Assembly: GCA_903908165.1 (NCBI GenBank)
Contig: CAIVQX010000009.1
Span: forward strand, 1 to 64,000
From: an uncultured Methylococcaceae bacterium
GTDB taxonomy: Bacteria; Pseudomonadota; Gammaproteobacteria; Methylococcales; Methylomonadaceae
Reading direction: 5' to 3'
DNA length: 64,000 bases
The notes beneath the pieces were generated by a model. That model saw nothing but the letters and a program-made list of their open reading frames with translations. It was not told the DNA's origin and made no database searches. Positions 1 to 64,000 of the stretch are shown piece after piece; the first letter of the stretch is position 1; every line of letters begins with the position of its first letter. Position numbers and translations under genes: made by a program.

Positions 1-2
1 CG

Positions 3-1682
3 TTGCCAAGCTTAAAATCCTATAATCCCACTACGGGTGTTATTGGTGTAAGCCCTGGTAGAGTTGTGGGTCCTGTATTACAATTGCTTCATCCCATTTT
101 GGAGCCGGACGTTCAAGTAGTATTGGAACTGAGTGACAGGAAGACCGCTGTTCAGCATCTAATGCTTGCAGTCGCTCAAGTTGCTGACTGGTTTAAATTG
201 CAGAGTGCTCGACTGGAAGGGTCCGCGAGAGAGATTATGCAGGCTACTTCCGTTATAACTACTGATCCTGCTTTGATTAAAGTAGCCTGTGAAGCTATCA
301 TCAATTGTGGATTAACGCCTGAACGAGCTATTTGGGAGGCAACGGAGGACATTGTTGCAGAGTTCAGTGTTCAAGGTGGTTTACTTTCGGAACGTATTAC
401 TGATATGTATGATATACGCAATCGGATTATACGTTTATTAACAGTTCAAGACGCACCAGATAACTTAATCTCAAACGAACCTTATATTTTAGTCGCGAGC
501 GATTTAGCCCCTGCTGATACAGTCATGTTAAATCCCCGTGATTGTCTTGCCATTGTTACCGAGAAAGGTGGGCCAACATCACATTCAGCTATTCTTGCCA
601 GATCATTGGGCATACCGGCGATTACTGGTGTGACTGAAGTAACAGCTATTGTTGATGGAACCATTGTGCTCGTAGATGGTGCGACAGGTGAGTTCATTAT
701 TAGTCCAAATGATGAGCAAAAGGATTCGGTTAGTTTTATTGCACCAATCTCATTATTTCATGGGCCTGGACGGACCTCTGATGGCTATCAAGTTCAAATT
801 TTAGCGAATATAGGCTCAGTAGCTGATGTGCCAGACGCTATTAATTTGGGTGCTGAAGGCGTGGGTCTTTTTCGAACGGAATTTTGTTTTCTTGATCGTG
901 AAGATGAGCCAAGTATTGCCGAGCAAGTAAAAGCCTACCGCGCTGTTTTTAAGTGTTTCTCTGGACGAAAAGTGGTCATTCGTACCTTGGATGCGGGCTC
1001 TGATAAGCCACTACCTTTTTTGCCTATTAGAAATGAAGCCAACCCGGCATTGGGTATTCGAGGCTATCGAACCTCTTGGCATAGTCCGGAAATTCTGTGT
1101 AATCAATTGATGGCAATTGCGCAAGCAGCGGCGGCAGAACATGCTGAGGTATGGGTAATGGCACCGATGATTGCAACAGTAGAAGAAGCTCAGGAGTTTG
1201 TGCAGAAAACCCGTGTAGCCGGACTTACAATAGCCGGTGTAATGATCGAAACACCAGCGGCTGCTATTATGGCGGATCATCTTTTTGAGCAAGTTGATTT
1301 TGTTAGCATTGGAACCAACGATTTAGCTCAATATACTTTGGCGGCCGATCGAATGTCCAGTGATCTTGCTGTGCTCAATGATCCTTGGCAACCGTCTCTT
1401 ATGCGGATGATTGAGTTGGTATGTCGAGGTGCCTCAGATTTGAAAAAGCCTGTTGGTGTCTGTGGAGAAGCTGCATCTGATCCATATTTAGCTATCGTTT
1501 TGGTCGGCTTGGGTGTGACTGCGTTATCAATGTCGGCACGGTCAATTTCTGCAGTGGGACAACTTTTGGCATCTTTGTCACTAGAGGATTGTCGTCGTGC
1601 CGCTCAAGCCGCACTTAATTCAGATAGTGCTCAAGCAGCCAGACTTGTCGTTAGAGAAAGTCTTTCCTCTGTGATTAAATAG
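3..1682 (+). CDS. ptsI: Phosphoenolpyruvate-protein phosphotransferase (PTS enzyme I family); true start may lie upstream of the window
   Basis: GVSPGRVVGPV N-terminus, phospho-His motif GGPTSHSAILARSLGIPAITG, PEP-binding GAEGVGLFRTEF, SIGTNDLAQYTLAADR. Confidence 0.9.
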   Translation: MPSLKSYNPTTGVIGVSPGRVVGPVLQLLHPILEPDVQVVLELSDRKTAVQHLMLAVAQVADWFKLQSARLEGSAREIMQATSVITTDPALIKVACEAIINCGLTPERAIWEATEDIVAEFSVQGGLLSERITDMYDIRNRIIRLLTVQDAPDNLISNEPYILVASDLAPADTVMLNPRDCLAIVTEKGGPTSHSAILARSLGIPAITGVTEVTAIVDGTIVLVDGATGEFIISPNDEQKDSVSFIAPISLFHGPGRTSDGYQVQILANIGSVADVPDAINLGAEGVGLFRTEFCFLDREDEPSIAEQVKAYRAVFKCFSGRKVVIRTLDAGSDKPLPFLPIRNEANPALGIRGYRTSWHSPEILCNQLMAIAQAAAAEHAEVWVMAPMIATVEEAQEFVQKTRVAGLTIAGVMIETPAAAIMADHLFEQVDFVSIGTNDLAQYTLAADRMSSDLAVLNDPWQPSLMRMIELVCRGASDLKKPVGVCGEAASDPYLAIVLVGLGVTALSMSARSISAVGQLLASLSLEDCRRAAQAALNSDSAQAARLVVRESLSSVIK

Positions 1683-1782
1683 ATCACCTTGGTTATGCGT
1701 TTCGGTAGTATTTGCCTCAATCATACCGTATGATCTGCTCTATATCTCAAAATGAGTTTTTAACTGCTGGAGGAATTAGATC

Positions 1783-2580
1783 ATGACAGAACAATACAGC
1801 GGGGGTTATTCGGCACAAATCATCGACCAATTCAAACAACGTACTTTTTCTAATCAAGGTGCTTTTTTACAATCGTATTTAAGTGCCGGTTTATCTGTTT
1901 TGGATTGTGGCTGTGGACCGGGTTCAATGACTCTGGATATTGCCGAATTAGTTAATCCAGGGCAAGTATTTGGTATTGATAGTAGCCCAATTCAAATTGA
2001 ACAGGCTTTGATAACGCAAAAAGAGAGGGCTATTATCAATGCTAGTTTTGTTTCTGGCTCAGCATATTCATTGCCTTATGTTGATGAGCAGTTCGATGTA
2101 GTTTTTGCTCATGCCGTACTTTATCATTTAAAAAAACCAGAGCAGGCTTTAGCGGAGTTTTTTCGTGTATTAAAGCCGGGCGGGCTTGTGGCATTGCGAG
2201 ATGCTTGTCATAGCGGTGATATGATGATGCCGGAGAGTACTGATTTAATGGCTGTTTGGGGTACCATAGAAAAAGTATTTAAACATCAAGGGGGTAATAT
2301 TTACTTTGGCTCCCAACATAAAAAATTATTACTCGAACAAGGCTTTCAACATATCAAAGTCACTTGTAGTTATGACACTTTTGCCAGTGATATCGAGAAA
2401 GACAGTATTCGTAGTTATTGGCAGCAATTTTTAAACTTGGATCACCGTCAACTGATTCTTGATCAGCAGTGGTTGACTGCAATAGAATTAGAGCAACAGT
2501 GTAAGGCGCTTGATGAATGGTGCGCCAATCCGGCCAGTTTTTTTGCTAGAGCTCGTTGTGAGGCCATTGCCAGTAAATGA
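1783..2580 (+). CDS. Class I SAM-dependent methyltransferase
   Basis: VLDCGCGPGSMTLDIA motif I, FDVVFAHAVLYHLKKPEQALAEFFRVLKPGG; ribosome-binding site ctggaggaa upstream. Confidence 0.9.
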   Translation: MTEQYSGGYSAQIIDQFKQRTFSNQGAFLQSYLSAGLSVLDCGCGPGSMTLDIAELVNPGQVFGIDSSPIQIEQALITQKERAIINASFVSGSAYSLPYVDEQFDVVFAHAVLYHLKKPEQALAEFFRVLKPGGLVALRDACHSGDMMMPESTDLMAVWGTIEKVFKHQGGNIYFGSQHKKLLLEQGFQHIKVTCSYDTFASDIEKDSIRSYWQQFLNLDHRQLILDQQWLTAIELEQQCKALDEWCANPASFFARARCEAIASK

Positions 2581-3347
2581 AACACGATTACACGACGGTT
2601 TTACAGCTTACGGATTTACATTTATTTGCGGATCCAGCGGGTTTGTTTAATAACGTTAATACTCGTGATTGTTTCATCAAGACAATAATTCATGTTCAAC
2701 AACATTATGAGCAACCTGACCTTATTATAATTACTGGTGATTTGGCTCATGATGGTTCGACTGAGGCTTACCATTTTATTGCTGAGGCATTAAAAATATT
2801 CTCCGTACCTGTTTATTATGTGTTGGGCAACCATGATCATCCTGAAAATGCTTATCAGGTTTATCCGCTTGAATTTGTTTCTACAGATAAATATCATTCA
2901 TTAAAGCATTGGCAAATTATTTTTGTCGATTCAAATGATCAACCCATTCAGGATAGTTATGAGGGTGAAGTAAGTCAGGCTGAATTGCAACGAATAAAAG
3001 CATTGATCGAAAGCTATCCAGACAAATGGACAATCATTGCAATGCATCATAATTTACCTGCTCATTATGATCGTGGTATTGATTATGAAATTCGAAATCA
3101 TCAGCAAGTCATACAGTGGTTTGAACAATTGCCGAGTATAAAGCTAGTGGTATCAGGTCATGTTCATCAGGAATTTGTTATTATCCAGCAAGGTATTTGT
3201 TACTTATCAACACCTTCCACCGGTTATCAATCATTATCCAAATCTAAATGTATAACAAACGATGTACCAGGTTATCGGTGGTTAAAACTATACAATAATG
3301 GTCGTTTTGAAACAGATGTAAGACGAATAAATGTATGGGCATCATGA
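2577..3347 (+). CDS. cpdA: Metallophosphoesterase, CpdA-like 3',5'-cyclic-AMP phosphodiesterase
   Basis: TDLHLF, ITGDLAHDGS, LGNHDHPE, MHHN, SGHVHQ calcineurin-like motifs; overlaps preceding stop (ATGA). Confidence 0.8.
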   Translation: MKHDYTTVLQLTDLHLFADPAGLFNNVNTRDCFIKTIIHVQQHYEQPDLIIITGDLAHDGSTEAYHFIAEALKIFSVPVYYVLGNHDHPENAYQVYPLEFVSTDKYHSLKHWQIIFVDSNDQPIQDSYEGEVSQAELQRIKALIESYPDKWTIIAMHHNLPAHYDRGIDYEIRNHQQVIQWFEQLPSIKLVVSGHVHQEFVIIQQGICYLSTPSTGYQSLSKSKCITNDVPGYRWLKLYNNGRFETDVRRINVWAS

Positions 3348-3349
3348 TG

Positions 3350-4111
3350 CTAAAAAAGTTGTCGAAGATAAGAACTGTATAATTCTAATAATCCTAAAGT
3401 ACTAACAGCGACTAATCCTCCACCAATCCAGCGTTTAAAAAGTAAATCATTACGCATAATAACGTTATGTGCTTTCAGTCCTAAGAAATGACCTATGGCC
3501 GCAATCGGCAACAACTTTAGTGCGGTTAGAAAATGTAAGTCAACTGATAGTGCAACGAATGTCGTCATTTTGATGCTTACTAAGATAAACCAAAGTACAA
3601 ATAGCGTGTCTCGTAATTGTACTTTGTTAACGTTACGCATATAGACGGCTACCATTAATGGCGCTCCGGTTAACGAAATTCCGGCAATGTACCCGCCTAA
3701 AATCAACAATCCTTTATCAACCCAAACATGTTTGCTTTTTATGCCTCGGTTAAATAGCCAGTTAAATCCATAAAAAAGGGTAATTGAATATATAAGACCG
3801 TCTAGTAAAAAAACGGGTAGATTGATCAGGCCAAAAACGCCGATGATTGCGGGAGGTATAATGTAAATTAATGAGTAGCGCAAATACCCCCAGTCGACAT
3901 TATTTAAGCGGTTAAGTAGTGTTAGCCCGGAAAAAAATAGCAAATGTATACTGATCATTGGTAACCATAACAGTGGATTGTTATGCACAAACAGCATTAA
4001 TGGTAATCCTAACGCAGCACCTCCAAAGCCAAGTCCAGTGCGAACAAACCCAGTCCACATGAATATTAGAGCAATGGATGCAGTTTGGTAAAAAGAAAAA
4101 TCAAGTAGCAT
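3350..4111 (-). CDS. TauE/SafE family sulfite exporter-like membrane protein
   Basis: Polytopic membrane protein, GTGLGFGGAALGLPLMLF-like N-terminal motif and GGYIAGISLTGAPLMVAVYMRN repeat. Confidence 0.75.
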   Translation of the reverse strand: MLLDFSFYQTASIALIFMWTGFVRTGLGFGGAALGLPLMLFVHNNPLLWLPMISIHLLFFSGLTLLNRLNNVDWGYLRYSLIYIIPPAIIGVFGLINLPVFLLDGLIYSITLFYGFNWLFNRGIKSKHVWVDKGLLILGGYIAGISLTGAPLMVAVYMRNVNKVQLRDTLFVLWFILVSIKMTTFVALSVDLHFLTALKLLPIAAIGHFLGLKAHNVIMRNDLLFKRWIGGGLVAVSTLGLLELYSSYLRQLF

Positions 4112-4451
4112 AATTAAAAATAAATTGCTTAATATAAAAATTCATAAATGACTATGAAATAGTGGGTCATAAATTTTTAGTGTGCAGTTACTCATTGAGA
4201 AATTTCTATTGGGGGATATTTTGCAAAAACTTGTAAATTGAATTTATCGTGATAAATTTAATTTTACATTACACCATAGCATGGTGTTTGTTAAGTTAAA
4301 CTTTAAAAGTAGGCAATACGTGTTTTGATTCAGCTTTTGAGTGATATTTTTTAAATAGCTTGAATCTCTCTTGACCCTTGCTCAAGTGATAAACATTACT
4401 TTGTACTAGATTTTTAGGCTATTTTTTAATTCATTTTTCAAGGTAAACCTG

Positions 4452-4817
4452 ATGGCAGATCAAAACGAATTTAATAACAAAATTAACTCATCATTGTCTT
4501 CAATCGATTCAGATGAATTATTGGAGCCAACAACTAGCCCTCTTAAAGCGATGATAGTAGCGCTAGGTATTTTAGCGTTAGTATTTTCAATTTTTACATT
4601 ACTACCGATGTTCTTTACTTTATTGTCAGATGGAGATTTTCGAGCACCTGCAGAAATTCATCCAAACGATACGGCAGCAAAATTGATAAATCAAAATGAA
4701 TATAATAACTTATCATCGTCTAAAGCGACTGGGTCATCAAATGGCTATCAAAATAGCCACAAAGAGTCAGCGGTTTTTGAAAATGTCGCGAAAAAATACT
4801 CTAATAATGTTGAGTGA
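4452..4817 (+). CDS. Hypothetical single-TM protein
   Basis: ORF of 121 aa with one hydrophobic segment (AMIVALGILALVFSIFTLLPMFF). Confidence 0.55.
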   Translation: MADQNEFNNKINSSLSSIDSDELLEPTTSPLKAMIVALGILALVFSIFTLLPMFFTLLSDGDFRAPAEIHPNDTAAKLINQNEYNNLSSSKATGSSNGYQNSHKESAVFENVAKKYSNNVE

Positions 4818-4950
4818 ACTTAACTTAGTGGATGATGACATCACAAGATTTTATAGCAGTTAATGATATTTTCATTAGCCTTGGTATAAATGATAAAAAA
4901 TGTGATGGTATATTCAAAATAAGCGTTTAAAGTGGTTATTTACAACAAGG

Positions 4951-6105
4951 CTATATGCTTAGCCAAGCAGCGTAGCTGGATATGAATAATAAAACAACTA
5001 GACAAATTTGAACCTTATCATCAATTTCATTGATGTGTCTAATAACAGTTGCTTTATCTTGATTATTAGAGTGTTCCAGTCGATTTGAACCCCATAGAAA
5101 AAGAACAAATAGAATAAGAATAATAAAGTAGCAAATATTGTAAATGATGTCCATAAAAGTGATATATGGCAGATTTGGTAGTTTATCCTTATGAATTTGT
5201 TGTAAAAATATCAATGTTAAAAATGCCATCGGTGGTATCCCCAATCGGACTTCCCAGAGAGATGCTGATAACATTGGTGAGAAAAGAACGAGTGTCATGA
5301 CGATAAGTAAAGGTAAAAACAGGGTCAATAACGCAGCATTCACGGATGGTTTATAAGATGTCTCAAAGATTATTTGGTTGGTATCAATGTTTTTGAAGCC
5401 TGATGATTTGTTTAAGCCAAAATCAGAACCATATTTATGAACCTCTGAAATTATCTTAAATCCAATTGTTTTGTAACCTGCGATAGAAATAAAGCTGCCT
5501 ACATTGGATGAAGCTTCATCTGGCAGTAGTTCTAATTCATTAATATTGTCTAATTTATGTGTGTCGATTTTTGTATCAATTTCAGCAAAGTCGGCTAGTT
5601 CAAAAATAACGGGTAACTTTATTGTTTGGAAAGGGAATTTGCGAAAATTAATTTCATTAACATAGAAGTGCCCTGAAAATTTATATGCTTGGTAATACCG
5701 ACCGTCTTTCAGTTTCATGGGTTTTTGATAAAGTTGATCCAGTTTAAAATCCCAATCATTAACCTGATTGACAAAGTTTAGCCATTTATCGGGGGTTAAC
5801 TCCCTGTTTTCAAAGTATTCCTGGGCTTTTTGTGACCATTTTACCCAGACCCAACCATCAATATCAAACTCCTTGGCGGTAGCAGAAAGGTTGTAAATGT
5901 TGTCTACGTAGGTGCCAATCTGAATTGAGGTATCGGAGATTTTAGAAGTATCGGCTCGGGGTAACAGTTGATCACTTTGTTGCATTTCTTTAGGTTCAAG
6001 GGCATCAAAGTGTACAAATAGTCCGACGATTAATATCAATGCTAAAAAAATGCCTAAAGGCATTAAAATACTAATGTCTTGCTTATTTAATTTTAAGAAT
6101 TTCAT
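4951..6105 (-). CDS. Pentameric ligand-gated ion channel (Cys-loop-less)-like protein with extra N-terminal TM segment
   Basis: IGTYVDNIYNLSATAKEFDIDGWVWVKW beta-domain, C-terminal four-TM bundle, TM2-TM3 linker DKLPNLPYITFMDIIYNICY resembling GLIC LPKTPYMTYTGAIIF (recalled). Confidence 0.7.
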   Translation of the reverse strand: MKFLKLNKQDISILMPLGIFLALILIVGLFVHFDALEPKEMQQSDQLLPRADTSKISDTSIQIGTYVDNIYNLSATAKEFDIDGWVWVKWSQKAQEYFENRELTPDKWLNFVNQVNDWDFKLDQLYQKPMKLKDGRYYQAYKFSGHFYVNEINFRKFPFQTIKLPVIFELADFAEIDTKIDTHKLDNINELELLPDEASSNVGSFISIAGYKTIGFKIISEVHKYGSDFGLNKSSGFKNIDTNQIIFETSYKPSVNAALLTLFLPLLIVMTLVLFSPMLSASLWEVRLGIPPMAFLTLIFLQQIHKDKLPNLPYITFMDIIYNICYFIILILFVLFLWGSNRLEHSNNQDKATVIRHINEIDDKVQICLVVLLFISSYAAWLSI

Positions 6106-6460
6106 GAGGTAAGATTTGATCTTTTGGGACAGATTGGTTTGTATTTGATTTAAGAAAAATCCAATAAACGATATTTTTTGTTTGGATGAATATAGTGCAG
6201 AAGTAAATCAGTAAATAGGTGTACAAGCTTAAAATTTCTGTGGAATATGGTATCACCAAATAATGTAAGTAACTGCTTTTAATTTTTTTGCTACTTAAGC
6301 CAATTTTAATTGAAGGTGCTTACTAATTAGTTCTGTAATTCTTTACCAATCAGCCTAATTCTGAGATTATACCAAATTTTGTGGTTGACATTATGGAGGT
6401 TAAGTCCGCGAATAGTCAGTCGAAGCGTTAACTATTTACATCGACGGTTACTTTATTTTC

Positions 6461-7372
6461 ATGCAGATTAAACGATTGCTCATAGTCATTTCTCTTACGC
6501 TACTAAGCCTATTTGGATTCCCAGCCTATTCAAAGGAAAATGAGGCAGAAGTGACAGTGCAAAGTTTAATTGACAGTCCCTCAAAAGATCAAAAAATTGT
6601 TTCAGAGTCTGTTTATGAAAGTAATGATAAGTTGGATATCCGTTTCCCAGGGTCTGATTTAGCTAATTATCCAAATAGTGCCTTCACTTTGCCACAGGGT
6701 GGTTTTTATCTCGAAGTAGCGCCGACATATAGCACTGATGATTCTGGGAGTTATTCGGCGACATATCTCTTGCGATATGGTTTACTGGATCGTTTGGAGT
6801 TGCGACTACTATCTAGTGGCCCTCAAGAGCAAGGTGGTAATAATCCTGTTCTTGGATTTAACCCATTAACTTTCGACGTCAAAATGCACTTATGGGATGA
6901 GGTCGAAAAGTACTATCTACCTGCAGTGGGGTTCGAGATCTATTTGCAAACTACCTTATTAGGTTCACCTGCTTTCAATAGTGGTACGCAGCCCACTTTA
7001 GAATTTAACTTTGATCAATCACTGTTTTGGGATATTGCACTTGAATATAATATTGGCGCATCACGTTCTCAAGATAGTCTAAATGCTGCTATTAATACTT
7101 GGGGTTTAACATTTCAGTGGGCGCTTCAGCATGACGTTGTGGAAGATTTTGCTGTTTTTGTAAATGGTTGGTATAACTCGGAACAAAAAGGCACACTTAT
7201 TGTGCCTACGAATAACCAGATTAGTACTAGTGAGGTTGCCAACGTTATTGGGGCCGGTTGTATTTGGACAGTAAATGATAAAGTCTCTTTGTTTTTTAAT
7301 TCTGGAGCGGGCACTAACTCCGTAAGCCCCACTTTTACCTCTTATGTCGGTTTTGCTTGGATGCCTTGGTAA
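6461..7372 (+). CDS. Putative outer-membrane beta-barrel / transporter-like protein
   Basis: Signal peptide, alternating amphipathic strands, C-terminal aromatic residue (AWMPW). Confidence 0.6.
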   Translation: MQIKRLLIVISLTLLSLFGFPAYSKENEAEVTVQSLIDSPSKDQKIVSESVYESNDKLDIRFPGSDLANYPNSAFTLPQGGFYLEVAPTYSTDDSGSYSATYLLRYGLLDRLELRLLSSGPQEQGGNNPVLGFNPLTFDVKMHLWDEVEKYYLPAVGFEIYLQTTLLGSPAFNSGTQPTLEFNFDQSLFWDIALEYNIGASRSQDSLNAAINTWGLTFQWALQHDVVEDFAVFVNGWYNSEQKGTLIVPTNNQISTSEVANVIGAGCIWTVNDKVSLFFNSGAGTNSVSPTFTSYVGFAWMPW

Positions 7373-7389
7373 TATTTTAAAGACATATT

Positions 7390-7824
7390 TTAATCACAAT
7401 TTTTAAATTTGTTGGCTTGACAATCTTTAGCCAATTTTAGCGCTTCTGCAAGTTGCCGTTTCGTCATACGACTCGCCAAGGCATCTCGATTTTCTGCGGC
7501 ATCTAATTCACCTTGTAAGGCGGCAAGATATTTCCACATATACGCTCGAATATCGTCTTGGGCTACGGCCTCTCCCAAATCGTACATGTAACCAAGATTA
7601 TTTTGTGCTTTTGCATACCCTTGTGCTGCCGATAATCGAAACCATTTAACGGCTTCTGCATTATCTTGCTCAACGCCTTCGCCAAGTTGATAGATAGTTC
7701 CCAAGTAATTCTGAGCAGATGCATCTCCTTCTTTTGCTTTTTCTAAAGTATTCTCATAGTCAGCATGAGTCATTCCGTAAGGAAGAAATAATAGCATTAT
7801 AAAAAGTAGTCTAAAATTACGCAT
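7390..7824 (-). CDS. Sel1-repeat protein, secreted
   Basis: Signal peptide and A(x)YLGTIYQLGEGVEQDNAEAVKWFRLSAAQGYAKAQNNLGYMYDLGEAV repeats. Confidence 0.85.
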   Translation of the reverse strand: MRNFRLLFIMLLFLPYGMTHADYENTLEKAKEGDASAQNYLGTIYQLGEGVEQDNAEAVKWFRLSAAQGYAKAQNNLGYMYDLGEAVAQDDIRAYMWKYLAALQGELDAAENRDALASRMTKRQLAEALKLAKDCQANKFKNCD

Positions 7825-8080
7825 GTGTTTTCCTTATGATATAAATCATTGGGATTTAAGCTCTATGTGCTTATTAAGCAGCTAAGGTACAGCATTTTAT
7901 TGGGATTATTCAAGTTATTCTATACAGTATTAATCGTTACATAAGTTTCTGCGTATTTAAGTCTGATGGTAGCTTTATAAATTAAAGAAATTCCATTTGA
8001 GAATATATGCAACCGCTGAGAATATTGGAGCGGAGTGCTAGCAAAGCAGGACGGAGCTGGACAGAAACTCATACGGTCCC

Positions 8081-8482
8081 TTATATTTTACGAAGTAAAA
8101 CTAATAAACAACCATGGATTAATTCTCGCATTCCGATTTCAAAATGCCCAATCGGGAGTTCAATTTTACGTTCGAAACAACCGTAGGGTATTTCCAGTCG
8201 GTGAATTTGTGATTCTGAGCTGACAGGAAGACGTCGCTGTCCGCTTATAATGAGCAGATTATTTTCAAGTTTGATTAATAACTCCTCGTCGGGAACGCCG
8301 GGCAACGCTATCATGATTTTTACTTCATCAGGGGTTTCATAAACGTCAGCAGGTGGTTCCCAGAAAAGTTGTTGTGCTTTTGTAATGGCAGGTCTAAAGA
8401 ACTGTCGATGTAAACGATCTGCTTGTTGTAGTATTTCACAAGCTTCCGCCCACACCCATTTTTCAAGGCTAGGTATAGTCAT
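8081..8482 (-). CDS. Hsp20/alpha-crystallin family protein
   Basis: PADVYETPDEVKIMIALPGVPDEELLIKLENNLLIISGQR and C-terminal CLLVLLRKI. Confidence 0.8.
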   Translation of the reverse strand: MTIPSLEKWVWAEACEILQQADRLHRQFFRPAITKAQQLFWEPPADVYETPDEVKIMIALPGVPDEELLIKLENNLLIISGQRRLPVSSESQIHRLEIPYGCFERKIELPIGHFEIGMRELIHGCLLVLLRKI

Positions 8483-9040
8483 GAGGTGTTTATTCCTTTT
8501 TTTGTGGCAAGCACTTACATGTAATCTGAGGTGACAGCTATAAATCTAGTCTTTATTTGTTAGGAGTCAATTATCAAAAAAAATCAATTTAGTTTAAGCC
8601 TGCCAGAAATGCTCAGCATAAATATAAAAAGAAAATTTGAGATGAATGAAGGATGCCCTTTTTTCGAAAAGTTTTTAAGATTCTTACTTAAAAAAATAGA
8701 AAAAAGTCACTTGACCGCCAATAAACTTTACTTTCTCGATATAGTGCTTCACGATTCACTGGTTCAATATATTAGCCCTCTTCTCCGTTATTAATAGCAT
8801 GGGTATTTAGTAAGGTTGGGTTAAAGTATTTCTTTAACTTAGGAGAATGTAATGATGGAACGCTTAAAGTCTATGATATTTTTAAATAAGGTGTTGATGT
8901 TATTAAAATTGATGTGGCTTTAACCGAAGCAAAAACTGCGACTCCAGTATGAGATCATTATTAAATATGATAGTAGGGCTTACGATAGGCTGTTTTCAGG
9001 TATAATTTGAAAAATTTTAACTCAGAGTATTTAAGGTGTT

Positions 9041-10255
9041 ATGTCAAAAATCAATAAAGTTGTCTTGGCTTATTCTGGAGGTTTAGATACTTCCGTTATT
9101 CTAAAATGGTTACAGGATGTTTATCAGTGCGAAGTGGTTACTTTTACAGCTGATTTAGGACAGGGCGAAGAAGTTGAGCCTGCTCGCGCAAAAGCCAAAG
9201 CAGCAGGCATAAAAGATATTTTTATTGAAGACTTAAGAGAAGAGTTTGCGCGTGATTATGTATTTCCTATGTTTCGCGCTAATACCGTCTATGAAGGGGA
9301 ATATCTTCTTGGTACTTCAATAGCTCGTCCTCTAATTGCTAAGCGATTGATTGAAATAGCTAATGAAACAGGCGCTACAGCTATTTCTCATGGCGCGACA
9401 GGCAAGGGCAACGATCAAGTCCGTTTTGAGTTAGGGGCTTACGCATTGCGTCCTGATATACATGTTATTGCACCTTGGCGTGAATGGGATTTAAATTCTA
9501 GACAAACGTTGCTGGCTTATGCTGAAAAACATGGTATTTCTGTAGAAATGAAAAAAGGTAAAACATCACCTTATTCTATGGATGCTAATTTGTTGCATAT
9601 ATCTTATGAAGGTCGCATTCTTGAGGATCCTTGGGTAGAGCCTGAAGAAGATATGTGGCGTTGGACTGTATCACCTGAAGCTGCACCTGATCAAGCGACT
9701 TACATAGAATTGACTTATCAACACGGTGATATTGTTGCAATTAATGATGTGCCTTGTTCGCCCGCCACAGTTCTTGAGCAATTAAATAAAATTGCCGGAG
9801 CGAATGGTATCGGACGATTAGATATCGTCGAAAATCGTTATGTGGGAATGAAGTCTCGTGGTTGTTATGAAACGCCTGCAGGAACCGTTATGTTGAAAGC
9901 CCATCGTGCGATAGAGTCATTGACTTTGGATCGTGAAGTCGCACATTTAAAAGATGAGTTAATGCCGCGTTACGCCTCTCTGATTTACAATGGGTATTGG
10001 TGGAGTCCTGAGCGAAAAATGCTACAAACCATGATTGATGAATCACAAAAAGCTGTTAATGGTAAAGTTAGGCTTAAGCTTTATAAAGGCAATGTCATAA
10101 TAGTGGGGCGAGCATCTAAAACCGATAGTTTGTTTGATGAAAGTATCGCTACATTTGAGGATGATGGTGGCGCCTATAATCAGAAAGATGCAGAAGGTTT
10201 CATTAAGTTAAATGCTTTGAGGATGCGTATAGCCGCTGCTAAACGATTACGTTAA
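9041..10255 (+). CDS. argG: Argininosuccinate synthase
   Basis: [19 protein letters not shown]-loop, [32 protein letters not shown]. Confidence 0.98.
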
Positions 10256-10457
10256 TGTAGATTTAATTTAAGATTAAATTGACTATTTTATCTTATTAAG
10301 ATCTTCTGCTTGATTTGGGATGAAAGAGTCTAGTTTAAAAGAATGGCCATAAAATACAGGACAAATATAATTTAACTTGTATAATTATGCTCCGGATAGT
10401 TAGTATAATAATAAAAATATCTTTCCTGTGCGTGGCCTTAGAGGAATTAAATAAATA

Positions 10458-11030
10458 ATGAGTGGTTTGGACGAGACGAAATCAGATCTTGTGGTTCTGG
10501 AAAGAATCACTTCTCATCAAGGTTTGATGAAAGTGAATAGATTGTTAATGTCACTCGTTTTCTTTTTGATGGCAGTTATTGTCATTGCCGGAGTTTTCTA
10601 CCTGCCTACAAACGAATTTACTCAATTCAAAAAAACTGAAGCCACAATTTCTGAGATTAATCCTGTCTTGTCTGTTGAAGTGAATACTCTAAAAAGCCAG
10701 TTTGTGGGCTTGGTGAGTGGTTCAATCGAAAGTAAGCTAAGGTCGTTAGAAGAGAGTATTCGAAGTGGATCGGTTACTAGCTCATTGGGAACTGTGGAAG
10801 ATTTAAAAAATGATGTAAAGATATTACAAACTTATTCAGAGCCCATCAAAAAAGAGAAGTCAGTTGTTCCTGATCAACAAATAATTCAGGAAATGTCTCA
10901 TTTAAAACACCTTGTTTATTTGACTATGGCGTCTTGTGGCTTAATGTTGGCGGTAATTGGCGGTATTTGGTACAAGATTAGATATCGTCTGGCACATAAA
11001 GAAAGCATAATACGTTATCTTGATAAATAA
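10458..11030 (+). CDS. Hypothetical membrane protein, two TM segments flanking a probable coiled coil
   Basis: 191-codon ORF; hydrophobic segments near both ends. Confidence 0.65.
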   Translation: MSGLDETKSDLVVLERITSHQGLMKVNRLLMSLVFFLMAVIVIAGVFYLPTNEFTQFKKTEATISEINPVLSVEVNTLKSQFVGLVSGSIESKLRSLEESIRSGSVTSSLGTVEDLKNDVKILQTYSEPIKKEKSVVPDQQIIQEMSHLKHLVYLTMASCGLMLAVIGGIWYKIRYRLAHKESIIRYLDK

Positions 11031-11063
11031 CTATTATTAGTCGTTTTACTTTTTACTTTAAAT

Positions 11064-11102
11064 AAAAAGGCCGTCCCAATAGTATTGGGACGGCCTTTTT
11101 TG
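11064..11102. terminator. Bidirectional intrinsic terminator
   Basis: aaaaaggccgtcccaat-agt-attgggacggccttttttt, long perfect stem between two convergent genes. Confidence 0.95.
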
Positions 11103-11108
11103 CTTTTA

Positions 11109-11447
11109 TTATTTGCTGCTAATATAAGCGTATAAAGCGTCGATTGCCATTTCTTCAGAATAACCTGCTTTTTCAACAGCCTTATTCTTCATGATTTCAG
11201 CCATGGCTTTCGGCATGCCGCCTTTGCCATTGGTTAGCACCTCTTCAAATTTCGCTCTAGTCAGCGTGCCCGCTTTAATGTTGGCAGTTAATTGAGGATT
11301 TGAAGCGATATCATGGCAAGTGCCGCAACCACGACCAAAAGCACGGTCATAAATTTTTTGACCGATTTCGAGTTGTTCATCAGCTATTGCTGATCCACTT
11401 AAAGCTATTAAAACAATACCTGCTAATGTGCCTAATGATTTTTTCAT
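11109..11447 (-). CDS. Small secreted c-type cytochrome
   Basis: Signal peptide plus CGTCHD haem motif. Confidence 0.9.
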   Translation of the reverse strand: MKKSLGTLAGIVLIALSGSAIADEQLEIGQKIYDRAFGRGCGTCHDIASNPQLTANIKAGTLTRAKFEEVLTNGKGGMPKAMAEIMKNKAVEKAGYSEEMAIDALYAYISSK

Positions 11448-11644
11448 ATTGACCTCTTTTTGTGTATAAATAAGAAAACGCTAGTTCTCTTGATGGAAAA
11501 TTGTATTTTGATTAAAATTTAAACTAGCAAAGAATAGGGAATTTAACCGAAAAATTCAATCTTTTATTTCAATGCTAAAGAAAATGGTTATCAAATAATT
11601 AGCATCGAACAGTTCTTACTGATAAAACTTAAGAATAATGAGTG

Positions 11645-13090
11645 CTAATGGTCGTTATGTTTTTTGTTAAACCAATTAAGTTTGTCGTGCAGAGTTACTA
11701 CGGTACCAATAATAATCAACGTCGGAGGTTTGATATTTAACTCGTTGATAGTGCAGGGTAGCGTCTCTAGCGTACCGGTAATCACTCGTTGATTAACAGT
11801 TGTGCCCTTTTGAATCATGGCTATGGGTAGGTCTTTAGGGCTGCCGTGAGCAATTAACGATTGACATATTTTTTCTAGACCGACCAAACCCATATAAATT
11901 ACGATAGTCTGATTAGGTTCAGCTAGTTGTGTCCAGTTTAAGTTAACTGAATTATCTTTTAGATGGCCGGTGACAAACGTACAAGATTGTGCGTGATCTC
12001 TATGTGTAAGTGGAATGCCGGCATAGGTGGAACAGCCAGAAGCCGCAGTTATGCCTGGTACAACCTGAAAACTAATTCCTTGCTGCATTAAGGTTTCAAT
12101 TTCTTCACCACCGCGACCGAAGATGAAAGGATCGCCACCTTTTAAACGTACTACGCGTTTCCCGGTTTTGGCTAAGTCAGCCAATAAAGTATTAATTGAT
12201 TCTTGGGGCAGGGTATGTTGATCCCGTTGCTTACCTACATAAATTTTTTCCGAATCCCGTCGTGCTAAATCAATAATTTCTGGAGACACCAGATGATCAT
12301 AGACAACCACATCGGCTTGTTGCATCAAACGTAAGGCGCGAAAAGTCAATAAATCGGGTGCACCGGGACCTGCGCCGATTAGATAAACTTCTCCTTGGGT
12401 AACAGTGTCTTTTTGTTTGATTAACGATTGCTGTAATTGTTTTTCGGCACTCTCATCATTACCGGCAAAAACCGATTCAGCAATAGAACCTTGAAAGATA
12501 TTTTCCCAAAAAATCCTGCGTTGCGAAGGTTCTTTAATAAGCTTTTTGACATCATCTCTATAGCGTTCGGCAAGATGCGCTAAGCGTCCATAAGCGGGTG
12601 GAATAATCGTTTCAATTTTGGCTCGGAGTAAGCGTGCTAAAACCGGTGCAGAGCCCCCAGAAGAAACGGCGGCAATTATCGGTGAGCGATCAATAATGGC
12701 CGGAAATATGAAACTACATAAATCAGGGCTATCAACGACATTAACTAGAATATTTTGTTCTTCAGCTGACTTGGCCACCAACATATTGGTTTCTTTATTA
12801 TCTGTAGCGGATATAACCAATTTAAAGCCGCAGACATCTGTTGTCGTGAAAGATTTTTGCAGTAGTGTTAAATGACAAGAGTGTTCAATATTGGAAACAT
12901 GATGGCTGAATTTATTGGCAATCACTGTTATATTAGCGCCGGCACGAGCTAATAAATCAATTTTACGTGCAGCTATTTCTCCTGCTCCGATAACAAGACA
13001 CTTTTGGTTTTTAAGTTTTACAAAAACGGGAAAATAATCCATTTTGTTACGATAATGTTTAGATTCATTTGGGAATGGTATTATAGGCAA
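11645..13090 (-). CDS. cysG: Siroheme synthase (uroporphyrinogen-III methyltransferase / precorrin-2 dehydrogenase / ferrochelatase)
   Basis: N-terminal DYFPVFVKLKNQKCLVIGAGEIAARK; C-terminal VYLIGAGPGAPDLLTFRALR and VRLKGGDPFIFGRGGEE. Confidence 0.97.
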   Translation of the reverse strand: MPIIPFPNESKHYRNKMDYFPVFVKLKNQKCLVIGAGEIAARKIDLLARAGANITVIANKFSHHVSNIEHSCHLTLLQKSFTTTDVCGFKLVISATDNKETNMLVAKSAEEQNILVNVVDSPDLCSFIFPAIIDRSPIIAAVSSGGSAPVLARLLRAKIETIIPPAYGRLAHLAERYRDDVKKLIKEPSQRRIFWENIFQGSIAESVFAGNDESAEKQLQQSLIKQKDTVTQGEVYLIGAGPGAPDLLTFRALRLMQQADVVVYDHLVSPEIIDLARRDSEKIYVGKQRDQHTLPQESINTLLADLAKTGKRVVRLKGGDPFIFGRGGEEIETLMQQGISFQVVPGITAASGCSTYAGIPLTHRDHAQSCTFVTGHLKDNSVNLNWTQLAEPNQTIVIYMGLVGLEKICQSLIAHGSPKDLPIAMIQKGTTVNQRVITGTLETLPCTINELNIKPPTLIIIGTVVTLHDKLNWFNKKHNDH

Positions 13091-13117
13091 TCTAAAGATG
13101 AGTGAGTTATTAAAATA

Positions 13118-13348
13118 ATGATTGAATTTAGTCAGGAAGTGGATGTCAGCGGATTACTGTGCCCCTTACCCTTATTGCGTTTAAAAAAAATATTGATGAT
13201 TATGATCAGTGGTGAGGTAGTTAAAATGATTGTAACTGACCCTGCAGCACATTTGGATTTTGGCGTTTATACTAATCAATCAGGACATCAGATCATTGAA
13301 GTCACAAAGCAGGAAGGTAAGCAGATTTTTTATATCAAAAAGAAATAG
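13118..13348 (+). CDS. TusA/SirA-family sulfurtransferase
   Basis: VDVSGLLCPLPLLRLKK CPxP motif. Confidence 0.85.
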   Translation: MIEFSQEVDVSGLLCPLPLLRLKKILMIMISGEVVKMIVTDPAAHLDFGVYTNQSGHQIIEVTKQEGKQIFYIKKK

Positions 13349-13434
13349 TCAGGTTTAAGATAGAATGTCTACGAAACCTTAAGTAATCTCTCCTTGTACC
13401 TTTTTAGTCAATAACCAAAAGTTTTTAAAAACAC

Positions 13435-15102
13435 ATGTCTACAAACGAAAATCAACCTTCTGCAAATTTTATTCGTCAAATTATTCATGCTGATCTTAAA
13501 GATCAGAAATACAATGGTAAGGTTGCGACGCGCTTTCCACCAGAGCCTAATGGGTATTTGCATATAGGTCACGCCAAGTCGATTTGTTTAAATTTCGGCA
13601 TCGCTGCTGAATTTAATGGTACTTGTAATCTACGGTTTGATGATACTAATCCAGAAAAAGAAAATATAGAATACATGGAGTCTATTGAGAGAGACGTGCA
13701 ATGGCTCGGTTTTGAATGGGCTGGTTTGTATAATGCCTCTGATTATTTTGAGCAACTTTATAACTACGCTGTTCAATTAATTGAACAGGGTCTAGCTTAC
13801 GTTGATAGTTTGTCTGCAGAACAAATACGACTCTATCGAGGTACTTTAACTGAGCCGGGCAAAGAAAGTCCTGATCGCAATCGTTCTATTCCTGATAATT
13901 TGGATCTTTTTCAACGCATGCGAGCGGGTGAATTTGCAGATGGTCAGTATGTATTGCGCGCCAAAATCGACATGGCATCACCTAATATCAACATGCGTGA
14001 CCCTGCGATTTATCGAATTCGTCGAGTCCATCACCACCGTACAGGTCATGCATGGTGTATATATCCTATGTATGATTATACTCATTGTATTTCCGATGCC
14101 ATTGAAGGTATTACTCATTCTTTGTGTACTTTAGAGTTTGAGGATCATCGACCTCTTTATGACTGGGTATTGGATAAATTACAAACCCTTTGCCATCCTC
14201 AGCAAATTGAGTTCGCCAGGCTACAGTTGGAATATACTATTGTTAGTAAACGTAAACTCAACCAGTTGGTAATGGAAAAACATGTACACGGCTGGGATGA
14301 TCCGCGCATGCCAACTATTGCAGGTCTTCGTCGCGCCGGGTTTACACCGAAAGCGATACGTGATTTCTGTGAGCGCATCGGTGTAACTAAGCAGAATTCT
14401 TGGATAGAAATGGGTGTTCTGGAATATTGTATTCGCGAAGATCTGAATGAAAATGCTCTGCGAGCCATGGCTGTATTAAAGCCCTTACGAGTGGTTATTG
14501 ATAATTATCCGGAAGATCAAACAGAACAATTAGAAATCAGTAATCATCCGCAAAAACCTGAGCTGGGTAAGCGTAATGTGCCTTTTACGAAAGTGATCTT
14601 GATAGAACAAGAGGATTTTGCGGAAATACCTCCGCCTAAATTTAAACGTCTAATTACTGGTGGTGAGGTTCGTCTTCGTGGTTCTTACGTTATTCAATGT
14701 AATGAAGTGATTAAAAATGCGGAAGGCGTTATTATTGAATTACGGTGTACTTATGATGCTGATACCTTAGGAAAAAATCCTGAAGGTCGTAAAGTAAAAG
14801 GCGTTATTCATTGGGTTTCTGAGCAACAGTCACATCCAGCCGAAGTGCGTTTGTATGATCGTTTATTTAAAGTCCCTAATCCCGATAATGAAGAAAACTT
14901 TTTAGATGTTATTAATAAGGATTCCTTAGAAGTGCTTACCGGTTGTCGGGTAGAAGCCAGTTTAGTTAATGCGACGTTTGAAAATCGTTATCAATTTGAA
15001 AGAACCGGCTATTTTTGCCTAGATGCAATAGATAGTGTTAAAGGTAGACTGGTTTTTAACCGCACAGTAACCTTACGAGAAGGTGGTTGGGAAAAAGATT
15101 AG
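13435..15102 (+). CDS. glnS: Glutaminyl-tRNA synthetase
   Basis: [22 protein letters not shown] motif, [20 protein letters not shown]. Confidence 0.98.
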
Positions 15103-15185
15103 ATAATGCTGATAAAAATAAAAGGCAATATTGGTATTTAGCTATAGAATATATAGCTTTTTTAATTACAGACTTTGGAAGAAAT

Positions 15186-15596
15186 ATGAACCAACAAGAC
15201 GCTATCAGACTTGTAGAAAGTTATTATGCAGCCTTTAATGGCGGTGATATGGATACTTTTTTAAACTTACTGACTGATGATGTTATTCATGATATTAATC
15301 AAGGCAAGCGTGAAATTGGTAAAGAAGCTTTTACTCAGTTTATGGCATGTATGAATTTTAACTACAAAGAACAATTGGTTGATATGGTCATCATGGCAAC
15401 ATTAGACGGTTCACGCGCTTCGGCTGAATTTGTTGTACTGGGTGAATATATAAAATCTGATGAAGGCTTACCGGCAGCTAATGGGCAAAAATACCGCTTA
15501 CCAGCAGGGGCTTTTTTTGAAATTCGTGACAATAAAGTGGCTAGAATTACGAATTATTACAACTTGCAAGACTGGATTGCCCAAGTTAGTCATTAA
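15186..15596 (+). CDS. SnoaL/NTF2-like protein
   Basis: MNQQDAIRLVESYYAAFNGGDMDTFLNLLTDDVIHDINQG; internal ATG preferred to ORF-track start 15087 that overlaps glnS. Confidence 0.8.
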   Translation: MNQQDAIRLVESYYAAFNGGDMDTFLNLLTDDVIHDINQGKREIGKEAFTQFMACMNFNYKEQLVDMVIMATLDGSRASAEFVVLGEYIKSDEGLPAANGQKYRLPAGAFFEIRDNKVARITNYYNLQDWIAQVSH

Positions 15597-15742
15597 TTTT
15601 TTGGTGGGAAAAGCGCCAAAAGTACTCTTTGCTTTTTTACCTTAAATCGAGTTGGGTATCAAAAAAATCTAGCCGTAGAATTGTAAATTTGTTGACTATT
15701 AACAATTCACTAAATTTAATATGCTGCGATAGTTTATTTTTG

Positions 15743-16813
15743 CTAAGGTAGATATTGTGGTGGATTTTTGGCGATTTCACGTGCAGCCAGAAATTGAGCG
15801 TAATAGTTGCGTGAGGCAAAACCGAATGCAGGGCCATCATAGGTGTTTACGATACGAACGAAATTCCGACCTACTTGATTTTGCGCTTTTTTCATGCCAC
15901 CAATACCATGATTGTATGACGTAATTGCGCTAGCCCAGTCGCCTAGCTTTTTATAGGCATGACTTAAATAGCGAGCTGCCCCAGTAGCAGAAGCGAATGG
16001 GTCAAGTCGTTGGTCTACCTTATTGCCGGCTGGCATGTACGTTTGTGCAGCTCCTTTTGTAAATTGCCACATACCAACTGCGCCAGCGGATGATTTAGCC
16101 GCTGGTTGAAAGGAGGATTCTACATGTGGCAAATAGGCTAAGTCCTCAGGTAAACCAGCGTCGCGGAATATTTTTCTAAATTGCCTATCGTAACGACGAC
16201 TAATTTCGAGCCCTTGCATGAAGCGTTCGCGGGTTCCTCGCTGCGAACGTACTCGCTCATTCGCACCAATTAATGCCGTATTAAGTTCCCTGCTGTTATT
16301 TTTCAGTTTGACGATAATTTGTTTTTCATTATCGCTTAACGGTGCATTGTAGCGAACCTTACTCTCTAAAACGGTTAATTGAACCTTCCAAAAATCTTTA
16401 CGTTTTTTAACGAGTTCTTTTTGTTCGCTGGTTAGACTTTCATCGACATTACCGGGTATTACCATCACTTCATAGATAATGTCCATATAGCGGTCATCAT
16501 GAATAGCGACTTCTGAGCGGCGCCACTCGGTATAAGTTTTACGCCAGAATGCTACGGCGGGTTCGAGCTCATTTGGGCTTTGAAATGAGCCACTAAGTCC
16601 GCTAGATCTATAGGTGTTTTGAGGTTGAACCAATTGCGGCACGGGATTAATTGGTTGCACATTAGAAACTGCAGGCTGAACACCAGACGTGTTGTTGCTG
16701 CAAGCATTCAATAAGCCTGCAATCGTCAGTAAAAATAAAGCCCGTATAACAAATTGATTCATTTTTAATAAATGTAATTTAGAGTTAATCAGTTTTCGTT
16801 TAATTTTTAACAT
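15743..16813 (-). CDS. Lytic transglycosylase (SLT domain), MltD-like, no LysM seen; lipoprotein-like signal
   Basis: LPYLPHVESSFQPAAKSSAGAVGMWQFTKGAAQTY; lipobox-like LNAC. Confidence 0.85.
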   Translation of the reverse strand: MLKIKRKLINSKLHLLKMNQFVIRALFLLTIAGLLNACSNNTSGVQPAVSNVQPINPVPQLVQPQNTYRSSGLSGSFQSPNELEPAVAFWRKTYTEWRRSEVAIHDDRYMDIIYEVMVIPGNVDESLTSEQKELVKKRKDFWKVQLTVLESKVRYNAPLSDNEKQIIVKLKNNSRELNTALIGANERVRSQRGTRERFMQGLEISRRYDRQFRKIFRDAGLPEDLAYLPHVESSFQPAAKSSAGAVGMWQFTKGAAQTYMPAGNKVDQRLDPFASATGAARYLSHAYKKLGDWASAITSYNHGIGGMKKAQNQVGRNFVRIVNTYDGPAFGFASRNYYAQFLAAREIAKNPPQYLP

Positions 16814-17293
16814 TCAAAACTAACTGTAATTTTTAAGTGATTTTTACTCCAATTATGTATATTGAGTCAAGGTATTCATTTTCTAGTAATTATTTAATAG
16901 TAGAATTTTTTCAGCTAGCTGGTATTTCTAATGATTTGCTGACATAAAGGAGTGATTATGAAGTGAATGTTTTTTAGGATTTGCAAGTGTAGAGCATATG
17001 ATAATAAGATTTAAACTAAAGGACTTTATGTTTATTAATAGGGCAGTATAGAAATATTTGTAAATATTAAATTTGATATTTCAAACTTAATCTGAGTTAA
17101 TTAAAGCTATATTATTGTTCAATTTAAATAAACTAACTCACCATTAATCTAAGATAATTCTATTTACAAGGACATAAAGATGAATGTAAATATACTTTTT
17201 ATATGGGTTTCGTAGATTGGTTGACTGGCAAAATTGCAGCCGCTAGTGAATTGAATGTTTTAAAAAATTCTTTTAGAGATTTTGGAATTACTA

Positions 17294-18922
17294 ATGAATA
17301 ACCTAATTATTTCGCCTAAAGGCTATGACTTGCTTCGTAACCCATTGCTCAATCGTGGTTCTGCATTTACTTTGGAAGAACGTGCTGCAAATGGTTTGGA
17401 GGGATTGCTTCCGCCTACCGTCGATACACTAGAGTTACAGATTACGCGTATTAATTTACAATTAAATTCTCTTGATAATAACTTACAAAAGTACCTCTTC
17501 TTATCAGACCTACAAACCCGTAACCAGACATTATTTTTCGCTGTGGTGATGTCTGATCCGTCGACCTTTATGCCCTTGATTTACACGCCCACAGTTGGCG
17601 AAGCTTGTCAGAAATTTGATCATTATTTTAGAGCAGCACGAGGACTGTATCTACCCATTACCGCAAAAGGCAGGATTAAGGCAATAATGTCAAACTGGCC
17701 ACAACAAGACATCCGCTTTGTTGTAGTAACTGACGGCGAACGAATATTGGGTTTAGGTGATCTTGGCGTGAATGGTATGGGGATCGCAGTTGGCAAGCTT
17801 GCGCTCTATACAGCTGTAGCTGGAGTGCCGCCGCATTTGACTTTACCGATAATGTTGGATGTCGGCACTAATAATGAAGAGTATATAGAAGATCCTCTGT
17901 ATTTAGGGCTTCAAAGGCCTCGTATTCGTGGCACTGAATATGACGAGTTTATTGAAGAGTTTGTTCAAGCAGTACAGAGTCTTTATCCGAAATGCTGTAT
18001 TCAGTGGGAAGATTTTGCCAACATTAATGCTGTACCTGTACTTGAACGATATAGGGAAAAAATTTGTACCTATAACGATGATATACAAGGCACTGCCGCT
18101 GTTGCTCTTGCAGGTATCTACGCTTCTTTGCGTATTACCGGTCAGAAATTAACTGAACAACGCTTTCTATTTATGGGTGCGGGCTCAGCAGGCACAGGTA
18201 TTGCGGAGCTCATTAGTCAGGCCATGGTTTATGAGGGTCTTACGATTGAAGAGGCAAGAGAACACTGTTGGCTTTTTGACATCAATGGTCTACTTGAAAC
18301 ATCACGCACCGATATTGCAGCGTTTCAATTTCCATTTACACACCAACATATTCCTTGCAAGTCATTTGTTGAAGCAATTAAATCGATTAAACCAACTGGA
18401 ATTATAGGGGTAAGTACTGTTCCAAAAATATTCAATCAACAAGTGATTGAGTCCATGTCCAAGATTAACACACACCCTATTATCTTTCCTTATTCCAATC
18501 CAACCTCACATTCTGAGTGCACTGCTGAGGAAGCTTATCGTTGGTCAAACGGTAGTGCTATTTTCGCTAGCGGAAGCCCTTTTGATCCTGTTGAAATTAA
18601 CGGTCATAAGTTTTTTCCCAGTCAAGGCAATAATGTTTATATTTTTCCTGCAATGGGTATGGCAGTATTGGTGACGGAAGCTCTTCGAGTCACTCAGGAG
18701 ATGTTTATCGTTGCCGCAAAAGCGGTTGCAGAGCAAGTTACACAGAAACAACTCGATTCTGGCTTGATTTATCCGCCACAAAGTCAGATTTTAGAAACAT
18801 CGCTCTTGACGGCTACAAAAATTGCCACTTACATTTTTGATCAGGGACTCGCACGTGCACAACGTCCTATTAATATTGAAGAATATATTCGCTCAATCGC
18901 CTATCAACCTAAATATACTTAA
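17294..18922 (+). CDS. maeA: NAD-dependent malic enzyme
   Basis: YTPTVGEACQKFDHYFR, LGDLGVNGMGIAVGKLALY, FMGAGSAGTGIAELI; start moved to ATG 17294. Confidence 0.95.
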   Translation: MNNLIISPKGYDLLRNPLLNRGSAFTLEERAANGLEGLLPPTVDTLELQITRINLQLNSLDNNLQKYLFLSDLQTRNQTLFFAVVMSDPSTFMPLIYTPTVGEACQKFDHYFRAARGLYLPITAKGRIKAIMSNWPQQDIRFVVVTDGERILGLGDLGVNGMGIAVGKLALYTAVAGVPPHLTLPIMLDVGTNNEEYIEDPLYLGLQRPRIRGTEYDEFIEEFVQAVQSLYPKCCIQWEDFANINAVPVLERYREKICTYNDDIQGTAAVALAGIYASLRITGQKLTEQRFLFMGAGSAGTGIAELISQAMVYEGLTIEEAREHCWLFDINGLLETSRTDIAAFQFPFTHQHIPCKSFVEAIKSIKPTGIIGVSTVPKIFNQQVIESMSKINTHPIIFPYSNPTSHSECTAEEAYRWSNGSAIFASGSPFDPVEINGHKFFPSQGNNVYIFPAMGMAVLVTEALRVTQEMFIVAAKAVAEQVTQKQLDSGLIYPPQSQILETSLLTATKIATYIFDQGLARAQRPINIEEYIRSIAYQPKYT

Positions 18923-18943
18923 ATCTAAATTAAGAGCGCAAAA

Positions 18944-20116
18944 ATGCCAATAACAATAACGAATGTTTCTACATCTACTTTTATTGTAATAAGCACTCTA
19001 GTAGTGGCAATAATGCTGTCGTTGCGCAAAAGTAAACACACTGAGTTATTTCCTACCTGTGTAACCGAAGAGCTGAAAGGTATTGGTATTTTGAGCGTAG
19101 TCTTTGCTCACATCAGTTATATGCTGGTTAATGATAGTCATTTTTTATATCCTCTATCAATAGCGGGTGGGGTAGGTGTTGATTTATTTCTGTTAATGTC
19201 GGGTTTTGGTCTTACGGTTAGTATGTTGAAGAAAAAACTTTCTGTTTCAGAATTTTATCGACGGCGTCTAATCAAGGTATTTATTCCATTTTGGTTAGTG
19301 TTAACTCTATTATTTATTGTAGATAATGAAGTTTTACATATTACTTATAGTCTTAAGTATATCCTAGAGTCATTAGCTGAGTGGTTTCCTAGGGCTAGTG
19401 CATTTGATGATGTTGATTCTCCATTATGGTATATCAATTGGCTGGTGATGTTCTACGTGCTATTTCCAATATTATTTATGCCCAAAAAACCTTGGGTGAC
19501 CGCTATTTTATTAGCCGCTATCGCCAATATTATCGCCATTATGGATCCGCTTCATTTGCAAGCAAATTGGTTACATCGTCTACACACCAATGCATTCTCG
19601 CTGGGAATTTTATTAGCTTGGTTATTAACGGGTAATACAGGTTTTTCAAAAAGCATTATCTGGTTTAAAAATAAATACGAGGGGATAGGTAGGTCATTTG
19701 TACTAGCATTATCGGTGGGACTGGCTGCCTATATGATCTATCACAGTAGATCCAGTGATTGGCCGCAACTCGCATCAGTGCTTGCAGCATTGGGCTTCAG
19801 TGCAGATTTTTTTATTGGCCAAGCAAGCAGTCTGATAGCAATGACTATGTTAGTTATTTTCTTTTCATTAAAAAGACTTGATTGTAAGGCGCTTTATTTG
19901 TTCGGTCTTTATTCTTATGAAACTTACCTCTTGCACTGGCCGTTACTTGAACGCTACGATCAACTGTTTACTTATTTTCCAGCTTGGCTTGCCGTTATAT
20001 TTTGGCTGTGTATTTTCGTAATCCTCGGTTGGTTGATGCAGAAAATAACACGCCCGATCAGTACTTGGATTGACTCAGTGTTAACTGCAAGCAGACCAGC
20101 AGATATATTGAAGTAA
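18944..20116 (+). CDS. Acyltransferase family 3 (OafA/YrhL-like) membrane protein
   Basis: ELKGIGILSVVFAHISYML, GGVGVDLFLLMSGFGL, YRRRLIKVFIPFW. Confidence 0.85.
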   Translation: MPITITNVSTSTFIVISTLVVAIMLSLRKSKHTELFPTCVTEELKGIGILSVVFAHISYMLVNDSHFLYPLSIAGGVGVDLFLLMSGFGLTVSMLKKKLSVSEFYRRRLIKVFIPFWLVLTLLFIVDNEVLHITYSLKYILESLAEWFPRASAFDDVDSPLWYINWLVMFYVLFPILFMPKKPWVTAILLAAIANIIAIMDPLHLQANWLHRLHTNAFSLGILLAWLLTGNTGFSKSIIWFKNKYEGIGRSFVLALSVGLAAYMIYHSRSSDWPQLASVLAALGFSADFFIGQASSLIAMTMLVIFFSLKRLDCKALYLFGLYSYETYLLHWPLLERYDQLFTYFPAWLAVIFWLCIFVILGWLMQKITRPISTWIDSVLTASRPADILK

Positions 20117-20347
20117 CAAGTTTTATAGGGATTTTCCAATACTATTTTGAAAGTTTCAAATTGCCCTCAATATCTAGGCCTATTAAAAAAGGGCACAAGA
20201 ATTCTAATTCTTTACAGTAATTTCTCTACGTTCTTTAATACTACCAAATCAGGGTGTCTTATATTTTTTTTACTTAGCTAAAAGATATAATGAAACGTTA
20301 ATTCTTTAGTTCAAGAACTTCAATCCAAATATACGGTAGTAAACCAA

Positions 20348-21817
20348 ATGAAAATCTCGTTTAATGACAGTAAAATTTGCCGCTTATTTGCGTTAACACT
20401 CCTTATCTTGTTGCCTTCATTAAGCTTAGCCCAAGAGACAAATGCCATAACTGAAGTAGATCTGAAGCAACATTTCATCGGTTATTTTGCGCTTTTAATT
20501 ACAGTTTCAGCCTATATAGTTGCGATGACTGAAGATTTACATCAAATGTGTAAAGCTAAACCAATGCTACTAGGTTCAGGACTTATTTGGTTTGCCATTT
20601 TTATTTATTATTGGGCCGTTTTTGATACAACTTCACCCGTTATTCCTGCTTTTGAAAGTAATTTAACGGCTTATTCGGAATTATTTTTATTTATCACTGT
20701 ATCGATGGCTTTTTTAAATGCCATGACTGAACGTGGTGTTTTCGATGCTTTACGTATTGTCTTAATCAACAATCAATTTACTTATCGACAACTATTTTGG
20801 ATTACTGGTGTATTGGCATTTTTAATGTCCTCCGTTATTAGTAGTTTAACGGTGGGATTAATGATGGGATACTTGATCTTATCGATTGGTAAAGGTCAGC
20901 CTAAGTTTATTGGTCTTGCTGCTTTGAATGCTGTAGTTGCCTGTAATGCTGGAGGTACGTTAAGCCCATTGGGAGGCATTTCTACCTTCTTTGTTTGGCA
21001 ACAAAATAAGCTGCAATTTACTGATTTTTTTAAGTTAACGATACCTTGTATCGTTAATTTTTTGGTTCCTGCAGGTATTATGTATTTTTCTGTAACTAAA
21101 GAAATACCTGCGCTTTCTAAAGAAAAAGTTGTACTAAAGCGGGGTAGTAAGCGAATTATATTTGTATTCATTCTTGCCGTTATCATAACAATATTAGCTG
21201 ATGAAATTCTTCATATGCCAACGGTAGCGGGCATGATGTTCGGTTTAACAATGTTATTATTTGTCAGTTACTATTTAAATAAGTCAGAAAATAAATTCTT
21301 AACGGTCAATCATTTTTTAACAGACTATGAATATAAAAGCCATGCAGATTCTCAAAAAGGCTTCGATGTTTTTAAGTGTATCGCAGGGGTTGATTGGGAT
21401 ACTTTGTTGTTTTTCTATGGAGCCATGATGATTGTTGGCGCGCTCGATTTTTTAGGGTATTTAGACGCTATGGAACATCTTTTTCTGACGGAATTAAGTC
21501 CCACTTTAGCAAATATCATGATTGGTTTAACGTCATCAACTGTTGATAATGGAACATTAATGTTTGCGGTGTTAAAAATGAACCCTAATTTTGCAGTCGG
21601 ACAATGGGTATTGCTGACCTTAACGTTGGGCGTGGGTGGAAGTTTGTTGGCGCTTGGATCTGCGCCCGGGTTGCATGTGCTAGGTTTAATGAAAGAACAT
21701 CTTAAAGAAGGGGAAGGTTATACGTTTACCCTTCATTTACGCTGGATGCCTGCTATTTTGTTAGGTTTTTTTGCCAGTGTTTTAACGCTTTATTTACTAA
21801 ACGGCGGTAACTTTTAG
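20348..21817 (+). CDS. nhaD: Na+/H+ antiporter, NhaD family
   Basis: AYIVAMTEDLHQMCKAKPMLLGSGLIWF, NAGGTLSPLGGISTFFVWQ, LGVGGSLLALGSAPGLHVLG. Confidence 0.9.
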   Translation: MKISFNDSKICRLFALTLLILLPSLSLAQETNAITEVDLKQHFIGYFALLITVSAYIVAMTEDLHQMCKAKPMLLGSGLIWFAIFIYYWAVFDTTSPVIPAFESNLTAYSELFLFITVSMAFLNAMTERGVFDALRIVLINNQFTYRQLFWITGVLAFLMSSVISSLTVGLMMGYLILSIGKGQPKFIGLAALNAVVACNAGGTLSPLGGISTFFVWQQNKLQFTDFFKLTIPCIVNFLVPAGIMYFSVTKEIPALSKEKVVLKRGSKRIIFVFILAVIITILADEILHMPTVAGMMFGLTMLLFVSYYLNKSENKFLTVNHFLTDYEYKSHADSQKGFDVFKCIAGVDWDTLLFFYGAMMIVGALDFLGYLDAMEHLFLTELSPTLANIMIGLTSSTVDNGTLMFAVLKMNPNFAVGQWVLLTLTLGVGGSLLALGSAPGLHVLGLMKEHLKEGEGYTFTLHLRWMPAILLGFFASVLTLYLLNGGNF

Positions 21818-21838
21818 TGTTACAACTCATTAATTAAA

Positions 21839-23653
21839 TTAGTTCGGGGGTGTGGTATTTTGCTCAGGCAAAAATCCGCCCGCCTGCATAGTCCACATAT
21901 GATGATACAAGCCTTTCTGAGCTAATAATTGCTCGTGCTGACCATCCTCTACAATGCGGCCTTGATCAAATACTAAAATGCGATCTAAATGTGCAATCGT
22001 TGATAAGCGGTGAGCAATAACGATGACAGTCTTTCGTCCCATGGCAAGATCTAGGCTTTCTTGAATAGTTTTTTCAGTAACTGAATCCAGACTTGATGTC
22101 GCCTCATCCAAGATTAAAATAGGTGCGTCTTTTAGTAGAACACGCGCAATTGCAATTCGTTGGCGTTGCCCGCCGGATAATTTTACTCCCCGTTCACCAA
22201 CCAAAGAATCATAACCATCTGGCATTATTTTAATAAATTCATCGGCATGTGCTTGCTTTGCGGCTAGTTGAATTGCTTTATCAGATACATCTAAACGCCC
22301 ATAGCCTATGTTTTCTTTAAGGCTACGATGAAATAGACTAGGGTCTTGTGGTATCAAGCTGATTTGTTCATGAAGTGAGTCTTGCAAGATATACTGAATA
22401 TCTTCGCCATCGATGAGGATTTTTCCACCTTGTGGTTGGTAGCTACGTAACATCAGGCTTACAAAAGTCGATTTTCCAGAGCCTGAAAAACCTACCAAGC
22501 CGACTCGCTGTCCTCCTTGAATAACTACATTTAATTGATCAAATACTGGGCGTTGGGAATCATAACTAAAATTTACATTACAAAATTCAATTCTACCTTG
22601 GTTTATGGTTAAAGGTGATGCATCTGGTTTATCTACAATTTCATGAGGTTGAACAATGGTATCAACGCCATTTGCGATATTACCCACATATTCAAAAAAC
22701 TCTAAAAATCGCCGAGTTAAATTTCGCGCATCATTGATAATAAGTAATGCGAGACCGATGCTCATAGTAAAAGCACCTACAGTGATTATGTTGCTATCCC
22801 ATAGAGTTAAAGCATAATAAACTGTACTTACTTTTAGTATTGCAGCGGCAATAAATTGAAACCATCGAATGCGTTCCATATACCAAAAAGTTCGTCGCCC
22901 CGACTTAACTTCCGTCTCCAAAAAACCATCCAGATACTGCCGTTCAAAATGTAAGCGTGCAAATAGCTTGGCATTTAGACTGTTAGTTACTGCATCGACT
23001 ATTTTGCCATTAACTTGGCTACGAGTTGCTGCATAAGCTTGTGCGTATGGTTGACATCGTTTTGCTAAAAAATACGATAGGCTTACATACACAAATACCC
23101 AGCCCGCAACCATCAAACCTAACCCTTGATTTACGTTTAATAATAAAGCAATAGAAATTGTAAAAGTAACCAGAATAGGCCAAAAGTCACATAAAATAGA
23201 CCAGGCAGTATGATTGACACTCATGGCTGTTTCGCTAATTCGATGAGCTAATGCGCCGGCAAAATGACTGCCAAAATAGCGTGGCGAATGATATTGTAAA
23301 TAAGCGTATAACGCTTTTGTTGTATATTGGCGTAAGCGAGGGCCCATAATAATTAATATGGCTCCGCTAGTTCGGCTAAACACTATTTCAGCTATATTCA
23401 AGCTAACCAGTAATAATAAAGGTACTCGTAAGTTTTCTAGCAGTGGCGTCCCATTCGATTGTGCTACGCTATCCATAATTGATTTAATTGCATAGGGCAC
23501 CAAAATGTTACCTGTCGCCTGTCCGGTCTCCATAATCAACATTAAAATAATCCAACCTTTAAATCGGGCTAGACAATGCATAATGAAATGAATAGTGCCA
23601 GTGGGTAACAAAGGCGCTTCTGAAGCTCGTTGAAAATCTTTATTCTTAGGCAT
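21839..23653 (-). CDS. ABC transporter, fused permease/ATP-binding (exporter type)
   Basis: Walker A GFSGSGKST, signature LSGGQRQRIAIAR, Walker B ILILDEATSSLD, N-terminal TMs. Confidence 0.95.
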   Translation of the reverse strand: MPKNKDFQRASEAPLLPTGTIHFIMHCLARFKGWIILMLIMETGQATGNILVPYAIKSIMDSVAQSNGTPLLENLRVPLLLLVSLNIAEIVFSRTSGAILIIMGPRLRQYTTKALYAYLQYHSPRYFGSHFAGALAHRISETAMSVNHTAWSILCDFWPILVTFTISIALLLNVNQGLGLMVAGWVFVYVSLSYFLAKRCQPYAQAYAATRSQVNGKIVDAVTNSLNAKLFARLHFERQYLDGFLETEVKSGRRTFWYMERIRWFQFIAAAILKVSTVYYALTLWDSNIITVGAFTMSIGLALLIINDARNLTRRFLEFFEYVGNIANGVDTIVQPHEIVDKPDASPLTINQGRIEFCNVNFSYDSQRPVFDQLNVVIQGGQRVGLVGFSGSGKSTFVSLMLRSYQPQGGKILIDGEDIQYILQDSLHEQISLIPQDPSLFHRSLKENIGYGRLDVSDKAIQLAAKQAHADEFIKIMPDGYDSLVGERGVKLSGGQRQRIAIARVLLKDAPILILDEATSSLDSVTEKTIQESLDLAMGRKTVIVIAHRLSTIAHLDRILVFDQGRIVEDGQHEQLLAQKGLYHHMWTMQAGGFLPEQNTTPPN

Positions 23654-23658
23654 GATGT

Positions 23659-23931
23659 TTAATTATGATCACTTTTTCCGTTTTTAAGCCAGTCAGCACA
23701 TTCTTGCCCTAACTCACTGATAGCCCGAACTTCATATTCGGTGCACTCATCTGTAGTAAGCGGGTCTATACAGCATCCATTTTGTTGCATTTAAGTAGTC
23801 CCTGATTTTGCATACGTGACAATAATGATGTCATTTTCTCGAAATTGAAAGTCATTCCAGATCGTCGAATCAAAGTGATGGTTTTGTAGTTCTCTTACCT
23901 TAGTTGTTATCGCTTCTTGGTTGGACATCAT
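23659..23931 (-). pseudogene. Sulfotransferase remnant: N-terminus and C-terminus joined in one frame with an in-frame TAA; central region absent
   Basis: Hand translation MMSNQEAITTKVRELQNHHFDSTIWNDFQFRENDIIIVTYAKSGTT*MQQNGCCIDPLTTDECTEYEVRAISELGQECADWLKNGKSDHN*, matching the PAPS-binding TYAKSGTTW and the C-terminal ELGxECAxWL hallmarks of sulfotransferases. Confidence 0.8.
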
Positions 23932-24134
23932 TACCTTTTATTAAAGAGTATTGTCAATTAACTCTACATTTATGAAATGGGTATTATATTTAACCAGCTT
24001 AAATTTATATCCTAGGGTAATTATTTTGTCATAATAGTTTTCTAAAAAAATAGTATTGTTTAAACTGGATAATCTAAATTTTAAGCATGATAGACTACAG
24101 CTAATAATTGATAACTTTAATTAAGGACATCCTT

Positions 24135-24194
24135 ATGTCAAAAAACAACGCTCTGCTTTTAAACATTAAATTAACATCTATAAGCCATGTTTAA
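24135..24194 (+). CDS. Possible 19-aa upstream ORF overlapping folP start
   Basis: aagga Shine-Dalgarno at proper spacing, MSKNNALLLNIKLTSISHV, stop overlaps folP ATG (ATGTTTAA). Confidence 0.35.
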   Translation: MSKNNALLLNIKLTSISHV

Positions 24195-25011
24195 CTCGTC
24201 AGAAAAGCCGCTAATTATGGGTATTCTAAATGTTACTCCAGACAGTTTTTCTGATGGTGGACATTTTAACAACATTACCTCTGCATTAATGCAAGTGGAA
24301 AAAATGTTAAATGATGGCGCTGATATCATTGATATTGGTGGTGAATCAACTCGACCTTATTCCATTTCGGTCTCATCCGGCGAACAAGTTCAGCGGGTCA
24401 TACCGATTATTAAAGCTATTCGAAAGCAACTATCAAGTACAGTCCAAATTAGTATCGATACTCGACTAAGTTCTGTGGCCAAATTAGCTTTGGCGGAAGG
24501 CGCTAATATCATTAATGATATATCTGCTGGATACAATGATCCTAATATATTGAATGTTGCAGCAGACTATGACTGTCCGATTATATTGATGCATATTAAA
24601 GGCACGCCTCAAACAATGCAGGATAATCCAAGTTACGATAATGTCGTTCCTGATGTCCTTGCGAGTTTGCACATCAGTGCAGAACGGGCAAAACAAGTAG
24701 GTATCAAACAAAACAAAATTATACTCGACCCTGGTATTGGTTTTGGCAAAACCAATGAGCATAATTTAAAGCTTTTAGGGCATTTAAATCAATTTGTCGA
24801 AACTGGATATCCTATTTTATTAGGCACAAGTCGAAAGAAATTTTTAAATAAAATAACTTCCACAGAAAAGCCCGAAGACTTAGCGCTTGCGACTGCAGTA
24901 ACATCTGCATTAGCAGTAATGGCTGGTGTTAAAGTGCTACGTGTTCATGATGTCAAAGAAAATAGACAAGCAGTTGATGTTGCTTGGGCAATTAAGCAGA
25001 GTTCTCATTAA
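24187..25011 (+). CDS. folP: Dihydropteroate synthase
   Basis: IMGILNVTPDSFSDGG, DIIDIGGESTRP, DPGIGFGKTNEHNL. Confidence 0.98.
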   Translation: MFNSSEKPLIMGILNVTPDSFSDGGHFNNITSALMQVEKMLNDGADIIDIGGESTRPYSISVSSGEQVQRVIPIIKAIRKQLSSTVQISIDTRLSSVAKLALAEGANIINDISAGYNDPNILNVAADYDCPIILMHIKGTPQTMQDNPSYDNVVPDVLASLHISAERAKQVGIKQNKIILDPGIGFGKTNEHNLKLLGHLNQFVETGYPILLGTSRKKFLNKITSTEKPEDLALATAVTSALAVMAGVKVLRVHDVKENRQAVDVAWAIKQSSH

Positions 25012-25285
25012 ACTTAATGCTATTTTTAATAGCTTGTGCGATTGTTCTAATAATTCGGCAAGGTTGGAAATGTTAGTGCAAATTGCTAATAATGCTTGAA
25101 ACATCATGATGCGTTGATACTAGAAGAAGCGATCCTAATTGAAGTTAAGTAAAGGAGAGCTTTTCAAGAGTCAATGTAGTTAAAGTTTTTACCTCATGTC
25201 CTCTATTGTTAACGTGAATAAAAAATTAAAAAGCCTTTTAGAACAAATGCTTGAAGTTATACAGGTATAGAAAAGCATAGTGTTA

Positions 25286-25341
25286 TTTTGTTCAGTACAA
25301 TTTTTGTCAATGTTTTGTATAGTTTTGTGCTAACATATAAT
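25286..25341 (+). promoter_or_regulatory. Putative promoter with spaced TTTTGT repeats upstream of the MerR/B12 regulator
   Basis: TTTTGT at 25286, 25302, 25313, 25323; TATAAT at 25336-25341. Confidence 0.45.
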
Positions 25342-25367
25342 TTTTATTTTGAGACAACTATGTAAAC

Positions 25368-26336
25368 ATGACTAGCACTAGTGATGAATCAGCTCAATAC
25401 TTAATTAAAACAGTCTCAAAAAGGTCTGGCGTTAAATCTGATCTTGTAAGAGCTTGGGAGAGACGCTATCAGGCAGTTACGCCGACCCGGACCTCTGGTG
25501 GTCATCGAATATATACCGACCAAGATATTGCTCGTTTAAAACTTCTCAATCAGGCAACTAGCAATGGTCATAGCATTAGTCAAATTGCTAGACTTTCTCT
25601 TGAAGATCTAAAAAATCTAGTAAAAAGTGAATCTGAATCAATCCCGCAGCCTCCACATATAATCCCTTCTAGTAGTGACAGGTTATATATTGCTGCGGAT
25701 TATATGGAAAAATGTTACGCCGCTGTTTTAGCTTTTGACCCTAAAGCCCTTGAGTCTCATTTTGAAAATGCAATCGTAGAGCTTGGCTCTGAGATATTTA
25801 TTGAGCACTTGCTAACACCTCTGTTAACTAGAATTGGTGAGCGTTGGAAAGCCGGGGAACTGAGACCGGTTCACGAACATATGACTTCATCTGTTATTCG
25901 TTCACTTGCTTATATTTTACGTAACAATAAACCCCGGGCAGAAAATGCGCCCAGAATGGTTGTTAGTACGCCGATTGATCAATTGCACGAGTTAGGTGCT
26001 TTACTTGCTGCCATCATGGCAGAACTTAGTGATTGGCAAGTGACTTACCTTGGGACAAATCTCCCTGCCGAAGAAATAGCTGCAGCTATTAAATATACTA
26101 ATGCCCGTGCTGTGACTCTCAGCATCAGTTTTGCTGCCAATGATCACGTTGTTGCAAAAGAACTTAGAAGACTGAGAAAATTAATTGGTCCTGATATAGC
26201 GATTATTGTTGGAGGTAGAGCCGCTGAGTATTACCAAGATATTTTAAATGAAGTCGGAGTTGTAAATATTCAAAGTTACGCCCATTTTAGACAAATTCTG
26301 GCTGAACTTGCCCTAAAGCAAGAAAACCAGAATTGA
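25368..26336 (+). CDS. MerR-family regulator with cobalamin-binding C-terminus (CarH/LitR-like)
   Basis: MerR HTH VSKRSGVKSDLVRAWERRYQAVTPTRTSGGHRIYTDQDI; WKAGELRPVHEH (Wx9EH); HELGALLAAIM; GG at IIVGGRAA. Confidence 0.9.
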   Translation: MTSTSDESAQYLIKTVSKRSGVKSDLVRAWERRYQAVTPTRTSGGHRIYTDQDIARLKLLNQATSNGHSISQIARLSLEDLKNLVKSESESIPQPPHIIPSSSDRLYIAADYMEKCYAAVLAFDPKALESHFENAIVELGSEIFIEHLLTPLLTRIGERWKAGELRPVHEHMTSSVIRSLAYILRNNKPRAENAPRMVVSTPIDQLHELGALLAAIMAELSDWQVTYLGTNLPAEEIAAAIKYTNARAVTLSISFAANDHVVAKELRRLRKLIGPDIAIIVGGRAAEYYQDILNEVGVVNIQSYAHFRQILAELALKQENQN

Positions 26337-26367
26337 TAGTTGATTTATAACTCATTGTTATTTCTTT

Positions 26368-26796
26368 ATGAGTTTTTGGAAAACTAAAAAATTATCTGAA
26401 ATGAGTATAGATGAATGGGAGTCACTATGTGACAATTGCGGAAAATGTTGTCTCCATAAGCTGGAAGATGAGAAGACTGAAAAAATAGTTTTTACTAATG
26501 TCGCCTGTAAGCTTATTAACCTGACTACCTGTCGATGTACAAAATATAGTAAACGAACTGAATTAGTTCCGGAATGTTTGGATTTAAGAGAGTTGGATAT
26601 TGATAGGTATGGCTGGTTGCCATCTACTTGCGCATACCGACTTCTTAATGATGACAAAGAATTACCATCATGGCATCCATTAATATCAGGAAACTCTGCC
26701 AGTGTAAAAAGGGCTGGGGTTTCAATTAACAGTTACGCTATAAAAGAATCAAATGCTATAGATTTCGAAGATCATATTATTGAATGGTTAAAATAG
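26368..26796 (+). CDS. YcgN-family cysteine-cluster protein (UPF0260)
   Basis: WESLCDNCGKCCLHKLEDE, CKLINLTTCRCTKYSKR. Confidence 0.9.
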   Translation: MSFWKTKKLSEMSIDEWESLCDNCGKCCLHKLEDEKTEKIVFTNVACKLINLTTCRCTKYSKRTELVPECLDLRELDIDRYGWLPSTCAYRLLNDDKELPSWHPLISGNSASVKRAGVSINSYAIKESNAIDFEDHIIEWLK

Positions 26797-26829
26797 AATA
26801 CTAAGTAGCTATGGGGATATCTCGAGTAT

Positions 26830-27345
26830 TTAGGGTTTAAGATTAATAATCAATCCAGCGCCATCAACCGACTTTAGCTTTTCTCCTTGGGGCTCAGGTG
26901 TCATCAGAAAATCACCATCTAATTCTATATGCCGAGATTCTTTTTTTGCTTTAGTATCAAAATAATTAGCAGATTTATTTTTTTCCACCTGCTGTTGATC
27001 AAGTAATAAATCAGTACTTCCTGTGCTTCTAAAAGGTATAGATAAATCTAATATTTTTTCGATCTCGTTCTTCTCAATAGTATTATCACTAATAGGTTTT
27101 TTTATTTTTGAATCAACTTTAATTTTCTGGTGTTTGCTTTTTTCTGTGCTTTCTGACAGATTTATTTTTTTTATTCCTTGAGGTTGCTTAATTTCATAAG
27201 ACTTGGAATTGATCGTAGCTTTTTGTCTCTCCAGAACTAAAACGTCTTTTTCAACCAAATTATCAAACCCACTCAGAAATAACCATGAGCTGGTTATAAA
27301 GCTTAATAAAAATACTCGGTAAATGCTCATGTTAAATTTTACCAC
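26830..27345 (-). CDS. Hypothetical secreted/periplasmic protein
   Basis: 171-aa ORF with N-terminal hydrophobic segment; low complexity Lys/Glu rich. Confidence 0.5.
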   Translation of the reverse strand: MVKFNMSIYRVFLLSFITSSWLFLSGFDNLVEKDVLVLERQKATINSKSYEIKQPQGIKKINLSESTEKSKHQKIKVDSKIKKPISDNTIEKNEIEKILDLSIPFRSTGSTDLLLDQQQVEKNKSANYFDTKAKKESRHIELDGDFLMTPEPQGEKLKSVDGAGLIINLKP

Positions 27346-27623
27346 TCCAGTTATAGAGTACCTGAGCCACTTAAAAAACTACCAAGAATGATTAAAGCTG
27401 ACATAGGTTATTATCCCCTACGATATCACAGCAATTATTTGTTATACAAGGCGTATTTTGGTAATCAGCATCTGTTTCTTTTCAATTCAGCGTTATATTT
27501 TTAGCCTATAAATTTATAATATTTCCCAAATAACATTGAGATAAAATCGGATACTGGTAAATCTGAACGCTGTTTCTCGAAAGAAACTGGAAAAAATTCG
27601 AAGCTGATTGATACGTCAGGCAT

Positions 27624-27653
27624 AAAAAAAGCCCCGATCAGATCGGAGCCTTT
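27624..27653 (-). terminator. Intrinsic terminator for tRNA-Phe pair
   Basis: Minus strand GGCTCCGATCTGATCGGGGCTTTTTTT. Confidence 0.8.
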
Positions 27654-27661
27654 AGAATTCA

Positions 27662-27737
<76 letters not shown>

Positions 27738-27766
27738 TTTAGAAGTGTTGCTTAGTTTTTTGTAAT

Positions 27767-27842
<76 letters not shown>

Positions 27843-28156
27843 GTAACTACAAAAGACGATCATTAGACTTTATTACGTTGCTCTAGTCAATAAAAAATGT
27901 AAATTTATTCGAGTAGGGTACTCCTAAAATACTCGCTTTTCTTACCCTAAAGTTGATAACGAACTCGAAAACTTTCACTGTTGAGAATGAACTATTTAAA
28001 CTTTAGTGTTAGTCGAACTTAAAGGATTGCTATTTTCTAAAGTATAAAGGTGGAAAGCACTAGATTTAATGAGACATTTTGATATTGAACCTATAAACGA
28101 TTTGGCTTTAAAGTATGATAATATTTTCAATCAAAGTATTTTTTTAAAAGGCGAGC

Positions 28157-29602
28157 ATGAAAGCAAATATCGGTTTAATCGGTTTGGCAGTAATGGGACA
28201 AAATCTGGTTCTTAACATGAACGACCATGGTTTTAAAGTTGCGGTTTATAACCGGACTACCAGCACAGTTGATGAATTTTTAGACGGTCCGGCAAAAGAT
28301 ACTCTGGTGGTTGGGACACATTCGCTTGAAGCTTTGGTTGATAGTCTTGCTAGTCCTCGAATTGTCATGTTGATGGTAAAGGCGGGTGAGGTTGTTGATC
28401 AGTATATTGATAAGTTAGTGCCGCTATTATCGGCGGGCGATATCATTGTTGATGGCGGCAATTCTTTATTTACAGATACTAATCGGCGGACAGCAGCACT
28501 AAAAGCCATCAATATTAACTATATTGGTACTGGTGTGTCTGGGGGTGAAGAAGGCGCAAGACACGGGCCTTCAATCATGCCGGGCGGAAATAAAGCTGCT
28601 TGGCCTGTGGTTAAACCTATTTTTCAGGCTATCAGTGCTCATGTCGAAGGCGATCCTTGTTGTGAATGGGTCGGTGAAAATGGCGCCGGTCATTACGTTA
28701 AGATGGTTCATAACGGTATTGAGTATGGTGATATGCAGTTGATTTGCGAGGCTTATCAATTATTGTCTGAAGGGTTAGGTTTAAATGCGGATGAAATGCA
28801 TGCGATATTTTCTGAATGGAATAAAGGTGAATTAAGCTCGTATTTAATCGAAATTACAGCAGCCATTTTGGCGTATAAAGACGAAGATGGATTGCCTTTG
28901 GTGGATAAGATTCTTGATACTGCCGGCCAGAAAGGTACTGGTAAATGGACAGGTATTAACGCTTTGGACTTGGGGATTCCTTTAACACTAATCGGTGAAT
29001 CGGTGTTTGCACGCTGTTTGTCAGCTCAAAAATCAGAAAGAGTGAAAGCTGCTCAGGTATTACCTAAGCACACACAAGCCTTCTCTGGTGACAAAAAAGT
29101 TATGATTGAGGCAATTCGTGATGCCTTGTACGCTGCCAAAATTATTTCTTATGCACAAGGCTTTCGCTTAATGCGAGAAGCTTCCAAAGAATATAACTTA
29201 TCACTGAATTATGGTGAAATTGCCTTGATGTGGCGTGGTGGGTGTATTATTCGAAGTCAATTCTTAAATGATATTAAGCAAGCTTACACAGGTAATCCAG
29301 AGTTGGAAAATCTGCTGTTAGCTGATTTTTTTGTAGATGCCATGAAGCAAGCTGATACAGGGTGGCGTAAAGCTGTGGTACTCGGTATTGAACTGGGTAT
29401 TCCAACACCAGCATTTTCATCTGCGTTGGCTTATTATGATGGTTATCGAACAGAACGTTTGCCGGCCAATTTATTACAAGCCCAGCGAGATTATTTTGGT
29501 GCACATACCTATGAGCGGACAGATAAACCCAGGGGTGAATTTTTTCACACCGACTGGACAGGCCATGGCGGCAAGACAGCGTCTTCTACTTATACTGTGT
29601 AA
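28157..29602 (+). CDS. gnd: 6-phosphogluconate dehydrogenase (decarboxylating)
   Basis: GLIGLAVMGQNLVLNMNDHGF, GTGVSGGEEGARHGPSIMPGG, NGAGHYVKMVHNGIEYGDMQ. Confidence 0.98.
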   Translation: MKANIGLIGLAVMGQNLVLNMNDHGFKVAVYNRTTSTVDEFLDGPAKDTLVVGTHSLEALVDSLASPRIVMLMVKAGEVVDQYIDKLVPLLSAGDIIVDGGNSLFTDTNRRTAALKAININYIGTGVSGGEEGARHGPSIMPGGNKAAWPVVKPIFQAISAHVEGDPCCEWVGENGAGHYVKMVHNGIEYGDMQLICEAYQLLSEGLGLNADEMHAIFSEWNKGELSSYLIEITAAILAYKDEDGLPLVDKILDTAGQKGTGKWTGINALDLGIPLTLIGESVFARCLSAQKSERVKAAQVLPKHTQAFSGDKKVMIEAIRDALYAAKIISYAQGFRLMREASKEYNLSLNYGEIALMWRGGCIIRSQFLNDIKQAYTGNPELENLLLADFFVDAMKQADTGWRKAVVLGIELGIPTPAFSSALAYYDGYRTERLPANLLQAQRDYFGAHTYERTDKPRGEFFHTDWTGHGGKTASSTYTV

Positions 29603-29631
29603 CTAACCATATATCATTTACTGAGTTTTTT

Positions 29632-31116
29632 ATGAACGCTGATCCTTGTACATACGTTATTTTTGGTTCTACTGGAAATCTTTCAAGAATTAAATTAATG
29701 CCAGCCCTTTATCATCTTGATGTGGCTAATCAATTGCCTAATGGAACTCGTATCTTGGCGATTGGGCGAAGACCATGGGATCAACAGAAATGGCTTAGTG
29801 AAGTTAGGGATATGGTTGTAGCAAAAACAAAAGACGATTTCGATGAGACGGTCTTTCAGCGCTTTAGTGAACGCCTACAATATCATCAAGGTGATATAGG
29901 AGAAGCTAAATGCTATTCACAGCTTGCTGGGCTGCTAAATGAAAAAAATAATTTCCCTAAAAATATGGCTTTTTACTTGTCTATAAGTCCTGCTGACTTT
30001 GGAACGGTTATGGAAATGTTGAGTAATAATCAGTTGTTTAATGAAGATGTCGGTTGGCGGCGAGTTATTATCGAAAAACCTTTTGGATATGATCTGGATA
30101 GTGCGGAAGCTCTACAAAAACGTATCAGTCATTATTTAAGAGAAGAGCAAATTTACCGTATCGATCATTATCTGGGCAAAGGCATGGTGCAAAATGTATT
30201 AGTATTTCGTTTTGCAAATGTCATGCTTGAGCCCATATGGAATCGTAATTATATTGATCATATTCAAATTACCCATTCGGAAGAGCTTGGCATAGAAGGT
30301 CGTGGTGATTATTACAATAGTGCCGGTGCCATGAGGGACATGTTGCAAAGTCATTTGCTTCAATTATTAGCTTTAGTGACAATGGAGCCTCCTGCATCAA
30401 TGGAGGCAGAATCTTTGAGGGATGAAAAAGTTAAGGTTTTAAAGTCTATTCGCCCGATTCCCAAAGAAGCAGTACACGGACATGCGTTTAGAGGTCAATA
30501 TGCACAGGGTCATATTCAAGGAAAAAAGGTAAATGGCTATTTGCAGGAAGAAAATATCCCTGCTAACAGCGTGACAGAAACCTATGCATCCATGAAGCTT
30601 TATATTGATAACTGGCGTTGGCGTGGTGTGCCAATGTACTTGCGTACCGGTAAACGTATGGCCAAAGCGCAATCAACTATTTCAATTTGTTTTCGTCACC
30701 CACCATTACAGTTCTTTCGCGATACTAATGTACATTGTATGAATCAGAATTGGGTTTTGTTAGGTATACAGCCCGAAGAATTTATTCGTATTGAAATGAC
30801 GGTAAAAGAACCGGGTCTAGAGATGCGTACAAGAACTCGCAGTCTTGATGCCAGTTTTAGAAATGAAGATGAAAAAGCTATCGATGCTTATGAGGATTTG
30901 TTACAGGATGTTTTGAAAGGTGATCGATCGTTATTTCTTCGTTTTGATGAAGTTGAATATGCGTGGCGTATTGTTGACCCGATATTGCAAACTTGGGCTA
31001 ATGAGCGTGATTATATTGCAACCTATCCTGCAGGTTCTTGGGGTCCTGAGGATAGTCGGCTGTTTGATAAAAGTGCCCAATCTTGGCGAAGTTCACTTAC
31101 TCCGGAGTGCAAATAA
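29632..31116 (+). CDS. zwf: Glucose-6-phosphate 1-dehydrogenase
   Basis: IFGSTGNLSRIKLMPALYHL, RIDHYLGKGMVQNVLVFRFAN. Confidence 0.98.
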   Translation: MNADPCTYVIFGSTGNLSRIKLMPALYHLDVANQLPNGTRILAIGRRPWDQQKWLSEVRDMVVAKTKDDFDETVFQRFSERLQYHQGDIGEAKCYSQLAGLLNEKNNFPKNMAFYLSISPADFGTVMEMLSNNQLFNEDVGWRRVIIEKPFGYDLDSAEALQKRISHYLREEQIYRIDHYLGKGMVQNVLVFRFANVMLEPIWNRNYIDHIQITHSEELGIEGRGDYYNSAGAMRDMLQSHLLQLLALVTMEPPASMEAESLRDEKVKVLKSIRPIPKEAVHGHAFRGQYAQGHIQGKKVNGYLQEENIPANSVTETYASMKLYIDNWRWRGVPMYLRTGKRMAKAQSTISICFRHPPLQFFRDTNVHCMNQNWVLLGIQPEEFIRIEMTVKEPGLEMRTRTRSLDASFRNEDEKAIDAYEDLLQDVLKGDRSLFLRFDEVEYAWRIVDPILQTWANERDYIATYPAGSWGPEDSRLFDKSAQSWRSSLTPECK

Positions 31117-31800
31117 ATGCAACATAACAGTCGTTGGCATCTACTAGAAACAGCCGATGAGGTCGCGTTGGCTGTATATGATGAAATTCTCGAGGCTGCA
31201 CAAGAAGCCATTAAGCGACAAGGTAAGTTTAAGTTGGTTCTGGCTGGTGGCAGTACGCCCGAAAAAGTCTATAAATTACTAGCAAAGTCTGATGCAGATT
31301 GGGCTAGATGGTATATTTATTATGGTGATGAGCGTTGTTTGCCGGTGGATCATGCCGAGAGAAACAGCTTAATGGCTACGCATTGTTTTTTGGAGAACGT
31401 TGCTATTCCTGAAGCACATGTTTTCACAATGCCAGCTGAATTAGGTCCAGAAATAGGAGCCAAAGAATATCGAGAAATTGTTATTAATGCTCTTCCATTT
31501 GACATGGTTTTATTAGGGATGGGCGAAGATGGACATACGGCAAGTTTGTTCCCTGGACACCAGCATAAACAAGATGAATTAGTTCATGCTGTTTATAATT
31601 CACCTAAGCCTCCTTCAGAAAGAATGTCTATCAGTGCAGAAGCATTGAGTAGTACGCATCAACTTATAATTATGGTAACAGGTGCAAATAAACAAGACGC
31701 AGTTAATGCGTGGCGCTCAGGTCAAGACTTACCTGTTGCTACTATAAATCCAAAAAACACTATTGATATATACATAGATAAAGATGCCTTTAAGTCATAA
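31117..31800 (+). CDS. pgl: 6-phosphogluconolactonase
   Basis: LVLAGGSTPEKVYKLLA, YYGDERCLPVDHAERN, LLGMGEDGHTASLFPG. Confidence 0.97.
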   Translation: MQHNSRWHLLETADEVALAVYDEILEAAQEAIKRQGKFKLVLAGGSTPEKVYKLLAKSDADWARWYIYYGDERCLPVDHAERNSLMATHCFLENVAIPEAHVFTMPAELGPEIGAKEYREIVINALPFDMVLLGMGEDGHTASLFPGHQHKQDELVHAVYNSPKPPSERMSISAEALSSTHQLIIMVTGANKQDAVNAWRSGQDLPVATINPKNTIDIYIDKDAFKS

Positions 31801-31866
31801 CAAAGTCGTGTAAAAGAAGATTTATTCACACACTATTAGATTTAATAAATTACAGTATATAAAAGC

Positions 31867-32934
31867 ATGTCGAGCATTTTAGTCAGCAAGCCTAGTGAGT
31901 TAAACATTGATTGGGCTCAACGAGTGGTTAACCAACATTATTCAAATATAGTCGTTTCAGATGTTAATATTGTTTCGGTTGATATTGGGACAACAACTCG
32001 TATACGCGTCAAAACTAAACATAATGCCCCCGATATTTTTCCGGAGCAGTGGTTCGTAAAGTTACCATCAACTACTTGGCGGGCAAAAATAATTACTGCC
32101 CTACCAAGATTACTGCATACAGAAGTGCGTTTTTATAATGAAGTCAATGGGCCGGCATCGATCATAACTCCTCGTTCGTTAGGGGCGCAGAGCAAATTTG
32201 GTAGCGGAGCGACACTCGTGCTTGCCGACATGACTGACATTGACTTTATTCTAGGTGAGCCTAGTGATGTTTTAACATTCGCGCAAGCTGCTTCGGTAGT
32301 TGAACAAATGGCTAATTTTCATGCTCATTTTTGGAATAATATCCACCTTGATCATACCTATCGTTGGTTAGATGGCCCTGTCCGTCGTCTTGAGGATTTT
32401 CTAGGGACTGCTTTGGCAGTTCCCTTAATGAAGCGAGGATTACGAAAAGCTGGCGGATTTGTACCTGCCAAACTGCATTCACAAGCTGTTCATTATGCGC
32501 GCAATCGTAAAAAGGCTATGCGTTTTCTTAATAGCGCTCCACAAACCTTAGTTCACCATGATTGTCACCCCGGAAACTTATTTTGGCATAAATCTAAGCC
32601 TGGTTTTCTAGATTGGCAACTCGTTCGTTTTGGTGAAGGTATCAGCGATATTGCTTATTTCCTATCAACATCTCTCGACCCTAAAGTCAGACGAGAGCAT
32701 GAGGTTGATTTGATAACGCTCTATGCCCAAAATCTTCAGGCTAATGGTATTAGAGATGTTGATGTCAAGATTCTTTTAGACAGATATCGAGCTCATCTCA
32801 TTTATTCATTTGAAGCGATGATTTTGACACTTGGAATTGGAGGAATGATGAGTTTGGAAAGTAATTACGAACTTATAAGCCGCACTGTTGCTTCAGTGCT
32901 TGATCATGATTCATTTGCCAGGATACCAATTTAG
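31867..32934 (+). CDS. Aminoglycoside-phosphotransferase/EcKinase-like kinase
   Basis: LVHHDCHPGNLFWHKSKPGFLDWQLVRFGEGISDIAYFLSTSL catalytic and DWQ motifs. Confidence 0.8.
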   Translation: MSSILVSKPSELNIDWAQRVVNQHYSNIVVSDVNIVSVDIGTTTRIRVKTKHNAPDIFPEQWFVKLPSTTWRAKIITALPRLLHTEVRFYNEVNGPASIITPRSLGAQSKFGSGATLVLADMTDIDFILGEPSDVLTFAQAASVVEQMANFHAHFWNNIHLDHTYRWLDGPVRRLEDFLGTALAVPLMKRGLRKAGGFVPAKLHSQAVHYARNRKKAMRFLNSAPQTLVHHDCHPGNLFWHKSKPGFLDWQLVRFGEGISDIAYFLSTSLDPKVRREHEVDLITLYAQNLQANGIRDVDVKILLDRYRAHLIYSFEAMILTLGIGGMMSLESNYELISRTVASVLDHDSFARIPI

Positions 32935-33225
32935 CCTTGTATTTGAAATATTAAGGTTATCAAGAAGAATGAGTCATCTAAATAATTCCAGCCTTTGAGA
33001 TAGAGATCCAACTAATTACAGTGCCAAACTTTTAACTCTATAGCCAGAAGATGATTGTATAAGCCGTTCTCAATTTATCTCAACTTGTAATACAATAGTC
33101 CGGTTTACGCTAATTAAGCCATTAGTCATTAAAAAAATTACTGATAATTTAACGTTAACAAGACAACGCAAAAAGCAGTTGTAATAGCGTTATTTTTTAA
33201 TTACAAAAAGAGAGGGTAAGGATTT

Positions 33226-33981
33226 ATGTGTTGGAGTGGTGAAGCCTCAGGTGTTCTGGCCGTCGCAGGTCTTAGTACTGCAGCCTATGTTGCACTTAAA
33301 CAAGGTGAGTCTAAGGAGCTTTGGATTCCGTTAACGTATTTTGCCTTAATGGAGTTGCTGCAAGCAGTAACTTATGTTTATATTGATTTATGTGATAATC
33401 CGAATAATCAGATACTCACTCTTTTAGGGTATTTGCATGTCGCATTTCAACCATTTTTTGTCAATATGGTAGCGATGTATTTTATTCCGGTTAGTGTGAA
33501 ACTAAAAATTCGTACTACTGTTTATACTATTTGTGCGATCGGTTCGATTGCCATGCTAATGAAAATGTATCCATTTGGTTGGGCGGGTACTTGTAATATT
33601 GGTATTGAGGGTTTTTGTGGTCCTAGCGTCTGTTCAACCTCAGGTTCTTGGCATATCGCTTGGCAAATGCCTTTAAATGGATTGATGTCCGACCCTGTTA
33701 AGTGGTTGTTTGGATTCGATTGGGGTTTGCATGCCTTTACTTATATTCTGGTGGCTTTTTATATGCCTCTTATCTATGGATCATGGCGATTTGTGGGTTT
33801 TCATTATTTGATTGGTCCGTTTATTTCAGATATTACTACGACCGATCCAAATGAATATGCGGCAGTGTGGTGTTTGTTTTCTATAGCTTTATGTGTATCG
33901 GTTATCAAATCACCAATCAGGAAGCATTTGCACGTTAAAAAGTGGCCCTTTTATAAAACAGAAATTGGTGATTCTTTATAG
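33226..33981 (+). CDS. Polytopic membrane protein of unknown function (possibly DUF5765-like)
   Basis: Multi-TM, MCWSGEASGVLAVAGLSTAAY start with RBS agagagggtaagg. Confidence 0.7.
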   Translation: MCWSGEASGVLAVAGLSTAAYVALKQGESKELWIPLTYFALMELLQAVTYVYIDLCDNPNNQILTLLGYLHVAFQPFFVNMVAMYFIPVSVKLKIRTTVYTICAIGSIAMLMKMYPFGWAGTCNIGIEGFCGPSVCSTSGSWHIAWQMPLNGLMSDPVKWLFGFDWGLHAFTYILVAFYMPLIYGSWRFVGFHYLIGPFISDITTTDPNEYAAVWCLFSIALCVSVIKSPIRKHLHVKKWPFYKTEIGDSL

Positions 33982-34032
33982 TTATTCTTAATAAGCTAGC
34001 AAATAATACCAACTATTAAACTCGAGTAAATA

Positions 34033-34070
34033 TAAGATCACGAAGGGAAATATAAAGCTTTGTGATCTTA
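34033..34070. terminator. Bidirectional terminator-like hairpin between convergent genes
   Basis: taagatcacgaag...ctttgtgatctta 13-bp stem (one G/T). Confidence 0.65.
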
Positions 34071-34180
34071 TTCTTGGGTATGATGAAACATGAGTTATCA
34101 GGGGCTGAGGGCTGTGTTATTTTTCAGGGCCAATTATTTTTTGTCGTATCCAATCAAATTATTTATCGGTCTTGAAATAG

Positions 34181-35224
34181 TTATGGAATATTAAAAAAAG
34201 CTACTCCCAATATTAGGTATATAGCTATCAATTTAGGCCCAGAAACCCAGTGAACAGATCCTAGCTGAAGAATATGGTTAACTGTGACAACGGACAAAAT
34301 AATAGCAAGAACCTCGAACTTGGAAAATAATAAATCCATATGTTGGCCTGTAGCTAAACCAAAAAAAACTAATAATGGTGCCACTAAAAGTGCTATTTGA
34401 GTGCTTGATCCCATAGTAATAGCGAGTGATATATCCAATTGATTTTGGCGGGCGAATCGAATTGAATTAATAAGTTCTGATACCATGCCAACTGGAGCAA
34501 GTAAAAAAATACCGGCAAAAAGAGGACTAAATCCCAATTTGTTTGCTGTAGGTCCTATAGAGTCAGTCATTATTTCACTCATTACAGCCAAGCCTATTCC
34601 AACAAGAAGTAATGTTATGAGTGGTTTGGTTTTAACATTTCTATTGTTCTCTGATACAGATTGATCAATTGGTATTAAATAGTTCGGTTGAATTGTATTA
34701 TTGGTTAGTGTAAAAAACACACTGATTAGATACATGAAAATTAAAATTATTGATATTAATAAGCTAATTTCCACATCTGATTTTACCGTATGCTCAAATG
34801 TTGCAGGAATAATCAGACCAATGGTTGCTAATAAAAGGAGTCCACTATATAGATGAATATTAGCTCGATTGAACTGGAGTTCATTTTTTGTTTTTAGTCC
34901 ACCGGCTAGGATTGACAGACCAAGACCAAATAATAAATTGCCAATTATAGCGCCAGTAATTGAAGCTTTTACCATCTCAATTAAGCCATGTTGCAAGGCA
35001 AAAAAACCAATAATGATATCCGGTACAGTCCCCATACTAGAATTAAGTATTCCGCTCTTTGCAGGCCCTAATGATCTCGCTAACTCCTCAACAGAATCCC
35101 CCATTAACTTGGCTAGCGGTATAATTGCTAATGCGGAAGCTAAAAATACTATAATTGGGTTGATTTCCAACCAAGATAATCCTATCCCAAGAGGGATAAA
35201 TAATAACAACCATTTGAACCCCAT
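34181..35224 (-). CDS. CaCA-family cation/proton exchanger (Ca2+/H+ antiporter-like)
   Basis: GDSVEELARSLGPAKSGILNSSMGTVPDIIIGFFAL and MVSELINSIRFARQNQLDISLAITMGSSTQIALLVAP paired repeats. Confidence 0.85.
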   Translation of the reverse strand: MGFKWLLLFIPLGIGLSWLEINPIIVFLASALAIIPLAKLMGDSVEELARSLGPAKSGILNSSMGTVPDIIIGFFALQHGLIEMVKASITGAIIGNLLFGLGLSILAGGLKTKNELQFNRANIHLYSGLLLLATIGLIIPATFEHTVKSDVEISLLISIILIFMYLISVFFTLTNNTIQPNYLIPIDQSVSENNRNVKTKPLITLLLVGIGLAVMSEIMTDSIGPTANKLGFSPLFAGIFLLAPVGMVSELINSIRFARQNQLDISLAITMGSSTQIALLVAPLLVFFGLATGQHMDLLFSKFEVLAIILSVVTVNHILQLGSVHWVSGPKLIAIYLILGVAFFNIP

Positions 35225-35473
35225 GATTTACCTTTGTTTTTAGTATTATTGGTTTTATGAAATTTATTAGTTATTACGCTTTAAATGCAGCTTATTTAGT
35301 TGGATTGTAAATAACTAAAGCCATTTGATTATTGTTTTTAGTAAGATCATGTTTGTAAGTGAAAAGGAATTATACGCAATGTCAGATAGTATTATCTAGT
35401 TTCTGTGTCGTTGACTGATTGTAAATAGTTAAGAATTAATCGCTTATATGATTAGTTTTGGAGAAACACACTC

Positions 35474-36244
35474 ATGATCTTATATAACGCCTCATCATCT
35501 TATTATTCCATGATTGGTCGTTTAGCTCTACTTGAGGCTAGTATCCCATTTGAGTCTAAGCGTATGGATATTCATATTACTAAAGAGCAGTTTACGACAT
35601 GGTATCAAGCTATTAATTCTAAGATGACTGTTCCGACATTGGTTGATTGTGGTCATGTATGGACTGATAGTAAAGATATTCTAAAGTTATCAGCAAATTT
35701 AGCTGGCACTCAATGGAGTGATTCTGACCCCAACTTTTTGCCCGATATCGAAAAATTAGTTAAAGAGCATTATTCTATTTCGATTGAATATCTGACCTTT
35801 GGCAAGGCTTTAGTTACAATTCCACCATTACGCATTTTAGTTCCTAGAATGCTTCATAAAATAATTCAAAACCTCGAAACTGAAATAGTAGATTCGAGTA
35901 ATTCAGAAGCGATTCAAGCTAAAATTGATTTAAATCAAAAGCGGCTAGCTTACTTTTCTGAAGGTAATCGTATTGATAAGCTGGACATTGAGCGAAATAA
36001 TGTACTTGCTTATCTTGAAAAGCTTCCTGTCCCTCACAATCAATTATTTGGGAAAAAATTGAGTTCGGTTGATATCGTTACTGCAGTGTTATGTGGACGA
36101 TTAAAAATGATCGGTGAGTATGGTTTGATTCAAAAAAAATCGCCCTTGGATAGGTGGTTTAATAATTTTCAGATGCGTTCTGCTTTTAAACGGGCTGATA
36201 TTTGGCTTTCTTTTCAACCACTGAGAATTTTACTGAAACGTTAA
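35474..36244 (+). CDS. Glutathione S-transferase family protein
   Basis: SSYYSMIGRLALLEASIPFESKRMDIHITKEQF, TVPTLVDCGHVWTDSKDI. Confidence 0.75.
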   Translation: MILYNASSSYYSMIGRLALLEASIPFESKRMDIHITKEQFTTWYQAINSKMTVPTLVDCGHVWTDSKDILKLSANLAGTQWSDSDPNFLPDIEKLVKEHYSISIEYLTFGKALVTIPPLRILVPRMLHKIIQNLETEIVDSSNSEAIQAKIDLNQKRLAYFSEGNRIDKLDIERNNVLAYLEKLPVPHNQLFGKKLSSVDIVTAVLCGRLKMIGEYGLIQKKSPLDRWFNNFQMRSAFKRADIWLSFQPLRILLKR

Positions 36245-36498
36245 TGTAACTTGCTGTAAATGTTAATTTTATAAAAATGTATGGCGCTTTTTAAGTGTGC
36301 AAATTGTAGATCAGCAAGTGAGAAAACTGCTTTACTACTTTGATGATTAATTGAGAATTCTGAATTACGTAACATTAAAAGGAGGTAATGATTTTAGATA
36401 GTAATATGAATTGTCGGAATCAAGAGGGCTGTAAAATAAGTATAATGATTTCCCAGACAGCTTATTAACTATTAATCGACCAAATTAAAAAAACTGCC

Positions 36499-38109
36499 AT
36501 GTCATTAAAAATTGCTCTCGCCCAAATCAATTTCTTAGTTGGTAATATAACTGCAAATGTTGATAACATTATAAAGACAGCTATTTATGCGCGTGATGAA
36601 TTGAGTGCAGATATAGTTGTTTTTCCTGAGCTGACTATTACTGGTTACCCTGCTGAAGACTTGTTGTTTCGATCTGATTTTATTGAAGTCGCTAATAATG
36701 CGATTTATCAGATTGCTGATGGCATCACAGATGTTGCAGTTGTTGTGGGTTTTCCGGAACGTGACGGCGATAATCTTTATAATAGTGCTGCGGTGTTGTA
36801 TCAGGGGGTAATTCTGGCCTGTTATCGCAAACAAGCGTTACCCAATTATGGCGTGTTTGATGAGCAGCGCTATTTTACTGCGGGAATTCAGCCTTGTGTG
36901 TTTGAGTTTAATGGCATATTTATTGGATTGACGATTTGTGAAGATGTTTGGAAAAATGGCATTATTGACGCTAATAAAGAGGCTGGAGCAGAGCTTTTGT
37001 TAACCCTCAATGCTTCGCCCTTTAATGCTGGAAAAATCCATCAGCGAGAAGCTATTATTTGCCAACAAGTTAAAGCAGCAAGCATTCCCTTGTTTTATGT
37101 TAACCAGATTGGTGGTCAGGATGAGTTGATTTTTGACGGGGCCTCATTTGTTGCAAATTCTCAAGGTCATATTGTTTTTCGGGCGAAAGAATTTCAAGAG
37201 CAAATAAGTGTCATTGAATTCGACGGTAATAATCCATTATTAAGCAGTTGTGCGCCGCTTTATAAAGAAATATCTAGCGAATATAACGCCTTGGTTCTGG
37301 GAATAAAAGATTATGTTCGTAAAAATGGTTTTCAAGGTGCTATTTTAGGTTTATCTGGAGGTATTGATTCTGCTCTTGTGTTAGCTTTGGCAGTTGATGC
37401 GTTGGGACATGATAAGGTTGAAGCTGTGTTAATGCCGTCACGGTTTACGCAAGACATGAGTAATGAAGATGCTATTAAGCAAGCCGAGATATTAGGGGTG
37501 AAATACCATGTCATTCCAATAACACCAGCGGTTAATGCTTTTACGGATATGTTGGCCGAGGTTTTTGCTGGTACAGCTAAAGATACTACAGAGGAAAATA
37601 TTCAAGCGCGCTGCCGTGGAGTTATATTAATGGCATTATCTAATAAACAGGGTAAGCTTTTACTCACGACGGGTAATAAAAGTGAGATGAGTGTTGGTTA
37701 TGCTACCCTTTATGGTGATATGGCTGGAGGCTTTGCGCCAATCAAAGATGTGCCTAAGTTGTTAGTTTATCAGTTGGCACGATATCGTAATTCACTTTGT
37801 GAAGTTATTCCTGAACGAGTTATTACGCGTCCACCATCAGCAGAGTTGGCCCCTGATCAAATTGATGCAGACTCTTTACCACCTTATGAGGTTCTCGATC
37901 CAATACTTGAGCGCTATGTAGAATTAGACGAGTCTGCAGAAGAAATTATTGCGGCTGGATTTAAGCGCGATGATGTTGTAAGGGCTATTAATTTAGTAGA
38001 TAAAAATGAATATAAACGCAGGCAATCTCCACCCGGGATTCGGATTACCAGTAAAGCATTTGGGCGTGATCGACGTTATCCTATTACTTCAGGTTATCGA
38101 GGGATTTAA
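36499..38109 (+). CDS. nadE: Glutamine-dependent NAD+ synthetase
   Basis: N-terminal nitrilase ALAQINFLVGNI, LTICEDVW; C-terminal LGLSGGIDSALVLALAVDALG, TTGNKSEMSVGYATLYGD. Confidence 0.98.
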   Translation: MSLKIALAQINFLVGNITANVDNIIKTAIYARDELSADIVVFPELTITGYPAEDLLFRSDFIEVANNAIYQIADGITDVAVVVGFPERDGDNLYNSAAVLYQGVILACYRKQALPNYGVFDEQRYFTAGIQPCVFEFNGIFIGLTICEDVWKNGIIDANKEAGAELLLTLNASPFNAGKIHQREAIICQQVKAASIPLFYVNQIGGQDELIFDGASFVANSQGHIVFRAKEFQEQISVIEFDGNNPLLSSCAPLYKEISSEYNALVLGIKDYVRKNGFQGAILGLSGGIDSALVLALAVDALGHDKVEAVLMPSRFTQDMSNEDAIKQAEILGVKYHVIPITPAVNAFTDMLAEVFAGTAKDTTEENIQARCRGVILMALSNKQGKLLLTTGNKSEMSVGYATLYGDMAGGFAPIKDVPKLLVYQLARYRNSLCEVIPERVITRPPSAELAPDQIDADSLPPYEVLDPILERYVELDESAEEIIAAGFKRDDVVRAINLVDKNEYKRRQSPPGIRITSKAFGRDRRYPITSGYRGI

Positions 38110-38185
38110 GTGTTAAATCGAGAATATTTAGTACTATGCTACTGGTTAAGATAAATCGCACATTCACTATAAAAGTAAATAAAAA

Positions 38186-38461
38186 ATGATAAGTTATCAA
38201 GAAATGATTAGCTATTTGGCAGCAACACTAACGACGGCTTCATTTTTACCTCAGGCGATTTTAACGATAAAAACCAAAGACACAGAGGGGTTGTCTTTAG
38301 GTATGTATAGTATGTTTACACTGGGGGTTTTATGCTGGTTAATTTATGGTATTTATATTGCTGATGAAGCTATTGTTGTAGCCAATGCAATTACTTTGAT
38401 GTTAGCTGGAACGATACTCTCTTATAAAATTTATAATACTTTTTTTAAAAAAGTTAATTGA
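38186..38461 (+). CDS. SemiSWEET-type sugar transporter (MtN3/saliva)
   Basis: AATLTTASFLPQAILTIKTKDTEGLSLGMYSMFTLGVLCWLIYGI, three-TM size. Confidence 0.9.
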   Translation: MISYQEMISYLAATLTTASFLPQAILTIKTKDTEGLSLGMYSMFTLGVLCWLIYGIYIADEAIVVANAITLMLAGTILSYKIYNTFFKKVN

Positions 38462-38561
38462 AGGTCTTTAGTTCTTTACTTCTTATTCCTTTGGTATGTA
38501 ATGTAATTGTGCAGATATTGACTGTTTTTCGAAATATGAAGCGTAAATGGAGATATGTAAA

Positions 38562-39560
38562 ATGACAAATAAGGTGTCCTTGACCCAGTTCATTATTGAG
38601 CAACAGAGGGGTTTGCCGGATGCATCAGGAGCCTTTAGTATGTTGCTAAGTAATATCGTAACGGCTTGTAAAGAAATATCTCATTTGGTAAATCGCGGGA
38701 ATCTTGTGGGCGTATTGGGAAGTGCCGAATCTGAAAATGTTCAAGGGGAAGAGCAAAAAAAATTGGACGTTATTACCCATGATATTATGGTTGATGCGCT
38801 TAACTGGACGGGACATTTAGCTGGAATGGCATCAGAAGAGGTAGATAATATTATTGCTATTCCTGCAGAGTATCCTAAAGGAAAATATTTGGCGTTATTT
38901 GATCCTTTGGATGGCTCTTCAAATATTGATGTTAATTTGGCTGTAGGTACTATTTTTTCTATTCTTCATTGTCGTGAGGGCGTTGAGCCAACACATGAGG
39001 ATTTTTTACAGAAGGGATCTGAGCAGGTTTGTGCGGGTTTTGTTTTATATGGGCCATCAACCATGATGGTTTTAACTACTGGGCAAGGTGTTAATGGGTT
39101 TACACTAGACCAAGATATCGGTGAATTTATTTTGACGCATCCAGCCATGAAAATACCTGAAGAAACTAGTGAGTTCGCTATTAACATGTCAAACCAGCGT
39201 TTTTGGGAGCCGCCTGTTCAGCGTTATATTGAGGAATGTCTGCAAGGCATTGAAGGCCCTCGAGAAAAGAATTTTAATATGCGCTGGATTGCTTCTTTAG
39301 TTGCCGAGGTGTATCGGATTCTTACGCGGGGTGGCGTTTTTTTATATCCTTATGATTTAAGAGATCTGTCGAAGTCTGGTAGATTACGTATTATGTATGA
39401 AGCTAATCCTATGGCATTTATTATTGAGCAGGCTGGGGGTGCTTGCTCTACTGGGCGTGAGCGTATTTTAGATATTAAACCAATTCATATACATCAACGA
39501 GTACCTTTGATTTTGGGATCAAAAAAAGAAGTCGAGCGAATTGTGGCTTATCATAATTAA
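38562..39560 (+). CDS. fbp: Fructose-1,6-bisphosphatase class 1
   Basis: [51 protein letters not shown]. Confidence 0.97.
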
Positions 39561-39638
39561 GTGTTTTATTGATCACAGAACTATTTATACGACGTGGGTG
39601 GATATGTATCCGTTTTAGAGCTAGGCCATCGAGCATCC

Positions 39639-40229
39639 TTAGGGTAATGTTTTAGATTCGGATGCTTTGTTGTAATCAACTCCAACACTTACGATGAAGC
39701 TGGTCGCTTCTTCAATATCCATGGTTGATTTTATTAATTTTGATTTATCGACAATTACTGTAAATCCGGAAGTAGGGTTTGGTGATGTAGGAATAAACAG
39801 TATATATTTATCTTCGAACCGATTGGTTACATAAGCAGGCACCCAAATGCCTTCTTTAGGGTATTCGACATAAACAACTTCTTTCGCCATTGTCTGTTCA
39901 TGAGATGAAAACATGCTGATAACTTTTTTAAGTACACGGTAAATGGTATTAAGGAATGGGATTCTACCAATAATTAAATCAAATATACCAATTACCCATG
40001 AGCCTCCTTTTTTGACTATGGTACTTCCTATTGAGACTAATAAAATAAAACTGACTGCGAAAACAAGGCCGGTATATAAGTAATTATCGGAAAAAGCGTA
40101 AACGACACGAAATAAATCGGAAACCAGTTCTTTTACAAATAGTATGATTTGTAACACAACTACGATAGGAATAACTGAAAAGACGCCTATCAGAAAATAA
40201 TTTAATAATTTTTTAGTGAGCTCGTTCAT
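39639..40229 (-). CDS. DUF502 family membrane protein
   Basis: LLNYFLIGVFSVIPIVVVLQII, IPFLNTIYRVLKKVISMFS, VPAYVTNRFEDKYILFIPTSPNPTSGF. Confidence 0.85.
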   Translation of the reverse strand: MNELTKKLLNYFLIGVFSVIPIVVVLQIILFVKELVSDLFRVVYAFSDNYLYTGLVFAVSFILLVSIGSTIVKKGGSWVIGIFDLIIGRIPFLNTIYRVLKKVISMFSSHEQTMAKEVVYVEYPKEGIWVPAYVTNRFEDKYILFIPTSPNPTSGFTVIVDKSKLIKSTMDIEEATSFIVSVGVDYNKASESKTLP

Positions 40230-40508
40230 TTTTTTCTCCGTTGGTTATATTCAATAATCATCCAGTTGAGGTCTGATTTAAATTTTATGATTATTTAATA
40301 ATACATAGCGTTAATGAGCACAAGAAGGTATGTCATTCATTATAAATTAATTTGAGATTGGCTGGATAATCTAAAAGAATATCAAGAGAGTAATAAAAAC
40401 TATAGTTGTTTTTTTGAAGGTCTATATATTTGCCGCAACTACAGTCTATTCATTGTGGTTAAATTTTCTTGGCTTACTGGGATCTTATAAAGTCATGTTG
40501 GGGTTTTA

Positions 40509-41239
40509 TGCAGAAGAATATATTAATTACTGGGGCAGCCAAGCGCATTGGAGCTTGTTGCGCTCGTTTACTCCATAGTAAAGGTTGTAATGTTTTTTTG
40601 CATTATAAAACATCAAAAGAGACAGCTGCGGAACTATGTTATGAATTAAATCAGATCCGAACTAATTCAGCTTACATGATGCAGGCTGACTTGCTTGATA
40701 TGGGCGAATTGGATGCTCTGGTTACTAAAGCTTGTGCGGCATGGGGCGGGATTGATGTATTGATAAATAATGCGTCAGCTTTTTATCCGACAGCCATGTC
40801 AGATGTTACTGAGTGTCAATGGGATGAGTTAATGGGGAGTAATTTAAAGGCGCCCTTTTTTTTGACAAAAGCCTTGTCAGGAGTATGGGTCAAAAATAAG
40901 GGGTGTGTTGTTAATATTGCTGATATTCATGCTGAGCGTGGTTTAAAGGGTTACTCTGTTTACAGTATAGCTAAGGCCGGATTGGTTGCAATGACGAAAG
41001 TTTTGGCTAAGGAGTTGGGTCCGGAAATTCGAGTGAATGCAGTAGCGCCGGGGGCTATTATATGGCCGGAGAAGACTCTGACGGAACAAGAAAAGCAAGA
41101 CATTATTCAGCGAATCGCTTTGCGGCGTAATGGAGACCCGATGGATATTGCAAAGGCGGTATGGTTTTTGATTGAAGATGCAGATTACATGACTGGGCAA
41201 ATAATTACAGTAGATGGTGGTCGTAGTTTGTATTGCTAA
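40509..41239 (+). CDS. SDR oxidoreductase, probable pteridine/dihydrofolate reductase-like
   Basis: ILITGAAKRIGACCARLLHSKGCNVFLHY (GxxxRIG/A), YSIAKAGLVAMTK, MTGQIITVDGGRS; adjacent to folK/folB. Confidence 0.8.
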
Positions 41240-41267
41240 ATCAGGTGCAAGCTATTACACCTGATTT
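41238..41267. terminator. Bidirectional terminator-like hairpin
   Basis: aaatcaggtg-caagctatta-cacctgattt perfect 10-bp stem between convergent genes. Confidence 0.75.
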
Positions 41268-41271
41268 AATA

Positions 41272-41766
41272 TTAGTGAGTCCAGCTAGGTATGATGCGTT
41301 GTTGATGTAGGTTTGTTTTGTCGAATTTTTCCCATAGATCAGCATAACTTAGCTCGCTGATTGGATGTTTTAGATTGGGGGCTATTTCAGCCAAAGGTTC
41401 AAGTACGAAAGCGTAACGTTCAATTTCATCTCGAGGTATTTGTAAGCGACCATCGTTGATTATCAGTGCATCATATAAAATAAGATCTAGGTCGAGAGTT
41501 CGGGAAGAGAACTTTTGACTGTCGCGAGTTCTGCCGTTGTCCAATTCAATTTGGCGTAGTATTTTGGCAACTTCTTTTACGCTCAATTGAGAGTTAAAAC
41601 CAACTATAAGATTGTAAAAAGTATCTCCTATAAAGCCGATTGGCGCTGATTCATAAATACTGGAAATGTTGAGGTTGCCGAAGTGGAAGTTAAGCGCATT
41701 AAGACTGGCAAGTATGTTTTTATCTTTGTCGATATTACTGCCTATACTTATGTATCCTGTGGGCAT
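41272..41766 (-). CDS. folK: 2-amino-4-hydroxy-6-hydroxymethyldihydropteridine pyrophosphokinase
   Basis: YISIGSNIDKDKNI, FYNLIVGFNSQLS, SRTLDLDLILYDALIIND, ERYAFVLEPLAEIAP. Confidence 0.95.
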   Translation of the reverse strand: MPTGYISIGSNIDKDKNILASLNALNFHFGNLNISSIYESAPIGFIGDTFYNLIVGFNSQLSVKEVAKILRQIELDNGRTRDSQKFSSRTLDLDLILYDALIINDGRLQIPRDEIERYAFVLEPLAEIAPNLKHPISELSYADLWEKFDKTNLHQQRIIPSWTH

Positions 41767-41769
41767 AGC

Positions 41770-42123
41770 TTATTTTTCCCCTCGCTCTATAGTAATGCCA
41801 ACATCCCTTGCTCCCCGAATTGCGCCTTTTTTATTGAGCGTAATTTTTACCCATGGAACATTGAACTCATTGCGAATAATAATAGCTATTTCGGAGATTA
41901 ATTTTTCAACAAGAAGAAATTGGCTTGTTTCTACAAAAGAAATAATGCGTTTAGAAATAGTTTTATAATCAAGTGTGTATTTTATGTCGTCAGTTTCTGC
42001 AGCTTTTTTGATATCAAAGGCCATTTCAATATCGAGTATAACTTTTTGCTTGGTTTCCCTTTCCCAATCATAAATACCGATAATTGTTTCAATTTCAAGT
42101 CCGCCTAAAAAGATTATGTCCAT
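41770..42123 (-). CDS. folB: Dihydroneopterin aldolase
   Basis: DIIFLGGLEIETIIGIYDWERETKQKVILDIE. Confidence 0.95.
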   Translation of the reverse strand: MDIIFLGGLEIETIIGIYDWERETKQKVILDIEMAFDIKKAAETDDIKYTLDYKTISKRIISFVETSQFLLVEKLISEIAIIIRNEFNVPWVKITLNKKGAIRGARDVGITIERGEK

Positions 42124-42213
42124 GGTTATTTCCGGTTATGATATGTTTCTTAAAAGTAGTAAGTATCAGGGAAATGTGTTCCGCTTACAAGTTCTGAATA
42201 AGGAAAAAGCTGC

Positions 42214-42783
42214 ATGATAGTTTGGTTATTTGTTCCAGTTGCCTATCTAATAGGGTCCATTTCCAGCGCAATTATTATATGTCGTCTGATGAGGTTGCCA
42301 GATCCTCGAGAGCAGGGCTCAGGTAATCCAGGTGCCACCAATGTCATGCGTATTGGTGGTAAAAAAGCTGCAACCATTACTTTATTAGGGGACTTACTTA
42401 AAGGGTTGCTTCCTGTTTATATTGCCGGATTAATGGGAGCATCTTTGGAGTTATTAGCTGTCATTGGCTTGGCAGCTTTTCTAGGACACCTATATCCAGT
42501 GTTCTTTAAGTTTAAGGGAGGTAAGGGTGTTGCAACGTCAATAGGTATTTTGCTCGGGTTCTCATGGTTGCTTGGGTTTGCATTTATAGGTACTTGGCTA
42601 TTAATCTATAAGCTTGGTAAAATTTCTTCGTTATCGGCATTGTGTGCCTCATTTATATCACCAGTCTATGCATGGTTTATTGTAGGTGATACATCTATTG
42701 TCTCTGCCGCATTCATTATGATGGTGTTTTTGCTCTGGCGGCATAAAAGTAATATTAAGCGGTTAATGAATGGAGAAGAGTAA
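42214..42783 (+). CDS. plsY: Glycerol-3-phosphate acyltransferase PlsY
   Basis: YLIGSISSAIIICRL, GSGNPGATNVMRIGGKKAA, GHLYPVFFKFKGGKGVAT. Confidence 0.97.
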   Translation: MIVWLFVPVAYLIGSISSAIIICRLMRLPDPREQGSGNPGATNVMRIGGKKAATITLLGDLLKGLLPVYIAGLMGASLELLAVIGLAAFLGHLYPVFFKFKGGKGVATSIGILLGFSWLLGFAFIGTWLLIYKLGKISSLSALCASFISPVYAWFIVGDTSIVSAAFIMMVFLLWRHKSNIKRLMNGEE

Positions 42784-42809
42784 GTGAGGGCTGCAATAAC
42801 CTCTCGGTT

Positions 42810-43814
42810 TTAGTGTAGCTCGCTAATCGGCCAGCGAGGGCGGGCAAAAATAGTAAGCTCTTGATGCTGTTCTGCTGCCAAGCGTTGCGAGCCAGCATAG
42901 GCAATCATGGCGCCATTGTCAGTGCAAAACTCAAGTCTTGGAAAGTAGATTTGTGCACCTTCTTTTTTGATCATTTCAGTTAAAAATTCACGAACTTGTT
43001 TGTTGGCACTTACACCGCCAGCAACGACTAGTTTCTTTAAGCCGGTTTGTTGTAAGGCGCGTTTACATTTAATGGTCAATGTTTCAGCAACTGCCTCTTG
43101 AAAGGCAGCGGCAATATTCGCTTTGTCTTGAGTTGTTTTTTCAGAATTGTTGAAAGTATTCAGTGTGAAAGTTTTTAAGCCACTAAAACTAAAGTCTAAT
43201 CCAGGTCTGTCTGTCATTGGCCGTGGAAATTTAATTTGCGGTGCGCCCTGTTCGGCAAGAATGGATAGTTTGGGTCCACCTGGGTAGCCCAGTCCGAGCA
43301 GTTTTGCAGTTTTATCGAATGCCTCGCCTGCTGCATCATCAAGCGATTGGCCTAGTAATTGGTATTGGCCAATGGCTTCAACTTTGACTAATAATGTATG
43401 GCCGCCAGAAATCAATAATGCAATAAAAGGGAATTCTGGTGGGTTTTCTTCTAACATAGGTGCTAATAAATGTCCTTCCATATGGTGTACTGCTATGGAT
43501 GGGATTCGCCAAGCCCAAGCCAAACTTTTGGCAGTGGCTGCTCCGACTAATAATGCGCCCATTAGTCCTGGACCTGCAGTGTAGGCAATGCCACCAATGT
43601 CGACGGATCTCAGTTGACTTTCATGCATTAATTGCTTGATAAGTGGAACTAATTTACGAATGTGGTCGCGTGACGCTAGTTCTGGGACGACGCCGCCATA
43701 TTCGTTGTGCATGTCAACTTGGCTGTATAAAATATGATTTATTAAGCCTTGGCTACTATGATAAATAGCAACACCTGTTTCATCGCATGAGGTTTCTATA
43801 CCTAAAACGTACAT
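42810..43814 (-). CDS. tsaD: tRNA N6-threonylcarbamoyladenosine synthase TsaD
   Basis: [54 protein letters not shown]. Confidence 0.98.
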
Positions 43815-43918
43815 TGATTTTTGAAAATTTTAAAAGTAAATGTATAATTGCCGATTGCGTATAATCAGTGGATAGTAAGTATCCTCACAAACAATATTAA
43901 CATAATTGGAATTATATA

Positions 43919-44152
43919 ATGCCGTCAGTGAAAATTAAAGAAAACGAACCTTTTGATATTGCAATCCGTCGATTTAAACGCGCTTGTGAAAAAGCAGGTG
44001 TTTTGGCAGAAGTTCGTCGCCGTGAGTTCTACGAAAAGCCAACTGCTGAGCGTAAGCGTAAAGGCGCAGCTGCAGTTAAGCGTCATTTAAAAAAATTGGC
44101 GCGTGAGCGTTATGCATTGAAAAATTTACGTCGTGGCCGTCCAGTACTTTAA
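43919..44152 (+). CDS. rpsU: 30S ribosomal protein S21
   Basis: [43 protein letters not shown]. Confidence 0.98.
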
Positions 44153-44167
44153 CATAAGGTTAATGTA

Positions 44168-44617
44168 ATGGACTTATTGACTGATCGTATCAAGGAAGAT
44201 ATGAAAGCCTCCATGAAAGGAGGTGCAAAAGCAAGATTGGGTGTAATTCGTTTAATTTTGGCCGCTATTAAGCAGGTTGAAGTTGATGAGCGAATTCTGC
44301 TCGATAATGAGAGAACCATTTTAGTTCTTGACAAGATGCTCAAGCAGCGTCGTGAATCGATTCGACTTTTTTTGGATGCTGGTCGGCATGATTTGGCAGA
44401 GATTGAGGAGGCAGAGATTTTAGTTATCCAAGATTTCCTTCCTCAAGCACTAAGTGAGGAAGAAATTGATGCCATGGTTGGTGATGCGGTTATTAATTCA
44501 GGTGCCGAATCTATTAAAGATATGGGTAAGGTGATGAGTTTGCTGAAGCCAAATATGCAAGGTCGAGCTGATATGTCGGTTGTAAGTATTAAAATCAAGG
44601 CTGCATTAACCGGATAA
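44168..44617 (+). CDS. GatB/YqeY domain-containing protein
   Basis: DRIKEDMKASMKGGAKARLGVIRLILAAIKQVEVDER, between rpsU and dnaG. Confidence 0.93.
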   Translation: MDLLTDRIKEDMKASMKGGAKARLGVIRLILAAIKQVEVDERILLDNERTILVLDKMLKQRRESIRLFLDAGRHDLAEIEEAEILVIQDFLPQALSEEEIDAMVGDAVINSGAESIKDMGKVMSLLKPNMQGRADMSVVSIKIKAALTG

Positions 44618-44636
44618 TTTTTTGGCCTCATCAAAG

Positions 44637-46355
44637 ATGTCAGGTAGAATTTCTAGAGAGTTTATTGATGATCTTTTGGTGCGAGTTGATATAGTTGATT
44701 TAATCGATTCGCGCGTTCCTCTAAAAAAAACGGGAAACAATTATGTTGCCCGCTGTCCTTTTCACACTGAAAAAACCCCTAGTTTCTCTGTAAACCGTAA
44801 CAAGCAGTTTTTTCATTGCTTTGGTTGTGGTGCGAGTGGTAACGCCATTAGTTTTTTAATGGATTTTAGTCATCTTGATTTTGTTGAAGCTGTTGAAGAT
44901 CTTGCTAACTTTGCTGGCGTAGATGTGCAAAGGGAGTCTTTCGGGCTTAATGTTGAGTTCAAAAGAGATGATTTAAGTAGCCTTTACTTATTGATGGAAC
45001 GGGTGGCCGTTTTTTATGTAGAACAGTTAAAACTTAGCTCCAAAGCTATCGATTATCTTAAAAAAAGAAAAGTAAGGGGTGAGATTGCTCGTGATTTTAT
45101 TCTCGGTTATGCGCCCGATAAATGGAGTGCTTTAACTGAAAGATTTGAGCAACAATTATTGATAGATGCTGGATTGCTTATTATTAAAGATGATGGGCGG
45201 ACTTATGATCGTTTTCGTGACAGAATTATGTTCCCAATTCGGGATAAGCGAGCACGTATTATAGGGTTTGGTGGTAGGGTTATTGATGATTCTTTGCCAA
45301 AGTATTTGAATTCACCAGAAACAACTTTATTTCATAAAGGTAAAGAAGTGTATGGTTTGTATGAGCTTTTGGAAAAAAACGCTAAACCACAGAGAATAAT
45401 AATTGTTGAAGGCTATTTAGATGTAATTGCTTTAGCCCAGTATGGCATTAATTATGCCGTTGCTGGGCTTGGTACGGCGGCATCCCAAGCGCATTTAGAT
45501 TTGTTATTTAGATTCACATCGGAGCTTGTATTTTGTTTTGATGGTGATAAAGCAGGGCGTGAAGCGGCATGGAGGGCGATGGAGCCAGCTTTTTCAAGCC
45601 TTAAGGACGGTAGGCAGATAAGAATAATGATTTTGCCACAAAGTCATGATCCTGATTCACTGGTGCGAGACGAGGGCATGTCTGGATTTACAGAGCGAAT
45701 TCTGAGAGCACATCCTTTATCAGATTATTTTTTTGAGCACATTGCCGAAGGTTTGAATCTTTCAGAAATGGAAGGGCGAGCCCAATTAATCAGTAAAGCC
45801 AAACCCTATTTGGAGAAGTTGCCGGACAATGTGTTTAGGGAAATGATGTTTGATCGTTTAAAAAAATTATCGGCTATGACTTCGCTGGACTCTCCGGATA
45901 ATGTTGCTGTGAGTGATTCTGTAAATCAAAAGCCGTTTCAATTTGAGCCAGGTAGATTATCGTCGGCTCGAGTTGCAATTGCTTTGTTATTACAGCGGCC
46001 CAGTTTAGCTGAAATTGTCAGGGAAAAAGAGATAGATTGGGATGGCTTGGAGTTTCGAGGGATCCAGTTATTTAAAAATATACTAGAAGTTATAATGGAT
46101 AAAAAAAATGTTAATACTGCAGTTTTAATTGAGCATTATCGTAATACAACTGAAGATAAATCAGTTAAAGCATTGGCATTATTGGATGTATATGTTTCTG
46201 ACGATAAAATTGAAGAAGTGTTTAGCGATGCTTTAAGTGTTTTGCTTGAGCAGGCCCGTGATGCTGGGATTTCAAGACTACTTGCAAAATCTAAAGCTCA
46301 GAATTTGGAGATACAAGAGCAAGAGTTATTAGTTAAAATGCTGGCGGCCAAATAA
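44637..46355 (+). CDS. dnaG: DNA primase
   Basis: Zinc ribbon CPFHTEKTPSFSVNRNKQFFHCFGCGASGNAISFLM; TOPRIM VEGYLDVIAL, CFDGDKAGREAAWRA. Confidence 0.98.
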   Translation: MSGRISREFIDDLLVRVDIVDLIDSRVPLKKTGNNYVARCPFHTEKTPSFSVNRNKQFFHCFGCGASGNAISFLMDFSHLDFVEAVEDLANFAGVDVQRESFGLNVEFKRDDLSSLYLLMERVAVFYVEQLKLSSKAIDYLKKRKVRGEIARDFILGYAPDKWSALTERFEQQLLIDAGLLIIKDDGRTYDRFRDRIMFPIRDKRARIIGFGGRVIDDSLPKYLNSPETTLFHKGKEVYGLYELLEKNAKPQRIIIVEGYLDVIALAQYGINYAVAGLGTAASQAHLDLLFRFTSELVFCFDGDKAGREAAWRAMEPAFSSLKDGRQIRIMILPQSHDPDSLVRDEGMSGFTERILRAHPLSDYFFEHIAEGLNLSEMEGRAQLISKAKPYLEKLPDNVFREMMFDRLKKLSAMTSLDSPDNVAVSDSVNQKPFQFEPGRLSSARVAIALLLQRPSLAEIVREKEIDWDGLEFRGIQLFKNILEVIMDKKNVNTAVLIEHYRNTTEDKSVKALALLDVYVSDDKIEEVFSDALSVLLEQARDAGISRLLAKSKAQNLEIQEQELLVKMLAAK

Positions 46356-46436
46356 ATATATCCTAATATATAATACATATAGTATAATTTCCAGTTAAAT
46401 ATGACCATACCAATACAAGTATTGAGTGAGTAAATA

Positions 46437-48297
<1,861 letters not shown>

Positions 48298-48301
48298 TTT
48301 A

Positions 48302-48378
48302 GGGCCCTTAGCTCAGTTGGTTAGAGCGTCCGACTCATAATCGGCAGGTCGTAGGTTCAAGTCCTACAGGGCCCACCA
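48302..48378 (+). tRNA. tRNA with CAU anticodon; probable tRNA-Ile2(CAU) to be lysidine-modified, elongator Met not excluded
   Basis: gggcccttagctcagttggttagagcgtccgactcataatcggcaggtcgtaggttcaagtcctacagggcccacca cloverleaf; acceptor/T arm resembles E. coli ileX. Confidence 0.92.
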
Positions 48379-48388
48379 TTTAAACAAG

Positions 48389-48413
48389 AAAGGCTGCTGT
48401 TGCAGCCTTTTGT
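48389..48413 (+). terminator. Intrinsic terminator after tRNA
   Basis: aaaggctgc-tgtt-gcagccttttg. Confidence 0.7.
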
Positions 48414-48453
48414 ATATTCGAACAGTTGTATTTTATTTATTAAGGGTGATGAC

Positions 48454-49614
48454 GTGAGCAATAATTATAGCTTTACATCAGAGTCGGTGTCGGAAGGACA
48501 TCCGGACAAGGTAGCAGATCAAATTTCCGATGCAGTACTTGATGCTTTATTAGCACAAGATCCCAAGTCACGTGTTGCTTGTGAAACATTAGTGAAAACT
48601 GGGATGGTTATTTTAGCTGGAGAGGTGACGACTGATGCCTGGGTTGATTTGGAAGCTTTAGTTAGAAAAGTTGTTTGCGAAATTGGCTATGATCATGGTG
48701 ATATTGGTTTTGATGGTCAAAGTTGTGCAGTATTAAATGCTATTGGTAAACAATCGGCTGATATTGCGATGGGTGTTGATGAAGATGAAAATCATGAGCA
48801 AGGTGCTGGTGATCAAGGATTGATGTTTGGTTATGCTAGTAATGAAACTGATGTATTAATGCCCGCCCCAATTACGTATTCTCATTTGTTGGTTAAACGT
48901 CAGGCTGAAGTACGTAAGAGCAAGGTATTACCTTGGTTGCGTCCAGATGCCAAAAGTCAGATTACATTTAGGTACGAAAATAATAAACCGGTTGCAATTG
49001 ATGCCGTGGTTTTATCTACACAACATTCACCTGAAATTAACAATAAAGCTTTGCATGAAGCGGTAATGGATGAGATTATTCTGCCGGTTTTGCCTAAAGA
49101 ATGGCTACATAAAGATACCAAGTATTTTATTAATCCGACAGGACAATTTATCATTGGTGGACCAGTAGGAGATTGTGGTCTAACAGGTCGTAAAATTATT
49201 GTTGATACATACGGTGGTATGGCTAGACATGGAGGTGGCGCATTTTCAGGGAAAGATCCTTCAAAAGTTGATCGTTCTGCAGCTTATATGGCTCGTTATG
49301 TGGCAAAAAACATTGTTGCGGCAGGTTTAGCAGAACGCTGTGAAATTCAGGTTTCATATGCAATTGGTGTTGCCGAACCCACTTCTATTACAGTAGAAAC
49401 CTTTGGTACAAGTAAGCTGAGTGAAGATAGATTAGTACAGATAATTAGAGATAATTTTGATTTAAGACCCAAAGGCTTGATTAAAATGTTGGACTTATTA
49501 AAACCAATTTATCAGCCTACAGCAGCTTATGGTCATTTTGGACGCACTGAAGAATCATTCAGTTGGGAAAAGACAGATAAAGTTGACGCATTAAAAAATG
49601 CGGCTGGTATTTAA
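48454..49614 (+). CDS. metK: S-adenosylmethionine synthetase
   Basis: [59 protein letters not shown] start with aagggtg RBS; ORF-track start at 48400 falls in the terminator. Confidence 0.97.
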
Positions 49615-49634
49615 TAGCAAACTAAATAGGACAT

Positions 49635-50930
49635 ATGATGAGTCAACATGATTATAAAGTTGCTGATATATCGTTAGCAACATGGGGACGTAAAGAAATT
49701 AATATTGCTGAAACAGAAATGCCCGGCTTAATGGCGTTGAGAAAAGAATATGGTCAGAAACAACCCTTAAAAGGCGCACGAATCGCTGGTTGCCTCCATA
49801 TGACAATTCAAACTGCAGTATTAATTGAAACGTTAACTGCTTTAGGTGCTGAAGTTCGTTGGTCATCCTGTAATATCTTTTCGACTCAAGACCATGCTGC
49901 GGCTGCAATAGCTGCAGCAGGTATTCCAGTGTTTGCTTGGAAAGGTGAAACCGAGGAAGAAGCGGAATGGTGTATCGCTCAAACCATTGATGGACTTGAT
50001 GGCTGGAGACCAAATATGATTCTTGATGATGGTGGTGATTTAACTACCATGATGCATAATCAATATCCTGAATTAATGGCGGATGTTAAAGGCTTATCAG
50101 AAGAAACAACTACAGGTGTTTTACGACTTTACGAAATGGTTGCAAAAGGCACTTTAAAAGTTCCTGCTTTTAATGTTAACGACTCAGTAACTAAATCTAA
50201 ATTTGATAATTTATACGGATGCCGTGAGTCATTAGTTGATGGTATCAAGCGTGCAACTGATGTCATGATTGCTGGTAAAATTGCTGTGGTCTGTGGTTAT
50301 GGTGATGTAGGAAAAGGTTGTGCACAATCTTTACGAGGCTTGGGAGCAACAGTTCTAATTACAGAAATTGATCCGATATGTGCTTTGCAAGCTGCTATGG
50401 AAGGTTTTCGCGTAGTAACCATGGAAGAAGCCGCACCCATTGCAAATATTTTCGTAACAGCAACTGGTAACTTTAGTATTATTACCCATGCGCATATGTT
50501 AGCGATGAGAGATCAAGCGATTGTATGTAACATTGGCCATTTTGATGAAGAAATTGAAATTGCTTCTTTACGTCAATATGAATGGGAAAATATCAAACCT
50601 CAGGTTGATCACGTTATTTTTCCAGATGGTAAGCGATTGATTATTTTGGCTGAAGGTCGATTGGTCAATCTAGGTTGTGCTACTGGACATCCAAGTTTCG
50701 TAATGTCTAATTCTTTTTGTAATCAAGTTTTAGCACAAATGGAATTATGGGAAAATGCCAAAAATTATAAAAATGAAGTCTATATTTTGCCAAAAAAATT
50801 GGATGAAAAAGTTGCAAGGTCACATCTGCAACAATTAGGTGTAAACTTAACAACCCTTACTGAGGAACAAGCTAAGTATATTAATGTTCCCGTTGAAGGA
50901 CCTTATAAAGGCGATCATTATCGTTATTAA
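49635..50930 (+). CDS. ahcY: Adenosylhomocysteinase
   Basis: [46 protein letters not shown]-terminus. Confidence 0.98.
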
Positions 50931-51089
50931 TCAATTTTACTTTTTTCCTGCTTCGGAATGCTGTCAATTGTATAAAATTAATCTTTTATAATTGGCAGTA
51001 AAAAAGTAATTGTAGTAACGTTGAAGGCCAAATTTTTTAATAGATATTGGTGGGGACGATTTGTTTTATCCCTCTCAGTGAGATTGAAA

Positions 51090-51941
51090 ATGCAATCACA
51101 AAGAAAATATCCTCAACTTTTTAGTTTCGAATTTTATCCACCTAAAACAGAAGAAGGTGAGGTAAATCTTGAGATCGTGCATAACAAACTGGCAAAACTA
51201 AAACCTGATTTCTTCTCGGTTACATTTGGTGCGGGTGGCTCAACCCGAGATAAAACATTCGATACGGTTATCGATATTCAAGCAAAAGGTATTGCATCAG
51301 CACCTCATTTATCTTGTGTAGCGTCTACTAAAGACAATATTAGAACAATTCTAAAAAGTTACCAAGATAATGGTATTGCCAAAATTGTCGCATTAAGAGG
51401 TGATTTGCCTTCTGGGATGATGTCAGCCGGTGAGTTTAGATATGCAAATGAGCTTGTTGAATTTATTCGTCAAGAAACGGGTGATTATTTTCAGATTCAT
51501 GTAGCAGCCTATCCAGAAGTTCATCCACAATCAGTTAATGCTGAGGAAGATTTTAAAAATTTTAAGCGCAAAGTCGATGCTGGCGCAAATGCGGTAATTA
51601 CTCAGTATTTTTATAATGCTGATGCTTATTTTTATTTCGTAGATACCTGTGAAAAAAATGGTATAACAATCCCTATCGTGCCGGGTATTATGCCTGTTAC
51701 GCAATATGCACAATTGTTCCGGTTTTCGGAAATGTGTGGTGCCGATATACCCCGGTGGATGAGAAAGCGACTCGAGGGTTTTGGAGATGACAGGGAGGCA
51801 GTAAAAGACTTTGGTTTGGAATTGGTGACCAATCTTTGTCAACGGTTACTTGATAATGGCGCTCCGGGTCTTCATTTCTATACCATGAATCAAGCCGCAC
51901 CAACCTTGGCAATACTGGAACAATTGCAAATCAATACATAA
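51090..51941 (+). CDS. metF: Methylenetetrahydrofolate reductase
   Basis: FSFEFYPPKTEEGE, VTFGAGGSTRDKT, ITQYFYNADAYFYFVD; ATG at 51090 favoured. Confidence 0.96.
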   Translation: MQSQRKYPQLFSFEFYPPKTEEGEVNLEIVHNKLAKLKPDFFSVTFGAGGSTRDKTFDTVIDIQAKGIASAPHLSCVASTKDNIRTILKSYQDNGIAKIVALRGDLPSGMMSAGEFRYANELVEFIRQETGDYFQIHVAAYPEVHPQSVNAEEDFKNFKRKVDAGANAVITQYFYNADAYFYFVDTCEKNGITIPIVPGIMPVTQYAQLFRFSEMCGADIPRWMRKRLEGFGDDREAVKDFGLELVTNLCQRLLDNGAPGLHFYTMNQAAPTLAILEQLQINT

Positions 51942-52015
51942 TGTATTGATAATTTATTGTCCAATCGGTATTTTTTACATTTAGGTGTCTTAACTTATTA
52001 AGTCACATTAATATC

Positions 52016-53365
52016 ATGACTAATCAGTCCTTTTCAAATCGTGATTTATCGGTTTTGTGGCATCCATGTACACAAATGAAAGATCATGAAAATTCCCCCA
52101 TTATTCCGATAAAAAAAGGCCAAGGTGTTTGGCTCGAAGATTTTGATGGAAATCTCTATTTGGATGCAATAAGTTCATGGTGGGTTAATCTGTTTGGCCA
52201 CGCTAATCCGGACATAAATAGCGCCTTAAAAGATCAACTTGATACACTTGAACATGTTATTTTTGCAGGGTTTACTCATGAGTCCGGGATTAAACTAGCC
52301 GAAAAACTGGTTGCACTAACTCCCGCCGGTCTTGATCGGTGTTTTTTTGCTGACAATGGATCTGCTGCAGTTGAAATCGCACTTAAGATGAGTTTTCATT
52401 ATTGGCGAAACTTAGGTCAAACTCGGAAAGTAAAATTCATTACGCTTGAGAACAGTTATCATGGTGAAACATTAGGTGCTTTAGCTGTTGGAAATGTGCA
52501 GCTCTATAAAGAAACTTATGCCCCGTTATTGATGGATGTAATCACTGTCCCAAGTCCTGACTGTTATCATCGCGAAAGTGGGGAATCATGGGCAGATTTT
52601 TCCACACGTCGCTTTACGTTGATGGAGCAGGCATTAGAAAAACATGCAGATACCGTTAGCGCTGTCATTATTGAACCTTTAGTTCAATGTGCCGGTAATA
52701 TGCGAATGTACGATCCGGTTTATCTAAAATTACTGCGAGCAGCTTGTGATAAATATCAAGTACATTTAATTGTCGATGAAGTAGCTGTAGGTTTTGGTCG
52801 CACGGGAACCTTATTCGCTTGTGAGCAAGCAAGTATAAGCCCAGATTTTATGTGTTTATCTAAAGGCTTAACTGGGGGCTATTTGCCATTGTCTGCAGTG
52901 TTAACCAGTCAGAAAACTTATAAGGCATTTTATGACGATTATCAAAAATTAACGGCTTTTTTACATTCTCATAGTTATACAGGTAATGCATTGGCCTGTA
53001 GAGCCGGACTTGCAACGCTGGATATTTTTGAACAACACAATATCATTGAAAATAATAAGCATTTAGCTACGATTATGAGCAAAATGGCTGAGCGGTTTAA
53101 GGGTCATGCTCATGTTGCCGAAGTCCGACAAACAGGCATGATACTGGCAATTGAGATGGTTAAGAATAAACACACTCGTGAACCTTATCCTTGGCAAGAA
53201 CGGCGAGGTTATAAAGTCTATCAGTATGCACTAACTAAAGGTGTTATATTGCGGCCACTAGGAAACGTTATTTATTTTATGCCACCGTATATTATTACTG
53301 AAGAAGAATTATTACTAATCGCTCAGGTAGCTTGGGACGGATTGGAGCAAGCGGTTAGAGGTTAA
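52016..53365 (+). CDS. bioA: Adenosylmethionine-8-amino-7-oxononanoate aminotransferase
   Basis: LWHPCTQMKDH, DAISSWWVNLFGHANP, DEVAVGFGRTGTLFACEQ, LSKGLTGGYLPLSAV. Confidence 0.97.
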   Translation: MTNQSFSNRDLSVLWHPCTQMKDHENSPIIPIKKGQGVWLEDFDGNLYLDAISSWWVNLFGHANPDINSALKDQLDTLEHVIFAGFTHESGIKLAEKLVALTPAGLDRCFFADNGSAAVEIALKMSFHYWRNLGQTRKVKFITLENSYHGETLGALAVGNVQLYKETYAPLLMDVITVPSPDCYHRESGESWADFSTRRFTLMEQALEKHADTVSAVIIEPLVQCAGNMRMYDPVYLKLLRAACDKYQVHLIVDEVAVGFGRTGTLFACEQASISPDFMCLSKGLTGGYLPLSAVLTSQKTYKAFYDDYQKLTAFLHSHSYTGNALACRAGLATLDIFEQHNIIENNKHLATIMSKMAERFKGHAHVAEVRQTGMILAIEMVKNKHTREPYPWQERRGYKVYQYALTKGVILRPLGNVIYFMPPYIITEEELLLIAQVAWDGLEQAVRG

Positions 53366-53366
53366 T

Positions 53367-54113
53367 ATGCGAGTATCAAGATTATATGTGTCGGTTAATT
53401 TGTCTTTGGATAAGTATGTAGAATTAGATGAAGAAAATGGACATTACGTTAGAGCCGTACTGCGCCTGAAAAAGGATGCTGAGATCATTTTGTTTAATGG
53501 CCAGGGTGGCGAGTATTTATGTACAATTTTTGAAGTAAGCCGTAAGTTAGTAATGGTTTTGGTTAACAAGTGGTTGGATAGATGCGTTGAATCATTGTTG
53601 TCGGTAACCTTAGGACTTGGAATATCAAGAGGTGATCGAATGGATTTATCGGTGCAAAAAGCAGTGGAACTGGGTGTTAATGGTATTACACCACTATTGA
53701 CTGAGCGATGTGTCGTGCAGTTTAAAGGTGAAAAAAAAACACAACGTTCAATACATTGGCAAAAAATTGTTCAGCATGCCGCAGAACAAAGTGGCAGAAC
53801 AATGGTGCCAGTAGTAGCTGACATAGAGCAGCTGCAAGATTGGGTAGGGCGACAAAACGGCTTAAAAGTTTTTCTTGATCCTTATGCAGACTTAACCTTA
53901 CTAGATATTGCTCCAATAGACATGAAGGTAACTTTGTTAACTGGCCCAGAAGGTGGTTTTTCTGAACAAGAACGCAATATTGCTAAAGCGGCAGGATTTA
54001 TTCCGGTCCGTTTGGGTAGTCGTATATTACGGACTGAAACGGCTTCAATCGCAGCACTTGCAGCAGTTCAGATGTTATGGGGTGACTTTGGAAAGCAGGC
54101 TGTATTAATTTAA
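53367..54113 (+). CDS. rsmE: 16S rRNA m3U1498 methyltransferase RsmE
   Basis: LTERCVVQFKGEKKTQRSIHWQKIVQHAAEQSGRTMVP, LLTGPEGGFSEQE, LGSRILRTETASIAAL. Confidence 0.96.
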   Translation: MRVSRLYVSVNLSLDKYVELDEENGHYVRAVLRLKKDAEIILFNGQGGEYLCTIFEVSRKLVMVLVNKWLDRCVESLLSVTLGLGISRGDRMDLSVQKAVELGVNGITPLLTERCVVQFKGEKKTQRSIHWQKIVQHAAEQSGRTMVPVVADIEQLQDWVGRQNGLKVFLDPYADLTLLDIAPIDMKVTLLTGPEGGFSEQERNIAKAAGFIPVRLGSRILRTETASIAALAAVQMLWGDFGKQAVLI

Positions 54114-54132
54114 ATTCTTCGATGGAGAACTA

Positions 54133-55023
54133 GTGTTGCGTTATTTTATTTATGCCATTACGCCGTTATTGGTTTTATTGACTGCTTTGATATTATCTTG
54201 CACTTTAGGATATTTTATTGTACTTGGCATAGGAGACGCTATACCTTTCAGGCAAATATTAACTAGGTCTACACAGTTGTTTCTTGTGCTGAGTATTTTC
54301 CCAATTATGGCCTATTTGAAAGTCAACAAAGAAGAGCTGGGATTCGCACCAATAGGGGTGCTTTCAAAGCAGTTGTTACAAGGTTTCGGGCTTGGGTTTA
54401 TTGTCTTGATACCAGTGCTTGTTGTCTTGTATGTTCTTAAGATTACCGTATATAAAGGTCAATTCTGGACAGTCGGTTTAATGATTAATGCTATGACAAT
54501 GAATTTATTGGTAGCCTTGTTAATTTCAGTTATCGAAGAAACCTTGTTTCGTGGGATTGTCTTAGTCGGTTTAAAAAGAAAGTTGCCTGTTATTGCCGCT
54601 ATCATTCTTACTTCAACGTATTATGCAGGATTACACTTTTTAAGTATAAAAACTAATTTGGCTGTTCAGGATATTACTATCACAAGTGGTTTTTTAATGT
54701 TGGGCGAAGCCGTGGGAAACTTATTTCGTCTTGCTAGTGTGCCGGCATTTTTTGCCTTGTTAATGGTAGGTATTTTTTTAGGGGTTTTAAGAACACAGAA
54801 AAAGATAAGTTTGGGTCTATGTATCGGATGTCATACGAGTTGGGTGTGGCTAATCAAAATGAATAAAAAACTATTTAATACAGACTTTAGCGCCCAATAT
54901 CATTATCTCGTTAGTAGTTATGATGGCATTATAGGACCATTAGTGGGGGGCTGGATAATGATAGTCATTGTAGCTTACTTTGCGTATCAACATATTAATC
55001 GATCAAAAATTGGTTTGGTTTAA
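54133..55023 (+). CDS. CPBP-family intramembrane protein (putative metalloprotease)
   Basis: VIEETLFRGIVLVGLKR (EExxxR), FLGVLRTQKKISLGLCIGCHTSWVW. Confidence 0.85.
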   Translation: MLRYFIYAITPLLVLLTALILSCTLGYFIVLGIGDAIPFRQILTRSTQLFLVLSIFPIMAYLKVNKEELGFAPIGVLSKQLLQGFGLGFIVLIPVLVVLYVLKITVYKGQFWTVGLMINAMTMNLLVALLISVIEETLFRGIVLVGLKRKLPVIAAIILTSTYYAGLHFLSIKTNLAVQDITITSGFLMLGEAVGNLFRLASVPAFFALLMVGIFLGVLRTQKKISLGLCIGCHTSWVWLIKMNKKLFNTDFSAQYHYLVSSYDGIIGPLVGGWIMIVIVAYFAYQHINRSKIGLV

Positions 55024-55506
55024 TTAATCCCTAAAATTATCAAATTGCAAAGGTATCTCTAGTTTTTCGTCTCTTAGCATTTGAATAACTTCCTGTAAGT
55101 CGTCGCGTTTTTTTCCAGTTACTCTAACTTTATCGCCTTGAATAGCGGCTTGTACTTTTAGTTTTTTGTCTTTAATTAATTTAACGATCTTTTTAGCCAC
55201 CGTTGAATCCAAGCCTTGTTTTAGGATAATTTCTTGGCGCATCATTTTTCCACTACCTTTGGCATCGCCAACATCCATGCAGGCAACATCTATACCGCGC
55301 CGACTTAGCTTAGTACAGACGACACTAAACATTTGTTGTAGCTGAAAAGTAGATTCAGAAATCATAACCAGTTTGTCGTCAGTTAGTTCAAAGCTAGAGT
55401 TAGATCCTTTAAAGTCAAAACGAGTAGTTACCTCTTTATTTGCTTGATCAATGGCATTTTTAACTTCGTGATTATCAAATTCAGAAATAATGTCAAATGT
55501 TGGCAT
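55024..55506 (-). CDS. YajQ-family nucleotide-binding protein
   Basis: MPTFDIISEFDNHEVKNAIDQANKEVTTRFDFKGS. Confidence 0.97.
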   Translation of the reverse strand: MPTFDIISEFDNHEVKNAIDQANKEVTTRFDFKGSNSSFELTDDKLVMISESTFQLQQMFSVVCTKLSRRGIDVACMDVGDAKGSGKMMRQEIILKQGLDSTVAKKIVKLIKDKKLKVQAAIQGDKVRVTGKKRDDLQEVIQMLRDEKLEIPLQFDNFRD

Positions 55507-55544
55507 AGGCTTAAATTAAAAATTGATTTAGAGTGTTGAGTATT

Positions 55545-56777
55545 TTACAACTGTTTATAGTTATTGATAGCTTCAGTGACTGATTTAATACGTAAGTTAT
55601 GAATGGCTTTTCCTATTTTATCGCCTTGTAGGCCACTATTTAAAATACTGTCAGTTTTAATCGAACTAGCCACTTGATTAGCCAGTTTTAGTATGTCTGC
55701 TTGAGGATAAGGTTTCTGTTCAAGCCCAGTTCTGCCTTTGGCATCGGCTTCACAAGCTAATAAAAAATCAAAAAGACGAGTATTATCCTTAAACGCACCT
55801 AAAATATTTAAGAGATCTGTGATTGTTGAGGCTTTTAATTCAAATGCTTTATGACAATGAGTATGATATTGCATGACATGTGTAGCGAGTGCCTTATAAG
55901 TATTAGGGATGCGCAAGCGATCACATAATTTATTCAGGATAGGTAAGCCAATTGTTTCATGTCCATGATGGTGAGGCCAGTTGCTTTTGGGCGTTGCAGC
56001 TTTACCAAGATCATGAACAAGTGCCGAAAATCTTACTTCGGGTTTGCTAGACAAACAAGTGGCTTGTTCTAAGCAAAGCATGCTGTGCAAACCGGTATCA
56101 ATTTCTGGGTGATGTTTTTCTGGTTGCGGCACGCCAAATAAAGCGTTAATTTCAGGGAATATTTTAGCCAGAGCATCACAGTCTTTTAAAGTATAGAAAA
56201 AAGCTGTAGGCGTCTTTTCTTTAAGTGCTTTAAGTAATTCAGCCCACACCCGTTCAGGAACAAGGTGGTCGACTTCACCGCTTGCAACCATCAATATCAT
56301 CAACTCTTTGGTTTCTTCTGCTAGCTTAAAGCCAAGATGGGCATAGCGGGCTGCGAAACGTGCTACACGTAAAATACGTACGGGATCTTCTGCAAAAGCA
56401 GGAGAAATATGTCGGAATATTTTATTTTTTAGATCATATTGTCCACCAAAAGGATCAATAAGTTGTCCTTCTGCTGACATGGCTATCGCATTGATGGTCA
56501 AGTCACGACGAATTAAATCTTGCTCCAGAGTAACTTCAGGGGACGCGTGAACCATAAATCCTTTATAACCAGGCGCAGTTTTTCTTTCAGTTCTGGCAAG
56601 GGCATACTCCTCATGACTTTTAGGATGAAGAAATACAGGAAAATCCTTTCCTACACGGCGAAACCCCTGTTTTATCATTGATTCAGGTGTTTCACCAATG
56701 ACAACCCAATCTTTTTCTGAAATAGGATAATTAAGTAATGTATCCCGAACAGCACCGCCAACAAGATATATTTCCAT
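55545..56777 (-). CDS. cca: CCA-adding enzyme / multifunctional tRNA nucleotidyltransferase
   Basis: YLVGGAVRDTLLNYPISEKDWVVIG, RRDLTINAIAMS, HDLGKAATP HD domain. Confidence 0.97.
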   Translation of the reverse strand: MEIYLVGGAVRDTLLNYPISEKDWVVIGETPESMIKQGFRRVGKDFPVFLHPKSHEEYALARTERKTAPGYKGFMVHASPEVTLEQDLIRRDLTINAIAMSAEGQLIDPFGGQYDLKNKIFRHISPAFAEDPVRILRVARFAARYAHLGFKLAEETKELMILMVASGEVDHLVPERVWAELLKALKEKTPTAFFYTLKDCDALAKIFPEINALFGVPQPEKHHPEIDTGLHSMLCLEQATCLSSKPEVRFSALVHDLGKAATPKSNWPHHHGHETIGLPILNKLCDRLRIPNTYKALATHVMQYHTHCHKAFELKASTITDLLNILGAFKDNTRLFDFLLACEADAKGRTGLEQKPYPQADILKLANQVASSIKTDSILNSGLQGDKIGKAIHNLRIKSVTEAINNYKQL

Positions 56778-56913
56778 TAATGTAAGTTAATATTCAGTTT
56801 CATACGCTTAGAATAGCACAAGCTTAAAATCAAAAAAACTGTAATAAACAGGGTCAAATGGAAGGCTTTATTGTTTTTTTTAAGGCAGTAAAGTTAATCT
56901 GGTATCAATTATT

Positions 56914-57189
56914 TTATTTACCGTAATTTTTTACCAAATAATCAATAATGATTTTTTTATCGCAATCATTGATAGGAGCACCCATGACATTAATCATTTT
57001 ACCGACCGTTTTTTCCCAACCAGATCGATCCAGAATTTTCGCATGCATGGTTATATAGTCAGCACTATGGCATATTGAACATTGGCTAATTATATTTTCT
57101 TTGCCTAGATCTTCTTTTAAATGTATCTGACTTTCTTCTGATAGTGCAGCGTTAGTGAAAAGAGTTATTAACAAAAAAAATATTGGCAT
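56914..57189 (-). CDS. Small c-type cytochrome, probable SorB-like subunit
   Basis: Signal peptide, CSICHS haem motif; directly downstream of SorA-like gene. Confidence 0.75.
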   Translation of the reverse strand: MPIFFLLITLFTNAALSEESQIHLKEDLGKENIISQCSICHSADYITMHAKILDRSGWEKTVGKMINVMGAPINDCDKKIIIDYLVKNYGK

Positions 57190-57199
57190 TTTGTCTCCT

Positions 57200-58396
57200 T
57201 CAAATTAACTGAATGCTAATGGTTTGCAGTGCATTGTGATGATAACCCGATGGGTTGGCGACAGGTTCCAAAGGCTGGGTAATACCGGAGATGCTAGTTG
57301 CTCGAGCCATGATTCGATATTCACCAGTATGTGTTGGTTTTAGATTATAGCGCCATTGTCGCCAAGAAAAGCGGCCATAGTTTTTTTGAAGTGTGGTTAG
57401 TTCCCATGTTTTTCCGCCATCGATAGAGATTTCGACGCGTTGAATACCGTCACCTTTATCCCAAGCCACCCCATTAATTTCTATTGCTTTATTTGAAGAG
57501 AATGTTTGACCATCGACCAGATTAGTGATTAATGAATTTACAACCAATTCTGTAATAGGCATATTCAATTGGGTTTCTTGTGAAATAAACTGTCCAGATT
57601 TAAAACCTTCTTTGGGTATGCGATAAGCAGTTTTCATCCAGAAATTGTCAGCAGGGTGCGATTGTATATTGATTTCAGTCAGATGCTTAATCCAATAGGT
57701 AGCCGTCCAGCCAGGGACAATCAGGCGAGCAGGGAAGCCATTCCAATGAGGTAAGGGTTCGCCATTCATTTCAAAAGCAATCAAGGTGTTTTCATCCAAT
57801 ACTTTTTCAAGTGGTAGACTTTTCATAAAGTCAGGTGTTGTTCTGAGCATACCGGAATCAGCACCATTAAAACTGACTTCCAAGGCGGATTGCTTAATAC
57901 CCGTTGCTGCTAACACATCTTTTAAACGAACGCCCCGCCATAGCGCATTACCCATAGCACCTGACCCCCATTGTACGCCAGACACAGGCGGGTTAAATAA
58001 ACTCCGACGATTTCCAGAACAAAGACAAAGTGCTGCAATTTCGACTGATTTGAAATCAGTTTGTAATTGTTTTAGAGTGAGACTTAAGGGCTTGTTTATA
58101 GCATCACCACCGATAGATAACTGCCAGTTATCTGAATTAATTTCAGGAATGATGGCATGGTGGTAACGGACAAAAAAATGTTTATTGGGAGTAAAAGTCG
58201 TATTGAAATAGCTTATCGGTGTTTCAAAATTGGGCGGGCGGTAGGTTTTTTTAATTAACCCGTCTTTGCTTTTTAGGGGTTCTAAAATTAAGGCTTCTTC
58301 TATAGCGTTAGTGGTTGCTAAAGATGGCTTTTGCCATAGCGAGAGTCCTGCTAGAGTTCCTGCGGACTTTAATATGAAGTTTCTTCTGTTGATCAT
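57200..58396 (-). CDS. Molybdopterin sulfite oxidase-family protein (SorA-like) with Tat signal
   Basis: NRRNFILKSAGTLAGLSL twin-Arg signal from MINRR start (58396), ALCLCSGNRRS Mo-Cys region, GGKTW, dimerisation domain. Confidence 0.85.
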   Translation of the reverse strand: MINRRNFILKSAGTLAGLSLWQKPSLATTNAIEEALILEPLKSKDGLIKKTYRPPNFETPISYFNTTFTPNKHFFVRYHHAIIPEINSDNWQLSIGGDAINKPLSLTLKQLQTDFKSVEIAALCLCSGNRRSLFNPPVSGVQWGSGAMGNALWRGVRLKDVLAATGIKQSALEVSFNGADSGMLRTTPDFMKSLPLEKVLDENTLIAFEMNGEPLPHWNGFPARLIVPGWTATYWIKHLTEINIQSHPADNFWMKTAYRIPKEGFKSGQFISQETQLNMPITELVVNSLITNLVDGQTFSSNKAIEINGVAWDKGDGIQRVEISIDGGKTWELTTLQKNYGRFSWRQWRYNLKPTHTGEYRIMARATSISGITQPLEPVANPSGYHHNALQTISIQLI

Positions 58397-58723
58397 AAAA
58401 TATGCCTTAGTTAAGGATGTATATTCATATGGTTGATTACTTTTACGCTGTTCAGGTTTTTTTGTCAAAAACAGCGAAGATTAGTTTTAATAAAATTTAG
58501 CTGATTGTCGTTGAGTCTTTTGCAGATTGAGTCATTAATGTACTTTGCGCTATAAGTTAATATTGCAATGCCGTGCTTGATTGCCTTGTTACTTTATGAT
58601 GTATTTTAATTTGTAAGTGACTCGTTTTTTTTATTATTAGCAATTTAGATAGGGCATCGTTTTATAATAAAAACCATTTTCCCCTGTCGGAAACTGTAAA
58701 AATGGTATTTTCTGGAATTTTAT

Positions 58724-60331
58724 ATGACTCATATTAATTTAAACGTAGCCCCCGTTGCTGATCCTCGCCCTCATCTTAATCATAAGGCAGGGCTGATTGA
58801 GCGTATTATTTTTATTAGCTTGATCGTGGCAGGACTCTTATTTGCAGGTTTTAATCTCGTAAATGATATTATTGATTCAGGTGACATAACAATTGCCTGG
58901 TTGCCCTATATTTTACTGGGCATAGCTTTATTAATTGCGCTTGGCTTTGAATTTGTTAACGGATTTCATGACACAGCAAATGCAGTAGCAACGGTCATCT
59001 ATACGCATTCACTTCCCGCTAACATCGCAGTGTTGTGGTCCGGATTTTTTAATTTCTTGGGTGTTTTGTTTTCAAGTGGAACGGTTGCATTCGGTATTAT
59101 ATCTTTACTTCCGGCAGAGTTGGTTTTACAAGTAGGCTCCAATGCCGGTTTTGCAATGGTATTTGCTCTACTTATAGCAGCTATTCTTTGGAATTTGGGT
59201 ACTTGGCTATTAGGCTTGCCAGCATCATCCTCGCATACTTTAATTGGATCCATTATTGGCGTCGGTGTCGCTAATGCTCTGATGCATGGACGAGATGGTC
59301 TCAGTGGGATTGATTGGGCTCAGGCGACTAAAATTGGCTATTCATTATTATTCTCACCAATAATTGGATTCAGTTGTGCAGCATTTTTATTGCTGGCCTT
59401 GCGGGTTTTTGTCAAAACGCCTGATTTATATCAGGAACCTAAAGGAAATAAACCACCATCTTTTTGGATAAGAGCTTTATTAATTTTGACATGTACAGGG
59501 GTTTCTTTTGCTCATGGATCAAATGATGGTCAAAAAGGTATGGGTCTCATCATGTTAATATTGGTGGGCACTGTGCCAACAGCCTATGCCTTAAATCGAA
59601 CGATGTCGGTTGATCGAATCACGCAGTTTATTGCAATCTCCCATGTGACTGAAGAATCTTTGGCTAAAAAGATCACAATAAATACGTCGGTTAACCCCTC
59701 AGTGATTCTTACTGACTATTTACGTACAAAAGATTTTCAACCTGAAGTCCTATCCAGTCTGGCCGATATGGTTGGCGATATTGACAAGCAAGTTAAACAA
59801 TACGGGAGTTTTGCTAACGTGCCAGCGGCTGCGGTAGCTAATGTACGTAATGACATGTATTTAACCTCTGAAGCCATTGGGCTTTTGGAAAAAAACAAGA
59901 CCATCAATCTTGATATTGAGACCCATGCTAATCTTAAGGTCTTTAAAAAAGATATTGATGACGCTACCAAGTTTATTCCACTGTGGGTGAAAGTTATTGT
60001 CGCAATCGCCTTGGGTTTAGGGACTATGGTTGGTTGGAAGCGTATTGTTGTGACGGTCGGTGAAAAAATTGGTAAAGCCCATTTGACTTATGCACAAGGG
60101 GCATCTGCAGAATTAGTGGCAATGGTTACTATCGGTGCTGCTGATATTTTTGGGCTTCCTGTATCGACTACCCATGTCCTGTCATCAGGTGTGGCAGGAA
60201 CCATGATAGCTAACAAGTCAGGATTGCACTGGAAAACTATTCGTGGATTGGGTATGGCTTGGATATTAACACTGCCGGTCGCAATGTTGCTTTCAGGTTC
60301 TTTATATTGGATTTTTGCGAACGTTTTTTGA
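58724..60331 (+). CDS. Inorganic phosphate transporter, PiT family
   Basis: FEFVNGFHDTANAVATVIYTHSLP, GLPASSSHTLIGSIIGVG, FGLPVSTTHVLSSGVAG. Confidence 0.95.
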   Translation: MTHINLNVAPVADPRPHLNHKAGLIERIIFISLIVAGLLFAGFNLVNDIIDSGDITIAWLPYILLGIALLIALGFEFVNGFHDTANAVATVIYTHSLPANIAVLWSGFFNFLGVLFSSGTVAFGIISLLPAELVLQVGSNAGFAMVFALLIAAILWNLGTWLLGLPASSSHTLIGSIIGVGVANALMHGRDGLSGIDWAQATKIGYSLLFSPIIGFSCAAFLLLALRVFVKTPDLYQEPKGNKPPSFWIRALLILTCTGVSFAHGSNDGQKGMGLIMLILVGTVPTAYALNRTMSVDRITQFIAISHVTEESLAKKITINTSVNPSVILTDYLRTKDFQPEVLSSLADMVGDIDKQVKQYGSFANVPAAAVANVRNDMYLTSEAIGLLEKNKTINLDIETHANLKVFKKDIDDATKFIPLWVKVIVAIALGLGTMVGWKRIVVTVGEKIGKAHLTYAQGASAELVAMVTIGAADIFGLPVSTTHVLSSGVAGTMIANKSGLHWKTIRGLGMAWILTLPVAMLLSGSLYWIFANVF

Positions 60332-60430
60332 GTTTGAGAATACAAGATTAAGGCTTAAAAAGTGTTAAGGGTTATTGAATATTTTAATTTTAGAGTTTTC
60401 TTTTTTAGGTATTCAATAGCAATTTTACAA

Positions 60431-60721
60431 TCATGGGCACTTATAGGCTTTTGCAGTAGCCATGCCGGTAAAACTACTAGGAGTAAAAAAATGCTCCCAA
60501 ACAATGTGCGTTGCACCTATTTTTTCAGCGCGGGCAAGGGTATTAATTTTAGCTTTTAATTTCCAATTTAAATAATGACCATAACCTGATGATACATCGA
60601 TTCTTGTTAAGAAAGAACATGCTTGCATGGCATTTGCTTGAGCCTCTTGAGGTTGGGCTAAAGCCATTAAAGGTGAACTTAATAAAAATAAAGAAATGAT
60701 GACACTATTAGTTTTGAACAC
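60431..60721 (-). CDS. Small secreted hypothetical protein
   Basis: 96 aa, signal peptide ending ALAQ, paired Cys. Confidence 0.6.
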   Translation of the reverse strand: MFKTNSVIISLFLLSSPLMALAQPQEAQANAMQACSFLTRIDVSSGYGHYLNWKLKAKINTLARAEKIGATHIVWEHFFTPSSFTGMATAKAYKCP

Positions 60722-60824
60722 TTAATTGCTTTACCAGGAGTCTGTGTATTTATAGGTACATATAAAATGATTTCAATTTAAAGTAATAAATACACAGTAA
60801 TGAGTTGTATAAATTTGTTGTGAA

Positions 60825-61934
60825 TTATATGGTGCCCATTATTGGAATAAAGATATTAATCACGGTATAAGCAATTACGATAATAAAAAAAGATATATGA
60901 TCTAATGATCGCGATAAGGCGACGTTATGTCGGATATCAAAAAAATAGAGTGAAACAGCTGACTCTACCAATGTTAAAAAAATTGTGATCATGGCAATAT
61001 TATTGACTATATCAAGTAACGATAAATTGCCGTTATCAGCAACAAATGAAATAGATAATAGTGAATTAGCAATGGCTCCAAAAAAACCACCTACGCCTAG
61101 CCCAAATCGAGGGTCTACATCGGTTGGTTTAATAAAGAAAGCTAATAGTGAGATTGAAACCGCTGCAAATAAGCCAAGAAAAATTTTGAAATAAATACCA
61201 AGACCATCACGAGAAATAGTTGCGCCATAAAGATGTTGCGAAAAGGTTGCGTGATTAGTGCTACTTAGGCGCGGATCGCCAAAGTTTGTTTTATAGGTAT
61301 GTGGCTTCATTATCAAGCTGTGTTTAGTCACAACATAGCCTGGTAATTTGACGCGTGAACTGATACTAGAATGTTCAGCATCAGAAACATATTCCAAGTC
61401 TTTCCAAGGTAATTTACCATCTTCAATGACTATGGATAAAATATGATCATCTACTGGGAAACGCAAGGAGTCGAAATATTTCGTTATCTGTGCTTTTACT
61501 AAATATTTCGCATAGTGTTCACCGTGTTTGTGATATTCACTTAGTTTTTGTTTTGATATAACTTCACCTTCGATAATGTCGAAGGTTTCACCCGGATCAA
61601 GATTGTCGTTATCCCATTTAAACCATAAGTAAAATTCTGGGCTCCAAGTATTATCTGCAATGGAGATTGAGGCAATATGATCTAAATAGATGCCAACTTT
61701 AACTTTACTAGGATTGCTGCCAGCAGGAAGAAATAATTCGGGTGCTGTGCGACCTACTTCAATCGCTGTAGGATTCATTCGAGCGGCATGTCTGGCTGCA
61801 CTAGCTGTTTTTAACTGGTCAATTTTAGTTAGGCTGAATGCGCCTATCACAACAAAAAAAAGGGTAAGTAGAATAGCCCAAATAATAAGAAACTTTCGTC
61901 CAGATGGAGATATATTGGGGTTGATTAACTGCAT
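60825..61934 (-). CDS. Pentameric ligand-gated ion channel-like protein, second divergent homologue with N-terminal TM
   Basis: VKVGIYLDHIASISIADNTWSPEFYLWFKW, FDSLRFPVDDHILSIVIED, four C-terminal TMs with FFIKPTDVDPRFGLGVGGFFGAIAN. Confidence 0.65.
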   Translation of the reverse strand: MQLINPNISPSGRKFLIIWAILLTLFFVVIGAFSLTKIDQLKTASAARHAARMNPTAIEVGRTAPELFLPAGSNPSKVKVGIYLDHIASISIADNTWSPEFYLWFKWDNDNLDPGETFDIIEGEVISKQKLSEYHKHGEHYAKYLVKAQITKYFDSLRFPVDDHILSIVIEDGKLPWKDLEYVSDAEHSSISSRVKLPGYVVTKHSLIMKPHTYKTNFGDPRLSSTNHATFSQHLYGATISRDGLGIYFKIFLGLFAAVSISLLAFFIKPTDVDPRFGLGVGGFFGAIANSLLSISFVADNGNLSLLDIVNNIAMITIFLTLVESAVSLYFFDIRHNVALSRSLDHISFFIIVIAYTVINIFIPIMGTI

Positions 61935-62150
61935 AATTGCGGGCTATTTAGTATGTTTGATTAGAAAATTATAAAAATGTAGTAACGATTTTTTATTTTC
62001 AATGGGCTTAGTTGTTCTAGAATCGAAAACGCCAACTTTGCATTGTTTCGTTTAAAGTTCAAGTTTATACTCAATTTTATAGAATTATTTTTTAGGTTTC
62101 ATTATAAATCATACAGCTTAAAAGTTCGAAACAGAAATGCGTAAAATAGA

Positions 62151-62984
62151 ATGAAGGAGTATCAAAAAATACTTGGAGCTTGTGAACTAGAGGATTTGGC
62201 TTATCAGCGAATCTTGAACTGGCTTTATGATCAATATGGCATGAGTTACCCAGAAAATAAAAAAAACTTGTTGATTCAACATATAAGTAGAGTTTGTAAG
62301 TTTTTTGATATGCCATCACTGGCAGCCATAGCAGATAGGTTAGAGTTGAATGGTTATAAAGACCTGCAGGATGCAATTGTGCATGCAGCCACGACAAATC
62401 ATACTTATTTTTTTCGTGAACCTTTAATACTTAATTATTTTAAAGAAATTATCTTACCAATGCTTCCAAAAGAGGGCGTGCGAATATGGAGTGCAGCAAC
62501 TTCATTTGGGGATGAAGCATTTACCTTGGCTATTATAGCTGCAGAAGCAAGAGGATTTATTTGGGCCAAACAAAATCTTGAGATATTAGGTACTGATGTC
62601 AGTCGAGTTGTCATTGCTTCTGCAGCAACAGGTATTTACTCTGAGACGCACGTTGATAAAATGCCAATAGAATTATTGGAGCGATATTTTGTGTATCTTG
62701 GCAATGGCCAGTTTCGCGTACAAGATGACTTAAGACATATTTGTAAATTTCATTCTTTCAATTTAAAGTCTGAAAACTATTTGTTCCCCAAAGCATTTCA
62801 TGTCGTATTTTGTCGGAATGTGCTTTATTATTTTGATCGAGCTCATCAGCGTCATGTCGTTGATGCTATATACAAAGTTACTGAACCAGGCGGTTATTTG
62901 GTGACGTGTGTTGCTATGTCAGTACGCGATTTAGATTCACGATGGATCTACATTGAGAATGGCATTTATCAGAAGGCTTATTAG
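62151..62984 (+). CDS. cheR: CheR-family protein-glutamate O-methyltransferase
   Basis: TTNHTYFFREPLIL, RIWSAATSFGDEAFTLAI, FHVVFCRNVLYYFDRAHQRHVV. Confidence 0.88.
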   Translation: MKEYQKILGACELEDLAYQRILNWLYDQYGMSYPENKKNLLIQHISRVCKFFDMPSLAAIADRLELNGYKDLQDAIVHAATTNHTYFFREPLILNYFKEIILPMLPKEGVRIWSAATSFGDEAFTLAIIAAEARGFIWAKQNLEILGTDVSRVVIASAATGIYSETHVDKMPIELLERYFVYLGNGQFRVQDDLRHICKFHSFNLKSENYLFPKAFHVVFCRNVLYYFDRAHQRHVVDAIYKVTEPGGYLVTCVAMSVRDLDSRWIYIENGIYQKAY

Positions 62985-63958
62985 TGGGCTTTTTTAAAAA
63001 ACCTATTCGTATTGTCATTATCGATAGTTCAGAAGAGGGTAGGCGTTTATTAAATGAATTTCTTCAGAGTGATCCACACATTCAAGTCGTAGGTATGGCG
63101 GCTAATTTCTATAATGCACGTGATTTAATTGATGAATTACAGCCGGATGTTATTACTTTAGACGTCGACATACCTCGTATGAATCGTATTACTTTTCTTA
63201 AACGGTTCCTGCCGATTCCTAAAGTGATAATTAATTCAATTAGTCTGCAAGGATCAGCAGAAATGGATAGAGAAATATTCAAACGAATTAAATTAGCAGC
63301 TAATCAACATACTAATAAACAGGGTATTAGTGAATCATTTGAAGTTAAACACATTTCTGTACCTGATAAAATCAGCGATAAATTAATTGCGATAGGGGCT
63401 TCTACGGGTGGGGTAGATGCTTTATGTAAAATATTACCCGCATTTCCCGTTCATTGTCCGGGTATTGTTATTGTCCAGCATATGCCGATTGGTTTTACCA
63501 GCGCATTAGCCGAACGCTTAAACGAGCTAAGTAAAATAGCTGTTAAGGAGGCTGAAGACGGCGATATTATTATGCCAGGGAGGGTTTATTTGGCTCCGGG
63601 CGGTCTTAGTCATATGAAAGTTGCGCGTTTTGGTAATCAATATAAGATTAAATTAATTAGAGGCAGTCCTGTTAATCATAGCTGTCCTTCCATAGATGTA
63701 TTATTTTCATCCGTAGCGTTACATGTTGGTAGTCATGCATCAGCTGCTATTTTGACAGGTATGGGGAGCGACGGAGCCAAGGGGTTATTGGAGATTCGAA
63801 GAGCGGGTGGATTCACGGTTGCTCAGGATGAAACGACCTCGGTAGTTTTTGGTATGCCGCATATGGCTAATAAATTGGGTGGAGCGAAGTGTGTTGCCGC
63901 ACTAAATACTATTCCATCGTTACTTTTTCGTGGTCATATTGGCTCCTTAGTAGATTGA
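62984..63958 (+). CDS. cheB: CheB-family protein-glutamate methylesterase with shortened receiver domain
   Basis: Receiver-like IRIVIIDSSEEGRRLL...ITLDVDIPRMN; esterase LIAIGASTGGVDAL, IVQHMPIGFTSALAERL, ILTGMGSDGAKGL. Confidence 0.9.
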   Translation: MGFFKKPIRIVIIDSSEEGRRLLNEFLQSDPHIQVVGMAANFYNARDLIDELQPDVITLDVDIPRMNRITFLKRFLPIPKVIINSISLQGSAEMDREIFKRIKLAANQHTNKQGISESFEVKHISVPDKISDKLIAIGASTGGVDALCKILPAFPVHCPGIVIVQHMPIGFTSALAERLNELSKIAVKEAEDGDIIMPGRVYLAPGGLSHMKVARFGNQYKIKLIRGSPVNHSCPSIDVLFSSVALHVGSHASAAILTGMGSDGAKGLLEIRRAGGFTVAQDETTSVVFGMPHMANKLGGAKCVAALNTIPSLLFRGHIGSLVD

Positions 63959-64000
63959 AATTGATTCACCCAAGTGTGTTTTTGTTACAGGCTTATACTT

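Follow-up and report, generated by a model that had tools for sequence, protein, structure and literature searches.

CarH of Thermus thermophilus (TtCarH; PDB 5c8d, 5c8e and 5c8f) has a Wx9EH motif, a lower axial His and an operator made up of three repeats with the published pattern nAnnTnnACAn (PMC8156234). In its light state a bis-His ligation is formed through His132, the residue after the Trp, and the H132A variant keeps the dark state and mostly remains tetrameric in light (PMC10442372), so that this position is important in Thermus, though it is no rule for the family. Three further receptors carry other residues at this position (Arg in CtMerR, Gln in SasPcob and Tyr in AbDPcob), and each binds AdoCbl and is responsive to green light (PMC11796333). 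CtMerR of Chloracidobacterium thermophilum (PDB 8jbs and 8jbt; WP_157850694), an AdoCbl tetramer found experimentally to be broken by light into monomers, has no bis-His ligation in the anaerobic light structure, a difference from TtCarH that has already been described (PMC11796333). The CarA/CarH lineage of Myxococcus xanthus includes members that have lost Wx9EH, among them CarA, which lacks the Trp; its targets are carotenoid genes, and the -35 element lies within the operator repeat (PMC9304148). Class II LitR proteins of Pseudomonas (PplR and PmlR) are MerR-type repressors of light-stress rather than carotenoid genes (PMC9758184), which consist of the four-helix bundle only, have a LOV partner and bind TGTACA-N12-TGTACA. 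For CarH in methanotrophs, our literature search gave only a general B12 review. Here we describe a carH/litR-like gene in a 64,000-nucleotide stretch of DNA (the window) from an uncultured Methylococcaceae bacterium. We propose, at a probability of roughly 55%, that it encodes a repressor of the CarH/LitR type, with class I architecture, that would depend on AdoCbl in the dark, be released by light and control itself, ycgN, a lipocalin operon and a sigma factor.

The gene is an intact open reading frame of 322 codons from the ATG at 25368 to an in-frame TGA at 26334-26336 (Table 1). Pfam places a MerR helix-turn-helix (HTH; MerR_1, 1e-16) before both B12 subdomains (B12-binding_2, 1e-11; B12-binding, 1e-13), unlike class II LitR, and the RxWERRY recognition helix is present as R28-A-W30-E-R-R-Y34. 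The top PDB sequence match is CarH (1e-25), well beyond a chance resemblance, and an AF2 model with a mean pLDDT of 89.8 has CarH 5c8e as its best PDB fold match (E 5e-18), the predicted B12 domain reaching a TM-score of 0.79 against CtMerR 8jbs. The best curated-family match is the narrow CarH equivalog model NF052513, at 118.4 bits and thus below its cut-off of 400 bits; hence, we use the term CarH/LitR-type and not CarH equivalog. The protein shares domain order, Wx9EH and lower His with TtCarH at 28% identity, and differs from CtMerR in the HTH sequence and at the lower-ligand motif (DQLH versus GDLH). An earlier note, made from the sequence without database searches, had named it a CarH/LitR-type B12 photoreceptor-like regulator, and family, the Wx9EH motif and predicted fold all bear this out.

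Table 1 Features of the carH locus and of the predicted sites elsewhere in the genome (window positions unless residues or a contig are given).
Feature	Position	Strand	Basis or remark
carH/litR-like gene	25368..26336	+	ORF and translation, Pfam, CarH matches in the PDB by sequence and by fold
MerR HTH	residues 11-76		carH/litR-like protein
B12-binding four-helix bundle	residues about 114-182		carH/litR-like protein
Rossmann B12-binding domain	residues about 198-297		carH/litR-like protein
W160-x9-E170-H171 codons	25845..25880	+	alignments, residue numbering
Lys161 codon	25848-25850	+	aligned with TtCarH His132
D204-Q205-L-H207-E-L-G210 codons	25977..25997	+	H207 lower axial His candidate; Gln replaces D/E of D/ExHxxG, Asp replaces Gly of GxxH
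Predicted CarH-type operator, carH-ycgN unit	25294..25324	+	three direct repeats, 11-bp spacing
Operator unit 1, AGTACAATT	25294-25302	+	
Operator unit 2, TGTCAATGT	25305-25313	+	
Operator unit 3, TGTATAGTT	25316-25324	+	
Possible -10 hexamer TATAAT	25336..25341	+	by eye, absent from consensus-scan list; just 3' of repeats
ycgN-family gene (CxxCxxCC cysteine-cluster protein)	26368..26796	+	Pfam, NCBIfam, conserved linkage
Convergent neighbour, no Pfam match	26830..27345	-	conserved synteny only; no part of proposed system
Predicted lipocalin site, own genome	C3:3931-3961		one unit TGC instead of TGT
Predicted sigma-factor site, own genome	C33:1180-1211		12-bp spacing

The host is a Methylobacter-like methanotroph with a 2.78-Mb genome, and its relatives are Methylobacter, Methylovulum, Crenothrix and further Methylococcaceae. 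Its genome is one of 31 of the 35 same-genus genomes with a single carH copy; in the other four (G010, G013, G021 and G024) carH was undetected. A BtuR/CobO adenosyltransferase is encoded in the genome, which would allow AdoCbl synthesis from a corrinoid. A search for a PduO-type adenosyltransferase found none. The ycgN-family gene follows carH after 31 bp, a linkage kept in most relatives, and the two are probably co-transcribed. G021 (locus L168, contig 147, about 3546-3576) amounts to a natural deletion of carH: the gene was not detected and its repeat-bearing promoter is immediately 5' of ycgN, which supports carH-ycgN as one transcription unit. Both neighbours named in the earlier note hold: ycgN exceeds the NCBIfam curated cut-off for two YcgN-family models, and folP has a Pfam Pterin_bind match. 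folP is not adjacent to carH in other loci and was dropped as a functional partner. By inspection of the window ORFs, there are no carotenoid or photolyase genes nearby, as had been noted. Further downstream lie two tandem tRNA-Phe genes (anticodon GAA; 27662-27842, minus strand), and a 120-aa ORF with repeated AQVAQSVEQRTENPRVDGSIPPLGT that overlaps them (27501-27863) is most likely spurious.

The predicted B12 site combines conserved residues with several departures from the described motifs. The exact Wx9EH reported before is present as W160-KAGELRPVH-E170-H171, and is followed by PIDQLHELGALLAAIM (containing Q205 and H207) and by IIVGGRAA at residues 279-286. The Thermus sequence WHRGEIGVAEEH, which the earlier note gave, is correct, and alignment with it returns the two substitutions then described, Lys161 at the upper-ligand position and Gln205 for the ExH Glu. 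Asp204 had been missed: it replaces the Gly of GxxH in the window protein only, with Gly in all 31 other orthologs compared, so that the SignatureFinder light signature has GxxW, EH and GxxxP in place and DxxH for GxxH. In the longer motif D/ExHx2G/Px41SxT/Vx22-27GG, residues H207, G210, S252 and G282-G283 are in register, with Gln205 at D/E and Ser254 at T/V (S252-I-S254 for SxT/V). GQxH occurs in the Methylococcaceae orthologs and in L066-L069, and Gln for the ExH Glu is, on these alignments, a subfamily trait. Wx9EH and the lower His are retained in 31 of 32 Methylococcaceae orthologs, the exception (L052) lacking the Trp. After the Trp position these 32 have Lys (24), Arg (5) or Ile (3) and never His. 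A comparison set of 37 other sequences that retain all of Trp, Glu, His and the lower His (36 gammaproteobacterial homologs and TtCarH) has Ala (9), Glu (5), Lys (5), Arg (4), His (3), Leu (3), Gln (3), Thr (2), Asn (1), Ser (1) and Asp (1). A His directly before EH (H169 of H169-E170-H171, 25872-25880) is found in the Methylococcaceae orthologs and L066 where TtCarH has Glu140, and is a possible alternative cobalt ligand.

In a tree of 62 homologs, built by a quick method, the protein falls in a 23-member group (SH-aLRT 99) that lies outside the main LitR group of the gammaproteobacteria and apart from TtCarH, whose placement is unsure because of its long branch. Loss of the B12 site recurs in this subfamily: the Trp is missing in L068/069, Trp and lower His are missing in L070-L075 and L079, and the B12 motifs are missing in L135 (Gemmatirosa), with the HTH still kept in several of these members. 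Among close orthologs, L052 (Candidatus Methylobacter favarea) has lost the Trp and kept the promoter repeats. The window protein keeps W160, which CarA of M. xanthus has lost. With lost beside intact B12 sites, the subfamily offers a natural series for the change from CarH to a CarA-like protein. Some B12-less members (L098, L099, L100, L101 and L102) are divergent to a fatty-acid desaturase gene, and in L098 and L100 the next gene downstream is FabA. Most of the desaturase-side intergenic regions contain TGT repeats at 11-bp steps; a membrane-lipid regulon is possible for these desaturase- and FabA-linked members. The B12-intact members L066 and L095 each lie divergent to a gene with a fasciclin domain (the second of the two was assigned by eye), and repeats resembling TTGTCnnGGACAA stand in between. 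Taken over the desaturase, FabA and fasciclin loci of the subfamily, TGT repeats at 11-bp steps were found in several intergenic regions.

Upstream of carH, the three tandem TGTnnAnnT repeats are the reverse complement of the published CarH repeat, in the same register as in TtCarH, and are predicted to form a CarH-type operator overlapping the promoter. Two strict units (TGTnnAnnT-N2-TGTnnAnnT) are present in all 32 ortholog promoters, compared with 0.12% of shuffled sequences, and three exact units in the promoters of several species. A strongly conserved block 5' of the ortholog genes reads GT..A..T.TTGTCAA.GTTTTGTA.A. In its own genome the window site is the sole exact three-unit match, and two further pattern searches again returned only 25294-25324. 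Other candidates were dropped: the one-mismatch three-unit sites of its own genome at C81 and C203 fall within genes, and a site at G003:C74 falls within a coding region. Direct repeats 11 bp apart set this arrangement apart from the sites of class II LitR.

Beyond the carH promoter, operator scans that allowed up to 3 mismatches returned largely background, but sites that recurred among the hits pointed to two extra promoters. Their shared module, TGTnCAnGTTTTGTnnAACTATnnTTTGACA (up to 3 mismatches), is found in 34 of the 35 same-genus genomes and in G035. It has no occurrence in the 25 other genomes, which comprise G036 and 24 members of other families in the order; the reversed control pattern had zero occurrences. 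All module contexts examined were either the promoter of a lipocalin operon or that of an RpoD-like alternative sigma factor, about ten sites being assigned by sequence class alone. The lipocalin operon consists of a small membrane protein and a lipocalin (Blc), and in most genomes it is divergent from a TIGR01777/ThyD-like oxidoreductase gene. Every module ends in TTGACA, usable as a -35 hexamer; the promoter would then lie beneath a bound repressor, as described in Myxococcus (PMC9304148). The carH-less genomes keep one or both extra sites, through either recent carH loss or another protein that also reads the repeats, and decay is partial (no site at L218 in G021 or L249 in G010). G015 has, on contig 2 (about 21898-23521), a second RpoD-like sigma gene copy that is interrupted by in-frame stops, with an exact repeat module kept upstream. 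None of the predicted sites examined had carotenoid or photolyase genes, in contrast to the targets of TtCarH and M. xanthus. The earlier note had expected non-standard photochemistry or non-carotenoid targets; the predicted operators favour the part on targets, whereas the part on photochemistry is not supported, since a non-His residue is routine. A literature search for a link between LitR and a lipocalin gave none in the papers it listed.

From the family, the predicted fold, the intact Trp, Glu, His and lower His, and the repeats at its own, the lipocalin and the sigma-factor promoters, we infer AdoCbl binding, an oligomeric state, a light response, DNA binding and repression. In the dark, AdoCbl would be held by W160, E170/H171 and H207 and promote assembly of an oligomer, which would bind the promoter-overlapping tandem 11-bp repeats and block RNA polymerase. 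Light would split the Co-C bond, the adenosyl group would leave, and the oligomer would disassemble and the genes switch on. Given that Lys161 occupies the position of His132, the light state is proposed to lack the bis-His ligation of TtCarH (compare Arg in CtMerR). Several observations count against this mechanism: the motif departures at Gln205, Asp204 and S252-I-S254; the B12-site losses within the subfamily; the extra sites in four carH-less genomes; the 12-bp spacing of the sigma-factor site and the TGC unit of the lipocalin site in its own genome; and the failure of TtCarH H132A, for the most part, to monomerise in light (PMC10442372).

The extra sites bear most directly on whether CarH controls carH-ycgN only and another protein reads the lipocalin and sigma promoters. 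Their persistence without carH, above all in G013 at 100% completeness, and the different variable positions at the carH promoter (TGTCAATGTTTTGTAAAG versus TGTnCATGTTTTGTnnAACT) speak for a second reader. However, the 11-bp TGTnnAnnT register known for CarH from the literature is common to all three promoters, the 24 genomes from other families in the order have neither the sites nor this ortholog, and partial decay has set in where carH is gone; we regard a separate reader as a serious possibility, if an unlikely one. Fairly unlikely, in our judgement, is a sensor of cobalamin level that would bind AdoCbl or another cobalamin and repress when B12 is plentiful, with light of little or no physiological role. 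The same binding residues fit either role, Gln205, Asp204 and Lys161 could alter photochemistry, and photolyase and carotenoid genes were found neither adjoining carH nor at the predicted sites examined. AdoCbl is itself light-sensitive, however, so even a pure B12 sensor would remain affected by light, and the Wx9EH signature of light-responsive members is intact in 31 of the 32 orthologs (PMC11796333).

That the protein no longer depends on B12, and like CarA answers another signal or an anti-repressor protein, is quite improbable. The Trp, the EH or the lower His is gone in several relatives within the subfamily that retain the HTH, and L052 kept its promoter repeats without the Trp, but the retention of Trp, Glu, His and lower His in Methylococcaceae orthologs, L066 and L067 would be unexpected for an unused site. 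Least probable of all is that Lys at the upper-ligand position gives the protein a photochemistry unlike that of other family members, as the earlier note supposed. Lys161 does replace His132 of TtCarH, but a non-His residue is the commoner state (34 of the 37 intact-motif sequences) and light-responsive receptors have Arg (CtMerR), Gln (SasPcob) or Tyr (AbDPcob) there. A position routinely occupied by residues other than His, which that note had itself named as a refuting outcome, is thus what the alignment shows, and on the family survey and the literature (PMC11796333) we reject the view of Lys161 as unusual.

What is new is the predicted regulon, the ligand "oddity" itself being ordinary. 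We put forward only tentatively the wider reading that a B12 photoreceptor of a distinct subfamily controls an RpoD-like sigma factor and a lipocalin/oxidoreductase module in methanotrophs, with a photocycle on a non-His, Gln-containing site and relatives that have repeatedly abandoned B12. If true, a sigma-factor cascade of methane oxidisers would take light (or AdoCbl supply) as its input, and it is mainly the sigma factor among the predicted targets that makes a bench test worthwhile. If the dark-repressor reading is right, Methylobacter-type methane oxidisers would detect light by way of vitamin B12 and respond with a small set of genes that can be checked, an alternative sigma factor among them. 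Methanotroph physiology would thereby be tied to B12 supply and to light exposure.
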